Source: Polyangiaceae bacterium
Lineage (GTDB): Bacteria; Myxococcota_A; Polyangia; Polyangiales; Polyangiaceae
NCBI GenBank assembly: GCA_019637295.1
Contig: JAHBVX010000001.1
Span: 347,501 to 411,500 of the forward strand
Reading direction: 5' to 3'
DNA length: 64,000 bases
Shown here: positions 1 to 64,000 of the stretch, piece by piece
Layout: each line of letters opens with the position of its first letter
Position numbering within the stretch: the stretch's first letter is position 1
Position numbers and translations under genes: made by a program
Notes under the pieces: generated by a model
What the model was told of the DNA's origin: nothing
The model's database searches: none
Seen by the model: only the letters and a program-made list of their open reading frames with translations

Positions 1-1
1 C

Positions 2-1813
2 TGGACTTGGATGCTGGGTCACATCGAGCGCAATCACATGGCAGGGTTCCTGCCCAACGACGGAGACACTCCGCCTTCGGGTTTCGCGCCGCTCCCCGAC
101 GCGACCTTACCCTACGAGCACGCGTCCACGTTCAACCGCTGGTGGTACGAGTACCCCAAGACCGGCAACGGCGGCAGCTTCCCACGCTCGGAGTACGTGC
201 AGATCTTCCGGGATCTGGCGCTGATGTTCGGCAACCCCAACAGCTACAATCCGACCCCGGGAGCCGAGAACCTGCCCGCGGGCATCGATCTGAACGACAA
301 GACGGTGGTGGGCGACCGGAACAATCGCGACTGCGCAGTCTGGGTCGACCCCATCGACTCACATCCGGACGTGGCCAAGCAGAAGGAGCTCAGCCAGAAC
401 TGCCCGAAGGAGCGCTGCGAGTACCACGCAGTGCTCGATAACTACTTCGACGACGAGTTCAACCCCAAGGGCACCTTCCCCGTCATCACCGTCTGCGACG
501 GCTCGCCGCAGCAGGCGGACCTGTCCCCGTACGCCAACACCTGGAGCTCGACCGGCAACGACAAGCCCCTCGAGCTCGCCTTGGCCGTGGACTACAACGC
601 CAACGGCGTCCGAGACGAAGACGAGCCCATCCTGCGCCAAGGGCACGAGCCCTTCGACGACTTCGGCAGTGACGGGGTGCCGTCGACCGCGGAGCCCGGC
701 TATCAGCTCGGAGTCAACGAGGACCCGGCGGGCGACGACTGGCACCCGCAGTACAACCCGGGCGGCACCGAGGGCAACTTCCGCTGGGACGAGGGCGAGC
801 CCTTCTTGGACCATGGGCTGGATGGTGTCGCGAACACCGCGTCGAGTCCGTACGACTTCGGCGAAGGGAACGGGAAGTTCGACTACGCGCCCGGCTATCG
901 CACCTTCCTCGAGCGCGACTCGCGCACGGTGCTCGAGCAGCTGCCCTGGGCGACCCACCCGAAGAAGTTCGACGACGCGGCGCTCGCGCGACTCGACCTG
1001 TGGACCGACGGCGGCACGCGAGACCTATTCAACTTCGCGGTGGCGGCGCAAGCGCTCGCCGGCGCTTGGGCGGCGCGAGGCCCCGTGGTCCACTACTACC
1101 ATGAGGTGCAGCACATTCCTGGGCTCAACCCGGACAATCCGAACGACTTTCGTCCGGGTCTGGTGCACTGGGACGACGTCCCGGGTGGCGTGATGTTGCG
1201 CTACGGCAAGATCGATCCCACGGACAAGGACATCCAGGGCGGGTCCGGTCAGCACGTCGGCACCGCCGACGAGATCGCGCGTCGACTGCAGACGGCGCTC
1301 TACTACATCGGCTCGCGCTGGCCGAACGCCCCGCGGACCTTCGACGAAGCCGGCGCCATCGATCCCATCCCAGGTCTCGAGGAGTGCGCGATCGGCGGCT
1401 CGTGCGACTTCGACTTCACCGACTCGCGCGGACGCAAAGGTCCGGTCAGCGTGTCGCTACCGCCGGGCTACGGTCACGTCGGCGCGAAGGACAAGCGCTA
1501 TCCGGTCATCTACCTGCTTCACGGCTACGGACAGACGCCGGAAGACCTCAAGGCTGCCATCATATTCCTCTCGAACTGGATGAACTTCGGCGGGGACTCG
1601 GCGAGCCTACGGCTAGCCAAGGCCATCGTCGTGTACGTCGATGGGCGCTGCCGACCCGGAGCGGAAGAGGCCGAGTGCATCCGAGGCACCTTCTATACGG
1701 ATAGCGTGCGCTCGAAGGGACCCAAGATGGAGGGCTGGTTCTTGGAGCTGATGGACGAGGTCGACAACCGTTACCGCACCATGCCAGAGATGGAAGTCGA
1801 CTGGGTCGAGTGA
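2..1813 (+). CDS. Secreted/surface protein with incomplete C-terminal esterase-like domain (5' partial)
   Basis: The frame is open to the left edge, so the true start may lie outside the window; the first in-window ATG is at 11. About 430 residues of unrecognised sequence contain two Asp/Asn-rich loops that look like EF-hand or dockerin calcium sites (DYNANGVRDEDE and a GEGNGKFD loop). The last 150 residues resemble the start of an esterase-D/feruloyl-esterase alpha/beta hydrolase: a strand with PVIYLLHGYG, then VVYVDGR and a helix ending in a YRT motif. In that family the nucleophile elbow (G-x-S-x-G) follows directly, but here a TGA stops the frame first and no frame just downstream restores it. 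I infer a non-catalytic or truncated hydrolase domain. Substrate is unknown. Confidence 0.7.
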   Translation, partial: WTWMLGHIERNHMAGFLPNDGDTPPSGFAPLPDATLPYEHASTFNRWWYEYPKTGNGGSFPRSEYVQIFRDLALMFGNPNSYNPTPGAENLPAGIDLNDKTVVGDRNNRDCAVWVDPIDSHPDVAKQKELSQNCPKERCEYHAVLDNYFDDEFNPKGTFPVITVCDGSPQQADLSPYANTWSSTGNDKPLELALAVDYNANGVRDEDEPILRQGHEPFDDFGSDGVPSTAEPGYQLGVNEDPAGDDWHPQYNPGGTEGNFRWDEGEPFLDHGLDGVANTASSPYDFGEGNGKFDYAPGYRTFLERDSRTVLEQLPWATHPKKFDDAALARLDLWTDGGTRDLFNFAVAAQALAGAWAARGPVVHYYHEVQHIPGLNPDNPNDFRPGLVHWDDVPGGVMLRYGKIDPTDKDIQGGSGQHVGTADEIARRLQTALYYIGSRWPNAPRTFDEAGAIDPIPGLEECAIGGSCDFDFTDSRGRKGPVSVSLPPGYGHVGAKDKRYPVIYLLHGYGQTPEDLKAAIIFLSNWMNFGGDSASLRLAKAIVVYVDGRCRPGAEEAECIRGTFYTDSVRSKGPKMEGWFLELMDEVDNRYRTMPEMEVDWVE

Positions 1814-1972
1814 CGGAACCGGCCTGAGGCGTGGCGCCAGAGCCTCACGCTGGGTGACGGCATGGGGGGCGCGCGCCACACGGGCTCGCGAGCGGTGCGG
1901 ACATTCGCGCCCTTCTTCCTTGGTATGGCAAGTGCACAGTCGTGCACCCTTACTTTCCTGGAGCCCGCCGTC

Positions 1973-3049
1973 ATGCGTCACCGAAATCTCCGTTCATCAC
2001 TGGCGCTGGCGCTCTGCCTGGCTGGGCTCTCGTCTCCTCTGGGTTGTAGCTCGCGCGCCAATCAGAGCGGTCTCACTCCGGCTTGCGGAGAGCTGTCCGC
2101 GTGCTGCAGCACGCTGGACGAGTCGCAGGCGCCCGCATGTCACGAGCAGGTGTCGGCCCTCGCCGGGAGCGCGGAGCCTGAGGCCGGATGCACCGCCGCG
2201 CATCAGAGCTACGCCGCGGCGGGCCTGTGCGGCGGGACTGGCAGCGGTGGGTTTGGTGCATTCGGGGGCGGCGCGGGTAGCGCGGGAGCCGCCGGCGCGG
2301 CTGGGAGTGCGGGTGCGGCTGGCGGCGCGGCCGGGAGCGCGGGCGGCACAGGCGGAAGCCCCGCCGGAGGCGCGGGCGGCAGCGGTGGCCAAGCGGGCGG
2401 GACTGGTGGTGGCTCCGCGGCGACGGGCGGCAGCGGCGGCACGAGCGGCAGCGGCGGCACGAGCGGCAGCGGCGGCACGAGCGGCAGCGGCGGCACGAGC
2501 GGCAGCGGCGGCACGAGCGGCAGCGGCGGCACGAGCGGCAGCGGCGGAACGGTGCGCCTGCTCTTCAGCGAGTACGTCGAGGGTTCGTCCAACAACAAGG
2601 CGCTCGAGATCTACAACGCGGGCACGGCGGTCGTGGAGCTCGCGAGCTGCGAGCTGCGTCGGTACTCCAATGGTACGACGACGCCGTTCACCATCACCGC
2701 GTTGAACACGTCCGGAGCCTGGCTGTCACCAAAGCAGACCTTCGTGATTTGCCACACTCAGATCGGCGCAGGTGCGATCTGCAACACGTCGACGTCATCG
2801 TTGAACCACAACGGCAACGACGCCTACGAGCTGACCTGTGGAGGCGTCGTGCAAGACGTGTTCGGACAAATCGGTCATGACCCCGTGGTGGCTTGGGGGA
2901 GCACCATCAGCAGCGCGGACCAGACGCTGCAGCGTCACTGCTGGGTGACCCAGGGTGACGCGAACGGCTACGATGCCTTCGACCCCGCCGCGCAGTGGAA
3001 CAACGCCGGGCTCGACGTGCTCACGGGCCTGGGCAAGCACTGCAACTGA
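1973..3049 (+). CDS. Lipoprotein with Gly/Ser linker and lamin-tail-like domain
   Basis: 358 aa from the ATG at 1973. I prefer this to an in-frame ATG at 1862 because it gives a clean lipoprotein signal: positive N-terminus, hydrophobic run and lipobox SSPLGC. A small cysteine-containing segment follows, then about 110 residues of Gly/Ser/Ala-rich linker ending in GSGGTS repeats. The C-terminal ~160 residues match the lamin-tail domain pattern (LLFSEYVEGSSNNKALEIYN, a beta-strand-rich body, conserved Cys pairs). In bacteria this domain sits on secreted and surface proteins and is thought to mediate binding. Likely an outer-membrane-anchored surface protein; ligand unknown. Confidence 0.85.
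   Translation: MRHRNLRSSLALALCLAGLSSPLGCSSRANQSGLTPACGELSACCSTLDESQAPACHEQVSALAGSAEPEAGCTAAHQSYAAAGLCGGTGSGGFGAFGGGAGSAGAAGAAGSAGAAGGAAGSAGGTGGSPAGGAGGSGGQAGGTGGGSAATGGSGGTSGSGGTSGSGGTSGSGGTSGSGGTSGSGGTSGSGGTVRLLFSEYVEGSSNNKALEIYNAGTAVVELASCELRRYSNGTTTPFTITALNTSGAWLSPKQTFVICHTQIGAGAICNTSTSSLNHNGNDAYELTCGGVVQDVFGQIGHDPVVAWGSTISSADQTLQRHCWVTQGDANGYDAFDPAAQWNNAGLDVLTGLGKHCN
2429..2548 (+). repeat. 18-bp in-frame tandem repeat (GSGGTS codons)
   Basis: Six identical 18-bp units (ggcagcggcggcacgagc) run from 2429 to 2536, followed by a partial seventh to 2548. Each encodes GSGGTS in the linker of the lamin-tail lipoprotein. Identity at the DNA level points to recent expansion; copy number could change without shifting the frame. 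Confidence 0.95.
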
Positions 3050-3125
3050 CCACGACCCGCGCGCGGTGCTATGCTGCGGCCCAGCCGACGCGCACTAGGC
3101 TCGTCGACGCAGCCAGGAGCCGAAC

Positions 3126-4760
3126 ATGAGCGGGCGCTCGGGAGCGAGAACGATGGGCAAGGTCGCGGCGCTCGTGGTGTTGCACTCGGCGCTGCTCGGC
3201 TGCGGCGGCGGAGAGGACCCGGGTGGTGCCTCTGGCGGGACAGGCGGCTCCGGCGCAGCTGGCGGCGGGGGAACCAGCGGCAGCGGGGGTTCGGGCGGCA
3301 CGACACCCAAGCCGAGCGATTGCCCCGGCCGTCTCGAGCCCGTGGCGCTGGGCAGCGACGCGCACACGGTGGGTGACGGCACCGCGGCGAGCTGCACCGA
3401 GGCTGCGCTCAGGTCCGCGGTGGACGCCGTCACGAACGCTGGCGGCGGTTCGATCCGGTTCGACTGCGGCGGCAAGCACACCATCACGCTCGGCGCTCAG
3501 CTCGAAGTGGCGTCGGCCCAGGACAAGCGTGTGGTCGTGGACGGCAACGGCGAGATCACGATCAGCGGCGGCAAGAAGACGCGCATCTTCGACCTGGACA
3601 ACCACACGAACTTCGTCGTTCAGCGGCTGACGTTGAGCGGGGGCTTCGTCGCCGCCGGCGAGCCGACGGAGACCAACACCCCGTCCAACTCCGGGGCTGC
3701 CATTCGACACCCTTGGTTCGGCACGTTGCTCGTGATTGACGTGCGCTTCGAGGACAACCACTGCGACAGCCTCGACGGCGAGATCGGCGGGGGCGCGATC
3801 TTTGCCGGTGGTCTCACCGAGGCGGTGGTGTCCGGGTCGGAGTTCGTCGACAACGGCGCTTCGAACGGCGGCGGCATCCTGAATCGCGGCACCACTCTGA
3901 CCATCGTGGACACGGTCTTTCGCGGCAATCGGGCGCGAAGCACTGGGTCCGGACAGTACGGCAATGGCGGCGGTGTGTACATCGATGGGATGAACTACGA
4001 GAACCCGGGCGGCGATCTCGTCGTGTGCGGAGCGCTCTTCGAGGACAACGTCGCCATGACGCACGGCAGCGGCATGTTCGCGTACTTCTACGAAGGGTCG
4101 GAGTCGTTCATCCACGACTCGGTGTTCCACGCCAATCGCTTCGACAACGGAGGAAAGGGCTCGGGTGCGCTGTATCACGAGGCCGTTCCGCTCTCGCTTA
4201 CGGGCACCACGTTCTCCGACAACTCTGGTGGCGAGCACGCCGGCGCCATCTTCCTCGGGCAGAAGTCCGTCGCGCAGATCGCCAACTGCACCTTCGCGAA
4301 CAACCGAGTGTCGGGCAACGGCGCGGGCCTCTTCAACGGCGCTGCCACCGCCCACTTCACGAACTGTACGTTCAGCGGTAACGACGCGGACTACGGTCCG
4401 GCGATCTTCAAGGGACAGTCCGCCACGGTCACGCTGAAGAACACCCTGTTCGCGGCCAACACGACCGCCAACGAGTTCAGCGCCACGAGCTGCCATGCTC
4501 CGCTGACGGACTTGGGTGGCAACCTGCAGTGGCCAGAGATCAAGCCCACGGGCAAGCCAGACGCGCCCTGCGTCTCCGGGATCACCTTCGCCGACCCCGC
4601 GCTCTTGCCGCTCGCGGACAACGGCGGCTTCTCCAAGACCTTCGCGCTCGGGGCCGGCAGCCCCGCGATCGGACTCGGCAGCGGCTGCCCCGACACGGAC
4701 CAGCGCGGGTTGCCTCGCTCCGAGCCCTGCGACACGGGCGCCTACGAACACCAACCGTGA
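3126..4760 (+). CDS. Right-handed beta-helix lipoprotein, choice-of-anchor Q type
   Basis: 544 aa. An AGGAG ribosome-binding site at 3115-3119 lies 6 nt before the ATG at 3126, which decides the start over an internal ATG at 3153. The signal peptide ends in a lipobox (SALLGC), followed by a Gly/Ser linker. Residues ~85-110 resemble the CSLREA-type N-cap (CTEAALRSAV), then come many short beta-helix rungs with repeated Asn/Gly turns (FEDN, FVDNGAS, FRGNRA, FSDNSGGEHAGAI, FANNRVSGNGAG). The C-terminus (SPAIGLGSGCPDTDQRG ... CDTGAYE) is the typical choice-of-anchor Q ending. Such proteins are cell-surface polysaccharide-binding or adhesin-like. No catalytic residues of a pectate lyase are evident. 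Confidence 0.88.
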   Translation: MSGRSGARTMGKVAALVVLHSALLGCGGGEDPGGASGGTGGSGAAGGGGTSGSGGSGGTTPKPSDCPGRLEPVALGSDAHTVGDGTAASCTEAALRSAVDAVTNAGGGSIRFDCGGKHTITLGAQLEVASAQDKRVVVDGNGEITISGGKKTRIFDLDNHTNFVVQRLTLSGGFVAAGEPTETNTPSNSGAAIRHPWFGTLLVIDVRFEDNHCDSLDGEIGGGAIFAGGLTEAVVSGSEFVDNGASNGGGILNRGTTLTIVDTVFRGNRARSTGSGQYGNGGGVYIDGMNYENPGGDLVVCGALFEDNVAMTHGSGMFAYFYEGSESFIHDSVFHANRFDNGGKGSGALYHEAVPLSLTGTTFSDNSGGEHAGAIFLGQKSVAQIANCTFANNRVSGNGAGLFNGAATAHFTNCTFSGNDADYGPAIFKGQSATVTLKNTLFAANTTANEFSATSCHAPLTDLGGNLQWPEIKPTGKPDAPCVSGITFADPALLPLADNGGFSKTFALGAGSPAIGLGSGCPDTDQRGLPRSEPCDTGAYEHQP

Positions 4761-4772
4761 AGGACGTGCAGC

Positions 4773-5186
4773 GTGAAGCGTCCGGTCCTGCGGGTTGCGC
4801 TGGACGAACTCAGTCGTCGTCGCGTTGCTGCTCTCGCCGAGCACCCGGTGCTGCGCGCCGACCACGTCACGTTGGTGTTCGGAGTTCCGCCGTCGGAGCT
4901 CGAGCCGAGTTCCGTGCCATCGGGTTGGGTCCTCGGCGCGCGGGTGAGCGTCCAAGCCGTGTCCTTGGCTCGTGACGAGCGTGTGCAGGCACTGGTGGTC
5001 GAGGCGAGTGGTTCGAGCCGGCGCCCGCACGACGGCGGCGTGCTCCATGTCACGGTGAGCCGGGCGGCGGGCGCTCGCTCGAGCGACGCCAACCAACTGC
5101 TGGAGCGCACTCTGGGCGAGCCCATCACGCTCGAGCTGTGGGGCGTCGTCGAGTGGACGGACTACGCGCACGACGACTCGCGCTGA
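4773..5186 (+). CDS. Small predicted 2H phosphoesterase-like protein
   Basis: 137 aa, GTG start at 4773, 12 nt after the preceding stop, with AAGGA upstream. Two H-x-T motifs are visible, HVTL at residues 31-34 and HVTV at 92-95, the hallmark of 2H phosphoesterases, which act on 2',3'-cyclic or 2'-5' RNA ends. The segment after the second motif (GARSSDANQLLE) followed by a strand ending GVVEW resembles the C-terminal cyclic phosphodiesterase domain of plant/fungal tRNA ligases more than LigT/ThpR proteins. I infer an RNA-end or cyclic-nucleotide phosphodiesterase. The protein is shorter than LigT (about 180 aa), with only 61 residues between the motifs. Substrate is unproven; no RNA ligase gene lies nearby. 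Confidence 0.6.
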   Translation: MKRPVLRVALDELSRRRVAALAEHPVLRADHVTLVFGVPPSELEPSSVPSGWVLGARVSVQAVSLARDERVQALVVEASGSSRRPHDGGVLHVTVSRAAGARSSDANQLLERTLGEPITLELWGVVEWTDYAHDDSR

Positions 5187-5198
5187 CCGCGAGTCGTC
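5172..5198. terminator. Hairpin spanning the stops of two convergent genes
   Basis: Perfect 11-bp stem (5172-5182 with 5188-5198) and 5-nt loop. The forward gene's TGA (5184-5186) lies in the loop, and the stem reaches the reverse-strand proC stop (5197-5199). No T tract follows. Candidate bidirectional terminator. Confidence 0.55.
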
Positions 5199-6042
5199 AA
5201 CGCTCGAGCTTCTTGGCCATCGCTTCGCCAAGCTCGAGCGCGCGCCGCGTCGCGCTGTCGACGGCGTCGATCAGCGTGCGCCGGAGCCCGCCCGACTCCA
5301 GCGTGTGGAGGCCCGCGATTGCGGTGCCCCCCGGGCTCGTCACCATGTCCTTGAGGCGGCCAGGGTGCTCACCCGTCTCGAGCTGCAGCTTCGCGGAGCC
5401 ATACACCGTCTGCGCGGCGAGCAAGAGCGCCGTGTCGCGATGCAGACCCACCTTCACTCCGCCGTCCGCGAGCGCCTCGATGATCAACATGATGTACGCC
5501 GGGCCACTGCCGCTGAGGCCAGTGACCGCGTCAATCAGGCTCTCGTCGAGCACGACCGTGCGACCCACGGCGTCGAACAGCGCGCGAGCGGTGGCGACGT
5601 CTTCCTGGGTGGCGTGCGCACCTGGGGCGACGCCGGTGGCGCCGGCGAGCACGATGGCCGCCGTGTTCGGCATCGCACGAACCACACGCGCGCCCTTGGG
5701 CAGGCGCGCTTCGATGGCATGAATCGGCACCCCGGCGGCGATGCTCACCACGAGCGTCTCTGGGCCGAGTTGGAAGCCCACTTCGTCCAAGACGCGGTCG
5801 ATGACCTGAGGCTTGACCGCCAAGACGAGCAGCGTGGCCCACTGGCACAGCTCGACGTTGCTCGCCGCCGCAGCGATGCCGTGCTCCCGCGTCAGCTCCG
5901 TCAGCCGCTCACCGCGCACATCGCTCGCACGAATACGGTCGGCGGAGATGGTCTGTGACGCGAGGAGACCACGAATGAGCGCGCCTGCCATGTTCCCGGC
6001 GCCGAGCATACCGATGCGTTGCGAGTCCATTGGGCGTGCCAT
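5197..6042 (-). CDS. proC: Pyrroline-5-carboxylate reductase
   Basis: 281 aa, the normal ProC length. It catalyses the NAD(P)H-dependent last step of proline synthesis in the cytoplasm. The N-terminal Rossmann motif (IGMLGAGNMAGALI) follows directly, a central VLAVKPQ segment is present, and the family signature is near residues 175-200 (GLSGSGPAYIMLIIEAL, then GL and a TSPGGTT-like TSPGGTA stretch). The start at 6042 gives four extra residues; the ATG at 6030 is also plausible because a TATGGC hexamer lies 7 nt upstream of it. It is transcribed alone, convergent with the 2H-like gene. Confidence 0.95.
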   Translation of the reverse strand: MARPMDSQRIGMLGAGNMAGALIRGLLASQTISADRIRASDVRGERLTELTREHGIAAAASNVELCQWATLLVLAVKPQVIDRVLDEVGFQLGPETLVVSIAAGVPIHAIEARLPKGARVVRAMPNTAAIVLAGATGVAPGAHATQEDVATARALFDAVGRTVVLDESLIDAVTGLSGSGPAYIMLIIEALADGGVKVGLHRDTALLLAAQTVYGSAKLQLETGEHPGRLKDMVTSPGGTAIAGLHTLESGGLRRTLIDAVDSATRRALELGEAMAKKLER

Positions 6043-6086
6043 ACCGCGCTTTGCACGTGGGAGCGAGCCGCGCGAGCGAGGGGCCT

Positions 6087-6782
6087 TCAGACGCCGAGCT
6101 CTGCGAGGACGCGGCCAACTGCTTGCGCATCAGGTGCCCAGTGAGCATGCTCGAGGGGCTCGGGGCAGGGGGTCGCCGAGAAGTAGATCGCGCGGGCGCC
6201 CACGGCCACCGCGCCACGCACGTCCGCCTCCCAGGAGTCGCCGACGTGGATCAAGTCCGCGCAGCGGACGCCGAGCCGTCCGGCGGTGTGGTCGAAGATC
6301 CTCGGGTCCGGCTTCTCGAACTCGAGGGTGCCAGAGTCGACGATGGCGCGGAACGCCGAGGCGATCCCGAGTTCGCTGGCGAGCTCGTTGAGCTTGCCCT
6401 CCGAGTTGGACAACACGGCGAGGAGCACGCCGCGTGCGGCGAGGCTCCGGACGAGCTCGAACATGCCGGGTACGGGCCTGCGCCACAGGTTCACCCGGCG
6501 TTGCTCGGCCCACAGCCACGCGACCAGGTCGCGGCGCTGCTGTGGTGCCTCGGGCATGCAGCCCGACGCGGAGAGGAGCGTGAACATGAACGTGCTCCAG
6601 GCCCGCTCCCCGACTAGGCCTTCTGCTTTGGCTCGGCCGTAGGCGCCCCACGCCAGCGCGACGTTCAGCTCCAGCGCCAGCGCGCTCACCTGCGCGTTCT
6701 GCTCGCGACAGCGAGCGGCCAACAGCTCGGTGTCGAGCTCGGCCAGGGTCTGTCCGAAGTCGAACGTCACCGCCAGCGTCAC
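6087..6782 (-). CDS. HAD-superfamily hydrolase, variant motif I
   Basis: 231 aa, GTG start overlapping the dnaJ stop by 4 bp (GTGA), so translation is probably coupled. The HAD fold is supported by motif I FDFGQTL (Asp8), motif II VLSNSEG, a Lys in EKPDPRIF and the motif IV-like segment LIHVGDSWEADV. The second Asp of the usual DxDGT loop is Gly10 (DFGQT); this Asp normally acts as general acid/base. Similar DFGGT/DFGQT HADs exist, so activity may be altered, not absent. Substrate cannot be predicted; a phosphatase or phosphoglycolate-phosphatase-like role is the default. Confidence 0.85.
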   Translation of the reverse strand: MTLAVTFDFGQTLAELDTELLAARCREQNAQVSALALELNVALAWGAYGRAKAEGLVGERAWSTFMFTLLSASGCMPEAPQQRRDLVAWLWAEQRRVNLWRRPVPGMFELVRSLAARGVLLAVLSNSEGKLNELASELGIASAFRAIVDSGTLEFEKPDPRIFDHTAGRLGVRCADLIHVGDSWEADVRGAVAVGARAIYFSATPCPEPLEHAHWAPDAQAVGRVLAELGV

Positions 6783-7870
6783 CCGAACCAGCCTTTCAGC
6801 TTCTCCAAGAACGTGCGCTGTTGCGGCTGGACGTCCTCGCCGAGCTCGCTCGCCAGTTGCTCGATCAGCTCCCGCGCTCGTTCGGTCAGCTCGGTAGGCA
6901 CCTCGATCCCCACTTCCACCAGCTGATCCCCTCGGCCGCCGCGCACACGATGTACGATGCCCTTACCCCGCATGCGCAGCACGTGGCCGGGTTGGGTTGC
7001 GGGCGGAACGCGCAGCGTTGCGCGACCATCGAGGGTGGGGACCTCGATCTCCGATCCGAGCGCCGCTTGCGCGAACGTCAGCGGCACCTTGCAGACCACG
7101 TCGTCGCCCACGCGCGTGAAGAACGGGTGCGACTCGACCTCGATCAGGATCTCGAGGTTGCCCGGGGCGCGATCCGGGCGCACGCGGTGGCCGGCGCCCT
7201 CGACGATGCGGCTCGCGCCGCTCTCGATTCCCGCCGGGATCTCCACCTCGGCGGAGCGTCTCACTTTGCGCAGGCCTGCGCCACGGCACCCGGCGCAGGT
7301 CGAAGCCGCCACGCGCCCGCGTCCACTGCAGCGAGAGCACGGGCGTTCCACCGCGAACGGCAGCAGCCCCTGTTGGAATCGGACGCGACCCCGTCCGCTG
7401 CAGGCGCTGCAGGTGCTGACCTCGGCCCCTCTCGCGCCGCCGCTGCCGTCGCAGTCGCTGCAGAGCTCGCGGCAGTCGTAGTGCAGGGTCTTGCGTGTAC
7501 CGCTGGCGGCCTGCTCGAAGCTGACGGTCACGCGCTCGCGGATGTCACCCCGTTCTCCCGTGCGGATGCCGAGCGCGCCGAGCAGATCGCCGAACAGGCC
7601 GTCGAGGCCCACCTGCACGAAGACCTGGCCTCCCGCTGCCGCCCCACCCGGCTGAAACGCGGCGGCCCCGAAGCGGTCCCAGGCGGCCCGCTTCTGCGGG
7701 TCCGAGAGGATCTGGTGGGCGGCGTTGGCCTCGGTGAACCGGGCATGCGCGCGGGGGTCGTCCGGGTTCTTGTCGGGATGGTGAAGTGCGGCGACCTTGC
7801 GAAAAGCCGCGCGGATATCGGCCTCGGAGGCGTCCCGGGGGACTCCCAACACCTCGTAGGGATCGCGCAC
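6779..7870 (-). CDS. dnaJ: Chaperone DnaJ (type I J-protein)
   Basis: 363 aa from the GTG at 7870, which begins RDPYEVLGV, the usual DnaJ N-terminus; the frame extends upstream to 7978 but that part is not J-domain. The J domain carries HPD (LHHPDKNP). A short Gly-rich linker leads to four zinc motifs of CxxCxGxG type (CSDCDGSG, CSACSGRG, CSRCSGRG, CAGCRGAG) and the C-terminal substrate-binding domain. DnaJ stimulates DnaK ATPase and delivers unfolded clients. Here it is not next to dnaK: grpE-dnaK lie 15 kb away on the other strand, while dnaJ is coupled to a HAD gene. It could therefore be one of several J-proteins. Confidence 0.93.
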   Translation of the reverse strand: MRDPYEVLGVPRDASEADIRAAFRKVAALHHPDKNPDDPRAHARFTEANAAHQILSDPQKRAAWDRFGAAAFQPGGAAAGGQVFVQVGLDGLFGDLLGALGIRTGERGDIRERVTVSFEQAASGTRKTLHYDCRELCSDCDGSGGARGAEVSTCSACSGRGRVRFQQGLLPFAVERPCSRCSGRGRVAASTCAGCRGAGLRKVRRSAEVEIPAGIESGASRIVEGAGHRVRPDRAPGNLEILIEVESHPFFTRVGDDVVCKVPLTFAQAALGSEIEVPTLDGRATLRVPPATQPGHVLRMRGKGIVHRVRGGRGDQLVEVGIEVPTELTERARELIEQLASELGEDVQPQQRTFLEKLKGWFG

Positions 7871-8016
7871 GCCCGCGACATAGCACGGCCTCCCGCGCGC
7901 GGCGGGCCTCGCATGCCTCAGGCCCGCCCGACCAGCACCCCCACGCGTCGGGGCGCTCGCGGCCGGTAATCGCCGCACACTTGGCGCTTCCTGGCCAGAG
8001 CGACTACCCTCACTTC

Positions 8017-8439
8017 ATGGTCGAGTCCGACGCCGAGGAGGACCGGCGCCAATCGCTGCGTGCCCCCATCGAGTTGAAGGTCGAGTACAAGCGCCTCAAC
8101 ACGTTCTTCGCTGACTACACCAAGAACATCTCACGGGGCGGAACCTTCATCGCCACCGAGCGCCCCCTGCCGCTCGGTACCGAGTTCGTCTTCGCGCTCA
8201 CCATCCCTCGGCTCGAGGAGCCGCTGCGGCTGCGGGGCAAGGTGATGTGGACCACCCCCGTGTCGAGCGCCACTAGTGAAGAGCCACCGGGGATGGGCAT
8301 CGAGTTCCAGTTCGACTCGGATCAGGAGCGCCGCGATACGGTTCGCTCCGTCGAGACGCTGCTCGTCGCCGAGCTCGGCGATGTGCTGGCGGAGAAGCTC
8401 TTGGGTCGTCCGGTCGAGGGTGGCGAGTCGGAGGACTGA
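8017..8439 (+). CDS. PilZ-domain protein (TIGR02266-like)
   Basis: 140 aa from ATG 8017; a TACCCT hexamer ends exactly 6 nt upstream. PilZ domains bind cyclic-di-GMP or act as adaptors. Visible are the N-terminal Arg motif region (RRQSLRAPI) and the second motif as NISRGGTFI, where the usual DxSxxG has Asn for Asp. The later strands (TEFVFALTIP, LRGKVMW, GMGIEFQF) and C-terminal helix fit the TIGR02266 PilZ subfamily described as a Myxococcus paralogous family. Likely a signalling adaptor in motility or envelope control; c-di-GMP binding is plausible but not certain. Confidence 0.85.
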   Translation: MVESDAEEDRRQSLRAPIELKVEYKRLNTFFADYTKNISRGGTFIATERPLPLGTEFVFALTIPRLEEPLRLRGKVMWTTPVSSATSEEPPGMGIEFQFDSDQERRDTVRSVETLLVAELGDVLAEKLLGRPVEGGESED

Positions 8440-8519
8440 GAGCAGGTCTCGAGACCTCCCGTCGCCGGACCGGCAGACTCGCCGCTGGCAGCGCTACGAA
8501 GCTCCGCAGAGCTCCGCGC

Positions 8520-10727
8520 TCAAGGGACCTTGACGTTCGCCGGTAGGGTCAGGTCCAAGGTGCGCCCCTTGGCCAGCAAGTCCCGGGCGATCGCCACCTC
8601 GACCAGTTCGATGGCCTCGCTCTTGGCGATTTTCTCCAGGGCCGCGCTGCCCGCCGGCTGGTTGCGTTTCTGCATCGCCAGGTAGAACTCGCCTTCGGTC
8701 TTCTGCACCCGGGTCTTGGCGGCCCGCACCAGTTGCTCGTCCGTCAGCTTACCCCGACCCCAGGCGGCCAGTCGGGACGCCCAGCCCGACTCGTCGTCGA
8801 TGGACGCGAGTGCCTCTTCGACGGTGCCGTCGCTGGCCACCTTCCGCTCGAGCTCGACGAGGCGAAGCCATAGCGCGACGTAGACCAGGTCGTCCGCCGC
8901 CAGGCCGGCTTCGACGGCCTGACGAACTGCGGCGCGAGCCAAGGCGAGGTCCCCGAACAGGAGTGCCCGGCGCGAGGCGTCGATGATGGTGGCGGTGAGC
9001 TGGCGCAGATCCGTCCGGGATGCTTCGTACGCGCGCTCGGTGGCGCGCCGGGCCGCCTGCAGGGCGCCGAAGTGCTCCAACGTCCGAGCGAGCAGGCGCT
9101 CTGCGCGCGCTTGATTCGGAGCACTGCGTGAGGTCTCCCGGGCATCGAGCGCGCCGCGGAGAGCCAGAGTCAGCTCGGCCTGAGCTCGCGTAGCGTCGCC
9201 CCGGTCTCGGTAGATCTCGAACTTGGTGACAGCAGCTTCAGCCTCGGAGATCGGTTCTCCGGACTTCTTGGCGAGGGCGGCCATCTCGTCCAAGGTGGAG
9301 AGAGCGCGCTCCGCGTTGCCGCGCTGGCGCTCGATGGCCGCGAGCATGCCGTACGCCTCGAGCGTCGGCTCCGCGCGCACCGCCGACTGCACGTGGGGCA
9401 GGGCACGCGCGAGTTCTCCCGCCCGCGTCTCCAGCGCGCCCATCACGTAGTACAGCCGCCCCGCTCCGGGGCGCAGCTTGCCGGCAAATGCAGGCGACTG
9501 TGCCACCTCGATCAGGCGCTTGGAGGCGGTGAAGGTGCGCCGCGCCGCGGCCAAGTCCCCCAGTTCGTCCTCGCTGACGATGGCGCGCAGCACCAAGTTG
9601 AGCGACCAGGCTAGCTCTTGCGCCGACGGACGGTCGCCCAGCGCTGGCACCAGAACCAAAGGCGCCACCTCAGCCATGCCCATGTCGACCAGCTGCGCGG
9701 CGAGCGGCGCCGCACCTCGCATGGACCGTGGCTCGCTGCGAAACAGCTCCAGCGAGACGCCCCACGCGGCAGCGCTCCCCACTTGCTGATCCATGTTGGC
9801 TTCGGGCCGGTCCGACTGTCCCGTGACCTCGAACAACTGGTACAAATCACCCCAAGCCGACGGATCGTCGTCATTCGCCGCCCGCTCGAGCCGTTCCGTC
9901 AGACCCGGGGGGATGATGCGCAGCAAGTCGCCTTCGCGCAGCGCCTCGAGCGCGCCGCGAGCGTCTCCGTGTCGCAGGTAGAGCGCGACCAGTGTCGCGC
10001 CCCCGGCCCGGACCGCGCGGTAGGCTTCCACCGCCTCTTCGCGTTCTGCGTTGCTCCGTATGGGCGTCTCGGCTGCGCTGAAATCGAGCCCGCGCGATAT
10101 CCAGTCGAGGGTTGCACGCTTGGCTTGGGTGAGCGTCTCTGAAGAGGGCTCGATCAGGGAGCGGTTCGCGGCGCGACGCTGTTTGTCGCCCACGTTACGC
10201 ATGGGGCCTGCGCTCGGGGACGGGCCCGAGAACCGTGACAGCGCCGCCAGGTGAGCGTCGACGTCGTCGCGGTCCTTGCCGGCAGGCAAGACGGAGCGCA
10301 AGAGCGTGTAGAACGCCAGTGCGCGTCCTTCGTCACCGACGCGGGCGACCTCGCTGGCGCCCTCTTGGAGTGGGACGGCGGCGCCCTCGAACATCTTCGT
10401 TCGCAGCTCCCCGGCGCGCACCAGATAGACCGCGCCGACCAGCGCGGACAGCCCGGCGCCGCGATTGTTGGCGAAGCGGCGCTTGGAGCGCTCGAGTTGA
10501 TGCCGCACCACCCCCGCCAGCAGATTCAGGCGCTTCTCGTCGGTCTCTCCGGAGAGCAAGATGTTGTAGGTGGCCTCTCCGAAATCCGCGTCGCCCACGG
10601 GATCGGGCTTGACCGGACCGTCGCGGTGCTCAGCCGTGGTGGCTGGCCGACCGTGAGTGGAAGGGCCGCAGGCCGTAGCGGGCACGGCGACTCCGAGGAC
10701 GAAAACGAAGCCCAGGACGAAACGCAT
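8520..10727 (-). CDS. Large TPR-rich lipoprotein
   Basis: 735 aa from ATG 10727, which opens a clean lipoprotein signal (MRFVLGFVFVLG, lipobox PATAC). A TAGACT hexamer ends 7 nt upstream. The body is almost entirely alpha-helical with degenerate TPR-like helix pairs rich in Ala, Leu, Arg and Glu (for example GALETRAGELARALPHVQSA and AIERQRGNAERALSTL). No catalytic motif is visible. Probably a periplasmic or outer-membrane-anchored scaffold. It diverges from the giant kinase gene at 10868, whose C-terminus is also TPR-rich, but a functional link is only inference. Confidence 0.8.
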   Translation of the reverse strand: MRFVLGFVFVLGVAVPATACGPSTHGRPATTAEHRDGPVKPDPVGDADFGEATYNILLSGETDEKRLNLLAGVVRHQLERSKRRFANNRGAGLSALVGAVYLVRAGELRTKMFEGAAVPLQEGASEVARVGDEGRALAFYTLLRSVLPAGKDRDDVDAHLAALSRFSGPSPSAGPMRNVGDKQRRAANRSLIEPSSETLTQAKRATLDWISRGLDFSAAETPIRSNAEREEAVEAYRAVRAGGATLVALYLRHGDARGALEALREGDLLRIIPPGLTERLERAANDDDPSAWGDLYQLFEVTGQSDRPEANMDQQVGSAAAWGVSLELFRSEPRSMRGAAPLAAQLVDMGMAEVAPLVLVPALGDRPSAQELAWSLNLVLRAIVSEDELGDLAAARRTFTASKRLIEVAQSPAFAGKLRPGAGRLYYVMGALETRAGELARALPHVQSAVRAEPTLEAYGMLAAIERQRGNAERALSTLDEMAALAKKSGEPISEAEAAVTKFEIYRDRGDATRAQAELTLALRGALDARETSRSAPNQARAERLLARTLEHFGALQAARRATERAYEASRTDLRQLTATIIDASRRALLFGDLALARAAVRQAVEAGLAADDLVYVALWLRLVELERKVASDGTVEEALASIDDESGWASRLAAWGRGKLTDEQLVRAAKTRVQKTEGEFYLAMQKRNQPAGSAALEKIAKSEAIELVEVAIARDLLAKGRTLDLTLPANVKVP

Positions 10728-10734
10728 CGGCTCG

Positions 10735-10740
10735 AGTCTA
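10735..10740 (-). promoter_or_regulatory. -10-like hexamer of the TPR lipoprotein gene
   Basis: TAGACT on the minus strand ends 7 nt before the ATG at 10727, leaving room for at most a few untranslated bases. The divergent kinase gene has TAGGAT at 10850-10855, 12 nt before its ATG at 10868, so the 140-bp gap holds both promoters. Confidence 0.5.
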
Positions 10741-10867
10741 CTCGGGTCGGGTGGGCCTCGCACGACCGGGGTGGCCCAGGGCCGACCGGAATTCTCCAAA
10801 AAGATCCCAGGGGTGGCCACAGGCCGAGGGTCTTTTGCTCCAAAGACGGTAGGATTCGCCCTGGTCG

Positions 10868-13800
10868 ATGTCCGACGAGCTTTCGCGACCGGTGCCCGAG
10901 CGGCTTGCCGACTTCGAGATCATCCGCCGCCTCGGCGCCGGCGGTATGGCGGAAGTGTTCCTGGCCAAGAAGCGCGGGGCGGAAGGCACCCACAAGCTGC
11001 TCGTGCTCAAGCGCGTGCTGCCGGCCTACGTCTCGTCACGACGCTTCCGCGCGATGTTCGCCGAGGAAGCACAGCTCGCGACTCGGCTCAACCACCCCAA
11101 CATCGTCCAAGTCTACGACTTCCAGGACTACGGGGACGAGGGGCAGTTGCTCAGCATGGAGTATGTGGAGGGGCCGGACCTGCGCAAGATCATGCGCGCT
11201 TCGGCGCAGGCTCGTACGCGGGTGCCGCCCTGGGTGGCGGCCCACCTCATCGCGGAGGTCGCCAAGGGGCTCCACTACGCGCATGAGCGTCGTGACGAGC
11301 GCGGGGCGCCCATCGACATCGTGCACCGCGACGTCAGCCCGCAGAACATCCTGTTGTCCTTCGAAGGTGCCGTGAAGATCGCGGACTTCGGGATCGCGTC
11401 AGCGAACCTGTTTCGTGAGGAGCCTGGCGTGCTCAAGGGCAAGACGGCGTACATGTCGCCCGAGCAGGCGCGTGCGGAGAAGGTCGACCGTCGCTCCGAT
11501 CTGTACTCTCTGGGGGTCGTCTTCCACGAGCTACTCACGGGCCGGCCGCTCCACGGCGCCGCTGATGGACAGGAGCTGTTGGACGCCGTTCGTAGCGGGA
11601 ACGTCGAGCCGCCGAGCACCTTCGCCCGCGAAGTGCCGGCGGAGCTCGAGGCCATCGTGATGAAGGCGCTGGCCAAGACGCCGCAAGAGCGCTTCCAGAC
11701 CGGGCGGGACCTCGCGGGCGCCGTCTCTCGCGCGCTGTTCACCAAGCAGCAGTTCGTCGACTCCCACACGCTCGAGACCGTGATAGGGCAGCTAGTCAGT
11801 CGCGAGCACACCTCGCCGGGTATCGACGATCTGGGCGGCAGCGCCGCCGAGAGCCAGTATGGGGACGGACAAGACAGTCAGCTCTCCGTGGCTGCCGACG
11901 ACGCCGTCGAACCGCCACGAGCGAGCGACGAGCCGACCGGACCAGGCCGCCCGCTCGACCACCGTTTGCGCGAGCACGCGGGCCGCGAGGTCCGCCACGT
12001 CGCCGTGGTCACGATTCGTCTCCAGGGACTGGAAGAGCTCGCCGAGCAAGCCGGTCGAGCCGTTGCCGAGCGGGAGGACGCGCAGCTCCGCGGCATGCTC
12101 GATCAGATCGCGTACAAGCGAGGGGCGCGCCTGACCTGGGTGACCCAGCAGCCAGCCCAGGTCGACGGCTCAGCGCTGCCCCACACCGTCGCGCGGGCTG
12201 TCGTCGGCTTGATGGACAACCCGGCGCGTGCATCCGCTGACGCGGCGTGGCTCGCCGTCGACGTACACGAGTCGATCGCGGGAGCGTGCGATCACCTGCA
12301 GGTGAAACTGCAGGCGAGCGTGGGCATCGTGCGCGCGATCGCGACCGGTCGTCGAGACAAAGCGGGGCATCTCATCGACCACGCGCTGCAGGCGCCGGCA
12401 GACTACTTGGCGAACCTGCTCGGGGAGCGCGCGCCGGCGGGAAGGACTTGGGTTGCCGGCGGGCTCTATCGTCTCGTGCGACGCGACTTCGTCTGGGAGG
12501 ACGCTCCCACGATCGCCATCGACGACGCGGCGGGGCGACGCATGCCGGGGAACATGCGCATCTACTCGCTGGTACGACCGTTCACGCGGGACGAGCGCCA
12601 ACGAGAGGCCCACTCCGCCAGCCACGAGTTGATCGGTCGCGACGCGGAGCTCGGCGATCTTCAGGCCGCGTTCCACCACGCCATGACCCCGAACGAGGGT
12701 GGTCCGGGCGCGGTCACCGCCCGAGTCGTGTACGGCGAGATGGGTATCGGCAAGTCTGCGCTCGTGGGCACATTCCTGGCGGAGCTGCCGAGCGACGTGC
12801 GGGTTCTGCGAGTGGAGAGCTCGCCGGCCCGCAGTGAGCTGCCCTTCTCCAACGTGGCCGAGTGGGTGCGCCAGCTGACCGGGATTCGGGGTGACGAGCC
12901 GCTGGACTCGGTGCGCCAGGGCATCGCGGAGTGGATGAGTGACTTCGCCGTTGGCGAGAACAGCGACGAGATGATCCTGCGGCTCGCCGAGCTCGTGGTG
13001 GGCCAGGCCGCGCAGGTGGCCGACGAGGGGGACGCGGCGCGGCATCGCAAGCTGGTGGCCACGGGCATTCGCCGCTTCCTGGCCAAGGCTGCGCTCGAGT
13101 CTCCGGTCTTGGTGGTCATCGAGGGGCTGCAGTGGTGCGACAGACCCAGCCTGGAGCTGGTGACCGAGCTCATACGTCGTGGAGACCGCGTCCGGCTCTT
13201 GGCTCTGCTGGTGACGCGCCCGGACGACCGCGTTGCGCCGTTCATCGAGGGCATGGTCCGCATCGAGCTGATGGGGCTCAGCCCGGAGCATCAGCTGCAG
13301 CTCGTCTCCGGGCACATCGGCGCAACTGCAGGTGTTGCCCAGGTGTGCGCGGACTTGATCCCGCGGGCCGCGGGCAATCCGTTCTTCCTGCTCGAGATGG
13401 TGGACGCCCTCTTGGAGCGTGGGGCGCTCGAGCTGCGTGAAGGCGAGGACGGGACGCAGGAGCTCGTGCGCGTCGAGCGGCCCGGGCAGGTCTCGGATGA
13501 GCTGCCCTCGACCCTCGAGCAGCTGATCGCGGATCGACTCTCCGAGCTGCCTGAGGAAGAGCAGCGCATCATGGGCTGGCTCGCCGTGGCGGGTGGCCCG
13601 CTGGCCATCGCCGAGCTCGATCGACTGTGCGACACGTCGACGGAGGATGCCGTGGCGCGACTTTGCGCGCGGGGCCTGTGCGACTCCCGGGAGGACGGCG
13701 TGGACGTGCGGCACCCGCTGGCGCGAGACGTCGCCTATCGGGCGCTCGACAAACTGCGGGCAAGCCGGATGCATCGTGGGCTCGGCGAGCGGCTGCGTGA

Positions 13801-15355
13801 AACCCCGCTGGCGGAAGGCCTGACCGCTGCTCTGGTAGCGCGGCACATGAAGCTCGGAGGCGAGCGGGTCGCCGCCGGCGAGCTGTATCTGCGGGCGGCC
13901 AGGGCAGCGCGTGACAGCTACCAGACGAAGCTCGCCATGCGCTACTACAAGCGCGCCGTCGCCCTGCTGCCGGAGGCGCATCTTGGACGGCTCGATGCGC
14001 ACGAGGCCCTCGAGAACGTGTTCCGCGTGCAAGGGCGCTGGCGCGACCGCCGGAAGCACCTGGCGCTGCTGCGCCGTCTGGCGCGGTTGTCCGGCAAGCC
14101 CCACTGGGTGGCCACCGCGCTGTTGCGTACGGCCCGCTTCGAACTGGACGAGGGGCACCTCGCCCGCGGGCTCGTCTCCGCGCAGCAAGCGGAGCAGGTT
14201 GCCCGGGCGTCCGAGGCCCCTTTGCTCGAAGTGCAGGCCGACGTGCTCATGGCCGAGATGCTCAGGGATCTCGGGGACATGCAAGGCGCGCTGGCGGCGT
14301 GCGATCGGGCGGTGGCTACCTGTCAGAGCGGGGATGTGCCCACGCGCCTGCGTGCGGACGTGCTGCGGACGCGAGGGACGCTGCTGCGTCGCGTGGGGCG
14401 CGTTCACGAGGCCGTAGACGCACACGCCGAGGCCATCGCGCTGTTCAGGCAGGTGGGCGCGCGCCGCATGGAAGCCCGCGCCAAGAACTCGCTGGCGTTC
14501 GCGTTGTTCGTGCTGAATCGGTTCGAGGACGCCATCGCGCTGGCCCTGGACGCCATCCGCATCGACTTGGCCATCGGTGGGCGCTTTCAGATCGCCAAGA
14601 CCCTATCCAACATTGGCCAGTGTTATGCGCGTCTCGGCGACACGGAGCGCGGAGTGGCCTATCTGAAGCGGGCACGCGAGGCCCATGAGCGGTATGGCGA
14701 TCAGGACGCGCGCGCCGATACGCTGCTGTGCACCGCCGAGGTCTTGCTCGAGATGGGTGACGTAGCCGCCGCCGATACCTTCGTCGGTGATGCGGGCGCG
14801 CTGACGGCCGTGACAGGTAGCGCCTACGACTCGGTTCACGAGAAGATCCTGCGCGCGCTCTTGGCGCGCCTGAGCGGGGACTCGAGCACGGCGGTGATGC
14901 ACGCGTTCGATGCGCGGCAGGCCGCCGAAGCACAGGCCTATGTCGCGTTCCATTTCTACGCCATGGCCGTCGAGTCCGTCGCCCGTGTGGACATCGGCGA
15001 GTCGCACACGGGCATTCTGTTGGCGACCACGGCGATGGGCGCGATCGAGACCGTGCAGGGCTCGGAGTATGGCCTCGAGACTCGGGCCTTGTGCTGCGAG
15101 GCGCTGGAGAACGCGGGCTCGCCCCAGGTTGGCGACATGAAGGTGCGCGCCGAGCGCTACGTGCTCGAACTCCTGCGCAGCACGCGAGATCCGGAGCTCC
15201 GGCGGCGTTTCGCGCAGCGCCCCGTCGTCCGTCGCATCGTGTCTGCGTTGCCCGAGGAGCTGCTCGCGCCTCCCGCCGAAGGCAGCTCGGAGCGCCTGTT
15301 CACCAGAGAAGGGGTGCAGTTCGAGCCGGACAAAGGTAGCGTTCCTCCCTCGTGA
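10868..15355 (+). CDS. Ser/Thr kinase fused to cyclase-like, AAA ATPase and TPR regions
   Basis: 1495 aa. Residues ~16-290 form a Hanks-type kinase: Gly loop GAGGMAEV, catalytic HRDVSPQN (H153-R154-D155), DFG at 173-175, SPEQAR. Residues ~370-570 resemble a class III nucleotidyl cyclase by layout (VAVVTIRLQGL, VKLQASVGIVRA, GHLIDHALQAPADYLANLL, TWVAGGLYRLV) but lack the metal-binding Asp pair, so probably a pseudo-cyclase. From ~585 is an AAA_16/STAND-like ATPase with Walker A GEMGIGKS (623-630), ending in helical and TPR repeats to the C-terminus, the layout of MalT-like and myxobacterial signalling ATPases. It overlaps the patatin gene by 4 bp, suggesting coupled translation and a shared role. 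A paralogue lies at 25393. Confidence 0.9.
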   Translation: MSDELSRPVPERLADFEIIRRLGAGGMAEVFLAKKRGAEGTHKLLVLKRVLPAYVSSRRFRAMFAEEAQLATRLNHPNIVQVYDFQDYGDEGQLLSMEYVEGPDLRKIMRASAQARTRVPPWVAAHLIAEVAKGLHYAHERRDERGAPIDIVHRDVSPQNILLSFEGAVKIADFGIASANLFREEPGVLKGKTAYMSPEQARAEKVDRRSDLYSLGVVFHELLTGRPLHGAADGQELLDAVRSGNVEPPSTFAREVPAELEAIVMKALAKTPQERFQTGRDLAGAVSRALFTKQQFVDSHTLETVIGQLVSREHTSPGIDDLGGSAAESQYGDGQDSQLSVAADDAVEPPRASDEPTGPGRPLDHRLREHAGREVRHVAVVTIRLQGLEELAEQAGRAVAEREDAQLRGMLDQIAYKRGARLTWVTQQPAQVDGSALPHTVARAVVGLMDNPARASADAAWLAVDVHESIAGACDHLQVKLQASVGIVRAIATGRRDKAGHLIDHALQAPADYLANLLGERAPAGRTWVAGGLYRLVRRDFVWEDAPTIAIDDAAGRRMPGNMRIYSLVRPFTRDERQREAHSASHELIGRDAELGDLQAAFHHAMTPNEGGPGAVTARVVYGEMGIGKSALVGTFLAELPSDVRVLRVESSPARSELPFSNVAEWVRQLTGIRGDEPLDSVRQGIAEWMSDFAVGENSDEMILRLAELVVGQAAQVADEGDAARHRKLVATGIRRFLAKAALESPVLVVIEGLQWCDRPSLELVTELIRRGDRVRLLALLVTRPDDRVAPFIEGMVRIELMGLSPEHQLQLVSGHIGATAGVAQVCADLIPRAAGNPFFLLEMVDALLERGALELREGEDGTQELVRVERPGQVSDELPSTLEQLIADRLSELPEEEQRIMGWLAVAGGPLAIAELDRLCDTSTEDAVARLCARGLCDSREDGVDVRHPLARDVAYRALDKLRASRMHRGLGERLRETPLAEGLTAALVARHMKLGGERVAAGELYLRAARAARDSYQTKLAMRYYKRAVALLPEAHLGRLDAHEALENVFRVQGRWRDRRKHLALLRRLARLSGKPHWVATALLRTARFELDEGHLARGLVSAQQAEQVARASEAPLLEVQADVLMAEMLRDLGDMQGALAACDRAVATCQSGDVPTRLRADVLRTRGTLLRRVGRVHEAVDAHAEAIALFRQVGARRMEARAKNSLAFALFVLNRFEDAIALALDAIRIDLAIGGRFQIAKTLSNIGQCYARLGDTERGVAYLKRAREAHERYGDQDARADTLLCTAEVLLEMGDVAAADTFVGDAGALTAVTGSAYDSVHEKILRALLARLSGDSSTAVMHAFDARQAAEAQAYVAFHFYAMAVESVARVDIGESHTGILLATTAMGAIETVQGSEYGLETRALCCEALENAGSPQVGDMKVRAERYVLELLRSTRDPELRRRFAQRPVVRRIVSALPEELLAPPAEGSSERLFTREGVQFEPDKGSVPPS

Positions 15356-16611
15356 GTTCGACTCGGCCTCGTCGTTCCCTTGCCGTCATCCTGTCGGGTG
15401 GTGGTGCCCGAGGAGCCTACGAGGTGGGCGTACTCTGGTATCTGTTCGACGAGCTCACGCGACTTCGCGGCGCTTCGCCGCCGGTGGACGTGTTGTGTGG
15501 CACGAGCGTGGGTGCGATCAACAGCGCTTACCTCGCGGCGCACCTCGCGGACCCGGTACTCGGCATGCGGCGGTTGGTGGACGTGTGGGGTGGCCTGTCC
15601 CTCGATACGGTGCTCGGCTTTGGTTGGCGGCAAGCCGTGAGCCTGCATCGAGTGCTGCTCGGTGGCGGCGGTGGGGCCGGCATCTTCGATGTGTCGCCGA
15701 TGGCCGCGCTGGTGCAGCGCGAGATCCCGTGGCGGGCGATCACCCGCACCATGAAGAGCGGCAAGCTCAAGGCGCTGTCCGTCAGCACCACCGAGGTCTC
15801 GACCGGGCGGACGGTGATCTTCATGCAGACGGGGCCGTTCACTGCGCTACCCTCGCGCGCGCCGCCGCGCACGTTGATCCGCGCCGATCGCATCGGACCG
15901 CAGCACGCCCTCGCGTCGGCGGCGATTCCGATGCTGTTCCCCCCGGTGAAGCTGGGCAACCAGCTCTACGTCGATGGCGGAGTACGGCAGAATACACCCA
16001 TCGCGCCGGCGATCCGTCTGGGCGCCACTCACGTGCTGGTGGTGGGCACCTCGCGCCTGGTTCGAGGCGTCACTCACACCAAGCCGGTCGAGGCGCCGAG
16101 CGCGACGTTCCTGCTCGGAAAGATCATGAACGCGCTCTTGCTCGACCACCTGGACACGGACCTTGGCTACGTGAACCTCTTGAACGACATCCTGCAGAAC
16201 GGTCAGGCCGGCTTCGGTGCGGATTTCGTTCCGCGTCTGAACGAAGCGGCGGCCATGCGAGGCGGACATCAGTTTCGTCCCATCCAAACCCTCGTCGTGC
16301 GCCCCACCGAGGGCATCGGGCAGCTCGCGGCGGAGCATCTGCGTCAGGGCAAGCTGCGGGCCGGGCCGGTGGTCACCAAGCGGCTGCTGAAGCTGTTGGA
16401 TGTGGGCATCGCGGACGACGCCGATCTGGCGAGCTACCTGCTGTTCGATGGCGGATTCGCCCGCCGCCTCATCGAGCTCGGCCGCTCGGATGCGCACGCG
16501 CGGCGCAACGAGTTGCTCGACTTCTTGGGCGACGCCGAAGATGACGCCGGAGATCCGTCCGAACCCCCCGCCGATCCCAGCTGGACGTTGCCGCCGCCCG
16601 CGGTGGGGTAG
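15352..16611 (+). CDS. Patatin-like phospholipase
   Basis: 419 aa, GTG start inside the kinase stop (GTGA overlap). Patatins are Ser/Asp-dyad lipid acyl hydrolases. All elements are visible: oxyanion loop GGGARG (16-21), nucleophile elbow GTSVG (Ser52) and the Asp motif DGG (Asp208). The region between has the alpha/beta patatin pattern, and a ~200-residue C-terminal extension follows, rich in charged residues and ending Pro-rich. No signal peptide, so likely cytoplasmic or membrane-associated. Coupling to the kinase/ATPase gene suggests that lipid hydrolysis is an output of that sensor, but this is inference. Confidence 0.9.
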   Translation: MSSTRPRRSLAVILSGGGARGAYEVGVLWYLFDELTRLRGASPPVDVLCGTSVGAINSAYLAAHLADPVLGMRRLVDVWGGLSLDTVLGFGWRQAVSLHRVLLGGGGGAGIFDVSPMAALVQREIPWRAITRTMKSGKLKALSVSTTEVSTGRTVIFMQTGPFTALPSRAPPRTLIRADRIGPQHALASAAIPMLFPPVKLGNQLYVDGGVRQNTPIAPAIRLGATHVLVVGTSRLVRGVTHTKPVEAPSATFLLGKIMNALLLDHLDTDLGYVNLLNDILQNGQAGFGADFVPRLNEAAAMRGGHQFRPIQTLVVRPTEGIGQLAAEHLRQGKLRAGPVVTKRLLKLLDVGIADDADLASYLLFDGGFARRLIELGRSDAHARRNELLDFLGDAEDDAGDPSEPPADPSWTLPPPAVG

Positions 16612-16730
16612 CGCCCGTCCGTGACTCGACTTGGGTAGTCCTGGCACGCTCAGGGCACGAGCAGCAGAAGGACGCCGCAGCATCCCGGATGGCTCCAGAT
16701 TCGCCAGAGGTAGACGAGGGCGAACCTCGG

Positions 16731-17333
16731 CTAGCCGTAGACCCGACCATAGGCGGGGCGGGCGCGCAGCCGAGCCATGTATGCCTTCGAGTTGTCGGCG
16801 GTGTCGAGCGCACCTGCCTGGTCGGCCAGGTTCAGAGCGTAGCCCACCGCCACGTCCGCCGCTGTGAAAGCGTCCCCGCACAAGTAGCTGCTCCCCTGGA
16901 GCGCGCGCTCGAGCAGCGAGATCGCCGTGGCCAGCGTTGGAGCGTGCTTCTCGACGACGTCGTTGCTGCGGCGCTCCACCGGGAGCAGCACCTTGTGGAA
17001 GTAGGTCTGTACGGCGGCGTCGTCCAAGGTCGACGCGGCATACACGATGAACTGGTAGTAGAGGCCACGTTCGCGGGAGCCGACCGCCGGTGCGAGCTTC
17101 TGCTCGGGGTACTTGTCAGCCAGGTGCAACACGGCCGCGCAGGACTCGATGAAGCGCAGGTCTCCATCCTCGAACACCGGGACGCGGCCGTGGGGATGAA
17201 GCTCGAGGTGCGCGGGCTGCTTGTGGGCACCCTTCGTGACCTCGACGTGCTCGTACTCGTAGGGAGCGCCGAGCTCCTCGAGCATCCAGCGGATTCGGAA
17301 CGTGCGGGTACCTGGGAAGCCGTAAAGGCGCAT
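16731..17333 (-). CDS. Glutathione S-transferase family protein
   Basis: 200 aa, ATG start preceded by a GGAGAGG ribosome-binding site. The N-terminal thioredoxin-like half (MRLYGFPGTRTFRIRWMLEELG, then HPHGRVPVFEDGDLRFIES) contains the cis-Pro and the Glu-Ser glutathione-binding pair; the C-terminal half is the all-helical GST domain with TAADVAVGYAL. Cytoplasmic; conjugates or isomerises electrophiles with glutathione. The N-terminal catalytic Ser/Cys is not obvious (GTRTFR), so specificity is open. The 119 bp between it and the patatin gene show nothing I can support. Confidence 0.9.
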   Translation of the reverse strand: MRLYGFPGTRTFRIRWMLEELGAPYEYEHVEVTKGAHKQPAHLELHPHGRVPVFEDGDLRFIESCAAVLHLADKYPEQKLAPAVGSRERGLYYQFIVYAASTLDDAAVQTYFHKVLLPVERRSNDVVEKHAPTLATAISLLERALQGSSYLCGDAFTAADVAVGYALNLADQAGALDTADNSKAYMARLRARPAYGRVYG

Positions 17334-17408
17334 GAACCTCTCCTCTTCGGGCGCAGGGTGGCAGGAGGCCGGCGGGTGCCAGTGGGCAGCTCGGGCGTAG
17401 CTCCGCGG

Positions 17409-17437
17409 TTGCCGCGTGGCAACCCCAGACCTACGCT
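17409..17437 (+). promoter_or_regulatory. Sigma-70-like promoter, near-leaderless
   Basis: TTGCCG (17409-17414), 17-nt spacer, TACGCT (17432-17437), then 6 nt to the ATG at 17444. Transcription would start at or next to the start codon. Confidence 0.5.
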
Positions 17438-17443
17438 CCCGCG

Positions 17444-17752
17444 ATGAGCAAGCGACTGGTCATGCTCGAGGGTCTGGTGGAGTCCGGGAAGGCGGACTCC
17501 TTCGCGCGCTACGCGCTCGCGCTCGAGTACAAATCCGCTGAGCGTCCGGACGATGCCAAGGCAGCCTTCCGCGCCCTGCGCGAGGTCGACCCCGGCTATC
17601 TGCCCATGTACCTGATGGCGGGGCAGCTGGCCTACGACACGGACGATCTCGCGTTGGCTCGCGACTGGCTCGAGGCCGGTCTCGCGCTGGCCGTCGAACG
17701 CCAAGAGAGCAAGGCGCGCGCCGAGATCGAGGCGCTCTTGGCGATGCTCTGA
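17444..17752 (+). CDS. Small TPR protein
   Basis: 102 aa, cytoplasmic (no signal peptide). It consists of about two and a half TPR-type helix pairs (ADSFARYALALEYKSAERPDDAKAAFRALREVDPGYLP, then the MAGQLAYDTDDLALARDWLEAGL segment). Very small stand-alone TPR proteins of this form are common in myxobacteria and probably serve as binding adaptors. It ends 6 nt before the convergent uvrD stop; a 5-bp hairpin (17749-17762) contains both stops. Partner unknown. Confidence 0.8.
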   Translation: MSKRLVMLEGLVESGKADSFARYALALEYKSAERPDDAKAAFRALREVDPGYLPMYLMAGQLAYDTDDLALARDWLEAGLALAVERQESKARAEIEALLAML

Positions 17753-17758
17753 CGTGGG

Positions 17759-19981
<2,223 letters not shown>

Positions 19982-19985
19982 GAGC

Positions 19986-21741
<1,756 letters not shown>

Positions 21742-21743
<2 letters not shown>

Positions 21744-22809
21744 GGCAGATTCTAGCAGCACTGGCGGGGTCGGCGCGGCCGAATTGGGGCGAGCCGTGGC
21801 CCTGCCGGGGGACCGGGCGGTGGTACCCCAGATCTGCGCGTGCTGCGCGGCGGACGGGGTGCGAGGGGTCCTCGAGCGCCGCGGCGCGTCGGACGTGTTC
21901 ATCCCGTACTGCGATGCTTGTTTGCTGCACGCGGCGTCGGGGTTCACCCGCAACCTGGCCACGGCGCTGTCGAGCGTGCTGCTGGGCGTCGCATTTTCGT
22001 TGGCTTTGCCGTTGTGGAGCGACGCCTTGCCGCTCGGCTGGCACGTGACGATCGCGGTCGGCGCGGCGTCCGTGCCCGTCGCCATGCGTGCGTTCCTGTC
22101 TCCTCGTCGGCGCCCCGGGCACACCGCCTCCGGGCGCGCGGCCTTCTGGCAGTTCGATGGCACCCTTGGCTGCACCAACGCGACGTTCGCGACCGCGCTC
22201 GCCCGCGCCAACTCCGTGGAGTGTCACCCAGCGCGCGTGCGCGAGCCGCGGCTCGCGGTCTGGCTCTTCTGCGCGCCGCTGCTGGCCGTCGCGCTCGCGC
22301 CACTTGGGTACGGGCTCCACAATCCTCGCGTCCGAGTAGTCAACCTGAGCGCTGAACGAATCGCGCTCAGGCTCGAGGGCCGTACGCTGGGTACCGTGAT
22401 GCCGAGCAGCGCCGAGAGTCCAGCGGCTGGCGCCGTGCTGCGGGTACCTGCGGGAGAGCGCACCATCACCGTGGTGAGCGACGAGCGTGGGCAAGTCCTG
22501 AGCGAGGTGCGCGTCACCGTCGTCGCGGGTGCAATGCACTTGTTCGCGCCCGGGAGCGACGGGACCTGCTTCTGGCTCGAAGAGACCCTCTACGGTCGGG
22601 TCGACAGCGAGGCGCCGCGCCTCGAGCCGCTCACCGGCAGTGAGCGCTTCTGGGTCGTACCCGACGGTGTCGACACCTGGTTCGCTCCCAACCCACCTGC
22701 CGACGAGGACGGACGGTCCTCGGGCGGTTCGCTGCTCGCCATTCGCCAGGCGCCTTGTAATCGGGCTCCAAGCGCGACGGACGAGCGTGCAAAATCGCGA
22801 ACGAAGTAG
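21742..22809 (+). CDS. Zinc-ribbon-like two-TM membrane protein
   Basis: 355 aa from ATG 21742 (GGGAG about 8 nt upstream). The start codon shares two bases with the divergent kinase start. N-terminal Cys pairs (CACC ... CDAC, residues ~30-60) look like a small zinc ribbon. Two hydrophobic segments follow (LSSVLLGVAFSLALPLW paired with WHVTIAVGAASVPVAM), then after a soluble stretch a third (LAVWLFCAPLLAVALAPLGY). The C-terminal ~150 residues look beta-rich (RVVNLSAERIALRLEGR, TITVVSDERG). No family recognised. It lies 13 nt before grpE and may be transcribed with it. Confidence 0.7.
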
Positions 22810-22822
22810 TACTACTACCTCC

Positions 22823-23419
22823 GTGTCGGACGAATCAGAGAACAGTGCTTCCGAGGCACCTCCGCCCGCAGCCCCCGCCTCTTCACCGCCCGGGGAGCCG
22901 GCGGATGAGCCCGAGTCAGCCCCGGATCCGCTCGAAGCGGCGCGCGCCGAGCTGGCGAAGGTGCGTGAATCCTTGCTGCGCACGGCGGCGGATTTCGACA
23001 ACTTCCGCAAGCGGACCCGCAAGGAAATCCAAGACGCGGAGCACCGCGCGCGCGAGGAGCTCTTGCGGGAGCTGTTGCCTTTGTTCGACAACTTGGAGCG
23101 GGCCGAGCAGCACGCCCAGAAGGCGACGGACGTGCACGCGGTGGCAGAGGGGGTGAGGATGGTGCTCAAGATGTTTCACGACACCCTCGGTCGCATCGAC
23201 GTGCAGCGAGTGGAGTCGATCGGGCTTCCCTTCGACCCGTCTGTCCAGGAGGCCATCCAGCAGGTCGAGTCCGCGGACGTGCCCCCGGGTGCGGTCATCG
23301 CGGAAGTGCAGGCTGGCTACCGCTGGGGTGACCGGCTGGTCCGCCCCGCGATGGTGGTGGTGGCCAAGGCTCCGGCCGCCACCTCGGCACCCGAAGCGGT
23401 GGACGACGGCGGCTCCTGA
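22823..23419 (+). CDS. grpE: Nucleotide exchange factor GrpE
   Basis: 198 aa from GTG 22823; no in-frame ATG gives a better start. GrpE releases ADP from DnaK. A Pro/Ala/Glu-rich acidic N-terminus leads to the long coiled coil (LAKVRESLLRTAADFDNFRKRTRKE), then the four-helix/beta-wing part with the family signature (FHDTLGRIDVQRVESIGLPFDPSVQEAI ... GYRWGDRLVRPAMVVVAK). It lies 90 bp before dnaK on the same strand. This grpE-dnaK order also occurs around sglK/grpS of Myxococcus, a motility-related pair, but which copy this is cannot be told from here. Confidence 0.95.
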   Translation: MSDESENSASEAPPPAAPASSPPGEPADEPESAPDPLEAARAELAKVRESLLRTAADFDNFRKRTRKEIQDAEHRAREELLRELLPLFDNLERAEQHAQKATDVHAVAEGVRMVLKMFHDTLGRIDVQRVESIGLPFDPSVQEAIQQVESADVPPGAVIAEVQAGYRWGDRLVRPAMVVVAKAPAATSAPEAVDDGGS

Positions 23420-23509
23420 CAATTTTCCGCCCGTCGAGCTCGCCGCCCTCGTGGGAACGGAATCTCTTGGGTTTCTCGGGGCCGCCCGCGCTAAGCTGCG
23501 TCCCCGGCC

Positions 23510-25348
23510 ATGGGGAGAATCATCGGAATCGATCTCGGCACCACGAACTGCTGCGTCGCGGTCTTGGAGGGGACCTCGGCTGGTGGCGAGCCCGAAGTGC
23601 GCGTCATCCCGAACTCGGAGGGCGCACGCACCACACCCAGCGTGGTGGCCGTGTCGTCGAGCGGCGAGCGCCTCGTCGGACAAGTAGCCAAGCGCCAGTC
23701 TACGACCAATCCCGAGAACACCGTGTACGCGGTCAAGCGGCTGATGGGGCGGCAGTTTCAGGCCGAGGAGGTCCAGCGCCACACCGACGGGGTGGCGTAT
23801 CGCGTGGTCGCCCACGACAACGGGGATGCCTGGGTCCGGCTGGGTGGCAAAGACGTCTCACCGCCGGAGGTCAGCGCCATGATCCTGGCCAAGCTCAAGG
23901 AGACGGCCGAGGCTTTTCTGGGGGAGTCGGTGACTGAGGCCGTGGTCACCGTGCCGGCGTATTTCGACGACGCGCAGCGGCAGGCGACGAAGGATGCCGG
24001 GCGGATCGCCGGCCTCGACGTCAAGCGCATCTTGAACGAGCCCACCGCCGCGTCGCTCGCCTACGGGCTGGACAAGACTCAGTCCGAGCGCATCGCCGTG
24101 TACGACTTGGGAGGAGGCACCTTCGACATCTCGGTGCTGGAGATCGCGGGTGGCGTCTTCAACGTCAAGGCGACCGGCGGCGACACGCACCTTGGCGGCG
24201 AAGACTTCGACCTGCGAATCATCGATCGGCTCGCGGAGGAGTTCCACAAGGAGCACGGCATCGAGCTCAAGAAGGATCGCATGGCGCTGCAGCGCCTGAA
24301 GGAAGCGGCCGAGAAAGCCAAGCACGAGCTGAGTTCCTCGCTCGAGACGCAGATCAACGTCCCGTTCGTCTCTACCGGTCCCGCGGGGCCGGTGCATCTC
24401 GAGCGCATCATGAAGCGCAGCGAACTCGAGATCCTGACCCGCGACCTGATCGACCGCACGCTCGAGTCGTGTAAACGCGTGTTGGCGGACGCCAAGACGA
24501 CTGCTGACAAGATCGATCAAGTGGTCCTGGTGGGTGGCATGACGCGCATGCCCGCGGTCCAGCGCGCCGTGCGCGAGCTCTTCGGCAAGGACCCGAGCAA
24601 GGTGGTGAACCCGGACGAGGTCGTGGCCGTGGGTGCTGCGATCCAGGGTGGCGCGCTCGGTGGTCAGATCGCCGAGGTACTGCTGCTCGACGTCACTCCG
24701 CTCAGCATCGGCGTGGAGACGGGTGGCGGAGTGTTCACCAAGCTCATTCCGCGCAACACCACGGTGCCCACGGAGAAGAGCGAGATCTTCACCACCAGCG
24801 TGGACAACCAGCCGTTCGTTCCCATTCACGTGTTGCAGGGCGAGCGCGAGATGGCTGCTGACAACCGCAGCCTGGCGCGGTTCGAGCTGACCGGCATTCC
24901 CCCGGCCCCGCGCGGGGTCCCGAAGATCCACGTGGGCTTTCGCATCGACGCGAACGGGATCTTGAGCGTCGAGGCGAAGGATTTGGGTACCGGGCGGACG
25001 CAGGCGGTCAGCATCACCCCCACGAGCGGGCTCGCGCAGGACGAAGTGGACCAGTTGATCGCGGATGGCGAGCGCTACAAGACCGCGGACGCGCTCCGTC
25101 GCGACATGGCGGAGATGCGCAACCAGGCCGAGACGCTGATGTATACCACGGACCAAGCCATCGAAGCGTACGGAGACCTGCTCGACGCCGAGCGTATCGC
25201 CAACATTCGTAACGACGTTGGCGCGCTGCGGTCGGCGCTCGAGGGCGGCGCGGATCTCGAGACGGTGCGCGCCCTGTACACCCGACTCGAGGCGGCCACG
25301 TTCGAGATCGCGGAGGCCATGTATGGCGGCGATCAGAGCGACAGCTGA
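23510..25348 (+). CDS. dnaK: Chaperone DnaK (Hsp70)
   Basis: 612 aa, slightly shorter than E. coli DnaK (638). ATP-driven cytoplasmic foldase. Hsp70 signatures: IGIDLGTTN at the N-terminus, [16 protein letters not shown], and [14 protein letters not shown]. The substrate-binding domain follows the linker [14 protein letters not shown]; the C-terminal lid is short and lacks the usual EEVKD-like tail, ending GGDQSDS. A TAAGCT hexamer lies 12 nt before the ATG. There is no CIRCE element (the HrcA operator) in the 90-bp upstream gap, so control by HrcA is not indicated here. Confidence 0.96.
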
Positions 25349-25392
25349 AGGTCTGTCGAGGGCCGTTCTCGAGTGGTCGAAGGCCCCCTCCG

Positions 25393-28300
25393 ATGTACGG
25401 TAGCCTCGGACGCTATCAGCTCGTCGAGCGCCTCGGGGAAGGTGGCTGGGGAGAGGTATTCAAAGCCAAGAGCTTCGGAGTCGAGGGCTTCGAGAAGATC
25501 ATCATCGTCAAGCGGGTGTTCGCGGAGCTGGCTGCGCACCCCGAGTTCGTGCAGGCGTTTCTGCGTGAGGCCAAGCGAGCGGTCTCCCTCAGCCACGCCA
25601 ACATCGTCCAGGTGTTCGATCTCGGGCGCGGGGACACGGAGCGCGGCGACTACTACCTCGCGGCAGAGTTCGTCGCGGGGATGGACCTCGAGAGCATGCT
25701 CGGGAGAGCCGAGCGCGAGGGGCCGCTACCCGTAGCGGTGGCACTGTACGTCACTGCGGAGCTCGCCCGCGCGCTCGACCACGGGCACCGCCGCCCGGAG
25801 CCCATCGTGCACGGCGACATCACGCCGTCGAACGTGCGGCTGAGTTGGGACGGGGAGGTCAAGCTCGCCGACTTCGCCGTCGGGCTAGCGCAGCTCGTCT
25901 TCCACCTGTCTTCCCCCGAGCTTGCACCCCGCATCGAGGGCAAGCTCGCCTACGCGAGCCCGGAGCTGCTCGCCGGGTCGCCGGTCACCGGTCGAAGTGA
26001 CGTGTACTCGCTCGGCGTGGTCCTGGCGCGCATGCTCGACGGCGCGGCTGCTCCACCGGGCTCGCTGCGACCCGACGTTCCGGACGCGCTCCGAGCGCTG
26101 CTGGCACGCATGCTCGCGCGAGATCCGGCGGGGCGCCCCGACGCGGCGCGGGTGTACGAAGAGGTCTTGCAGCTCGCGTACGCGACCGGCGCCCGCATGG
26201 GTGACGCCGAGCTCGCAGAGTTCCTGGAGAATCTTCGCGAGTCGTCCCCGCGGCCAGCCTTCGGTGGCGAGGCACTGGTGGACCCGGGTGAGGAGCAGGA
26301 CGTGGAGGTGTGGCTCGACCCAGGGCCCCCGTCGTCCGTGCCGCCGCCGCTCCAGGAACTCGCGTCGCTCTCGGACTCGCCCGAGCTCCCCTGTCTGGTG
26401 TTGTCGTATCGCACCTCGTCCTCCAAGGACGCGCTACTACGGGGACGTGCGACGACCTCGATCCTCAGCCACGGCGGCCGCGAGCTCGGCTCTGGCCCCG
26501 GCTGGGCGGCCTTCGTGTTTGGGCTCGAGCCGGAGGACACGCACGCGCTCGGCAACGCCGCGGCGGCTGCACTCAGCGCACTGCGCGCGATTGGGCCTCT
26601 GGCGCGGCCGTCGGCTGGGCTGGTGGCGGGTCGAGTGCACGTCAGCGAGGGTCTGGTGGACGACGGTCCGGAGCGCGACGCGCTGATCGCCTCCGCCCGA
26701 GCATTGGCGGAGACCGCGTCCGACGCCGTACTGGTCTCCGACGCTTGCGCGGCGGAGCTGCGCCGGTCCTTCATGCTCGTCCCGGCTCCGGGCGCGCGGG
26801 CGCAGACCCTCGGCGAGCCGAGGCCGCGGGAGCCGATTGGGGCATTCGTCGGGCGACGGCAGGAGCTGCGCTGGCTCTCGGAGCGGCTGGGCGAAGCCGG
26901 TCGCTCTGGGGTCGTGGCGCTGTCGCTCACGGGATCGCACGGCATCGGCAAGACACGCATACTGCTCGAGGCACAGCGAAGGGCACGGCGCGCCAAGCTC
27001 GACCTCGGCATCTTCATCGCGACGTGCCCGCCGGGCGGGCAGTCGCAGCCACTGTCGGGCGTCACCGCGATGCTCCGCGCGCTCACGGGCGTGCGGGACG
27101 GGGACTCGCTCGATGGCGTACTGTCGGTGCAGCCTCGCCTGCGTGCGCTTGGACTCCTCGAGGACGAGGCGGTCGCGCTGACATCGTTGCTCGGAGTCGG
27201 CCCCACGGGCTCCGACGCCGTCGTGCGCAGCGCGTTTGCCAAGGCCATCGGCTCGCTCGCGGCGGAGCGACTGCACGTGCTGGCTTGGGACGATGCGCAC
27301 GAGCTCGATCCGGCGAGCGCCGCCCTGTTGGCCGCGGCGACCGAGCGACTGCAGCGAGGCAGACTCGTACTCCTGTTCGCTGGTCGGAGCTTCACTGCAG
27401 CGGCGCTCACCAGCTTGCCGTCCTACGCGGAGTTCGAGATCGGCGCGCTCGACGAGGCGGACGCCGAGCGCTTGGTACGTCGGCGACTCGGCGTAGACGA
27501 AGTCCCGCGCCAGCTGCTCGCTCACGTTGCTACGCGCGCCCAGGGCCACCCGATGTTCATCGAGGAGCTGCTGCGCCACGCACTCGAGACTCGGGCCGTC
27601 ACGGTCGCCGAGCGCCGTGTGACGAAGTTCTCGGAAGCGCGTGCCTCACAGGTTCCAAGTTCGCTCAAGACCCTGCTGGCAACCCGGCTGCGCAATCTGC
27701 CGGACGCAGAGCGTGGCCTGCTGATCGCGGTCGCCATCCTGAGCCCGCCGGCGGAGCTCGCGGTCGTGGCGCAGATGCTCGAGCTGCCGCTCGGGACGCT
27801 GCAGACCATCAGCGAGCGGCTCGTGGAACGGGCCATCCTGGCCTGGGAAGGGAAGTCCCACGTCAGGTTCCACTCGCCCTTGGTGCGCGAGACGCTGATC
27901 GAGGAGCTGGCCCCGGAGCAGCGCAGCGAGCTCCACGAGCGCGCAGCGAACGCCTGGATGGTCGTGCTGGGACCGAGAACGGAGGAGCTCGCACACCGGA
28001 TCGGTCACCACCTGGCACTGGCGGGGCAGCCCGATCGGGCCGCGGGCTACTTCGCCACCAGCGGGTTCTTCCATCGCGACGCACATCGCCTGGACATAGC
28101 TGCGAGCTCTTTCATCCGCGCGCTACAGCTCGCAGACCTCTCCGCGCGCGGTGGCCGTCAGCTCGTGGAATGGATACAGGCGCTGTCACAGGTCATGCGC
28201 CACGTGCGCGCCGACTCGGCGCTACCCGAGTTGGTCCAGCGCCTGGGCGGACATTTGGTGCTCGACAAGAGCATCGACCCGCGGGACCGCGGCCAGATGG

Positions 28301-29145
28301 TGATCGACTTGGCGCTGAGCTTGGGCGCCATCCACCGCTACAAGGAGGCCCGGCGGATGCTGCAGCGCGCCGCCGACGCAGCCGCCTCCTGGCCGGATTT
28401 GGCGTTGTTCGCTCTCAGCGCCGAGGCTGAACTCGCGATTCGCCAGGGCGAGATGAAGCTCGCGGAGCAAGCGCTCGTCCGTGCGAGCGAGCTGCCCGCA
28501 GCGGATGCGCTCATGCATCATCGTCTGATGATCCTGACCGCACAGACGCGTGCAGGAGCGGGTCACACCGAGGCGGCGGAAGCACTGCTCGACGAGGCCG
28601 AGGCACAGGCTCCAGCCGACGACGTCGTGCTGCAGGGTGAACGCGCCAAGGTTCGCGCGCTGATCTACGGCTTTCGCGGGGACTGGCAACGTTGCGCGGA
28701 AGCTTCCGAGCGAGCAGCCGACCAGATGCGAAAGGCCGGGCTCTTGCACGAGGTCGCGGTCAACCTTCACAACCAAGGGGACTCGCTGCTGCGACTGAAT
28801 GAGCACGCCCGCGCCTACGCGGTGCTGAAGGCCTCGCTGGATGTGGCTGAGGAGATTGGCTCGGAGCGACTAGTCAACCTCAACGCGTTGATGCTCGGTT
28901 ACCTCGATGCGCTGCGCGGGGGCGATGCGGGTCGAGAGGCGATGGTGCGCGCACTGACGCGAGCCGAAGCGCAGAAGTGGACTTGGGACGTGGTCACTGG
29001 CCGGTACCTGCTTGGACGGCTACACCTCGACCGGGGAGACCGGACCAACGCCCGCCGCGAGCTGGCCCTTGCCAAGAGCCTGGCCAGCAGCACCAACAAT
29101 CGCGTCCTGCTCCGGGACTGCGAGGCCGCGCTAGCGCTGCTGTGA
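25393..29145 (+). CDS. Variant Ser/Thr kinase fused to cyclase-like, AAA ATPase and TPR regions
   Basis: 1250 aa, 44 nt after dnaK. The kinase domain (~5-270) has GEGGWGEV and the VKR lysine, but its catalytic loop reads HGDITPSN (His140-Gly141-Asp142) instead of HRDxKxxN, and DFG is DFA (160-162). The catalytic and Mg-binding Asp are kept, the loop Lys and Arg are not, so activity may be weak or absent. A cyclase-like segment (~340-470, with GWAAFVFGLEPED and AGLVAGRVHVSEG) leads to an AAA_16-type ATPase with Walker A GSHGIGKT (514-521), then TPR/helical repeats to the end. The order of parts matches the protein at 10868. Its position after grpE-dnaK suggests a stress-responsive link, which is inference. 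Confidence 0.9.
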   Translation: MYGSLGRYQLVERLGEGGWGEVFKAKSFGVEGFEKIIIVKRVFAELAAHPEFVQAFLREAKRAVSLSHANIVQVFDLGRGDTERGDYYLAAEFVAGMDLESMLGRAEREGPLPVAVALYVTAELARALDHGHRRPEPIVHGDITPSNVRLSWDGEVKLADFAVGLAQLVFHLSSPELAPRIEGKLAYASPELLAGSPVTGRSDVYSLGVVLARMLDGAAAPPGSLRPDVPDALRALLARMLARDPAGRPDAARVYEEVLQLAYATGARMGDAELAEFLENLRESSPRPAFGGEALVDPGEEQDVEVWLDPGPPSSVPPPLQELASLSDSPELPCLVLSYRTSSSKDALLRGRATTSILSHGGRELGSGPGWAAFVFGLEPEDTHALGNAAAAALSALRAIGPLARPSAGLVAGRVHVSEGLVDDGPERDALIASARALAETASDAVLVSDACAAELRRSFMLVPAPGARAQTLGEPRPREPIGAFVGRRQELRWLSERLGEAGRSGVVALSLTGSHGIGKTRILLEAQRRARRAKLDLGIFIATCPPGGQSQPLSGVTAMLRALTGVRDGDSLDGVLSVQPRLRALGLLEDEAVALTSLLGVGPTGSDAVVRSAFAKAIGSLAAERLHVLAWDDAHELDPASAALLAAATERLQRGRLVLLFAGRSFTAAALTSLPSYAEFEIGALDEADAERLVRRRLGVDEVPRQLLAHVATRAQGHPMFIEELLRHALETRAVTVAERRVTKFSEARASQVPSSLKTLLATRLRNLPDAERGLLIAVAILSPPAELAVVAQMLELPLGTLQTISERLVERAILAWEGKSHVRFHSPLVRETLIEELAPEQRSELHERAANAWMVVLGPRTEELAHRIGHHLALAGQPDRAAGYFATSGFFHRDAHRLDIAASSFIRALQLADLSARGGRQLVEWIQALSQVMRHVRADSALPELVQRLGGHLVLDKSIDPRDRGQMVIDLALSLGAIHRYKEARRMLQRAADAAASWPDLALFALSAEAELAIRQGEMKLAEQALVRASELPAADALMHHRLMILTAQTRAGAGHTEAAEALLDEAEAQAPADDVVLQGERAKVRALIYGFRGDWQRCAEASERAADQMRKAGLLHEVAVNLHNQGDSLLRLNEHARAYAVLKASLDVAEEIGSERLVNLNALMLGYLDALRGGDAGREAMVRALTRAEAQKWTWDVVTGRYLLGRLHLDRGDRTNARRELALAKSLASSTNNRVLLRDCEAALALL

Positions 29146-29213
29146 GGCGCCGTCCTCGCCTCCGCTGCCGGCGCCAGAGCCAGCCGAGCTGGCCCAGGCG
29201 CCGGGGGGCTCGC

Positions 29214-29423
29214 TCACGCGCTCTTGGCGCGCGGCTCGGGGCCGACGACGGACTCCAGATCCACTTTCGCGATTCCGGGGCCGTCCCCAGTCCAGACGGA
29301 TACCGTGGTGCTGCGTCGCGGAAAGACGGTATCGACCCGAACGATGCGGCCGACCCGTCCGTCTTTCAGCAGAACCTGCCGGCGATCCGTCATGTATTGA
29401 TGGATGTGCCGGATGTCTGACAT
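29214..29423 (-). CDS. Small unknown protein near dnaA
   Basis: 69 aa. I do not recognise a family. The sequence begins MSDIRHIHQYMTDRRQVLL and is basic, with a central beta-rich stretch (VLLKDGRVGRIVRVDTVF) like a small SH3-like or KOW-type barrel. Support for a real gene comes from a near-ideal promoter whose -10 box ends 6 nt before the ATG, and from non-random composition compared with flanking GC-rich sequence. It follows dnaA on the same strand, 115 bp downstream with its own promoter. The opposite-strand giant kinase ends 68 bp away. Confidence 0.6.
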   Translation of the reverse strand: MSDIRHIHQYMTDRRQVLLKDGRVGRIVRVDTVFPRRSTTVSVWTGDGPGIAKVDLESVVGPEPRAKSA

Positions 29424-29429
29424 GCCCCC

Positions 29430-29458
29430 AGTATAGGGTCCGGTTTCCGGCTTGTCAG
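29430..29458 (-). promoter_or_regulatory. Sigma-70-like promoter, predicted leaderless
   Basis: Minus strand: CTGACA (29458-29453), 17-nt spacer, TATACT (29435-29430), then 6 nt (GGGGGC) to the ATG at 29423. Both boxes are within one mismatch of consensus, and the expected transcription start falls on or beside the start codon. Confidence 0.7.
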
Positions 29459-29538
29459 GTTTTTGGCCGAGTTTCCCCGGAGATGTTGCCGGGCTGCCCC
29501 GGAAGGGACTCGCCCGGCCCGGCAGACAGGGTGCCCGA

Positions 29539-30978
29539 CTACTCCCCGCTGGAGGCCAGCTGTTGCTCGATGGCCTCGAGGTGAGCGTTGACCTGCGGAT
29601 CCTTGGCGCGCAGCTCCTCCACGCGGCGGACGGCGCTCATGACGGTGGTGTGATCGCGATTCCCGAAAGCACGCCCGAGCTCTGGGAAGCTCGACTTGAG
29701 CCGCTGGCGGCAGAGATACATCGCGACTTGGCGGGCGAAGGCCACGGACTTGTGCCGGTCCTTGCTGAGCAGCTCGGCGTTGGACATGCGGAAGTGCGTA
29801 CAGACGGCGCGCTGGATGTCCTCGACGCTGACCAGATCGGGTCGCTGCGGCGCGACGCGCGCGAGCTCAGCCTGTGCAAAGGCGAGGTCGACGGGACGGC
29901 CGGTCAGCGAGCTCTTCGCTGCCAGACGGATCAGCGCTCCCTCGAGCTCGCGAACGTTGCTCTTGACGGTCTGTGCCAGCATCACCGCCACGTCGTCGGT
30001 GAGTGGAATACCCTCGAGCTCGGCCTTCTTGCGCACGATGGCGACGCGAGTCTCGAGCTGGGGCACCTGGATGTCCGCGACGAGGCCCGACGTGAACCGG
30101 GAGACGAGTCGCTCCGGCATCCGCTGCAGCTGCTGCGGATACTTGTCGCTGGTCACGACGATGGGCTTGTCGGCATCCCGCAGCGCGTTGAACGTGTGGA
30201 AGAACTCTTCCTGAGTCTGCTCGCGGCCCGCGAGGAACTGGATGTCGTCCAAGAGCAACAGGTCGCACTGCTGGCGATAGCGAGACCGGAACTCGTCCAT
30301 CTTGTGGTGCTGCAACGCCTCGATGAACTCGTTCGTGAAGTGCTCCGCGGACACGTAGACCACGCGGGCGTCGGGACGATCCTCGAGCAACTTGTGCGCG
30401 ATGGCGTGCATCAGATGCGTCTTGCCCAGCCCGGTCCCGCCCGCGATGAACAGGGGATTGTAGCGAGGGCCTCCGCCGCCCGCCGAGGCCAGCGCCGCCG
30501 CGTAGGCCAGCTCGTTGGACGGGCCTACGACGAAGTTCGCGAAGGTGTGCTTGGGGTTCAGCACGGCCGAGAGGCGCTCGCGGTCAGCGGACACGAGCGA
30601 GGGACGGGGCTCCGACGTTGGCCCGGCGCTCGAGCGGCGGCGCCGGCTCGAGTGCGCCTTGGGCTCGCACAGGGGGCTGTCGAGCTCCGCCGAGACTCGC
30701 CACTCGACCCGCATGGGTGCGCCGAGGGACTGCTCCAGGTGGGCGACGAGGTCCGGTTGGAAGTGGGTCTTGACCCAGTCGCGCACGAACTCGTTCTGGG
30801 CGCAGAGCCGAAGGACGTTGGCGTCCATCCCATCCAGCTGAACGCTCGAAAACCACTGCTCGAAGGAGGAGGGGGAGCGGCTCCTTGTTCGCTCGAGCGC
30901 CCGGGCCCAAGCGCCCAGCTGTTTCGGGATCTCGTGCATCGGTGTCAGGGTGTCGTGAAATGCCTGCAATTGGGTCAC
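29539..30978 (-). CDS. dnaA: Chromosomal replication initiator DnaA
   Basis: 479 aa, GTG start with a G-rich Shine-Dalgarno (GGGGGGA) about 11 nt upstream. Domain I (SFEQWFSSVQ ... FVRDWVKTHF) binds DnaB/regulators; a linker of ~60 residues is rich in Arg/Ser; domain III is the AAA+ core (TFANFVVGPSNELAYAAA, Walker A GGTGLGKTH, Walker B LLLLDDIQFLAG); domain IV carries the DnaA-box-binding signature (NRDHTTVMSAVRRVEEL). DnaA-ATP opens the origin. The usual neighbours dnaN, recF, gyrB, rpmH and rnpA are absent; instead a 509-bp non-coding region with DnaA boxes lies upstream. Confidence 0.97.
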   Translation of the reverse strand: MTQLQAFHDTLTPMHEIPKQLGAWARALERTRSRSPSSFEQWFSSVQLDGMDANVLRLCAQNEFVRDWVKTHFQPDLVAHLEQSLGAPMRVEWRVSAELDSPLCEPKAHSSRRRRSSAGPTSEPRPSLVSADRERLSAVLNPKHTFANFVVGPSNELAYAAALASAGGGGPRYNPLFIAGGTGLGKTHLMHAIAHKLLEDRPDARVVYVSAEHFTNEFIEALQHHKMDEFRSRYRQQCDLLLLDDIQFLAGREQTQEEFFHTFNALRDADKPIVVTSDKYPQQLQRMPERLVSRFTSGLVADIQVPQLETRVAIVRKKAELEGIPLTDDVAVMLAQTVKSNVRELEGALIRLAAKSSLTGRPVDLAFAQAELARVAPQRPDLVSVEDIQRAVCTHFRMSNAELLSKDRHKSVAFARQVAMYLCRQRLKSSFPELGRAFGNRDHTTVMSAVRRVEELRAKDPQVNAHLEAIEQQLASSGE

Positions 30979-31487
30979 GGAGACAATCCCCCCAGATTAT
31001 CCACAGGACTGTGGACAGATGGATTCCGCCTCGACTGGGTGAGCGTCCCAGGGCCGCGGCCCCGGCGCCGGGCTGGCCATGGGCAGCTCCGGCATGCTCG
31101 GTCGTACTTGCTGTTTGGTGGTGCGGTCGACCCGCTTCACCCGCCGCGCGCACTGAAGCGCGAACAACGAAGTGGGGAGCTAGCACCGCTTCGTCGAGAA
31201 GTTCAACCGGTGAATTTCGCGTGCAAAAAAGTGGCGGAAAACTTGCCGGGTCAAGCGCATTCTTTCGCGTCGCCCAGCGCTTTCGCCGTCCACTCGTTCG
31301 TCTCGAGTCGGTAACCCTTCGGACACAATCGAAAATGTTTCCGCGCGCGCGCAGGCACGTCGGCGTGCAGCGTCAACATCCGGTGTTTTGTGAGTCAAGA
31401 GTCCACGGTCACATTGTGCGCTCCGTCCCGGGGTTCGTTCGCCGAATTGTTGCCCACGCGCTGGTTGCTGAAATATGGCTGGCCCGA
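30979..31487. other. 509-bp non-coding region upstream of dnaA (candidate oriC/control region)
   Basis: The longest gene-free stretch of the window, between divergent dnaA and an outer-membrane protein gene. It holds a perfect DnaA box with an inverted partner next to dnaA, and, near the other end (about 31200-31480), segments richer in A/T than their surroundings (runs such as gtgcaaaaaagtgg and tcgaaaatgttt). I see no second cluster of perfect DnaA boxes. A weak open frame crosses it but its composition is not gene-like. It could be the replication origin or only the dnaA autoregulatory region. Confidence 0.45.
30994..31018. promoter_or_regulatory. Inverted DnaA-box pair overlapping a dnaA -10-like hexamer
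   Basis: A perfect TTATCCACA box (30997-31005, plus strand) faces a weaker box on the minus strand (CTGTCCACA, 31018-31010, two mismatches); the arms TCCACAG/CTGTGGA are perfect around a 2-bp centre. On the minus strand the box overlaps TAATCT (30999-30994), a possible dnaA -10 element 15 nt before the GTG. This layout fits autorepression by DnaA, as in other bacteria. Confidence 0.7.
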
Positions 31488-32486
31488 GTGTCGAAACGAA
31501 GCAGCTCTCTCTCGCCGCGCCGGAGCCTCGTCGCGAGCGTCACCTGCGCGATCCTCGTGACGGGGACGACGGGCACGGTCCGTGCCGAACGCAGCGAGCT
31601 GCCGCCCGAGGTCGGCTGGAACTACGGCGAGATCGAGACGCCGCGGATTGCCGCGATGGGCGGAGCGCTCCGCGCGCACAGCAACTCGACCTCCGCGCTG
31701 TTCATCAATCCGGCGAACATGGTTGCGAGCCGCGTGTATCACTTGGGGGGCCTCGCTCAGATCTGGCCCGAGGCATCGAGGCAGAGCTATGGCGGCGGCG
31801 CGGTGGACTCCATCGTGAGCTCCGCTCGCGTTGCCGGTGGCATTGGGGGCACGTGGACATCACAGGATCCCGATGGCATCGATCGGCGCGGCACTGACCT
31901 GCGCTTCGCGTTTGCGTTCCCGTTTTCCGACCAGTTTTTCCTGGGAATCGGCGGTCGCTACATGTGGATGCAGCAGAATGGGCTGGGGCCGCTCGGCGAC
32001 AGCCTCGCCAGCGGAGGGTTGCGCGAGGAGAACATCGTGCGAGGGTTCGCCTTCGACGCCGGCGCGACCGTCAAGCCCTCCGATAGCTTCGCCATCTCCG
32101 TCGTGGGCAACAACCTGAACAACCCCGGGCATGGTCTGCAGCCGTCGAGCATCGGCGGCGGCGTGGGCTTCGCGACGGAGGACTTCACCCTCGAAGCGGA
32201 CGTGGTGAACGACTTCACCACCTGGGGAGAGAGCAAAGTGCGCGGCATGGGTGGCTTCGAGTTCTTGGCCGGGGGTCACTATCCGCTACGCGCTGGCTAT
32301 CGCTACGACGACGGCGCCAAGAGCCACGCCGTCAGTGGTGGCGTGGGCTACATCGATCGCGCCTTCAGCGCCGAGGTAGCCGTGCGCCGCATCGTCTCGG
32401 GTGACCAAGCCACGGCGATATTCTTCGGCTTCACTTACCACGTCGAGTCCAGCGGGCTGACGCCGAGTGCGGCCGACGGCTTCTGA
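31488..32486 (+). CDS. Outer-membrane beta-barrel protein (FadL/PorV-like)
   Basis: 332 aa from GTG 31488, which gives a good signal peptide (basic VSKRSSSLSPRR, hydrophobic core, cleavage near VRA-ERS). The mature part starts like FadL/OmpP1 and PorV/PorQ proteins (RIAAMGGALRAHSNSTSALFINPANM: the conserved GGA...A..NPAN segment), followed by alternating amphipathic beta strands (LRFAFAFPFSDQFFLGIGGRYMW; FAISVVGNNLNNPG; LRAGYRYDDG) and an aromatic C-terminal region. Likely a 14-strand-type barrel for hydrophobic solutes, or a secretion-system barrel. It is transcribed away from dnaA. Confidence 0.8.
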   Translation: MSKRSSSLSPRRSLVASVTCAILVTGTTGTVRAERSELPPEVGWNYGEIETPRIAAMGGALRAHSNSTSALFINPANMVASRVYHLGGLAQIWPEASRQSYGGGAVDSIVSSARVAGGIGGTWTSQDPDGIDRRGTDLRFAFAFPFSDQFFLGIGGRYMWMQQNGLGPLGDSLASGGLREENIVRGFAFDAGATVKPSDSFAISVVGNNLNNPGHGLQPSSIGGGVGFATEDFTLEADVVNDFTTWGESKVRGMGGFEFLAGGHYPLRAGYRYDDGAKSHAVSGGVGYIDRAFSAEVAVRRIVSGDQATAIFFGFTYHVESSGLTPSAADGF

Positions 32487-33827
32487 TCAGTCGAGCGCCT
32501 CGCCCAGCAGTCGCGCGAGAGCACTCTGGCCCCGCAGGAGATCGTCAGGAGTGACCGGTGACGCTCGCGGGACGGAGGCAACATGGCGCAGCTCTTCGAG
32601 CGCGCGCGGGTTGCGATGAAAGTCCTCGTCGTGTCGCTCACGCAGGTCGAGGTAGCGCGTCGCCGCGAGCAGCGCACCAACGTGTCGCTCGGCTGCGTCG
32701 ACCTCGGGCCGCAGCCAGGCTGACGTCAGCCCACGGTGCAGCTCGAACCCGAGGGCCTCGGGCAGTGTGGTGGCGTAGGCGTCGCGAAACGCTGACGCGG
32801 AGCGGGCCGCGGCGCTGCGCAGCGCCTCCCGCACCGCCGCGAGGCGGGACCCGAGCAGCAGCAGCCGAGCCACGCCGCGGCGGTAGTCCGCGAGCCGGCC
32901 GCTCGGGACGTCGAGCTGCCGGCGGGCGAAGTCGCCGCCCAGTGGGAGCAAGGCGAACAGCGCGCCGTGCTCGCGCCGAGCCAACCCCAGAGGCTCACTA
33001 CCGAGGCAGAAACAGGGGCTACTCGGGGCGGAGGCGTCCGCGAACGCGGCCCCGAGGCGCGCCAGGGCGCGAAGAAAGCTCGACGCTCCGAGCGCCCGCG
33101 GGGGCTGCCCTGGGTCGAGGGCCAGCCCCGTGAGCAACCCGCCGCTCTGAAACCAGCGCTCCAGGCTGCGCCAGGTCAGCTGCGCCGGCCAGCCTGCGAC
33201 GATGTCCGCGCCGAGGGACTGCGTGAGCAGCGTCGTCAGCTCCCGGAGCTTCAAGGCCTCGTAGGCGTCCCGAGACTGGTCGAGCCAGGCCTGGGGCTGC
33301 ACCACCACGCCAGCTCCCCACGGGAGCTTCAGCGGCGCCAGACGTTCGCCCAGCTCGCGCCAGCGATCCCAATAGCGAGAGACGGCGTCCGCCAGCGGCT
33401 CGGCGCTCCGCGCGAAGGCCGCGAGCCACTCGCGCCGCTCGGTCTCGCTCGACAGCGCGAACCCGAGCATGTCGGCCAGGCAGTACGCTCCCGGTCGTGG
33501 CTCCTCGACTAGGTGGCGCTGCTGGCGGTAGGCGCGGAACACCGCGCCTCGCGCGTGGGCGTTCACGCGCCACTCGATGGCGACGGTGGTCCAGCCTAGG
33601 AGGGGCTGCCGCAACGGGTCGTCGTCGGGCAACTCTTGGATCCGTTCCAGGCGCTGGCGGGAGCCCACCGTGTGCAGCGTCGCGCGCAACGCCTCGCCGT
33701 GCTCCTCGGCGCCGGAGCTGGCCAGCTCCCGCGCGAGTCGGCGCGCGGTGGGCAGGGCGCGGGAGAGGTCGCGATCGAAGGTGAGAGGATCGTCTTGGAC
33801 GGCCACCGGCTCAGAGCTCCTGCCCAA
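32487..33827 (-). CDS. Unknown alpha-helical protein
   Basis: 446 aa (an in-frame GTG at 33803 is an alternative that removes a 17-bp overlap with the upstream gene). No signal peptide, membrane span or catalytic motif that I can identify. Composition is Ala/Leu/Arg-rich and strongly helical, with a Trp-rich middle (YWDRWRELGERLAPLKLPWGAGVVVQPQAW). Its stop codon abuts the stop of the convergent barrel gene (TGATCA). It is translated downstream of the small outer-membrane protein at 33811 and may share its mRNA. I cannot assign a function. Confidence 0.65.
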   Translation of the reverse strand: MGRSSEPVAVQDDPLTFDRDLSRALPTARRLARELASSGAEEHGEALRATLHTVGSRQRLERIQELPDDDPLRQPLLGWTTVAIEWRVNAHARGAVFRAYRQQRHLVEEPRPGAYCLADMLGFALSSETERREWLAAFARSAEPLADAVSRYWDRWRELGERLAPLKLPWGAGVVVQPQAWLDQSRDAYEALKLRELTTLLTQSLGADIVAGWPAQLTWRSLERWFQSGGLLTGLALDPGQPPRALGASSFLRALARLGAAFADASAPSSPCFCLGSEPLGLARREHGALFALLPLGGDFARRQLDVPSGRLADYRRGVARLLLLGSRLAAVREALRSAAARSASAFRDAYATTLPEALGFELHRGLTSAWLRPEVDAAERHVGALLAATRYLDLRERHDEDFHRNPRALEELRHVASVPRASPVTPDDLLRGQSALARLLGEALD

Positions 33828-34557
33828 CCAGGATGGTGAGGCGCACGCCGAGATAGACCAGGGTGCCCAGGTAGCCCTGCTCGCCCCGGGGCAAGTCCGC
33901 GCACGCCTCGCGGCTGCCCGACTCGCACTCCCGGATCTTGTCCACGAACACGCGCGTGAGCAGCGCCGTGGGGCCCAGCTTCAGGTAGCGGCTGAGCACG
34001 AAGTCGAAGCCGCCACCGAACGCGATCGCGGGCCCCGCGCCCGTGCGCTCGAGCCGCTGCCCCGCCGGATTGGTTCCGACGGTGCCGAGCGCCGCTCCGC
34101 CGAGGCCGAGCTCCACGTAAGGATCGAAGTGCCCCTCGTCCTTGAAGTAGTAGCGACCATGAAAGAGCAGCCAGGCGGCGCCTGCACCCGGACTCTCCAG
34201 CTCGAGCTCCGGCGGCGGCTCGTAGCGCATTGCGGCTACGCCCAGGCTGCCGCCCCAGGCGAAGTTCGGGGTCACGCGCCACAGCGCGAGCAAGGACAAT
34301 CCGGCGCCGCCCCCCACCCCCCGACACGCCGAGTCGGACTGAGAGCCGGAGTGACAAACGGCGCCGACCACCCCGAGGGAAGGGCTCAGCTCGACCGCGC
34401 GCCGCGCGTCCTTCGCAGGCGGCGGAGGACCGGGCGGGGGTGGCATGCTCAGCTCGGCTGGCGGCGGCAGCGGGGGCCTCTCGTCTGCAGACGCGGTGAC
34501 GCCGGCGAAGACGGCGATCAGACCGATCGCGACCGCTGTGGTGCTGGAGCGACGCAT
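33811..34557 (-). CDS. Outer-membrane beta-barrel protein with Pro-rich N-terminus
   Basis: 248 aa from ATG 34557 (TAACGT ends 10 nt upstream). Signal peptide MRRSSTTAVAIGLIAVFAGVTASA followed by a Pro-rich segment (PPLPPPAELSMPPPPGPPPP) and an amphipathic beta-rich domain (WGGSLGVAAMRYEP; AWLLFHGRYYFKDEGHFDPYVELGLGGAAL; GGGFDFVLSRYLKLGPTALLTRVF; LGTLVYLGVRLTILV), which reads as an eight-stranded OmpA/OmpX-like barrel. Two Cys pairs are present (C...C near 95-110 and CESGSREAC). Such proteins are typical uncharacterised myxobacterial outer-membrane proteins. Confidence 0.75.
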   Translation of the reverse strand: MRRSSTTAVAIGLIAVFAGVTASADERPPLPPPAELSMPPPPGPPPPAKDARRAVELSPSLGVVGAVCHSGSQSDSACRGVGGGAGLSLLALWRVTPNFAWGGSLGVAAMRYEPPPELELESPGAGAAWLLFHGRYYFKDEGHFDPYVELGLGGAALGTVGTNPAGQRLERTGAGPAIAFGGGFDFVLSRYLKLGPTALLTRVFVDKIRECESGSREACADLPRGEQGYLGTLVYLGVRLTILVGQEL

Positions 34558-34650
34558 GAGCCGAGGCACGTTACACCGAAACGCCCGGGCGCAGCAGGTG
34601 GCGACGGTCGGCGGTCGCCGAATCGTGAGCATTGAACTAGGTTCCACCGC

Positions 34651-35142
34651 ATGGTGCGCCGGCTGCCCGTGATCCAGAACCGCTCGTCCGAGGACGACGA
34701 GGCGAGCGCCCGCCCGCGGTCGCACTGGATCGCCATCGCCGCGGGCCTGGCGTTCACGATCTGGCTTCCCCTCGTCGTGGTCGCGACGTGGCTCGGGGGT
34801 GTCGTCTCTGCGACGTACCTGGGTGCCGAGCCCGAGCCGGCGCGCGCCGGTACGGCGCTTCTGCTGCTCGCCTTGCCCATCGTGGTGTCGTTTGCACTGG
34901 CGTGTCTGGCCGCGGGAGCCCTCGTCGGTCGCTTCGGTGTTCGCACGACGCGCAGGGACGCCGCGCTGGCCGGCGCGCTCACCGCGTTGCTCGCTAGCGG
35001 GCTCGCCGCGCTCGGTGACGCCTTCGACCAGCCGACCACCGCGCTCGCCGTCGTCGCGCTGCTGGCGGCCGTCGGCGCCGGAGCGGCCGCTCTGGGCGCA
35101 CGCCTCGGGCGGCCCAGGGCCCCGGCGCGGCCTTCATCCTGA
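34651..35142 (+). CDS. Small four-TM inner-membrane protein
   Basis: 163 aa, ATG with TAGGTT ending 7 nt upstream. Four hydrophobic helices are visible (HWIAIAAGLAFTIWLPLVVV; ALLLLALPIVVSFALACLAA; AALAGALTALLASGLAALG; ALAVVALLAAVGAGAAALG) with short charged loops. No family recognised. It diverges from the outer-membrane protein gene and precedes ccmE by 78 bp, which has its own promoter-like hexamer. Confidence 0.7.
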   Translation: MVRRLPVIQNRSSEDDEASARPRSHWIAIAAGLAFTIWLPLVVVATWLGGVVSATYLGAEPEPARAGTALLLLALPIVVSFALACLAAGALVGRFGVRTTRRDAALAGALTALLASGLAALGDAFDQPTTALAVVALLAAVGAGAAALGARLGRPRAPARPSS

Positions 35143-35220
35143 GAACTTCCGCACAAATCGTGCGGACGGCCGCCGCTCGGGGTGGACCCGGGTAGCGTCG
35201 GGGACTACCTTTCTGGCGTC

Positions 35221-35811
35221 ATGAGCCGACTAGACGATGAGCTCGAGAAGGCGGTGAGCGACGGCGACGCGGTGAGCGACGCCGAGGCCGTGCGCGACGC
35301 GGAGCCCGTGGTCGCCCCGGCCGCGCCCGAGAGCGCGCCCCGGCGCCGCAGCCTGAACAACGTGGGCCTCGTGCTTGCCCTGGTGGCCATGGCGGGCGGC
35401 ATCTTGGTCCTGGTGATGACCAGCTTCGAGGACGCAGCCATCTACTCCAAGGGGGTGGACGAGCTCATGCAAGAGAAGGACAAGCTCCAAGGTCGCACGG
35501 TGCGTGTCGCCGGCAACCTGGTCCGTGGCACGCTCGTTCGGCGTGACGAACCTTGCGAGTACCGCTTCAAGATCCACAAGAACGACCACGCGATCGACGT
35601 GCGCTACGCTCAGTGCGTCGTGCCCGACACCTTCCGCGACGTACCCGGCATGGACGTGGAGGTCACCGCCGAGGGCAAGCTCGACGCTGACGGGAATTTC
35701 GAGGCGTCACACATCATGGCCAAGTGCCCATCCAAGTACGAGATGCAGGAACGCGCGGGCAAGGGCGAACAAGCTCCGCACGCGGACATTCCTGCCAAGA
35801 CTTCATACTGA
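35221..35811 (+). CDS. ccmE: Cytochrome c maturation protein CcmE, CxxxY type
   Basis: 196 aa from ATG 35221 (TACCTT ends 9 nt upstream); an in-frame ATG at 35182 adds 13 residues. CcmE is the membrane-anchored periplasmic heme chaperone of system I. An acidic N-terminus precedes one TM helix (VGLVLALVAMAGGILVLVM) and an OB-fold domain (GRTVRVAGNLVRGTL ... GMDVEVTAEGKLDADGNFEASHIMAKC). The heme-binding His of classical CcmE is replaced: the motif reads AKCPSKYEM, that is Cys169-x3-Tyr173, the CxxxY variant known from Desulfovibrio and archaea. Followed by hemE 19 nt downstream. Confidence 0.9.
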   Translation: MSRLDDELEKAVSDGDAVSDAEAVRDAEPVVAPAAPESAPRRRSLNNVGLVLALVAMAGGILVLVMTSFEDAAIYSKGVDELMQEKDKLQGRTVRVAGNLVRGTLVRRDEPCEYRFKIHKNDHAIDVRYAQCVVPDTFRDVPGMDVEVTAEGKLDADGNFEASHIMAKCPSKYEMQERAGKGEQAPHADIPAKTSY

Positions 35812-35830
35812 CACTGCCTGGGAGGCAGCA

Positions 35831-36856
35831 ATGTGGGATCGATTCCTCAGGGCCTGCCGGCGTGAGCCGGTGGATGCGACGCCGGTCTGGTTCATGCGCC
35901 AGGCGGGGCGCTACATGGCGGAGTACCGCAAGATCCGCGAGAAGCACACGTTGCTCGAGATCTGCAAGACCCCAGACCTGGCTACCGAGGTCACGCTGCA
36001 GCCCGTCCGTGCGCTCGGGGTCGACGCAGCCATCCTGTTCGCCGACATCCTGCTGCCGCTCGAGCCGATGGGGGCGCCCTTCGAGTTCGCGGCTGGCGAA
36101 GGCCCAGTGTTCGAGGCGCCGGTGCGAACGGCAGCGGCCGTCGAACGGCTGCGCGTCATCGAGCCCGACGAGCTCGACTACGTGCTACGCGCGATCCGGC
36201 AAATTCGCGGAGAGCTCGACGGAAAGACGCCGCTGATCGGCTTCGCGGGCGCTCCGTTCACCCTGGCCAGCTACGTGGTGGAGGGGGGCAAGAGCCAGAA
36301 CTACGCCAACGCCAAGCGCATGATGTACGACGCGCCCGAGACCTGGCACGCCCTGATGCACAAGCTGAGCGAGGTCGTGCGACGTTACCTGCGGGCGCAA
36401 GTGGACGCGGGCGCTCAAGCAGTGCAGCTCTTCGACTCCTGGGTCGGAGCACTCTCGCCCAGCGACTACCGTGACTACGTCGCGGTGCACGTACGGCACA
36501 TCCTCGCGGACATCGAGACGACGGGCGTACCGGTGATCCACTTCGGCACGGGCACCGCCGCGTTGCTCGAGTCCATGAAGGAGGCCGGTGGCAGCGTGAT
36601 TGGGATCGACTGGCGGGTGCCCATGGAGCAAGCGCGCCGCCGGCTCGGCGCCGACGTGGCATTGCAGGGCAACCTGGACCCGCTGCTGTTGCCTGCGCCG
36701 CGATCCCTGCTCACTCGCCGCATCGACGAGATCCTCGCCGGTGTTGGGCCGGGGTCGGGCCACGTGTTCAACCTCGGCCACGGCATCCTGCCCGACACGC
36801 CGCCGGATGCGGTCAAGTGGGTGACAGACACGGTGCACGAGCGCTCCGCCCGATGA
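35831..36856 (+). CDS. hemE: Uroporphyrinogen decarboxylase
   Basis: 341 aa from ATG 35831 with GGGAGG just upstream. It removes four carboxyl groups from uroporphyrinogen III to give coproporphyrinogen III in the cytoplasm. Family signatures: PVWFMRQAGRYM near the N-terminus, ILFADILLPLEPMG (active-site Asp), IGFAGAPFTLASY and the C-terminal FNLGHGILPDTP. The gene sits between ccmE and hemG (4-bp overlap), forming a heme synthesis and delivery cluster. Confidence 0.97.
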   Translation: MWDRFLRACRREPVDATPVWFMRQAGRYMAEYRKIREKHTLLEICKTPDLATEVTLQPVRALGVDAAILFADILLPLEPMGAPFEFAAGEGPVFEAPVRTAAAVERLRVIEPDELDYVLRAIRQIRGELDGKTPLIGFAGAPFTLASYVVEGGKSQNYANAKRMMYDAPETWHALMHKLSEVVRRYLRAQVDAGAQAVQLFDSWVGALSPSDYRDYVAVHVRHILADIETTGVPVIHFGTGTAALLESMKEAGGSVIGIDWRVPMEQARRRLGADVALQGNLDPLLLPAPRSLLTRRIDEILAGVGPGSGHVFNLGHGILPDTPPDAVKWVTDTVHERSAR

Positions 36857-38277
36857 GTCGCCCTCGCGCCGTCGTGATCGGAGCCGGCATCACGGGCCTG
36901 ACCGCCGCCTGGGAGATTACCCGCTCGCGACCGGACGTCGATTTGGTCGTGCTCGAGTCGCGCTCGCGGGTCGGGGGCAACATCGTGACCGAAGAGCAGC
37001 GCGGGTTCCTGCTCGATGGCGGGCCCGACTCGTTTCTCCGCACCAAGCCGCAAGCCGTCGAGCTGTGCAAGGAGCTGGGGCTCGACGGCGAGCTCATCAC
37101 GACGCTGCCCAGGGCTCACAACGTGTACATGGCCTACCGCGGACAGCTCGAGCGCATGCCGGCGGGCATGGCGCTCGCGGTTCCCTCGCGCTTCGGGCCC
37201 CTGATCCGTACGCGACTGATCGGGCCGCTCGGCAAGCTGCGGGTGCTGGGCGACCTCTGGGTGAGGCGCCCGGACGAACTGGCGGACGAGTCCATCGGGA
37301 ACTTCATCGCGCGTCGCTTCGGCAGCGAGGTCGCGCACAAGCTCGCGTCGCCGCTGCTGGGCGGCATCTACGCCGGGGACGTCTCGCAGCTGAGCATCTT
37401 GTCAACCTTCCCGCAGCTCGCCGAGCTCGAGCGCAAACACGGCAGCCTCATCATCGGGCTGCTCAAGGCGCAGGCGGCCATGCGGGGGCGACCGACCAGC
37501 ACACCCCGAGCGATTGTGGACTGGCTGGGCCGCGCGTCTTCGCCGGCGCCGAGCCCCTTCCAGTCGCTGCGTCGCGGGATGGGTTCGCTGATCGACGCGC
37601 TGGCGGAGCGGATGCCCCCGGTGCGCGTCGACTGCGCGGTGCGCGCTGTATCGAGGGTGGGGGAGGACTTCCGAGTCACCCTCGACGACGGCACGACGCT
37701 CTTGGCCAGCGCGGTCGTGTTCGCGGCTCCCGCGCACGTGGGTGCCCAGGTGCTCTTCGATGGAGCGCTCGGCGACGAGCTGGGTCAAATTCCCTACCTC
37801 AGCACCGCCACGGTCTTCTTCGGATTCCGCGAGCAGGACATCGAGCGCTCGCTCGACGGTGTGGGGTTCATCGTTCCTCGTGGTGAGGCGCGCGTGCTGG
37901 CCGGTACCTGGGTCAGCAGCAAGTGGGCCGGTCGCGCGCCCGACGGACACGTGCTCCTGCGTGCCTTCCTCGGCGGCAGCCGCGGGGACGTGGACGTGCC
38001 GCAGGAGACCGACGAGCACCTGTCCGACGTCGCGCTCGGCGAGCTGAGGCGGCTGATGGGTCGCCTGGGCGAGCCGCTCTTCACGCGAGTCTTCCGCTAC
38101 CACGACAGCAACCCGCAGCCGGTGGTCGGCCACGCCGCTCGCCTCGCGCGCCTCGACGAACGAATCAGCCAGATCCCGGGGCTCGCGCTGTGCGGCGCCG
38201 CGTTCGACGGCGTCGGCATCCCGGACTGTGTCCGGCAGGGGCGCGCGGCGGCGAGCCGGGTGTTGGCCAGGATTTGA
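36853..38277 (+). CDS. hemG: Protoporphyrinogen/coproporphyrinogen oxidase (HemY-type)
   Basis: 474 aa from ATG 36853, overlapping the hemE stop by 4 bp (ATGA), so translation is coupled. FAD-dependent oxygen-using enzyme at the end of heme synthesis. The FAD-binding Rossmann motif VIGAGITGLTAAWE and the second region FLLDGGPDSFL are at the N-terminus; VVFAAPAHVGAQVL and the C-terminal GLALCGAAFDGVGIPDCVRQG are typical of HemY/PPO. This is the HemY type, not the flavodoxin-like HemG of E. coli, although the symbol hemG is commonly used. It could make protoporphyrin IX or coproporphyrin III. Confidence 0.95.
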   Translation: MSRPRAVVIGAGITGLTAAWEITRSRPDVDLVVLESRSRVGGNIVTEEQRGFLLDGGPDSFLRTKPQAVELCKELGLDGELITTLPRAHNVYMAYRGQLERMPAGMALAVPSRFGPLIRTRLIGPLGKLRVLGDLWVRRPDELADESIGNFIARRFGSEVAHKLASPLLGGIYAGDVSQLSILSTFPQLAELERKHGSLIIGLLKAQAAMRGRPTSTPRAIVDWLGRASSPAPSPFQSLRRGMGSLIDALAERMPPVRVDCAVRAVSRVGEDFRVTLDDGTTLLASAVVFAAPAHVGAQVLFDGALGDELGQIPYLSTATVFFGFREQDIERSLDGVGFIVPRGEARVLAGTWVSSKWAGRAPDGHVLLRAFLGGSRGDVDVPQETDEHLSDVALGELRRLMGRLGEPLFTRVFRYHDSNPQPVVGHAARLARLDERISQIPGLALCGAAFDGVGIPDCVRQGRAAASRVLARI

Positions 38278-38331
38278 CGGCGCCGCGCGGCCCGCGCGGC
38301 GCGAGCGGTTCCGCAGGCTGCCACTCTTTGC

Positions 38332-38337
38332 TAGGCT
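38332..38337 (+). promoter_or_regulatory. -10-like hexamer of tRNA-Gln
   Basis: TAGGCT ends 12 nt before the mature tRNA 5' end at 38350. The same hexamer form (TAGRCT) occurs upstream of several protein genes here, supporting its reading as the local -10 element. Confidence 0.45.
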
Positions 38338-38349
38338 CCCGCGCCCCGC

Positions 38350-38420
38350 TCCGGCGTCGTCTAAAGGCAGGACAAGGGACTTTGAATCCCTGAATCATGG
38401 TTCGAATCCATGCGCCGGAA
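38350..38420 (+). tRNA. tRNA-Gln (anticodon UUG)
   Basis: A full cloverleaf can be drawn: acceptor TCCGGCG (38350-38356) with CGCCGGA (38413-38419) and discriminator A; anticodon stem AGGGA/TCCCT around loop CTTTGAA, anticodon TTG reading CAA; T arm CATGG-TTCGAAT-CCATG. The 3' CCA is not encoded (the next bases are CCC). About 71 nt. It stands alone between hemG and the ECF sigma gene. Confidence 0.95.
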
Positions 38421-38478
38421 CCCGTAATCTGCCACTTTCGCCCGGGAACTCGCGCTGCGTGACGCTGTCGCAGCGAGG

Positions 38479-39195
38479 GTGGCGGCTGCATCCAAAGCTC
38501 GCTGGGGCGAGCCTGAGCTCGCGCAGGTCGATCGCGGGGACGACTCCCGGCGCGCGTTGGGCTACGGTGACCCAGTCTGGTGGGACGGATCACTGCCGGT
38601 GGACGACAGCGAACGGCGATTCATCGAGCGCCTGCAAGGACACGACGAGCGGGCCTTCAACGAGCTGGTGGAGCTCTACGAGCAACGTGTGTTCAGGCTC
38701 GTGCTGCGCATGCTCGGCCGCCGAGACGAGGCCGAGGACATGGCCCAAGAAGTGTTCGTCCAGGTCTTCAAGGCCATCGGCACCTTTCGCGGGGACTCCA
38801 AGCTCGGGACCTGGGTGTACCGGATCGCCATCAATCTCTGTAAGAACCGCATCAAGTACCTGGCCCGCCGTTACGACAGCGCGCAGCAAGAGCTCGAGCC
38901 GGCGGCCGAACGCGCGCCGCTGAGCGAGGCCAAGGGGGTCACCCTCGGCGACATCGCTCGCCCGGACCACATGCTCGAAGGCCTGCAGACGGAGCGGATC
39001 GTGCAACTCGCCATCGCCGAGCTCGATCCGGATTTTCGCGAGGTCCTGGTGCTCAGGGACGTGGAGGATCTGACCTACGAGGAGATCGCCGAAATCACCG
39101 GCCTGGCGGACGGCACGGTGAAGAGCCGCATCCATCGCGCACGGGGCATGCTCAAGACCCGCGTCGAGCGCATGCTCGGGGAGAAGATTCGATGA
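38479..39195 (+). CDS. ECF-family RNA polymerase sigma factor
   Basis: 238 aa, GTG start at 38479; the first ~45 residues are poorly conserved-looking and the real start could be slightly downstream. Region 2 (FNELVELYEQRVFRLVLRML ... AEDMAQEVFVQVFKAI ... GTWVYRIAINLCKNRIKY) and region 4 (FREVLVLRDVEDLTYEEIAEITG, then GTVKSRIHRARGML helix-turn-helix) are complete, with no region 3, as in RpoE-like ECF factors. It directs RNA polymerase to an envelope- or stress-type regulon. The next gene overlaps by 4 bp and encodes a one-TM protein, a likely regulator. Confidence 0.93.
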   Translation: MAAASKARWGEPELAQVDRGDDSRRALGYGDPVWWDGSLPVDDSERRFIERLQGHDERAFNELVELYEQRVFRLVLRMLGRRDEAEDMAQEVFVQVFKAIGTFRGDSKLGTWVYRIAINLCKNRIKYLARRYDSAQQELEPAAERAPLSEAKGVTLGDIARPDHMLEGLQTERIVQLAIAELDPDFREVLVLRDVEDLTYEEIAEITGLADGTVKSRIHRARGMLKTRVERMLGEKIR

Positions 39196-39575
39196 CCGAG
39201 CAGGACGAGAAGCAGGAAGAGTCGTCTGGCGAGCCCAGCGAGGAGGAGTTCGACGGCGACGTGGATGCGGCCGACGAGGAGAGCGTCCGAGATCTGCTCC
39301 GGGGGGCCCTGAAGGAGTCGGACCTGGAGCTGCCGCGCCGGGACGTGCTCCGCGGCGTGCAGGACAAGATCCGCGCGCGCAGCGGCGGCAAGTTCTACGA
39401 CGAGGGTTGGAGCACGGCGAAGCATCCGCCCACCATGACCTACCTGTGGACCAGCGTGATCATGATCGTCATCGCCTTGGGCGCGTACGCGGTTCTGGCT
39501 TCCCTGTCCGGTCAGGCCGCCGAAGTGCTCAACGAACCCGCGCCCATCCAGGTGGTGCCCGCCAAACCCCGCTGA
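39192..39575 (+). CDS. Single-TM protein paired with the ECF sigma factor (putative anti-sigma)
   Basis: 127 aa, ATGA overlap with the sigma gene. An acidic N-terminal ~45 residues (DEKQEESSGEPSEEEFDGD) leads to a short helix (ESVRDLLRGALK) and a basic stretch; one TM helix (YLWTSVIMIVIALGAYAVLASL) follows, with a short C-terminus outside the membrane. This is the topology of membrane anti-sigma factors, but no zinc-binding HxxxCxxC or known anti-sigma fold is visible, so the role rests on gene pairing. Confidence 0.7.
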   Translation: MTEQDEKQEESSGEPSEEEFDGDVDAADEESVRDLLRGALKESDLELPRRDVLRGVQDKIRARSGGKFYDEGWSTAKHPPTMTYLWTSVIMIVIALGAYAVLASLSGQAAEVLNEPAPIQVVPAKPR

Positions 39576-39584
39576 ACTGTCGGC

Positions 39585-39602
39585 GAGCGCTCTTCAGCGC
39601 TC
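39585..39602. terminator. Hairpin between convergent genes
   Basis: Perfect 7-bp stem GAGCGCT/AGCGCTC (39585-39591, 39596-39602) with a CTTC tetraloop between the sigma-partner gene and the convergent phosphatase; its last bases overlap the phosphatase stop. No T tract. Confidence 0.45.
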
Positions 39603-40374
39603 ACTCGATCCAGCGGGCGACGATGCAGGTCACGTTGTCAGGCCCGCCGTTCTCGTTGGCGGCCTCGATCAGCCGGTTGGTGGCGGTGGGCAGATCCGGC
39701 GCGCTCAGCACGATCTCGAGGATGCGCTCGTCCGTCACCGGGCCGCTCAGCCCGTCCGTGCACAGCACCATGGTGTCCCCGGCCCGGGGCACCTCGAAGC
39801 GCGTGTCGACCTTGACGGTGTCCTTCATCCCCAAGGCGCGGACGATCACGTTCTTGTGGGGGAAGTTGGCGATCTCTTCCTCGGTCAGCCGCTTCATCTT
39901 CTTGTAGTCGTTGAGCAGCGAGTGGTCCTCCGTGAGCAGATCGAGCTTCTCGTCGCGCACGCGGTAGATCCGACTGTCGCCCACGTGCGCGAGGTACACG
40001 CCGTCCTCGACGGCGAACAGCGCTACGATGGTCGTACCCATGCCGCGCTGCTTGGCGTTGCGCTGAGCTTGCTCGAAGATCCGGAGGTTGCAGAGCTTGA
40101 TGCCGGTGACGAGGCGGTTCTCCTCGTAGCCCTTGGACCGGTCCATCTTGTAGGGCCAGGTGCGCTCGGGGTCGTCCGCTGTCGCTGCAAAGAACTCCTG
40201 CAGCGTGTCCACGGACATCTTGGAGGCCACCTCGCCGGACGCGTGCCCACCCATGCCGTCCGCGACGACGTACAGGCCATACTCCGCCAAAATGGCGAAG
40301 TTGTCCTCATTATGATTTCGCTTACGGCCGACGTCTGTCTGGCCTGCGACCTCGATGCGGAGGGGCCGTGACAC
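39601..40374 (-). CDS. PP2C-type Ser/Thr protein phosphatase
   Basis: 257 aa, GTG start. Metal-dependent phosphatase that reverses Ser/Thr kinase signalling in the cytoplasm. Family motifs in order: TDVGRKRNHNEDNF, VVADGMGGHASGEVAS, TTIVALFAVEDGVYLAHVGDSRIYRV, LTEDHSLLNDY, VLCTDGLSG, GPDNVTCIVARW. Length fits the Stp1/PrpC group. Three Hanks-type kinases lie within 30 kb and could be substrates, but no direct linkage shows this. The 125 bp before the next gene downstream (ending 40500) contain nothing I can support. Confidence 0.95.
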   Translation of the reverse strand: MSRPLRIEVAGQTDVGRKRNHNEDNFAILAEYGLYVVADGMGGHASGEVASKMSVDTLQEFFAATADDPERTWPYKMDRSKGYEENRLVTGIKLCNLRIFEQAQRNAKQRGMGTTIVALFAVEDGVYLAHVGDSRIYRVRDEKLDLLTEDHSLLNDYKKMKRLTEEEIANFPHKNVIVRALGMKDTVKVDTRFEVPRAGDTMVLCTDGLSGPVTDERILEIVLSAPDLPTATNRLIEAANENGGPDNVTCIVARWIE

Positions 40375-40499
40375 GTATTATCCCGCGCAAATGACGCCAG
40401 AACCGATGTGCCCGTCCTATCACGGTCGCGCCAGCAAAACCAAGTGTTTCCAACGCTATCGAAGAATCAGCAGCGCACCTCACCTCGAGAGGCGGGGCG

Positions 40500-41645
40500 T
40501 CAGCGGCGGGGCGGCTTGGCTGGGGCGGGCCGGGCGGGCGGGGCCGCGGCGGGCGCGGCCTGGGGTTTCGAGCCCGGTGCGGGCTGGAGCGTCAGGCTGA
40601 CTCGGCGGTACTTTCCGCGGCCAAGCACCAGTAGCTCGACGCTGTCCCCGACTGCCCGCTGGTTGATCGTCTCGGCCAGCGCTTCCGGGGAGGTGACTGG
40701 CACGCCGTCCACCGCCACGACCACATCGGCCTGTGGAGCGCTGCTGGCCGCCGCCAGACCCCCCGCCGCCGCCGGGCTCTTCGGGTGCACCGACACGACT
40801 CGAACCCCGCGCGCCGGTCCGCTCGCGTCCGCCGCGCCCTGGATGCCCAGCCACGGCGCGGGTGGGACGGCGCTCGCCGGCACGGTCCGCAGGAAGGCCT
40901 TGACCGCGGTGGTGGGGACGCCGAACGGGACCTGACTGCAGACCTGGTTCTCGCCCGGCGCGCACGCTCGCGCCACGACGCCGACCACGTCCCCCTTGTC
41001 GTCGAGGATGGGGCTGCCCAGATCGGTGCTCTTCAGTCGGCTGGCGATCTCTAGTGCGTCGTGGAGCAGCTCGTTGTCGCCGCCGAGCAGCGTGCGCTGG
41101 CCCTTGACGATGGTGCGCGCGGGCGCGAGCTCCTTGGCACCGACCAAGCTGAACACGCGCAGGTGCGAGCCGAGCTCCGTCGCCGACTTGCGCGACGCGC
41201 GCAGCCCTTTCTTCCAACGTCCGTTCTGCGGGATGAGCAGCGCGAGATCCCAGGCGCGGTCCGTGTGACCGACCTTGATACGCGTGACGCTCCCGTCTGC
41301 GAAGCGAGCGTCCACGTTGTTGCCGTGGGTGAGCGGTGACAGCGCCGTGAGGATGCGTCCGTCGCCGGCCAACACCGCTCCGATACCCAGCACCTTGCCC
41401 GCGCGCTCGAGGGTGACCACGCCGTCGCGTGCGTTCTCGACCTTCGACTTGGGCGCGCCGTCGTCGATTGGAGCGACGGTGGAGTCGGCCAGTTCGTCCG
41501 CCGCGTCGGACACCGCCTTGGCGGCCTGCGCCGCGCCCCGGGCTGCCTCCGCGTTCGGTTTTGTTTGGGCCAGCGCGGTGGACGCGGGTCCGGCAGTCAG
41601 CACCACGGTTCCCATGGCCGCGAGCAGCAGTCGACGAGTGGTCAC
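40500..41645 (-). CDS. HtrA-like secreted pseudoprotease with PDZ domain
   Basis: 381 aa from GTG 41645, chosen because it gives a compact signal peptide (MTTRRLLLAAMGTVVLTAG ... ALAQ) and has TACAGT exactly 6 nt upstream; the frame extends to 41699. After an Ala-rich helix comes a trypsin-like domain laid out like DegP/HtrA (GKVLGIGAVLAGDGRILT), a PDZ domain (WLGIQGA ... VVSVHPKSPAAAGGL ... DVVVAVDGVPVTSPEALAETI) and a Pro/Ala-rich tail. The catalytic positions are changed: His is replaced (ILTALSPL, Ser103 at the His site) and GNSGGP reads TDLGSP (Leu209 at the Ser site); Asp133 remains. It should not cut peptides and may bind or scaffold periplasmic proteins. Confidence 0.85.
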   Translation of the reverse strand: MTTRRLLLAAMGTVVLTAGPASTALAQTKPNAEAARGAAQAAKAVSDAADELADSTVAPIDDGAPKSKVENARDGVVTLERAGKVLGIGAVLAGDGRILTALSPLTHGNNVDARFADGSVTRIKVGHTDRAWDLALLIPQNGRWKKGLRASRKSATELGSHLRVFSLVGAKELAPARTIVKGQRTLLGGDNELLHDALEIASRLKSTDLGSPILDDKGDVVGVVARACAPGENQVCSQVPFGVPTTAVKAFLRTVPASAVPPAPWLGIQGAADASGPARGVRVVSVHPKSPAAAGGLAAASSAPQADVVVAVDGVPVTSPEALAETINQRAVGDSVELLVLGRGKYRRVSLTLQPAPGSKPQAAPAAAPPARPAPAKPPRR

Positions 41646-41651
41646 ACCCCA

Positions 41652-41657
41652 ACTGTA
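41652..41657 (-). promoter_or_regulatory. -10-like hexamer, predicted leaderless
   Basis: TACAGT on the minus strand ends 6 nt before the GTG at 41645, supporting that start for the HtrA-like gene. Confidence 0.5.
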
Positions 41658-41776
41658 GCGAACCGTCCTCGATCCAACAGGGCAGCTTTGCATTTTCATG
41701 ACAAGACCTCGCGCTATTCAGCCTCGGGTCCGAGGCGTAGCACCAAACCTTGCAAGAGGCTTGCCGAGCCCGCCCG

Positions 41777-42451
41777 TCAGCGGGTGAGGTGCCGGACCCC
41801 GTCGGCGCCCGCCACGAGCACCCGATCGGCACGCCCCACGAACAGCCCCGTGTCCACCACGCCGGGTAGCGCGCTGAGCTCTCGCTCGAGCGCTGTGGGC
41901 GAGGCGATGGGGCCGACGGCGACGTCGTAGATCAGGTTGCCGGCGTCCGTGACCCACGCCGCGTCACCCCGTTTCCGCGGCGTCACGACACCAAAACCAG
42001 AGAGCAGTCGAGCGGTTGCGGCGTGTCCAAAGGTCAGGACCTCCACCGGGACCGCCCAGCGCTGGCCCAGGGTTTCGCTGAGCTTGGATTCGTCCACCAC
42101 GATCACGTTCAGCTTGGACGCGGCGCTGACGATCTTCTCCCGCGCGTGGCAGCCGCCGCCGCCCTTGATCAGATCGAGCGCGGGGCTGACCTCGTCGGCC
42201 CCATCCACGGTCACGTCGATGGACCAAGGCCCCTCGTCCCCGAGCAGCGGAATGCCGAGCGCCTCCGCCTGCCGGCGGCTCTGCTCGCTGGTCGGAACCC
42301 CGACCAGCTGGCGACCACCGCGGACCAGCTCGGCCACACCGTCGATGAACAGCTTCGCCGTCGAGCCCGTGCCGAGCCCGATCACCCCGGAGGGGGGCAA
42401 GAGCTCCAGGGCGGCGCGGGCAGCTGCGGACTTGGCGGCTTCAGGGGTCAC
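41777..42451 (-). CDS. rpiA: Ribose-5-phosphate isomerase A
   Basis: 224 aa from GTG 42451 (MTPEAAKSAAARAALE), which matches the usual RpiA N-terminus; the frame extends 12 codons to a TTG at 42487. Interconverts ribulose-5-P and ribose-5-P in the pentose phosphate pathway. Motifs: GLGTGSTAKLFI (phosphate loop), VDGADEVSPALDLIKGGGGCHAREKI with the catalytic Asp/Glu/Lys residues, and VVDESKLS. It follows the IgGFc-binding-like gene on the same strand. Confidence 0.95.
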   Translation of the reverse strand: MTPEAAKSAAARAALELLPPSGVIGLGTGSTAKLFIDGVAELVRGGRQLVGVPTSEQSRRQAEALGIPLLGDEGPWSIDVTVDGADEVSPALDLIKGGGGCHAREKIVSAASKLNVIVVDESKLSETLGQRWAVPVEVLTFGHAATARLLSGFGVVTPRKRGDAAWVTDAGNLIYDVAVGPIASPTALERELSALPGVVDTGLFVGRADRVLVAGADGVRHLTR

Positions 42452-42503
42452 ACGCCGGATGAGTCCACCAACGGCGGCGGTCGTCAACAGCTCGCGGCGG
42501 GGC

Positions 42504-44360
42504 TCAGCGAGGGACCGGCGGATCGTAGATGCGCTTGACGTTGGCGCCCCCGGCGAACGCGTAAGAACCTGCGCTGCCGTAGCCGTACGCGATGATGCCG
42601 AAGGGCTTGGGCCCCGTGAGCTTGTGAACTCCCGCGACCAGCGGGCACACCCGCGACTCGTAGGCGACGCCGCCCACCGTGCCCGCGGGCTCGATTTGGC
42701 AGGTGGAGGTGGGCTTGCCGTCGAGCAGAACGTCCGCGCCGACCTCGGCCGCGATCACCACGTAGTTCTTGATCCACTTCTGGCCCAAGGTCGGGATGAC
42801 GTACTCCGTGCGGTACTGCTCGACCGGGGGGAAGACCGTGAGCGACGGATCGCCGATGGCGGGACCGTCCACGTAACCCTGGCTGACGAGCAACTGGCCG
42901 ATCATGATCGGCTTGGTGGCCTCGACCCTGACGTTGTGTTGCGTCCACGTGGTCACGACCTGACCCGGGGCGAGGGTGAAGTCGTCGTAAGGAGGCGGCA
43001 ACGAGGTCTTGACCTGCGCCGTCTCGGCGATGCCGAGGAAGCGGATCACGTCCGGCTCGCGGAAGCTCGAGGTGGAGCGCAGCGGACTGCGGGTCAGCAC
43101 GTAGTTGCTGCCCAGCGACTCCACCGGGAACATCTGCTCCTCCAAGTGATCGAGGCAGCAGGTGTCCGCCCCGCCCGGCGGCTCGGGGACCTGCAGGCTA
43201 CCGGGGGCGGCTGTCGTCTCGACGCCGCTGAACACCACCACGGGTTGATTGGAGATCACCACCGTGCCCGTGAGATCCGTGTCCACGGTCTGCAACGTCG
43301 CGTCCGCGGTCTCCAGGTTGAGCACGTCGAACGGACCGATGGTGTGCTCGATGGTGCCGCCCGCGGGGGTTGCCGCGATGGGCGGGTTGCCCCGGATGGC
43401 GTAGCTCGGGCGCACGGTGACCTTGGTGTTCGGCACCACGCCGATGATGGTGACGTACGAGCGATCGACGACCGTCTGCCCGAGCAGCGAGGTGGGGACC
43501 GGGTGGCCCGCGCCCCAGTTGATGATGCGGTGGAACTTGCCCAGGGCGTTGGTGGGCAAGAGCAGCGACGCGTCGTTCGAGAACGCGTTCTCGAACACGT
43601 TGAACTGGTACACGATGATGGGCGCGCTCGACGTGATCCGGAACGCGTTGGATGACAGGCAAGTGCCAGGAGAGGCGTAGTCGTTCGGCTTGGTGCCGCA
43701 GTCGAGCTCGCGCGTGGGCAGCACGACCTCTTTGATGCCGCTGGGGTTCACGGTCTCCTGGGCGACCACCTGGAGTTGCAGCGGCTGACCGACCGGCGCG
43801 GTGTTGATCTCGATGGTCACGTTGGCCGTCAGATCACTCGGGTTCGACAGCACGACGCCCCAGGGCGCGCTCGCGGGATCCGAGGGTGGGAAGTCTTGTT
43901 GGTCCAGGTCCGCCGCCCAGAACTCGCAGCCGACGTTCGAGGGTTGGTCGGCGGCGATCTGACAGGCGCCGGCGCACGCGCCGTCACTGCACACCTTGCC
44001 GGCCGCGTGGTCGCACGTCTCCACCAAGACTGGTGCGCTCTGGCCGTCCGGGGCGCACAGGCGCACCTCGTTGCCCACGCACACGTTGACGTTCGGCACG
44101 CACTCCACGCAGCCGAGCGCGGGTGAGCACGCCGCCGGACACTCGATGGGCGCTCCCGGCTGTCCGTTCTCGCACGGAGTGAAGGTCTTGCCGGTGCAGA
44201 GCGCGCACAGCGTGCCGGCGTCCGCGCCGGTGCCACCCGTGCCGCTGCCGGCGCCGCTGCCGCCAGTGCCAGGCTTGCTCCCTCCTTCCGATGCCGAACA
44301 CGACGCCACGACGATCGCGAACACGCTCGTCCAACCAGCAACACCGAGGACCCGACGCAT
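42504..44360 (-). CDS. IgGFc-binding-domain-like lipoprotein
   Basis: 618 aa from ATG 44360 (TATGCT ends 9 nt upstream). Signal with lipobox IVVASC, Gly/Ser linker (GGSKPGTGGSGAGSGTGGTG), then a Cys-rich segment of ~90 residues (CALCTGKTFTPCENG ... CVECVPNVNVCVGNEVRLC) and a ~450-residue beta-rich domain in the style of the IgGFc_binding family found in many myxobacterial and marine bacterial surface proteins (GCEFWAADLDQ, YVTIIGVVPNTKVTV, IVYQFNVFEN, YVIPTLGQKWIKNYVVIAAEVGADVLLDG). Likely an outer-membrane surface protein; whether it binds antibody-like folds is unknown. Confidence 0.85.
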   Translation of the reverse strand: MRRVLGVAGWTSVFAIVVASCSASEGGSKPGTGGSGAGSGTGGTGADAGTLCALCTGKTFTPCENGQPGAPIECPAACSPALGCVECVPNVNVCVGNEVRLCAPDGQSAPVLVETCDHAAGKVCSDGACAGACQIAADQPSNVGCEFWAADLDQQDFPPSDPASAPWGVVLSNPSDLTANVTIEINTAPVGQPLQLQVVAQETVNPSGIKEVVLPTRELDCGTKPNDYASPGTCLSSNAFRITSSAPIIVYQFNVFENAFSNDASLLLPTNALGKFHRIINWGAGHPVPTSLLGQTVVDRSYVTIIGVVPNTKVTVRPSYAIRGNPPIAATPAGGTIEHTIGPFDVLNLETADATLQTVDTDLTGTVVISNQPVVVFSGVETTAAPGSLQVPEPPGGADTCCLDHLEEQMFPVESLGSNYVLTRSPLRSTSSFREPDVIRFLGIAETAQVKTSLPPPYDDFTLAPGQVVTTWTQHNVRVEATKPIMIGQLLVSQGYVDGPAIGDPSLTVFPPVEQYRTEYVIPTLGQKWIKNYVVIAAEVGADVLLDGKPTSTCQIEPAGTVGGVAYESRVCPLVAGVHKLTGPKPFGIIAYGYGSAGSYAFAGGANVKRIYDPPVPR

Positions 44361-44438
44361 TGGGCGTGAAGCATACTCCTCCTGCCGGCTACGCAAGCGA
44401 AACTCGTATGGAGCAGTGCGGCATTCGCCGCCGCGGCG

Positions 44439-45314
44439 TCACTTCTGGCAGCGCGGGCAGTAGCAGCTCGAGCGCGTCGCGATCACGACACGGCGGATGG
44501 CAGCACCGCACTTTCTGCAGGGCTCCCCGGCTCGACCGTACACCCGACGCTCGTCCTGATAGCGGCCGTCGGCGCCGTCGGGTCGGACGTAGTCGCTGAT
44601 GCTCGAGCCGCCCGTCTCGATCCCGCGCTCGAGGACGCGCACGACCGCGCCAGCGAGCCGGCGCCACTCGGGCTCCGTCACGCGCCCCGCGCCGCGGGTG
44701 GGGCGGACGCCCGCGTAGAAGAGCGCCTCGTCCGCGTAGATGTTGCCGACCCCGGCTACGACGCTCTGGTCGAGGAGCAGCGACTTGACCGGCGTGCGCC
44801 GGCGCCTCCCCGCCGCATGGAGCGCGCCCGGCGTGAGCGAGAGGGCGTCGGGTCCGAGCTTGGCGAGCCGCGGCTCACGCTGGCCTGGGCCGAGCCAGCG
44901 TACCTTGCCGAACTTGCGCACGTCTCGAAAGAAGACCTCCGGGCCCCCGTCCGCGAAGCCGAGCTGCAGGTGCGTGTGGGCATCGGGCTGGAACCGCGCT
45001 TGCGCCTCGGGCGACAGGGCTGCGCGTCCCGTGGAGGACAGCAACCTGGGGCTCGCGACCCGGCTCGAGAACAACTGCCCGGTCATGCCCAGATGCATGA
45101 GGACGCGGCTCGCGTCGTCGAGCTCGACGAGCAGGTACTTGCCGTGGCGGACCAGCGCGCGCGGCGTTCGACCGAGCAAGCGGCGTCGCAGCTCCCGGGG
45201 TGATGTCAGGAAGAAGTAGCTCGGCCTCGTGGTCACGACCGACGCGATGCGGCGCTCCACGAGCAGCGGCTCGATCAGTCGCCGGGTCACCTCCACCTCG
45301 GGCAGCTCGGGCAC
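44439..45314 (-). CDS. mutM: Formamidopyrimidine-DNA glycosylase
   Basis: 291 aa, GTG start followed by PELPEVEV: the mature protein begins with the catalytic Pro and Glu. Excises 8-oxoguanine and formamidopyrimidines and nicks the strand (base excision repair). Other features: KYLLVELDD (Lys), H2TH region (LLDQSVVAGVGNIYADEALFYAGVRP) and C-terminal zinc finger (CRKCGAAI ... CYCPRCQK). It is a little longer than E. coli Fpg (269), mainly through an insert around residues 95-125. Stand-alone gene. Confidence 0.96.
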   Translation of the reverse strand: MPELPEVEVTRRLIEPLLVERRIASVVTTRPSYFFLTSPRELRRRLLGRTPRALVRHGKYLLVELDDASRVLMHLGMTGQLFSSRVASPRLLSSTGRAALSPEAQARFQPDAHTHLQLGFADGGPEVFFRDVRKFGKVRWLGPGQREPRLAKLGPDALSLTPGALHAAGRRRRTPVKSLLLDQSVVAGVGNIYADEALFYAGVRPTRGAGRVTEPEWRRLAGAVVRVLERGIETGGSSISDYVRPDGADGRYQDERRVYGRAGEPCRKCGAAIRRVVIATRSSCYCPRCQK

Positions 45315-45404
45315 TGCCCAGCGCTACCGCAACGCGCGCGCCCCCGCGACCGCAATCTCGCGCGAGCCGTTGCGCTGCGGCCGAGAACGGGACAGCCTGC
45401 GGTC

Positions 45405-45851
45405 ATGAGGGCGCGAAGGCCGAGTCTTCTCCTGCTGGGGATGATGCCGTTCATCGGCTGCAACAAGGCGCAGAGCGAGTCGGAGCCACCGCGAGCGACT
45501 CCGCACGGCATGACGGGCGCGGAGCCCCAGCCCCAAGCCCCTGCTCCGCAGCCGGCGCCCAAGGACGAGCCCGAGCCGGATCCGATCACGCACCCGTGTG
45601 TCGTGATCGGCGTCAAGTATGACCAGATCCTCGCCCGGGGCTCCGACGCGTGCAGCGCCGACGCCGACTGCGGCTGCTACTCTGGCGGCATCTCGCCCAA
45701 GTCGGGCTGCGGCGGCGTGCTCGCCCAAGCGACGGTCGCCGAGCTTGCTCCGCTCGTCAGCGAGTTTCGCGACGCCAAGTGTCGGCATCTCGTCAATTGT
45801 GCGCCATGGGCCTGCCTGCCCCGCTGCGACCGCGGCCGCTGCGTGCGCTAG
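45405..45851 (+). CDS. Small Cys-rich lipoprotein
   Basis: 148 aa. Signal peptide RRPSLLLLGMMPFIGC ends at a lipobox Cys; a Pro/Gln/Ala-rich linker follows (PQPQAPAPQPAPKDEPEPDP). The C-terminal ~85 residues carry ten Cys (CVVIG, CSADADCGCYSGGISPKSGCGG, CRHLVNCAPWACLPRCDRGRC), suggesting a disulfide-stabilised extracytoplasmic domain. No family recognised. Possibly Polyangiales-specific. Confidence 0.75.
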   Translation: MRARRPSLLLLGMMPFIGCNKAQSESEPPRATPHGMTGAEPQPQAPAPQPAPKDEPEPDPITHPCVVIGVKYDQILARGSDACSADADCGCYSGGISPKSGCGGVLAQATVAELAPLVSEFRDAKCRHLVNCAPWACLPRCDRGRCVR

Positions 45852-45897
45852 CGCGCCATTCGACCTGCTGCGGCCGGCGTGCTAGTCCGTCGCTGCG

Positions 45898-46824
45898 ATG
45901 AGACAGCGGGCATGGGCGTTGACGCTGGTGGGTCTGTTCGGCGCGGGCTGCGGAGGTGACGACTTCTCGAGCGGCCAGGGAGGAACGGGCGGGAGCGGAG
46001 CGAGCACGACCGGCGGCAGCGGCGGCGCAGCCCCCGGCGGCAGCGGCGGCGCTGCCCCCGGCGGCAGCGGCGGCGCAGCCCCCGGCGGCAGCGGCGGCGC
46101 AGCCCCCGGCGGCAGCGGTGGTGCGGGTGGCAGCGGCGGCGGCACGGGTGGCAGCGGCGGTGGGAACACCGGCGGCAGCGGCGGTACCTGCACGTCCTAC
46201 GAGGCCACACTGGCCGCGGACACCAACATCTTCCCGGAGGGCTCCCTCGCGACCCCTAACTGCGGCGGGACCATCACCGCCGGCTCGGCCCCCATCTTGA
46301 GCGCCGGCGGCATCGGCGGGCCGAGCAAGACGCTCCTACGCTTCAACCTCCCGCCGTCCGTCGTCGCGGCGTTCGGCAAGAGCCAGGTGCAGGTCGTTGC
46401 CTTGACCCTCACCCGGGACACCGCCGGTGGGCACGACTGCGGCAACGGTCAGCAGTGCCCCAAGGGGACTGGTGTGCTCCACGCCAGCGCGCTGCGCAAC
46501 GACTGGGTGCAGGGTGCGGGCTCCTCGAGCGGCGCGAACTGGTGCTGGCTCGATCGCGCGACCACTTCGAAGCAGTGGGCCGCCAACGGAGCCTCTGCCG
46601 TCGGCGCCGATCGCAGCGCTACCGCGGCCACCGCGAACGTGGAGCCCGCCATGACCAAGGTCACGTTCTCGCTCGGGCCCGATTTCCTCGAGCCGTGGGT
46701 GACGAACAACCAGCTCAGTCTGATCGTGGAGCGAGGCGACGCGGGCGCGCCCAACTTCTATCACACGAGCAAGGAGCACATGGCGGCTGTGCCGGCGAGG
46801 CTGCAGTTCACCGTGTGCGAGTGA
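45898..46824 (+). CDS. Lipoprotein with GGSGGAAP repeats and DNRLRE-like domain
   Basis: 308 aa. Signal MRQRAWALTLVGLFGAGC with lipobox, then a 75-residue Gly/Ser linker that contains a 24-bp DNA repeat. The C-terminal ~200 residues are a jelly-roll-like domain of DNRLRE type (TLAADTNIFPEGSL ... KTLLRFNLPPSVV ... VQVVALTLTRDTAGG ... NQLSLIVERGD), found on secreted proteins, with an inserted WVQGAGSSSGANWCWLD segment. Likely a surface adhesin-like protein. Its 3' end overlaps the convergent lysR gene by 17 bp. Confidence 0.85.
   Translation: MRQRAWALTLVGLFGAGCGGDDFSSGQGGTGGSGASTTGGSGGAAPGGSGGAAPGGSGGAAPGGSGGAAPGGSGGAGGSGGGTGGSGGGNTGGSGGTCTSYEATLAADTNIFPEGSLATPNCGGTITAGSAPILSAGGIGGPSKTLLRFNLPPSVVAAFGKSQVQVVALTLTRDTAGGHDCGNGQQCPKGTGVLHASALRNDWVQGAGSSSGANWCWLDRATTSKQWAANGASAVGADRSATAATANVEPAMTKVTFSLGPDFLEPWVTNNQLSLIVERGDAGAPNFYHTSKEHMAAVPARLQFTVCE
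46012..46107 (+). repeat. 24-bp in-frame tandem repeat (GGSGGAAP codons)
   Basis: Four near-identical 24-bp units encode GGSGGAAP in the lipoprotein linker; one unit differs by a single base (gct for gca). Length variation would keep the frame. Confidence 0.95.
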
Positions 46825-47746
46825 GCTGGGCGCGCGGCCCTGCGGACCGCGCGGTCGCGGTCGCGGTCGTCAGCTCAGTCAGGAAGTCGACGACGGCTCT
46901 CACCCGCGGGTTCTTGCGCTGGCCAGGCAAGTACACGGCGAACAGCGCGGGGGCCGCGCAGCGCTCCGCCGGGAGCACGTCCACCAGGCTGCCCTCCCCG
47001 AGCGCGCTCTCTACCATGAAGTCGAACACCTGTGCGATGCCGGCGCCCGCGAGCGCCGCGTCGACGAGCAGCTCGCCCTGATCCACGAGCAGCCGCGCGC
47101 CAGCGGCCCGCGGGATCTCGAGCGCGCGCCCGGGGAACGTCCAACGCGTGAGCGTGCCGCGTGGGCCAAGGAAGGCGAGCAGCTGGTGGTCCCCTAGGTC
47201 CTCGGCGGTCCGTGGCGCGCCGTGGCGCGTCAGGTACCCGGGCGCGGCGACCGTCACCCACGTCGGTGACGCCAGCTTGCGGGCCACGAGCGAGTCCGAC
47301 TCGGCGTCTCCGATGCGCAGCGCGACGTCGACGCCCTCGTCAGCGAGTCGCGTCCGCTTGTCGGTGAGGCGCAAGCTCACGCTCAGCGAGGGGTAGCGGG
47401 CGAGCAACTGCGGCAGACGCGCGCTCAAGTAGCGACCGAGCACGAAGGACGCGGAGACGGTGACCGTGCCCTTCGCCACGGTGCGGGCGAGCTCGAGCTC
47501 CAGCCTCGCTGTGCGCAGCTCCGACAGCGCGCTCTGACAGCGCGTGAGGTAGCGCTCGCCCTCCGCGGCGAGGGTGACTCTGCGGGTGGTGCGGTGCAGC
47601 AGCTGTATGCCGAGTTCGGCCTCGAGCCGCTGTACGGCTCGACTCACCGCTTGGGTGGAGACGCCTAGCCTCGCCGCCGCGGCCTTGAAGCTGAGGGTCT
47701 CCGCGACGGCGACGAAGGGCTCGATCCCCACCAGGTTGGAGGCCAT
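46808..47746 (-). CDS. LysR-family transcriptional regulator
   Basis: 312 aa from ATG 47746 (TATAAT ends 6 nt upstream). N-terminal winged helix-turn-helix (FVAVAETLSFKAAAARLGVSTQAVSRAVQRLEAELGIQLLHRTTRRVTLAAEGERY) and a periplasmic-binding-protein-like effector domain (GTVTVSASFVLGRYLS ... DEGVDVALRIGDAESDSLVARKL). The effector is unknown. It is divergent from an oxidoreductase/SDR pair, the usual LysR arrangement, so it probably controls those genes and itself from the 120-bp shared region. Confidence 0.92.
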   Translation of the reverse strand: MASNLVGIEPFVAVAETLSFKAAAARLGVSTQAVSRAVQRLEAELGIQLLHRTTRRVTLAAEGERYLTRCQSALSELRTARLELELARTVAKGTVTVSASFVLGRYLSARLPQLLARYPSLSVSLRLTDKRTRLADEGVDVALRIGDAESDSLVARKLASPTWVTVAAPGYLTRHGAPRTAEDLGDHQLLAFLGPRGTLTRWTFPGRALEIPRAAGARLLVDQGELLVDAALAGAGIAQVFDFMVESALGEGSLVDVLPAERCAAPALFAVYLPGQRKNPRVRAVVDFLTELTTATATARSAGPRAQLTRTR

Positions 47747-47752
47747 GGGAGG

Positions 47753-47778
47753 ATTATAAAGTAGAAGTTGATAAAGTA
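47753..47778. promoter_or_regulatory. lysR promoter and A/T-rich direct repeats (candidate operator)
   Basis: The lysR -10 box TATAAT (minus, 47758-47753) ends 6 nt before its ATG. Two identical ATAAAGTA octamers (47756-47763, 47771-47778) repeat with a 15-bp period, an A/T island in GC-rich DNA and the best candidate for the LysR binding site. A -35-like TTGATA (47768-47773) reads toward the oxidoreductase but has no good -10. Confidence 0.55.
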
Positions 47779-47866
47779 TCGCCCCATTGCGGGGATGACC
47801 CGGGGTTCGCGAGACAATACGGTTCGAGGCGTCGGCGGAAGCGCGTGCCGCCGGAGAGGAGACACC

Positions 47867-48532
47867 ATGAAGATCGCAGTACTCGGAACCGGAAACGTGG
47901 GCAGAACGATCGGCAAGCGTCTGGTGGCGCTGGGCCACGAGGTGCGCCTCGGCTCGCGAACCAAGGACAACGAGCAGGGCGCGGCCTGGGCCGCCGCGAA
48001 CGGCGACAAGGCCTCCTGCGACACCTTCGCCGGCGCGGCGCGCTTCGGCGAGTGGATCTTCAACTGCACCCTCGGCGCCGCCACTCTGGACGCGCTCAGG
48101 GCCGCAGGAGAAGACGCCATCGCCGACAAGCTCCTGATCGACGTCTCGAACCCACTGGACTTCTCGGGAGGCATGCCGCCGACCCTCAGCGTGTTCGGTA
48201 CGGACTCGCTGGGCGAGCAGATCCAGCGCGCGTTTCCGCGGGCGAAAGTCATCAAGTCGCTGAACACCATCAACTGCGACGTGATGGTCGACCCGGCGCG
48301 CGTCCCCGGCTCGCACGTGGTGTTCATGAGCGGCAACGACGCCGACGCCAAGCGCGCGTTCGACGGCTTCCTGCGGGAGCAGTTCGGCTGGAAGGACGTG
48401 CTCGACCTCGGTGACATCGGCACCGCGCGCGGCACCGAGGCGTACCTCTTGTTCTGGCTGCGCCTCTGGGGCGCGCTGAAGACGGCGGACTTCAACGTGA
48501 TGATCGCGCGGGCGGCGGGGAGCGCCGGATGA
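47867..48532 (+). CDS. NADP-binding reductase (F420-dependent NADP reductase-like)
   Basis: 221 aa, ATG with a strong GGAGAGGAG ribosome-binding site. N-terminal Rossmann fold ([31 protein letters not shown]) as in the NADP oxidoreductase/F420-dependent family; the C-terminal part ([46 protein letters not shown]) fits the same group of small cytoplasmic reductases. No F420 dependence is provable here. Overlaps the next SDR gene by 4 bp and diverges from lysR, so a LysR-regulated redox operon is likely. Substrate unknown. Confidence 0.85.
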
Positions 48533-49245
48533 AGTCGAGCGGGCGCGTAGCCGTGGTGACGGGTGGCAACCGAGGGCTCGGACTCGAAACCTGCCGCCGA
48601 TTGGGCGAGCTCGGCGACCGAGTCGTGCTCACGTCGCGCAGCCTGGCACGCGCCCGGCAGGCCGCCGCGCTGCTTCGCGAGCAGGGTCTCGACGTGGTGG
48701 GCGAAGAGGTGGACGTGCGCAGCGACGACAGCGTCGCCGACTTCTTCGCCGACTACGATCGGCGCCACGGTCGCATCGACGTGCTCGTCAACAACGCTGG
48801 CGCAGTGTTCGGCGGCGAGGGTGGCGGCGCGACCAAGGCCGTCGACACCCCGAGCGAGGTGCTGATCGCTGCGTTCGACAACAACGCCATCGGCGCCTTT
48901 CGCATGCTCCGAGGGGCGCTGCCGCGCATGAACGGCGCCGGCTACGGGCGCGTGGTGAACGTCTCGAGCGGAATGGGCGGCATCGCGGAGATGGACGGTG
49001 GGCACGCCGCCTACCGGCTCAGCAAGGCGGCGCTGAACGCCATCACGCGGCTGTTCCACGCCGAGGCAAAGCGCAACGTGCTAGTCAACAGCGTCTGCCC
49101 CGGCTGGGTCCGCACGGACATGGGCGGCCAGAGCGCCACGCGCAGCGTCGAAGAGGGGGCGAGCGGCATCGTGTGGGCCGCCACGCTGCCAGAGGGCGGC
49201 CCGAGCGGCGGCTTCTTCCGCGACGGTGAGCCCACCCCCTGGTGA
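48529..49245 (+). CDS. Short-chain dehydrogenase/reductase
   Basis: 238 aa, overlapping the upstream stop by 4 bp. Classical SDR: cofactor motif [24 protein letters not shown], catalytic Ser in VNVSS and YRLSK (Tyr/Lys), then [10 protein letters not shown]. The GGNRGLG pattern and Arg residues after the second strand (TSRSLARA) suggest NADP(H), as in plant carbonyl-reductase-like SDRs. Works with the upstream reductase gene in a probable LysR-controlled operon. A short inverted repeat (CGGGTT/AACCCG, 49248-49262) sits at the convergent 3' junction. Confidence 0.9.
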
Positions 49246-49252
49246 CGCGGGT

Positions 49253-50176
49253 TCAGAACCCGAACACCCGCGCGGTCCACGGGGCGCCATACACCGCGCG
49301 CATGCACTGCCGCAGCGACTCGGCGTCCGGCGACGTGCGCAGGGCGCGCTGCACGACGTCGCTCGCTGGCCACTGAAATGGAGCCAGGCTTCTGCCCCGC
49401 TCGAAGGTCGTCATCGCGCGCTCGGCGTTGTACGCGAAGAACTCGCGGAACTGCGTGTCGAACTGCAGCGTGCTCGGGTCGTGGTAGCTCGCCGCGAGCA
49501 CCACGGCCATCGCGTAGACCGTGAACTCGAGCACGGCGAACACGCGATCGCTGGTCGCGAACGTGGTGTGAGGCGCGAGCCCCAGCTGGAAGCGCTCGAT
49601 CGCCACGACCGCCCCGTTGATGTAGGCGGTCCACTCGTCCCAGACATACAGCGGCCGCGCGTCCCACCCCTGCTGGCCGATCAAGTAGCTGTCATGGCGG
49701 CCGCGGCGCAAGCTCGGTGGGACCAGCGACGCCACGGTCGCCTTGGTGAACCGTGGCTCGGTCACCACCGCGGCGCGGCCGCCGAGCACGTAGAACCCGT
49801 TCATCCGGCGAGCGTGCGAGTTCGCCAACCGCAGCTCGAAGTGAATGCTGTGGGTCATCTCGTGTGCGAGGGTGGGCGGGTCCTCCCAGTGGCCTCTCTC
49901 GCGTGGAGGCTTGCGCTGCATGATCTCCGTCAGCGCGGGGCCCCAGCGCGGATCCAGCGCTGAATTGGTGGTCGACAGGGCGAGCCACTGGACCTGACTC
50001 CCGGGAGTGTGCGACGGCGAGGGCGTGGCAGGCAACGCGGTGGGTGACAGCCCGTGAGGGGAGCCGTGCGGTGCGACCCTGGGGGGTGACGAGCGACGGG
50101 CGGGTTGTTCGCACCCAGGCGCGAACAGCAGGAGCAGGGTGGGCACCCAGGCGAGAGACGAGAGCAGCAAACGCAC
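49253..50176 (-). CDS. Putative metallopeptidase lipoprotein (HExxH)
   Basis: 307 aa, GTG start with TAGACT ending 9 nt upstream. Signal RLLLSSLAWVPTLLLLFAPGC ends at a lipobox. A zinc-protease motif HEMTH (His105-Glu106-x2-His109) is followed by WDEWTAYINGA with Glu181 as a candidate third ligand, the order seen in gluzincin-like peptidases. The rest (RRMNGFYVLGGRAAVVTEPRF; LRQCMRAVYGAPW) is unrecognised. I infer an outer-membrane-anchored zinc peptidase; activity and target are unproven. The gene is convergent with the SDR. Confidence 0.65.
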   Translation of the reverse strand: MRLLLSSLAWVPTLLLLFAPGCEQPARRSSPPRVAPHGSPHGLSPTALPATPSPSHTPGSQVQWLALSTTNSALDPRWGPALTEIMQRKPPRERGHWEDPPTLAHEMTHSIHFELRLANSHARRMNGFYVLGGRAAVVTEPRFTKATVASLVPPSLRRGRHDSYLIGQQGWDARPLYVWDEWTAYINGAVVAIERFQLGLAPHTTFATSDRVFAVLEFTVYAMAVVLAASYHDPSTLQFDTQFREFFAYNAERAMTTFERGRSLAPFQWPASDVVQRALRTSPDAESLRQCMRAVYGAPWTARVFGF

Positions 50177-50221
50177 GGCGCCGTGAGTCTACATCGCCCG
50201 TCAGGCGCGTAGACCCTCCGA

Positions 50222-51397
50222 TCAGGCGCAGGGCGTCAGGGCGTCGATCACTGCGTGCCAGCCCGCGGGCTTGGTGCCCGCCGCCGGGAAGAGCATCAGC
50301 AGCTGCTCCGTGGCGTGAACTCGCGGCACTGCGCCCTTCGCGGGCCAGTCCAGGCTGTACTTGCCCGCGGCGAAGTCGGTATCGCGCCGGGTGGGTTGGC
50401 CCAGCTTCGGCTCGAGGCAGCCTCGCACTCGAGCGTGTCCGTCCTTCACACCCCCGTCCGTCCAGAAGTAGAAGTTGACGCTGGTGACGGCGCCGCCCTG
50501 CGCGTTCTCCCAGGTCACGTTGACGTTCTCGAACAAGGGATGGCCGAGGCCCACCCCCTGGGACGAGCCGCGGGCGTTGGCTGCCGGAAACACCCGGGTC
50601 GTCTCCCCGGCGCTGCGTTCGAAGGGGACCCGGAGGTCCACTTGTTTGAGGTCCGCGAGGGATGCGTCCAGGTTCAGCACGTTGCGCCGGGTCGCAGCAT
50701 CGAGGGGTGAGCCGGCTCCGAAGGTGGCGTGCAGGGTCGCTCGCCAGAGCGTGGCGAAGCGCAACTTCCACCGGGGGTCGTCGCGCTCGTGGGCGTTGAG
50801 CGTGAGGGAGCTCGAGACCGTGAGCGTGACGCCTTGGCCGCTGAGGCTCCGGCCGTCCGAGGACATCGGCTTGAAGCCGCGACCGAGCTGCTGTTCGAGC
50901 GCTTTGGCGAGGCGAGCTCCAGCGGCCTCGTCGCGAAATCCCAGGTTGATGGTCGTCACGTGATCGGGCTCGTCCCAGGTCGCGCTCACGTGCTTGATGG
51001 GCCCATCGCCGAGCGTGCTGCTGACGCGCTTCTCGCGGACCGTGGTCCCAAAGCGCTGGGCAACGGCGGCGGCGGACTCGTCCAGCGGCATCGCCACCAA
51101 CGTCGCGGCGCTGATCCCGGCCGTAGTCCCCAATGCGCCCGTTGGGCCGCTTCGCGCGAGCACGAACGCGAGCGACGAGCCACCGAGCACGAGCACGACC
51201 AGTATCGCTACGGCGGCGAGTCCGGCCTTCGCGCTCGGGGGCGTGTGCGGCTGCGCGTGCCCGGGAGGAACTGCAGGTCGAGTCGGCGCGGGCGGGTCCA
51301 TCACCAGGCGGGCGCCGCAGAAGCCACAAATGGACTCCCGGGCTCCCAGCTCGGCCGGGGCAGGAGCCCCGCACCTCGGGCACTGTACCGCGCGCAT
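50222..51397 (-). CDS. Zinc-ribbon single-TM protein
   Basis: 391 aa from ATG 51397, which begins with a zinc ribbon (CPRCGAPAPAELGARESICGFCG: CxxC-x15-CxxC). One TM helix follows a Pro-rich linker (AGLAAVAILVVLVLGGSSLAFVL), then a ~310-residue extracytoplasmic part with two similar-looking halves, each with strands around Asp/Asn-rich turns (WDEPDHVTTINLGFRD; NVTWENAQGGAVTSVNFYFWTD). A conserved Cys near the C-terminus pairs with one in RGCLEP. No family recognised. The cytoplasmic zinc ribbon plus outside domain suggests a sensor or assembly protein. Confidence 0.75.
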   Translation of the reverse strand: MRAVQCPRCGAPAPAELGARESICGFCGARLVMDPPAPTRPAVPPGHAQPHTPPSAKAGLAAVAILVVLVLGGSSLAFVLARSGPTGALGTTAGISAATLVAMPLDESAAAVAQRFGTTVREKRVSSTLGDGPIKHVSATWDEPDHVTTINLGFRDEAAGARLAKALEQQLGRGFKPMSSDGRSLSGQGVTLTVSSSLTLNAHERDDPRWKLRFATLWRATLHATFGAGSPLDAATRRNVLNLDASLADLKQVDLRVPFERSAGETTRVFPAANARGSSQGVGLGHPLFENVNVTWENAQGGAVTSVNFYFWTDGGVKDGHARVRGCLEPKLGQPTRRDTDFAAGKYSLDWPAKGAVPRVHATEQLLMLFPAAGTKPAGWHAVIDALTPCA

Positions 51398-51490
51398 CGC
51401 GTCCAGCAGCCAACACGCTGTGGTTGAGGAGGTCAAGGCGTAAGACTCGGTACCGCCGTTCGGTTGAGGTCCGCCCGGCTGCGTGCTGTC

Positions 51491-52048
51491 ATGACCGCGC
51501 CAGCCGTGTCCAAGGATCCCGCCACCAAGCTGTTCGTCACTCCCGCGCGAGAGGCGATGTTCAAGCTCGTCGTCGTGGGCTACGCGGCGGCGAGCGAGTG
51601 GGTGGAGCGCGTTCGGGAGCTGATCCCGCCCGAGCGTCGCGGCGGCTTTCAGCCGCCGATGGACAACGACGGCTGGCGCATGACCGTGTTCGACTTTCGC
51701 GACGAGGCGGTCACCGCCCAGGGGCACGCCGTACGCGTGTACCTGTTCGGCCATGACGGCGTGGGCTTCATCGGACAGCCCGGACGGGCAAAGGATGTGG
51801 TGTACAAGAACGCCCACGCGCTGCTCGGCCTGGCCGACTCGGGCCAGAGCTCGCAGCTCGCCTCGGTGCTCGGGGCCGATCTGCAGCGCATGGCCAGCTC
51901 CGGGCACCAGCCCGTGGCGGTGCTCTGCTCGCCCGGCGTCGCGGCGCCGCTCGACTCGCTGCTGACCCCGCTCGACCACGACTTCCGCGCCGAGCCCCTC
52001 GCGCCACTGCGTCTCGTGCTCGACCGCGTGCTCGCGCGTGTGAGCTGA
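51491..52048 (+). CDS. Unknown alpha/beta protein
   Basis: 185 aa from ATG 51491 (an in-frame TTG at 51464 adds 9 residues). Alternating strands and helices (MFKLVVVGYAAASEWVERV; GHAVRVYLFGHDGVGFIGQ; NAHALLGLADSGQ; HQPVAVLCSPG) resemble the layout of small Ras-like/MglA GTPases, but there is no P-loop GxxxxGKS/T and no NKxD, so nucleotide binding is not supported. Convergent with the MopE-like lipoprotein gene; the structured repeat copy 1 begins immediately after its stop codon. Confidence 0.65.
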   Translation: MTAPAVSKDPATKLFVTPAREAMFKLVVVGYAAASEWVERVRELIPPERRGGFQPPMDNDGWRMTVFDFRDEAVTAQGHAVRVYLFGHDGVGFIGQPGRAKDVVYKNAHALLGLADSGQSSQLASVLGADLQRMASSGHQPVAVLCSPGVAAPLDSLLTPLDHDFRAEPLAPLRLVLDRVLARVS

Positions 52049-52203
52049 AGGTCTGTCAAGAATTGACCCAGTTCATGCCGGCGAAGCCGGCCCGCGTGGG
52101 GTGGGGTCCCAACGAATTCACTTCGTTGGGGCGGGGAGGCGCGTGCCTCCCCGGCGACAGAATGAAAGAGCTGTCGATTTTTCGACAGCTCTTGAGCGGG
52201 CCT
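52049..52203. repeat. Structured intergenic repeat, copy 1 (multi-hairpin)
   Basis: Begins right after a stop codon and fills the gap between convergent genes. Hairpins in order: GCCGGC-GAA-GCCGGC (52077-52091); CCCAACGAA/TTCGTTGGG (52108-52130); GGGGAGGC-GCGT-GCCTCCCC (52133-52152); and a perfect 12-bp stem with TTTT loop (52166-52193). A second copy with matching stems lies at 54841. The last hairpin could serve as a terminator. Confidence 0.85.
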
Positions 52204-52207
52204 CCGG

Positions 52208-53602
52208 TCACGGAGTGAACACCTCCAGGGTCGATTCGGCGTCCACCGCGCCGACCAGGCGATAGAGCTTGCCGTCCGGGGCGAACTCGAGCCGGCCGTT
52301 GCCCGCCGGAGCGGCGGGGATGCCCAGCGGGAGCGGCAGGTCCTCGGCGACGGCGGAGAGTCGGTGGAGCTTGGGCGTGCCCGACAAGAGTTCGACCCAG
52401 GCCTCGCCCACGCCTGGGCGCTCCGTCACGCTGTACACCGGCGCGTCGAAGGCCTTGAGCATCACCGCGCTGCCGCTGCTGGGCAGGTAGCGGTGGAGAC
52501 TGCCCCCGGTCTGCGTCTTGGTGCCCACCAGCACGCTGCCGTTGCGCCACGCCGCGACCGTCAGGATCTCTTCCCCTGGGAAGATGCTGACGATGCGAAA
52601 CGTGGGCTCGGTGCTACCCACCGGCGCCGTGAACTGCGCCAGTCGTCCGAGAGCAGTCGTGTCGCAGCAGGCCGGCTTGGAGGCGCTGCAGGTCACGCCC
52701 GGGTGCTGTGGATCGCAGGCCGTGCAGCTCGAGTCGGTCGAGCACGTCTCCGGCCGCCAGTTGCCCACGAAATACGTGCTGCCAGCGCCGGCCGCCAGAC
52801 CCGTGGGCGAGACGATGGGAAACCCGTTTGCGGTCACCGACGTGTCCTCGGGGATCGAGGCGAGGAACGGTGCGTCGAGGAAGCCGGGGCAGTTGCTCTG
52901 CCCGGCGCAGCCGCAGCCCGGATCCGACGCGGCGCACTCGTACAGCAGCGTCAGGCCGTTCTTCGCCAGGCAGTTACACGCCTCGCAGCAGGAGTAGGTC
53001 ACGATGACGCGCCGGCTCGCCGGGTTCGGGTCCACCAGGGCGTACCCCATGTTCTGATTCGCGTTGCCGGTGTGGGTCAGGACCGGATCGCTGGCGTTCG
53101 CCGGAACGACGGCAACGTGATCCGGACCGCTGACCACGGTGGTCAGGTACGTGTTGCACTGGGCGTCGAAGTCGATGTCGTACTTGCTGTACAAGTTCGC
53201 CTGCACCCGCGTGAGATCGACCGCACACGTCGGGCAGCCTTCATCTACGATGCCGTCGCAGTCGTTGTCGTAGCCGTCGCAGGTGGTCTCGTCGGGCTCG
53301 AAGCCGGGCCCGTTACAGACCCACAGCCCGCCCTCGCAGGTTGGTGGCGTGGACGCGCAAACGCCCACGCAGGTCGGGGCTGCGCCGAAGCAGCCGCCGT
53401 CCGCCGCGGCGTCCGCGCCCGCCCCGCCCCCGGTGGCGCCGGTCGCAGCGCCGCCGGTCGCGGCGTCGGCGCCACCGCTGCCTCCGGTGACGCCGCCACC
53501 TCCCGTGGCGCCCGCGCCGCTCGACTTGGTCTCGTCGCTCGAGCTGCACGCCACCGCCGCTGCCAGTAAGCCCCAGACGCCCAGTGCCACCGTCGCTCGC
53601 AT
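52208..53602 (-). CDS. MopE-like surface lipoprotein
   Basis: 464 aa, ATG with TAGGCT ending 9 nt upstream. Signal RATVALGVWGLLAAAVAC with lipobox, a Gly/Ala/Ser linker, then a Cys-containing start (CFGAAPTCVGVCASTPPTC) and a MopE-type putative metal-binding motif (CDGYDNDCDGIVDEGC). The remaining ~330 residues are beta-propeller-like, with repeated Trp/Asp strands and several Cys pairs (CDPQHPGVTCSASKPACCD). A surface-anchored, possibly calcium- or copper-binding protein. No catalytic motif. Confidence 0.8.
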   Translation of the reverse strand: MRATVALGVWGLLAAAVACSSSDETKSSGAGATGGGGVTGGSGGADAATGGAATGATGGGAGADAAADGGCFGAAPTCVGVCASTPPTCEGGLWVCNGPGFEPDETTCDGYDNDCDGIVDEGCPTCAVDLTRVQANLYSKYDIDFDAQCNTYLTTVVSGPDHVAVVPANASDPVLTHTGNANQNMGYALVDPNPASRRVIVTYSCCEACNCLAKNGLTLLYECAASDPGCGCAGQSNCPGFLDAPFLASIPEDTSVTANGFPIVSPTGLAAGAGSTYFVGNWRPETCSTDSSCTACDPQHPGVTCSASKPACCDTTALGRLAQFTAPVGSTEPTFRIVSIFPGEEILTVAAWRNGSVLVGTKTQTGGSLHRYLPSSGSAVMLKAFDAPVYSVTERPGVGEAWVELLSGTPKLHRLSAVAEDLPLPLGIPAAPAGNGRLEFAPDGKLYRLVGAVDAESTLEVFTP

Positions 53603-53696
53603 CGTTCGGGCAGCCTACGACATCCGCTCGCTGGGCGCTCCCCGCAAGCCCACGCTCGACACCCCGAGCGTCGCTTTGACATGATGAAGTGGCCAC

Positions 53697-54431
53697 ATGG
53701 CCAAGCGCGGGTACTCTGGGTGTGCGATCGGCGCGGCCATCGGCTGCGCGCTGCTCGTCGTCACGCTCGCCGCCGGGGTCGTCGCGCTCGCGCTGGCGCT
53801 GTTCCTTCTGACCGACGCGCCGAGCGCCAGCCCACCACCGATACCGACCGCGCGGTCCGTGCCCGACACTGACCCGGACACGGTCCCCGACCCGTCGGAC
53901 GAGCCTCCGGTCGCGCTCGACCCGAAGCTCACCGTCGAGGCCACGCGCGCGAACTACGCCATCACCGGCAAGAGCGCGGGCGAGCTGCGACGTCAGCTCG
54001 ACACCCTCGGCCCCAAGGACCAGAGCGGGAGATTCGACGCCTACACCCACTGGAACGTTCGCTGGACGTACTCCTACGACCGCACCGCCGCGGCGTGCGC
54101 GGTCACCGATGTGAAGGTGACGGTGACCGTGAAGATCACGATGCCGGAGTGGTCGCCGCCACCGGACGCATCCCCCGAACTGGTGTCCAGCTGGAACCGA
54201 TACATCAAGGCGCTCGAGCGCCACGAGAACGGCCACCGCGACAACGGCGTGGCCGCCGGTCGCGACGTCCTGAGCACGCTGCGGAGCTTTGGTTCCCGCG
54301 GCACCTGCACGAAGAGCGGCGAAGACGCCAACGCCACCGGTCTCGAGGTCGTCAAGCGCTACCAGGCGAAGGACAAGGACTACGATCGCACCACGGGTCA
54401 CGGCAGGACCCAGGGCGCCCGCTTCCCCTGA
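53697..54431 (+). CDS. DUF922-type predicted secreted zinc peptidase
   Basis: 244 aa. One N-terminal TM/signal anchor (IGAAIGCALLVVTLAAGVVALALALFLL) and a Pro/Asp-rich linker precede a DUF922-like domain: the pattern TRANYAITGKSAGELRRQLDTLGP, WNVRWTYSYDR, VTVTVKITMPEW and SWNRYIKALERHENGHRDNG. HENGH (His176-Glu177-His180) is the HExxH zinc motif that gave the family its 'predicted secreted Zn-dependent protease' name. It faces the periplasm or outside. Proteolysis has not been shown for the family to my knowledge. Confidence 0.8.
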   Translation: MAKRGYSGCAIGAAIGCALLVVTLAAGVVALALALFLLTDAPSASPPPIPTARSVPDTDPDTVPDPSDEPPVALDPKLTVEATRANYAITGKSAGELRRQLDTLGPKDQSGRFDAYTHWNVRWTYSYDRTAAACAVTDVKVTVTVKITMPEWSPPPDASPELVSSWNRYIKALERHENGHRDNGVAAGRDVLSTLRSFGSRGTCTKSGEDANATGLEVVKRYQAKDKDYDRTTGHGRTQGARFP

Positions 54432-54474
54432 CGCGCCTGTCGGCGCGGTGGGATGCGAGGGCGCGCGAGCACGT

Positions 54475-54503
54475 CCGAATTGCACCCTCGGCGAGGAATT
54501 CGG
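54475..54503. promoter_or_regulatory. Inverted repeat upstream of a sigma-54-like promoter
   Basis: CCGAATT (54475-54481) and AATTCGG (54497-54503) form a 7-bp inverted repeat, about 54 bp upstream of the -24/-12 element. It could be an enhancer-binding-protein site or a terminator of the upstream gene. Confidence 0.35.
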
Positions 54504-54556
54504 CAACATCTGCGCAGGCAGGTCGCCGCATAGTCGAGGTTTTCTCGTCGGCGAAC

Positions 54557-54571
54557 TGGCACGCATGCTGC
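54557..54571 (+). promoter_or_regulatory. Candidate sigma-54 (-24/-12) promoter
   Basis: TGGCACGCATGCTGC matches the consensus TGGCAC-N5-TTGC at all positions but one, with exact spacing of the GG and GC dinucleotides. It lies 65 bp before the ATG at 54637, in non-coding DNA. Confidence 0.55.
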
Positions 54572-54636
54572 CCGGTTTTCGGGAATGCGACCGCGCAGCC
54601 GCGGGTTGCACTCAGGAAACGAAAGCGAGGTGTCCC

Positions 54637-54840
54637 ATGGCGTACGCAGATACAGCAGGCTCGTCGATCGACCGCGAAGTTCGCGACTCGATGATGCTGA
54701 TCCGTCGCGATCGAGCCAGGCGCCTGACCTTCGCCATCGTCGCGTTGATCGTCGCGATCGTCGGGCTCTCAGCGCTCGTGTACGTGAAGTTCAACACCGA
54801 GATGGAGTCGGTCAAGGAAATGACGGTCCAACCGAACTGA
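54637..54840 (+). CDS. Small single-TM protein
   Basis: 67 aa from ATG 54637 with GAGG upstream. A basic, polar N-terminus (SSIDREVRDSMMLIRRDRARR) leads into one TM helix (LTFAIVALIVAIVGLSALVYV) and a short charged tail (KFNTEMESVKEMTVQPN). No family recognised. The sigma-54-like promoter before it and the structured repeat after it suggest an independent, inducible transcript. Could be a membrane stress or regulatory small protein. Confidence 0.65.
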   Translation: MAYADTAGSSIDREVRDSMMLIRRDRARRLTFAIVALIVAIVGLSALVYVKFNTEMESVKEMTVQPN

Positions 54841-54973
54841 AGGGCTGTCAGGAGTTGACCCAGTTCGCGCCGGCGGAGCCGGCCGACGAATTCACTTCGG
54901 CGGGGCGGGGAGGCGCGTGCCTCCCCGGTGAAAGAAGGAAGGAGCTGCCGACCACTCGACAGCTCTCGAGCCG
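54841..54973. repeat. Structured intergenic repeat, copy 2
   Basis: Starts directly after the stop of the 67-aa gene. Shares with copy 1 the TTGACCCAGTTC block, the CGAATTCACTTCG block and a 27-nt block holding GGGGAGGC-GCGT-GCCTCCCC (54907-54926). The terminal hairpin (54942-54965) keeps the stem with one mismatch and has a different loop (CCAC for TTTT). Confidence 0.85.
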
Positions 54974-55035
54974 ACATTCCTCGGGGGGCATCACGCTGAC
55001 TTCGTCCGCAACTCGATGCTACGCTGTCCGAACGG

Positions 55036-55890
55036 ATGCGCGTGCGTCGGACCGTCCAGCGACACGTCCTCCTCGTCGTCATCGGGCTAGGCGGCGTGGT
55101 TGGCGCTGCCTGTGGCAGCTCGGATGAGCGCGCCTCGGGAGGCGGGCTCGACGCGGGCGCGTCGGACGCCGACGCCGCGCACGCCCCGGACGCGCCCGCG
55201 GACTCGGAGCTGGACGCTGCTGACGTTGGCGCGGACGCGCCCGCGGACGTGCCGGCCCCGCCGTGTCCCCCGGAGATGGCGCCGGTCGGGGGCACCTGCA
55301 TCGATCGCTTCGAGGCGCCCGGCGTCGAAGGCGGCTTGCCGCTCGTGATGTACACCTTCGACGAGTCCGAGGCCTGGTGTCAGCAGCGCGGCAAGCGCCT
55401 GTGCTTCGATGACGAGTGGACGATGGCCTGCGCGGGCGACTCGATGACGGCCTACCCCTACGGCGTCACGCATCAGCCGGGGGTGTGCAATGACGACGAG
55501 CAGTGGCGCCTGTACAATCAGTCGCTGCTGAGCGGCTGGCCGGCGAAGGCGTCCAGCCCCGCCATCGAGTCCCTCGAGGAGCTGCTGGCTGTCGCGTCGA
55601 GCGTTTCCGCGTCGACCAAACAATCAGCTGACCACGTCGAGTGGCTGTACCAGGCGGAGCCGTCCGGCCACAACGCCGGCTGTACGGCGGGCAACGGCGT
55701 GTTCGATCTGACAGGGAACGTCGAGGAGTGGACTCGTCGCCGGGACGGCGGCGAGCCCAGCTTCCACGGTAGTCTCAAGGGCCGCTACTGGGCGGAGACC
55801 CGCACCTGTCAGAACGGCATCAAGACCCACGGCGATGGCTTCCGCTTCTATGAGATCGGGTTTCGCTGCTGCCGGGAAGTGAGCGAGTGA
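55036..55890 (+). CDS. FGE/sulfatase-modifying-factor-like lipoprotein
   Basis: 284 aa, ATG with TACGCT ending 10 nt upstream. Signal VLLVVIGLGGVVGAAC with lipobox, an Asp/Ala-rich linker, then a formylglycine-generating-enzyme-like domain: CPPEMAPVGGTCIDRFEAPG, ESEAWCQQRGKRLCFDDEWTMAC, GNVEEWTRR, GFRCC. This is the usual FGE/SUMF1 fold; the catalytic Cys pair of true FGE is not evident, so it may bind and not modify substrates. Outer-membrane or periplasmic. Confidence 0.82.
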   Translation: MRVRRTVQRHVLLVVIGLGGVVGAACGSSDERASGGGLDAGASDADAAHAPDAPADSELDAADVGADAPADVPAPPCPPEMAPVGGTCIDRFEAPGVEGGLPLVMYTFDESEAWCQQRGKRLCFDDEWTMACAGDSMTAYPYGVTHQPGVCNDDEQWRLYNQSLLSGWPAKASSPAIESLEELLAVASSVSASTKQSADHVEWLYQAEPSGHNAGCTAGNGVFDLTGNVEEWTRRRDGGEPSFHGSLKGRYWAETRTCQNGIKTHGDGFRFYEIGFRCCREVSE

Positions 55891-55931
55891 CGCGGGGTCC
55901 GGTCCGACGGTAGTCGTGATAGATCGGCGCG

Positions 55932-57098
55932 GTGCCCGCTCTGATCGACCCGCGTCGCGCGCACACGTTCGCGTCTCTGCTCCGGTGGCTGGGTCCGTGG
56001 GTGAGCGAGCATGTGGTGCCGCCGGGCATCCGCTGCGAGGGCTGGGTCGTTCGGGACGGCCAGCTCCACGGGCATCGCGCGCACCGCGCGGGTACGCCGC
56101 CCGTGCCCGGCCGCCCGAGTCGGCTCGAGGTCCTGCTGTACCATCCGCGGACCGAGCCCGTCGGCACCTACTTGATCGCGCCCGGCCTGCACTTCCTGGG
56201 TCCCGACGATCCGCGGCTCGATCGCTTCTGTCGCATCTTGGCCCGCGCGGGGTTCCTGGTCGCGGCACCGTTCCTGCCGGCGTACGTCGATCTGGAGGTG
56301 CGGCCGGATGCGCCGGACGACCTCGAGCTGATCGCGCGCGCGCTGCTGGAGCGCACACCCCCGGGGCAACGCCCGGCGCTGTTCAGTATTTCGTTCGGCT
56401 CCTGGCCGGCCCTCGAGGTCGCGGCGCGGATGCCGGGGGTGATCGACGCGGTCATCACCTTCGGTGGCTACGCGGACTTCGACGCCTCCGTGCGCTTCTG
56501 CGTGGACGGCGTGATGCGCACCGCGGGCGGCGACCTGAAGCTGACCCGGGATCCGCTCAACTCACCGGCCTTGTTCCTGAACTTGCTGCGCTTTCTGGAG
56601 GTGGAGGGTGACACTCGCGCGCTCGAGAGCGCCTGGCGCGAGATGGTCTACCGCACCTGGGGTCGCATGGAGTTGAAGGCGCCGGGTCGCCTCGAGCCCT
56701 TCGCGCGCGAGCTCGTCCCCACGGTGCCCCAGGCGCAGCGCGGCCTCTTCCTCATCGGCTGCGGCGTCGAACCCGGCGCGTCCGAGCTGGTCGCCTCGGC
56801 CTTGCGGCGCGCGGGGGAGACGCTGGCGTACGCGAGCCCGAGGGCTGCGCTCGAGCGCATCGACTGTCCGGTGGTGGTGTGCCACGGTCGTGACGACGAC
56901 GTGATCCCCTGGGGCGAAGCGGAGAAGCTCGTCGGCGCGGTGCCAGCTGCCGTCGCCAAGCGACTGTACTTGACGGGGCTCTATGGCCACACCGGCGCGG
57001 GCAAGGCGAGCCCGCGGGACGCAGTGCGAGAGGTCCAGGCGCTCCTGGGCATCGCGCGGGCGCTGGCGCACGCTGGGCAGCTGCGTGAGTTGCTGTGA
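55932..57098 (+). CDS. Alpha/beta hydrolase
   Basis: 388 aa, GTG start. Candidate triad: nucleophile in SISFGS (S-x-S-x-G elbow in LFSISFGSWPALEVAA), acid in VVVCHGRDDDVIPWGEA, His in LTGLYGHTGAG. The N-terminal strand region (YLIAPGLHFLGPDDPRLDRFCRILARAGFLVAAP) has the usual layout before the elbow. Cytoplasmic, no signal peptide. Substrate cannot be predicted; esterase or lipase-like activity is the default. Confidence 0.85.
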   Translation: MPALIDPRRAHTFASLLRWLGPWVSEHVVPPGIRCEGWVVRDGQLHGHRAHRAGTPPVPGRPSRLEVLLYHPRTEPVGTYLIAPGLHFLGPDDPRLDRFCRILARAGFLVAAPFLPAYVDLEVRPDAPDDLELIARALLERTPPGQRPALFSISFGSWPALEVAARMPGVIDAVITFGGYADFDASVRFCVDGVMRTAGGDLKLTRDPLNSPALFLNLLRFLEVEGDTRALESAWREMVYRTWGRMELKAPGRLEPFARELVPTVPQAQRGLFLIGCGVEPGASELVASALRRAGETLAYASPRAALERIDCPVVVCHGRDDDVIPWGEAEKLVGAVPAAVAKRLYLTGLYGHTGAGKASPRDAVREVQALLGIARALAHAGQLRELL

Positions 57099-57109
57099 GG
57101 TGCGTGCGG

Positions 57110-57517
57110 TCAAGGACGCGGACGGCACGCGGGCGCGTCCGTCGCTGCGCACACGCGATCGAGGCGCCGGCGGGTGACGGCGATCCAGCGCGCGTGGGTG
57201 GCCGCGTGAGGCTCCAGGATGCTGAGCGCGCGCCAGTAGGACTGGGCTGCCCACTCGGGGTGCCCCTGGTGCAGGCGCAGGTCGCCGAGCTGCACGAAGG
57301 AGTAGGCTGGTGCGGGGCACTCGAACCCGCAACGGGCCAGCCGGCGAACGAGGGCGCGCGTTGCGAGCGCGAGCGCCGCCTCGAGGTCGCCTCGCTCGCG
57401 AGCTTCGCTCGCGGCAGCCGAGTCTTCGCGCGCGAGCGCCTCGGGCTCGCTGACCCGCGGCGGGGGTCCAGCGGCGCAGGCGAAGCACAGGGAAAAGAGC
57501 GGGGTCACCTTGGGCAT
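57110..57517 (-). CDS. Small TPR-like secreted protein
   Basis: 135 aa from ATG 57517 (TACCTT ends 11 nt upstream); an ATG at 57538 is the alternative. The N-terminus (MPKVTPLFSLCFACAAGPPP) looks like a short signal with a possible lipobox Cys. Two TPR-like helix pairs follow (ARERGDLEAALALATRALVRRL; YSFVQLGDLRLHQGHPEWAAQSYWRALSILEPH), ending in a Cys-containing Arg-rich tail. Convergent with the hydrolase and divergent from the gene at 57550, whose -10-like hexamer shares two bases with its own. Confidence 0.65.
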   Translation of the reverse strand: MPKVTPLFSLCFACAAGPPPRVSEPEALAREDSAAASEARERGDLEAALALATRALVRRLARCGFECPAPAYSFVQLGDLRLHQGHPEWAAQSYWRALSILEPHAATHARWIAVTRRRLDRVCAATDAPACRPRP

Positions 57518-57549
57518 CGACACGTCGCAAGGTAGCATCGCGCCTGCGC

Positions 57550-58446
57550 ATGGTGCTCGAGCAGACCATCGAGCTAGCGAAGAGCTCGGGTCCGTACGGA
57601 CCCGACGAACGGGTGCGGGGGCGGGTGATCGTTCGGCCACGGCAGAGCCTCCGCGTTCGTGAGATCCAAGTCGCGCTGTGCACCACCATCGGCCCGACCT
57701 CGGGGGACGAGAACGACGTGGCTGAGGGAGTGCAGCCAGGCGACCGCTGCCGCCTCTGGGAGCGAGACCTCGATCGACACTGGCCCGCGCTCGGTCGGCA
57801 GGAGATCGACTTCGAGCTCGAGCATTGCCCTCCGTACCCCTTCCTAGGCACGCTGCTGACGTCCAGGTTCGTGGTGCGCTCGCTCCTGAACACCGACTGC
57901 GGTGAGTTCGTCGAGCGCGTGCCCATCACCGTGGATGCTCCGGAGGCACGCGTGGAGCCCATGCCATGGGACGAAGAGAACAGGCCACGGCTGTGGGCGT
58001 CCCGTACGCCGCTGACAGCGCTTCGATTCGGAGAACCGCGCGTCGCGGTTCATCACTGTGTCGCCGATCCGCGAGCCGGCTACCGCGCGGACGGCCAAAC
58101 GGTGCTTCCGATCGAGGTGCGCGTGGGCGGACCCGTGACCCGTGTGACGGCGGACGTGGTCGTGGCCGAGGTCATCGCGCGGGGAAGACGCCGGCACCGA
58201 CTCGGAGGCGCGACCGCTACGCTGCTTGCGCAGGGAGAGCCCAGCGTGTTCCCCGGCTGCCTTCCCGTCACCCCGCTGCTCGGGCTCCCGCGCGCGATGT
58301 GGATCGGCGAGCGCCGCAACGCCCACGTCCTTCGCTACGGCCTGCTCTGGGTATTGGAGGTGAGAGTCGAGCGTCCCTCGCCCTGGTCCACGCAGACCGT
58401 CGTCGAGCCCTTGCGCACGCGGCCGCGGGGCGAAGCGCCAGGCTGA
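57550..58446 (+). CDS. Unknown beta-rich protein (arrestin-like?)
   Basis: 298 aa, ATG with TAGCAT ending 11 nt upstream. No signal peptide or TM. The sequence is strand-rich with the rhythm of an arrestin/Spo0M-type beta sandwich (GPYGPDERVRGRVIVRPRQSLRVREIQVALCTTI ... EIDFELEHCPPYPF ... RFVVRSLLNTDCGEFVERVPITV), repeated in the C-terminal half (LPIEVRVGGPVTRVTADVVVAEVI). I do not recognise a family; the arrestin-like idea is weak inference from layout only. Confidence 0.6.
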   Translation: MVLEQTIELAKSSGPYGPDERVRGRVIVRPRQSLRVREIQVALCTTIGPTSGDENDVAEGVQPGDRCRLWERDLDRHWPALGRQEIDFELEHCPPYPFLGTLLTSRFVVRSLLNTDCGEFVERVPITVDAPEARVEPMPWDEENRPRLWASRTPLTALRFGEPRVAVHHCVADPRAGYRADGQTVLPIEVRVGGPVTRVTADVVVAEVIARGRRRHRLGGATATLLAQGEPSVFPGCLPVTPLLGLPRAMWIGERRNAHVLRYGLLWVLEVRVERPSPWSTQTVVEPLRTRPRGEAPG

Positions 58447-58491
58447 CGTTGCTGGCTGCGCTTCCGAGTCTCGCGGAGTAGACTGACGGCC

Positions 58492-60888
58492 ATGGTGCGG
58501 ACGCGAGCTCTGGCGGTGATGGTGGTGGCGATGGCGTGGGCAGCCCTCTTGCCGGCGGCTTGCGGCTCCGACGACGGCAAGGTTGCCTCCAACGCGGGTA
58601 GTGGTGGTGGCGCCGGTGATGCCTCGACGGATGGAGCGGGCGCTACCGGCGGCGCGATCCTGGACGGGACCACCGGGTGCACGAACGGGCAACCCTGCGG
58701 CGACGGCGGGATCTGCGCGGGCGGAGTCTGCTGCTCCGCCGCGCTCGCGTGTGGGGCACAGTGCTGTGGAAGCGGCGACGTGTGCTCGTTCTCCAAGTGC
58801 GTGCAGCCAGGCGCGGTGTGCGTGGACTCTTCCGACTGTGCCAGCGGTCAGTACTGTGAGTACGCCCTCGGCGACGGCCCGGACGGCGGCGCTCCGGGCG
58901 ACGCGGGCGCTGGGGATGGTGGAGCCTGCGTGGGCGGTAAGGTTCAGCTCACCGGGCGCTGCCTACCGGAGCCGCCGATCTGCGCGCCGAGCGATCCGAA
59001 CCCGGGCAGCTCGTGCCTCGAGAAGTGCGAGGTCGTCCCGCCGACCACGGCGTTCGATCCGGTCGTGAAGTACTCCTGGGGCGGAGAGACCACGCCGCCT
59101 TACTCCACGGACGTGATGATGACGCCCATCGTCATTCAGCTCGACGACGACAACTGCGACGGCAAGATCACCGGCGACGACATCCCGGAGATCGGCTTCG
59201 TCACCTTCACGGGCGGCGGCTACTACCGCCCGGGCACGCTGCGCGTGGTCAGCGTACAGAACGGCGCGCTCGTGGAGAAGTGGAACAAGCCCGACGCGGT
59301 CCACGCGAGCAGCGGCCTCGCGGCCGGTGACATCGACGGCGATGGCGTGCCCGAGATCGTGGCTTGTCTCGCCCCGGCGCCCGGCGGCGTGAGCTGCTGC
59401 GACGAGCAGGCCTACAACACGGGGGTCGTGGCCTTCAAAGCCAACGGCGACGTGCTGTGGACGCAGACCGACACGACGCAGGTGCACTGCGGCTACGAGT
59501 CGCCTGCGATCGCCGATCCCGACGGCACCGGGCCGTTGGTGCTGGTCGGGCTCACGCTGCTCGACGGCAAGACCGGAGCGATCGTGAAGAACCTGGACCC
59601 GGCGCACAGCTGGGGCACCAAGCTCACGGGCTTTGCCGATGTGGACGGGGACGGGAAGCTGGACGTCGTGCAGGGGCAGCGGGCCTTTCGCACGAGCGGC
59701 AACGTGATCTGGGATCTGTCTCAAGGCACGAACACGATCAGCGGCGGCTACCACGCCGTCGGCGATCTGGACAACGACGGCAAGCCGGAGGTCGTGATCA
59801 TCTCGAGCGGCGGGCCGCACACTGCCCACGTGGTGCAGTTCGACGCGGGCAGCCCCAGCGGCGCGAAGATCGTGCGCCAGGGGATCGACATCAACAACGG
59901 CATCAGCACCGCCACCTTCTGCAACGCGGCCAGCGAGTACGGCGGCGGACCGCCAATCATCGCCGACTTCGACGGCGACGGCTTCCCGGACGTGGGAGCG
60001 GCCGGGGCCGTGGGCTACATCGTGCTCAGCGGCAAGAAGCTGATGGACCCCACCGTCGCCAACGCGGACACCACCCTGTGGTTCAAGACCACGCAGGATT
60101 GTTCGAGCGCGGTGACGGGCTCGAGCGTGTTCGACTTCAACGGAGACGGTAAGGCCGAGGTGGTCTACGCGGACGAGGTCCACCTGTGGATGTACGACGG
60201 TGCGACGGGCACCAACCTGATCCCCGAGACCTGCAACACCAGCGGCACCCTGTGGGAGTACCCCGTGGTGGCCGACGTGGACAACGACGGCCAGGCGGAC
60301 ATCGTGCTCGCGTCCAACGCGTACGGGCTGACCTGCAACGGCACCAAGCAGGCGGGCATCCGCGTCTTCAGCAGCGCGTCCGGCAGTTGGGTCCGCACCC
60401 GCCGCGTCTGGAATCAGCACACCTACCACGTCACGAACGTGGAGGAGAGCGGCGCCATCCCCAAGAGCGAGGTCGCGAACTGGACGGTGCCTGGCCTCAA
60501 CAACTTCCGTCAGAACAAGCAGCCTGGCGGCGAGTTCGCGGCGCCGGACGCGGTGGTGCGCGTGAGCCCCAAGTGCGGGGGCAGCTACGGGCTCGTGGCC
60601 ACCGTCCGCAACCTGGGGCAGGCGGTGCTGCCTCCGGGTGTGGGCGTGACGTTCTACTCGGGTGCGCCCCCGTCCGGCACGCCCCTTGGTCAAGCCGCGA
60701 CGACCATCCCCCTCGGTCCGGCCCAGGCGCAAGATCTCTTGCTCGACCTGCCGAACGCGCCGGCGGAGGTCAGGAACGGCCAGACCACCGTGTACGCCGA
60801 GGTCACCGTGCCGGCGCCGACGGTGGAGTGCCGCACGGACAACAACACGTCGCCGCCCGAGAGCGCGGCGTGCACCGGTCCGCGCTAG
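58492..60888 (+). CDS. FG-GAP/VCBS repeat lipoprotein
   Basis: 798 aa, ATG with TAGACT ending 7 nt upstream. Signal ending in lipobox LPAAC, Gly/Ser linker, a Cys-rich module (CTNGQPCGDGGICAGGVCCSAALACGAQCCGSGDVCSFSKC), then about 450 residues of FG-GAP/VCBS-type beta-propeller with repeated calcium loops (DDNCDGKITGDDIPEIGF, GDIDGDGVPEIVAC, DVDGDGKLDVV, DLDNDGKPEVV, DFDGDGFPDVG, DFNGDGKAEVVY, DVDNDGQADIVL) and a C-terminal CARDB-like domain (YGLVATVRNLGQAVLPPGVGVTFYSG). A surface-anchored calcium-binding propeller; ligand unknown. Confidence 0.9.
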   Translation: MVRTRALAVMVVAMAWAALLPAACGSDDGKVASNAGSGGGAGDASTDGAGATGGAILDGTTGCTNGQPCGDGGICAGGVCCSAALACGAQCCGSGDVCSFSKCVQPGAVCVDSSDCASGQYCEYALGDGPDGGAPGDAGAGDGGACVGGKVQLTGRCLPEPPICAPSDPNPGSSCLEKCEVVPPTTAFDPVVKYSWGGETTPPYSTDVMMTPIVIQLDDDNCDGKITGDDIPEIGFVTFTGGGYYRPGTLRVVSVQNGALVEKWNKPDAVHASSGLAAGDIDGDGVPEIVACLAPAPGGVSCCDEQAYNTGVVAFKANGDVLWTQTDTTQVHCGYESPAIADPDGTGPLVLVGLTLLDGKTGAIVKNLDPAHSWGTKLTGFADVDGDGKLDVVQGQRAFRTSGNVIWDLSQGTNTISGGYHAVGDLDNDGKPEVVIISSGGPHTAHVVQFDAGSPSGAKIVRQGIDINNGISTATFCNAASEYGGGPPIIADFDGDGFPDVGAAGAVGYIVLSGKKLMDPTVANADTTLWFKTTQDCSSAVTGSSVFDFNGDGKAEVVYADEVHLWMYDGATGTNLIPETCNTSGTLWEYPVVADVDNDGQADIVLASNAYGLTCNGTKQAGIRVFSSASGSWVRTRRVWNQHTYHVTNVEESGAIPKSEVANWTVPGLNNFRQNKQPGGEFAAPDAVVRVSPKCGGSYGLVATVRNLGQAVLPPGVGVTFYSGAPPSGTPLGQAATTIPLGPAQAQDLLLDLPNAPAEVRNGQTTVYAEVTVPAPTVECRTDNNTSPPESAACTGPR

Positions 60889-60901
60889 TCGAACAGAGAC
60901 C

Positions 60902-62026
60902 ATGTCGCCTCGAAGACGCGCCGCGCTCGCGCTGCTCTGCCTCGGGGTCACGCTGGCCGTGGTGCCGCGTTGGTGGATGGGTCGCGACGCGAGGGCGTTT
61001 CTCGCGGCAGAGCGCAGCGCTCAGCACGAGCTCGCTCGGCGGGTCGCCGCGGCGATCGAGGCGCATCCCGAGCGCACGTTCTTCGGCGGCAGTGAGCTGC
61101 GCTTCGACGGGCAATCCGCGGTCGCCATCTACCAGATGACGCTCCTGGGCTTGGGCCAGGTGCTGCTCGCGCACCCCGACCTCCGCGAACAGTACTTGCC
61201 CGCGATGCGCCTGGCGGCTCACCGCCTCGCGGATCCGCGCACGCTCGTGTACGCAGGCACGGTGTATCCGAGGCACGGCGTGGTCGCGATGGGGCCGCGC
61301 GAAGGACACGCCTACCTGGGGTACGTCAACCTCGGGCTCGGCATGCTGCGCGCGGTCGAGCCCGAGACCCCCCTCGCCGCGCTCCATGACCGCATCAGCG
61401 ACGCCCTCGCTGCTCGTCTGTTCGCCTCCCCGACGGGGCTGATCGAGACCTATCCGGCGGAGACCTGGCCCCCCGACGTGGCCGCGGTCGCTGGCTCGGT
61501 GGGGCTGCACGCGCGGGTGACCGGACGAGATCGCGAGGCGCAGCTGGCTGCCTGGGCAGACCGGTTCGCTGCGTGCTCGATTCACTCGTCGGGTTACGTG
61601 GTCCAGCGTGTGCGTTCGGGTACGTGCGTCCCAGTCGATGCTCCCCGCGGCAGTGGCACCGCGGTCGCCGCGTACTTCCTGAGCTTCGCGGTGAGGGGGC
61701 TTGCTCGGCGGCTCCACGAGGGGCTCGTGGCGACCGGCATGCGCTCGCTGCTGGGGTTCGGCGCGTTGGCCGAGTACGCTCCCGGTTTCGAGGGCAGCGG
61801 CGACGTGAACGCAGGGCCCATTGTGTTTGGCGTCTCCGTCGGGGCGACGGGCTTCGGTCTGGGTTCGGCGCGCGCCCATGACGATGGCGAGACCTTCACC
61901 CGGCTGTACCGCACCCTGCATCTGTTCGGCGCGCCGGTGGATGACTCGGCCGGACGCTGGTACGCGACGGGTGGGGTGCTCGGCAACGCGCTGCTCCTGG
62001 CCATGTTGACCGCGAGGGCGGAGTGA
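60902..62026 (+). CDS. Membrane-anchored helical protein of unknown function
   Basis: 374 aa from ATG 60902. One N-terminal hydrophobic helix (AALALLCLGVTLAVVPRWW) leads to a ~350-residue extracytoplasmic part of paired helices and Gly-rich loops (LGYVNLGLGMLRAV; TYPAETWPPDVAAVAGSVGLHARVTGRD; GVSVGATGFGLGSARAHDDGETFTRLYRTLHLFG) that reads like an (alpha/alpha)-toroid, as in some glycosidases or linalool dehydratase-like proteins. No catalytic residues can be assigned. It overlaps the next small gene by 4 bp. Confidence 0.65.
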   Translation: MSPRRRAALALLCLGVTLAVVPRWWMGRDARAFLAAERSAQHELARRVAAAIEAHPERTFFGGSELRFDGQSAVAIYQMTLLGLGQVLLAHPDLREQYLPAMRLAAHRLADPRTLVYAGTVYPRHGVVAMGPREGHAYLGYVNLGLGMLRAVEPETPLAALHDRISDALAARLFASPTGLIETYPAETWPPDVAAVAGSVGLHARVTGRDREAQLAAWADRFAACSIHSSGYVVQRVRSGTCVPVDAPRGSGTAVAAYFLSFAVRGLARRLHEGLVATGMRSLLGFGALAEYAPGFEGSGDVNAGPIVFGVSVGATGFGLGSARAHDDGETFTRLYRTLHLFGAPVDDSAGRWYATGGVLGNALLLAMLTARAE

Positions 62027-62274
62027 GGGTCCGAGCGCGCGTGGCCGTCGTGCTCGGGCTGATGCTCGCGCTGGTGGGTGCGCAGTGGCTGCTCGGTTCT
62101 TGGCTCGCGGACCGGGATCCCGTCGCGGCCGCCTTCTTGGGCGACTACGTGACCTTGGCGCTCGCGCCGGCCTTGCTCGTGAGTCGCCTCGCCACCGTGC
62201 TGCTGGTGCCGGGTTGGGTCGTCTACCTGCTCGTGACTACAGCTCTACTAGAACGAGGTTCTTCCCCCGAGTAG
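62023..62274 (+). CDS. Small two-TM membrane protein
   Basis: 83 aa, GTG start overlapping the upstream stop (GTGA). Two hydrophobic helices (VAVVLGLMLALVGAQWLLGSW and YVTLALAPALLVSRLATVLLVPGWVVYLLVTTALL). Likely translated with, and perhaps partner of, the toroid-like protein. The 136 bp to the next gene hold no clear promoter that I can support. Confidence 0.7.
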   Translation: MRVRARVAVVLGLMLALVGAQWLLGSWLADRDPVAAAFLGDYVTLALAPALLVSRLATVLLVPGWVVYLLVTTALLERGSSPE

Positions 62275-62410
62275 TTGTGGATCCGTGACGGGGAAGGAAG
62301 TATCTCCCGGCTTGGTATGTACGCCCGCGGCGGGTCTCCAGCCTTCGAGCTGGTGCTACTCGTGGTCGTCACCTCGGAGCTGCGCCTCGCAGCCATGGAG
62401 ATCTGAGCAC

Positions 62411-64000
62411 ATGAAACTCAAGAAGAACTCGATACTGAGCGGCGCGGTCTTCGCCGCGCTCTCGGGCGCAGCGATGGCTGCCACGCCGCTCGGCTGCGGT
62501 AGCGACTCGAACACGTCGTTCACCAGCACCGGCGGCGCGGGCGCGACCGACGGCGGCGCCGCCACGGGCGGCACTGGACTGTTCGGCGGCACCGGTGGCG
62601 CGGGCGGCTCGGCCGGAGTCGGGGGAGCAACCGGCGGCACGGGCGGTGGGGATCCCTGTCCCGGCGCGACCCTCTGCGGCAGCAGCTGCACCAACACCAA
62701 CTTCGATCCGGCCAACTGCGGCAGCTGCGGCAACGCCTGCCCTTCGGGTCAGCTCTGCTCGTCGGGTCAGTGCAGCCTGACGTGCCTCGGCGGCACCACC
62801 CAGTGTGGCACCGAGTGCGTGAACACCAACACGGACTCGGCGAACTGCGGCACCTGCGCCAACGCCTGCACCGGCGGCCAGGTCTGCTCGGCCGGGCAGT
62901 GCGGCCTCACCTGCGTCGGTGGCACGACGCTGTGCAACGGGGCGTGCGTCAACACCGGCAACGACACCGCGAACTGCGGCAGCTGCGGCAACGCCTGCCC
63001 CTCTGGTCAGGTGTGTGCAGCGGGGCAGTGCGCTCTGAGCTGCGTGGGTGGCACCACCCTGTGCGGCAACAGCTGCGTGAACACGACGACGGATCCGGCC
63101 AACTGCGGCAGCTGCGGCACCGCCTGCACCGCGGGTCAGGTGTGTGACAGCGGAACCTGCAGCCTGCAGTGCTCGGGTGGCAGCACCAAGTGTGGCAACT
63201 CCTGCGTGGACACCAACACCAGCCCAACCAACTGCGGCACCTGCGGAAACATCTGTCCCGGCGGCCAGGTGTGCAGCGGAGGCAGCTGTCAGGGCTTGTG
63301 CAGCGGTGGCCTCACCCAGTGCGGCAACAGCTGCGTCAACACCCAGACGGACGGGATGAACTGCGGCACCTGCGGTAACGCTTGTGCCTCCGGCGCGACC
63401 TGTCAGAGCGGCACTTGCGTGCAGTGCAACAGCGCGACCACGGACTGCGACGGTGACGGTTGGCTCGTGTCCCAGGGCGATTGCTGCGACAAGCCCGGAT
63501 TGTGCGGCAACGAGCCCGCGCTCGTGAACCCGGGTGCCATCGAGGTGGTCGGCAACGGCCTCGACGACAACTGCAACGGTCTGGTGGATCTGTTCGATAC
63601 GGCGGACACGCTGCCGTGCGATACCACCTTGACCTCGAACTCGTCGGTCGCGGGCGACTACGCCAAGGCCCTCGGCATCTGCAAGACCACGACGGAGAAT
63701 CCGCCCCTCGCGCAGAGGACGTGGGGACTCATCTCCGCGGAGATCCTGCGGGCCGACGGTTCGGCCCTGGGCGATGTTCGAGCGCGGTCGATCCGCAACA
63801 AGTTCGGCAACTCGGTCGTCCCCCTCGAGGGCGGGAGCCTGGTGTCGCTGTCCAGCGGTATCGCCGCGGACGCGACGCAGACCAATCCGGGTCCGAACGG
63901 CGGCGCTCCTGGCGCCGGAAACGTGAGCACCACGCACGCCCCGGGCAGCGCGGTCAACATCTCGACCTGCACCGACGCGCGCTGCATCAAGGACTGGTTC
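62411..64000 (+). CDS. Cys-repeat, MopE/choice-of-anchor L lipoprotein (3' partial)
   Basis: At least 530 codons, still open at the right edge. GGAG lies 11 nt before ATG 62411. Signal KKNSILSGAVFAALSGAA with lipobox PLGC, Gly/Ala linker, then six 42-43-residue repeats (residues 83-338), each with eight Cys (CxGGTTxCGxxCVNT ... NCGxCGNAC ... GQVC ... GxC). After these comes a MopE-type metal-binding motif (DCDGDGWLVSQGDC ... VVGNGLDDNCNGLVD) and the start of a choice-of-anchor L domain (VVPLEGGSLVSLSSGIAAD). Surface protein; the C-terminus lies outside the window. Confidence 0.88.
   Translation, partial: MKLKKNSILSGAVFAALSGAAMAATPLGCGSDSNTSFTSTGGAGATDGGAATGGTGLFGGTGGAGGSAGVGGATGGTGGGDPCPGATLCGSSCTNTNFDPANCGSCGNACPSGQLCSSGQCSLTCLGGTTQCGTECVNTNTDSANCGTCANACTGGQVCSAGQCGLTCVGGTTLCNGACVNTGNDTANCGSCGNACPSGQVCAAGQCALSCVGGTTLCGNSCVNTTTDPANCGSCGTACTAGQVCDSGTCSLQCSGGSTKCGNSCVDTNTSPTNCGTCGNICPGGQVCSGGSCQGLCSGGLTQCGNSCVNTQTDGMNCGTCGNACASGATCQSGTCVQCNSATTDCDGDGWLVSQGDCCDKPGLCGNEPALVNPGAIEVVGNGLDDNCNGLVDLFDTADTLPCDTTLTSNSSVAGDYAKALGICKTTTENPPLAQRTWGLISAEILRADGSALGDVRARSIRNKFGNSVVPLEGGSLVSLSSGIAADATQTNPGPNGGAPGAGNVSTTHAPGSAVNISTCTDARCIKDWF
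62657..63424 (+). repeat. Six ~129-bp repeats encoding 8-Cys modules
   Basis: Units begin at 62657, 62783, 62912, 63041, 63170 and 63299; period 129 bp (126 for the first and last). Conserved at protein level, diverged in DNA, so older than the short Gly/Ser repeats elsewhere in the window. Confidence 0.9.

Follow-up and report, generated by a model that had tools for sequence, protein, structure and literature searches.

One source of new 3′ ends in bacteria is short mobile repeats, whose avoidance of harm in compact genomes is usually ascribed to selection acting after insertion. The target motif of one group of them, the mycobacterial interspersed repetitive units (MIRUs), is DTGA. MIRUs are described as inserting at start codons so that the insertion overlaps a codon boundary and affects the gene little, and an internal ORF is coupled to the gene (PMC12548453). 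For REP sequences, the criterion is a palindrome of 20-40 bp with an unpaired tag, GTAG or CGTC, at one of its ends (PMC3733652).

The repeat described here resembles REP, REPIN and BIME sequences in its many extragenic palindromic copies, but it is about 150 nt long and contains several hairpins, and no RAYT was found associated with it; an alignment of 50 copies, inspected by eye, shows neither a GTAG nor a CGTC tag at a hairpin base. With bacterial MITEs it shares its shortness, its dispersal and its imperfect terminal inverted repeats, and at 152 nt it is too short to encode a transposase; it differs from them in that neither a target duplication nor a parent was detected and in that one core has differing ends in different lineages. 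The suggestion of a REP/MITE-like non-autonomous element made in the preliminary description is borne out for a non-autonomous, dispersed element but not for a REP in the strict sense, since neither the tag nor a flanked RAYT was found; it may be a MITE in the strict sense. Like the MIRUs, as characterized in the excerpt cited above, the element is a mobile short repeat that sits at a codon boundary with little harm to the gene; unlike them, it begins at a stop, not a start codon, consists of hairpins and prefers convergent gene ends. Its minus-strand right hairpin with a T-rich tail looks like a Rho-independent terminator, whereas the plus strand has no U-tract and the core is not terminator-shaped. 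The literature searched, including the portions available of PMC3696898, PMC3733652 and PMC12548453, does not describe the element, although this coverage is limited and is no proof of absence.

Results

The window, the whole 64-kb stretch of DNA that was analyzed, contains two copies on the plus strand, at 52045..52196 (152 nt) and 54837..54970 (134 nt). They have the three shared blocks previously noted, and their true ends lie a few bases from those first proposed; the blocks TTGACCCAGTTC and CGAATTCACTTCG each occur in the window without mismatch in these two copies only. Copy 1 is a full-length member of the GAA/GTT subfamily, and the TGA in its left end (52046..52048, plus strand) terminates, in frame, the upstream gene called at 51506-52048. 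There follow, on the same strand, a left hairpin GTCAA-GAA-TTGAC (52055..52067), evident from the sequence and the alignment but paired differently in the minimum-energy fold; an H1 hairpin GCCGGC-GAA-GCCGGC (52077..52091), likewise read from the sequence and the alignment of copies, which is present in the minus-strand fold while the plus-strand fold pairs the stretch differently; the conserved core (52092..52153), composed of the unpaired CCGCGTGGGGTGGGG, the covarying H2 and the H3 hairpin GGGGAGGC-GCGT-GCCTCCCC; and a right hairpin AAGAGCTGTCGA-TTTT-TCGACAGCTCTT with a variable tetraloop (52166..52193), after which the minus strand has a T-rich tail. A convergent reading frame (52208..53602, minus strand) has its stop 11 nt past the element. 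Copy 2 also begins at an in-frame TGA stop of the upstream reading frame (54838..54840, plus strand), but it is defective because 18 nt are absent, including the entire G-rich CCGCGTGGGGTGGGG strand, which is the part best conserved elsewhere. Copy 1 folds far better than its shuffled versions (z -7.8) and copy 2 only moderately so (z -2.8). The right hairpin had been described as keeping 9 of 10 pairs while its loop changed from TTTT to CCAC; the loop change is correct, and the pair count applies to copy 2 (one C.A), copy 1 having 10 of 10. In the second hairpin the reported replacement of the A-T pair 52111/52127 of copy 1 by G-C in copy 2 is real, but the description omitted that the adjoining A-T pair 52112/52126 becomes an A.G mismatch.

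The genome has the element at no fewer than 62 loci, and at 50 of these it is near full length (about 152 nt), with defined ends CTGAAGGKCTGTC ... GACAGCTCTYGAG. A pattern search of the genome gave 57 matches and the reversed pattern none; there were at least 40 long BLAST matches, 40 of 128 candidates having been scored. The element was found in 57 of 58 fetched loci (all but L058), including the 50 near full length, and further searches of the same genome, among them searches with patterns for the two ends, added five loci. All told, the end patterns brought up one full copy, one left-truncated copy, three without the core and five degenerate left ends; at L192-L194 there are a 34-nt hairpin copy and two copies, of 66 and 71 nt, that lack the core. 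Within one subfamily, 24 copies lie behind unrelated genes and are near-identical, with a mean minor frequency of 0.028 per column. A local duplication, which a total of two copies and no covariation would have indicated, is ruled out by the copy number across the genome; covariation is present as well, as described below.

The core of about 62 nt consists of a G-rich strand and the two stems H2 and H3. The idea of a conserved structure with compensatory changes is upheld: 15 of 18 core pairs are compensated, with 193 cells against 56 in shuffles and a covariation score of 0.436 against 0.142 in shuffled and at most 0.088 in slid alignments. Alignment A4 retains three spurious rows, of which two are minus-strand and one is plus-strand, together with some partial second copies. 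Conservation extends to the unpaired GTGGGG strand. Of 183 genomes from the order, 44 have the core, as do 7 of 396 from a second phylum, an acidobacterial one. The core is kept across genera and both phyla with similar stem lengths, whereas the outer ends around it are lineage-specific; in the acidobacterial version the terminal repeats are 17 nt long. In G026 (CANJCO01) and BP9.bin43 there are contigs that terminate within copies of the element. A strict G-quadruplex was set aside, as the second or third G-run is missing in some lineages (G508, L327), and pairing of a CGCG strand with the H3 loop, judged by eye, was inconsistent. In Rfam searches the window matched tRNA alone, and eleven loci from several lineages, searched with E values up to 3, gave no match at the gathering score and one sub-threshold match to SAM_alpha.

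In 46 of the 53 copies tested, the TGA at bases 2-4 of the element ends the called upstream gene in frame, genes being called by a simple GC-frame script and not a gene finder; the earlier observation that copies begin at a TGA extends from the window to most of these copies. By comparison, of the 72 CTGA that the window has outside genes, 26 are at stops and 46 elsewhere (binomial 3e-14), and 325 further CTGA are genic. A C precedes the TGA in 49 of 53 copies and at 26 of the window's 46 TGA stops; the excess of purines at -2 (45/53 against 16/26, p 0.026) is too weak for them to be claimed as target bases. These stop counts exclude L190-L194 and the degenerate ends, and the four loci whose bases 2-4 are not TGA (L028, L041, L053 and L057) are outside the 53; L001 and L057 are absent from the coding-score stop test because the core pattern has no match there. 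At L028 the TGA is shifted by one base and scores as a stop. Since the left end is the upstream stop in most copies, the orientation of the element is fixed. Upstream proteins have native C-termini, with 274 of 275 profile positions covered in MetF, 461 of 461 in lipoamide dehydrogenase and 416 of 422 in PreA. For dnaE2, 29 relatives were matched and 19 examined, three of which were not resolved; the other 16 end at the same motif and have no element in the next 57 nt. On this sequence comparison, the TGA of the element at dnaE2 is the ancestral stop.

The next gene is convergent at 34 of 51 copies compared with 30 of 83 in the control (p 7e-4), the control being taken from the window and L351-L355 and including both window copies and degenerate ends; at those 34 copies coupling to the downstream gene of the MIRU kind is consequently impossible. 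Convergent gaps are 25 nt or less in 28 of 34 cases with the element and in 11 of 20 controls (p 0.057). On the minus strand the tail of the right hairpin has 58% T over 12 nt (49 copies), and 37 of the 49 have at least five T in eight; the hairpins of the plus strand are not followed by a U-tract. A terminator scan of 51900-55100 gave two sites where 1.1 were expected, one being the minus-strand right hairpin of copy 2. The mobile terminator cassette envisaged at the outset is plausible for the right hairpin on the minus strand only.

The terminal inverted repeats, CTGAAGGGCTGTC and CTCAAGAGCTGTC, agree by eye at 11 of 13 positions (10 of 13 in subfamily 2). No locus-specific target duplication was detected at the boundaries of 47 copies, the best offset pairs lying at least 10 nt inside the flanks, and the invariant TGA, which is indistinguishable from the element end, limits this test. 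No autonomous parent emerged when the same genome was searched with patterns for the left and right ends, and five loci with the left end alone have no matching right end. A RAYT as mobilizer is unsupported: Y1/RAYT (PF01797) was found in 3 of 12 genomes and is not flanked by the element. Around the single Y1 gene of the genome studied (L119), the 1.5 kb on each side contain neither an end nor the core of the element, only partial matches with two mismatches, and the 1.5-kb flanks of L117 and L118, searched by the core alone, likewise have no core and partial matches with two mismatches. One copy used as a blastn query gave no match in phages and plasmids. No exact empty site was found in a close strain, the window flanks being too diverged at the DNA level; a glgP locus with the element in G114 has different neighbors in G115 and G014.

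Discussion

We think it somewhat probable that these repeats are a family of non-autonomous mobile elements of about 150 nt that use stop codons as safe sites and carry a conserved structure. An enzyme encoded elsewhere would insert the element directly 3′ of CTGA; the corresponding ends in other lineages are CTAG or CTRRA or contain TA. Insertion 3′ of a CTGA at a stop codon would leave the stop and the protein unchanged, copies landing inside genes would be lost, and the stop codon would serve as a safe harbor in compact convergent gene ends. The core, comprising the G-rich strand, H2 and H3, may be a functional structure that is carried along while the outer ends change by lineage. The most likely use of the structure would be to end transcription or to insulate, as a 3′ cassette between convergent genes, through the minus-strand right hairpin and its T-rich tail; this is the weakest step of the model. 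With so precise a placement at stop codons, targeting is open to a direct test.

There is about an even chance that the element instead inserts at any CTGA, purifying selection clearing the copies in genes and promoters so that those at gene ends remain. This accords with the preference for CTGA beyond TGA alone, with the large genic share of CTGA in the window and with convergent gaps that are generally tight; however, non-stop intergenic CTGA outnumber those at stops in the window, yet most copies are at stops. The sole difference between this explanation and stop targeting is the share of the work done by selection. The mobilizing enzyme might also recognize the structure as single-stranded DNA, as is the case for IS200/IS605 elements and integron attC sites, without any RNA role. 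Hairpins at both ends, the constant left CTGA, the boundaries without target duplication and the existence of the 34-nt hairpin and core-less copies are in keeping with such recognition, but Y1 was not found in the element-rich genomes G026, G022, G114 and G150, and a common core with differing outer ends is the opposite of what end recognition predicts, and we regard this explanation as doubtful.

It is unlikely that the compensatory changes arose from template-switch (quasi-palindrome) correction, which can act in DNA hairpins, rather than from structural selection. The outer arms of the right hairpin in genus g5 (CTAAAT, CTGAAT, CTAGAT, CCAAAT) do match perfectly at 8 of 8 distinct pattern-found loci, and by eye those of L141 match too, and such correction could account for part of the compensatory change; it leaves unexplained a core and an unpaired GTGGGG strand that are kept across genera and two phyla. 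A non-mobile, vertically inherited 3′ UTR regulatory RNA would have a conserved structure and would, like most copies here, lie at gene ends in the orientation of the upstream gene, but it is very improbable given near-identical copies behind unrelated genes, 16 orthologous dnaE2 ends without the element and a same-genus genome (G001) in which no copy was found.

Beyond the mobile family with stop codons as safe sites, we entertain, only tentatively and as a rather unlikely generalization, that a single structured module, made of the G-rich strand and two covarying stems, is carried in both Myxococcota and Acidobacteriota by short mobile elements whose ends are unlike, and that at least one lineage may insert by recognizing stop codons as a class; it would then be a portable, enzyme-mobilized 3′-end cassette with safe-site choice. 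A core that occurs in two phyla with different ends, is structured and matched no Rfam family in the searches described has a function that can be assayed, and it offers a handle for tracing the mobilizing enzyme. The left ends in genus g5 coincide with TAA, TGA and TAG.

Other genomes also bear on the main model of a mobile family at stop codons. In its favor, left ends at an in-frame stop with a positive coding score number 7 of 8 for G114 and G115, 3 of 3 for G004, 3 of 4 testable for G163, 4 of 8 for G150 and 4 of 9 for G056; against it, just some copies are at stops in G026 (5 of 14 with a call), G056, G150, G022 and G137. At one G114 locus (L125), the left gene continues for roughly 15 residues past the end of its G115 and G014 orthologs before reaching the TGA of the element, so there the element may itself supply the stop.

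A dispersed element that mostly begins at stop codons

The element family is dispersed, near-identical, anchored at stop codons in most of its copies, and structurally conserved. The two copies in the window lie at 52045-52196 (copy 1) and 54837-54970 (copy 2), and both have C-TGA at the left end and YGAG at the right. In copy 1, read 5' to 3', a left hairpin is followed by H1 (GCCGGC-GAA-GCCGGC), then by the G-rich strand (CCGCGTGGGGTGGGG) and the stems H2 and H3, and lastly by a linker rich in purines and the right hairpin. Copy 2 is missing 18 nt, the G-rich strand among them. RNA folding gave a z of -7.8 for copy 1, -7.9 for its opposite strand, and -2.8 for copy 2. The plus strand of copy 1 folds into H2, H3, and the right hairpin, with its left-hairpin and H1 sequences engaged in other pairings. 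The sole Rfam match in the window at gathering score is a tRNA gene (38350-38420, plus strand).

BLAST of copy 2 against its own 7.65-Mb genome returned at least 40 long matches, 40 of the 128 first-look candidates having been scored. A pattern for the first third, allowing up to three mismatches, matched 57 places in that genome, and the reversed pattern matched none. The preliminary description had considered a mobile element, and the repeat is indeed dispersed: 57 of the 58 fetched loci carry it, 7 in a shorter form and 50 near full length as judged by profile span, with internal deletions in some of the 50. A right-hairpin pattern added five loci, comprising a full element (L190), one without the left hairpin (L191), a 34-nt lone hairpin formed of the two ends fused without the core (L192, contig G000:C19, pattern match 417690-417720), and two of 66 and 71 nt that lack the core (L193 and L194). 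Searching with the left end brought in five degenerate ends. The genome's copies fall into two subfamilies; in one, of 24 copies, the minor frequency averages 0.028 per column but rises to 0.25-0.52 at three positions of the right-hairpin tetraloop. The tetraloop (52178-52181 in the window) is far more variable than the remainder of the otherwise near-identical copies.

TGA occupies element bases 2-4 in 53 of the 57 own-genome loci, and in 46 of these 53 it is the exact end of a gene called by a simple GC-frame gene caller; the start at TGA stops first noticed in the window holds for most copies in the genome. Chance would give one third from frame alone (p 1e-15), or 26/72 from even use of the window's non-genic CTGA (p 3e-14). 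The TGA is preceded by C in 49/53 copies, compared with 26/46 TGA stops of the window. When element boundaries were disregarded, the best-scoring upstream stop recurred at one distance, ~50 nt ahead of the core, for most of the 55 usable own-genome loci.

Neighboring genes and a possible origin

A dnaE2 match was obtained in 30/30 genomes, in some, such as the same-genus genome G001, only to a weaker dnaE1-like gene. As in the own genome, the motif SR(D/N)F(H/R) followed by a stop ends dnaE2 in 16 of 19 relatives compared, the other three being read in another frame, and the element is absent from the 57 nt after the stop in those 16. MetF, lipoamide dehydrogenase, and PreA reach NCBIfam profile positions 274/275, 461/461, and 416/422, respectively; the L030 protein matches TIGR00027 to 255/259 and continues for 27 extra residues, and six other proteins were uninformative on the C-terminal end. 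A counter-case is the gene left of L125 (genome G114), which exceeds its G115 and G014 orthologues by ~15 residues.

The element is followed by a convergent gene in 34 of 51 copies (two of the 53 loci, without a called downstream gene, were left out) versus 30/83 in the control (p 7e-4). In 28 of these 34 the convergent gene stops no more than 22 nt from the element, once overlapping it; short convergent gaps occur in the control too (11/20 within 25 nt; p 0.057). Across 49 copies, T makes up 58% of the 12 nt after the right hairpin on the minus strand; the window as a whole is 69% G+C. To judge from its sequence, the minus-strand right hairpin with its T-rich stretch resembles a terminator that would face the convergent gene.

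The element may have transposed in trans, inserting 3' of CTGA; insertions within genes would have been cleared by selection, and the structure would serve a role at 3' ends. The search for a mobilizing enzyme covered Y1/RAYT, the transposase tied to REP repeats, and gave it no support in that role. The nearest precedent found for codon-overlapping insertion is the MIRUs (PMC12548453).

The core in the order and in a second phylum

BLAST of 59 genomes, including the element's own, found matches in 12, lying mainly in the core in other lineages, and none in G001. An alignment of 14 cores recovered H2 and H3 with 10/18 pairs compensated, and within the order the covariance model of the core, R1, matches 44 of 183 genomes and 29 of 83 genera (E ≤1e-3). 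To the preliminary description the two copies looked like selection for structure, and the compensated changes across the order support conservation of the structure. In an alignment of 76 matches (70 loci, 68 distinct rows), fitted to R1 and biased toward the model, 96.2% of cells are paired, 15 of 18 pairs show changes on both sides, cells with such two-sided changes number 193 versus 55.7 in shuffles, and the covariation score is 0.436 versus 0.142 shuffled and at most 0.088 for slid versions. A plain MAFFT alignment, A3, agrees with the fitted one.

The ends differ by lineage, and a left end was scored as being at a stop when in frame with a positive coding score. The end sequence is CTGAAGG in the own genome and similar in G114 (7/8 at stops for G114 and G115), CTGAGAG in G004 (3/3) and G056 (4/9), CTGAAGAGG in G163 (3/4 testable, two more being cut by contig ends), CTAGAGCG in G150 (4/8) and G022, and TAGCAGG in G026 (5/14 with a call) and G005. 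The copy number of G026 is probably underestimated because several of its contigs (e.g., L148, L149, L153, L155, and L160-L162) terminate within or beside the element. Genus g5 (G137 and G132) has CTRRA, at stops in 4/8 (TAA twice, TAG once, and TGA once with a weak score), and the outer arms of its right hairpin mirror the end sequence in 8/8 distinct loci. These arms (L136, L137, L139, L140, L178, L179, L104, and L356) covary as CTAAAT, CTGAAT, CTAGAT, and CCAAAT with pairing always perfect, as if the inner arm were copied from the end.

Scanning of named genome contigs by pattern found the core, among the matches listed, in Myxococcales, Polyangiaceae, and Byssovorax records and in metagenome-assembled genomes (MAGs) titled Acidobacteria (BP9.bin43, WY3.bin59, and WY4.bin4). 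The acidobacterial genomes are all MAGs, with taxonomy from record titles and the tool's grouping; 7 of 396 sampled from the phylum match the core (E ≤1e-4, strict filters), and one acidobacterial genome has 79 matches. The acidobacterial element is ~270 nt long with 17-nt terminal repeats (CCCAAATCCCGCGATTG), and a second subtype is ~330 nt. In the second subtype (L331, L333-L335, L337-L340, L349, and L350) the H3 stretch is lengthened by an extra arm ahead of the closing CCCTCCCC.
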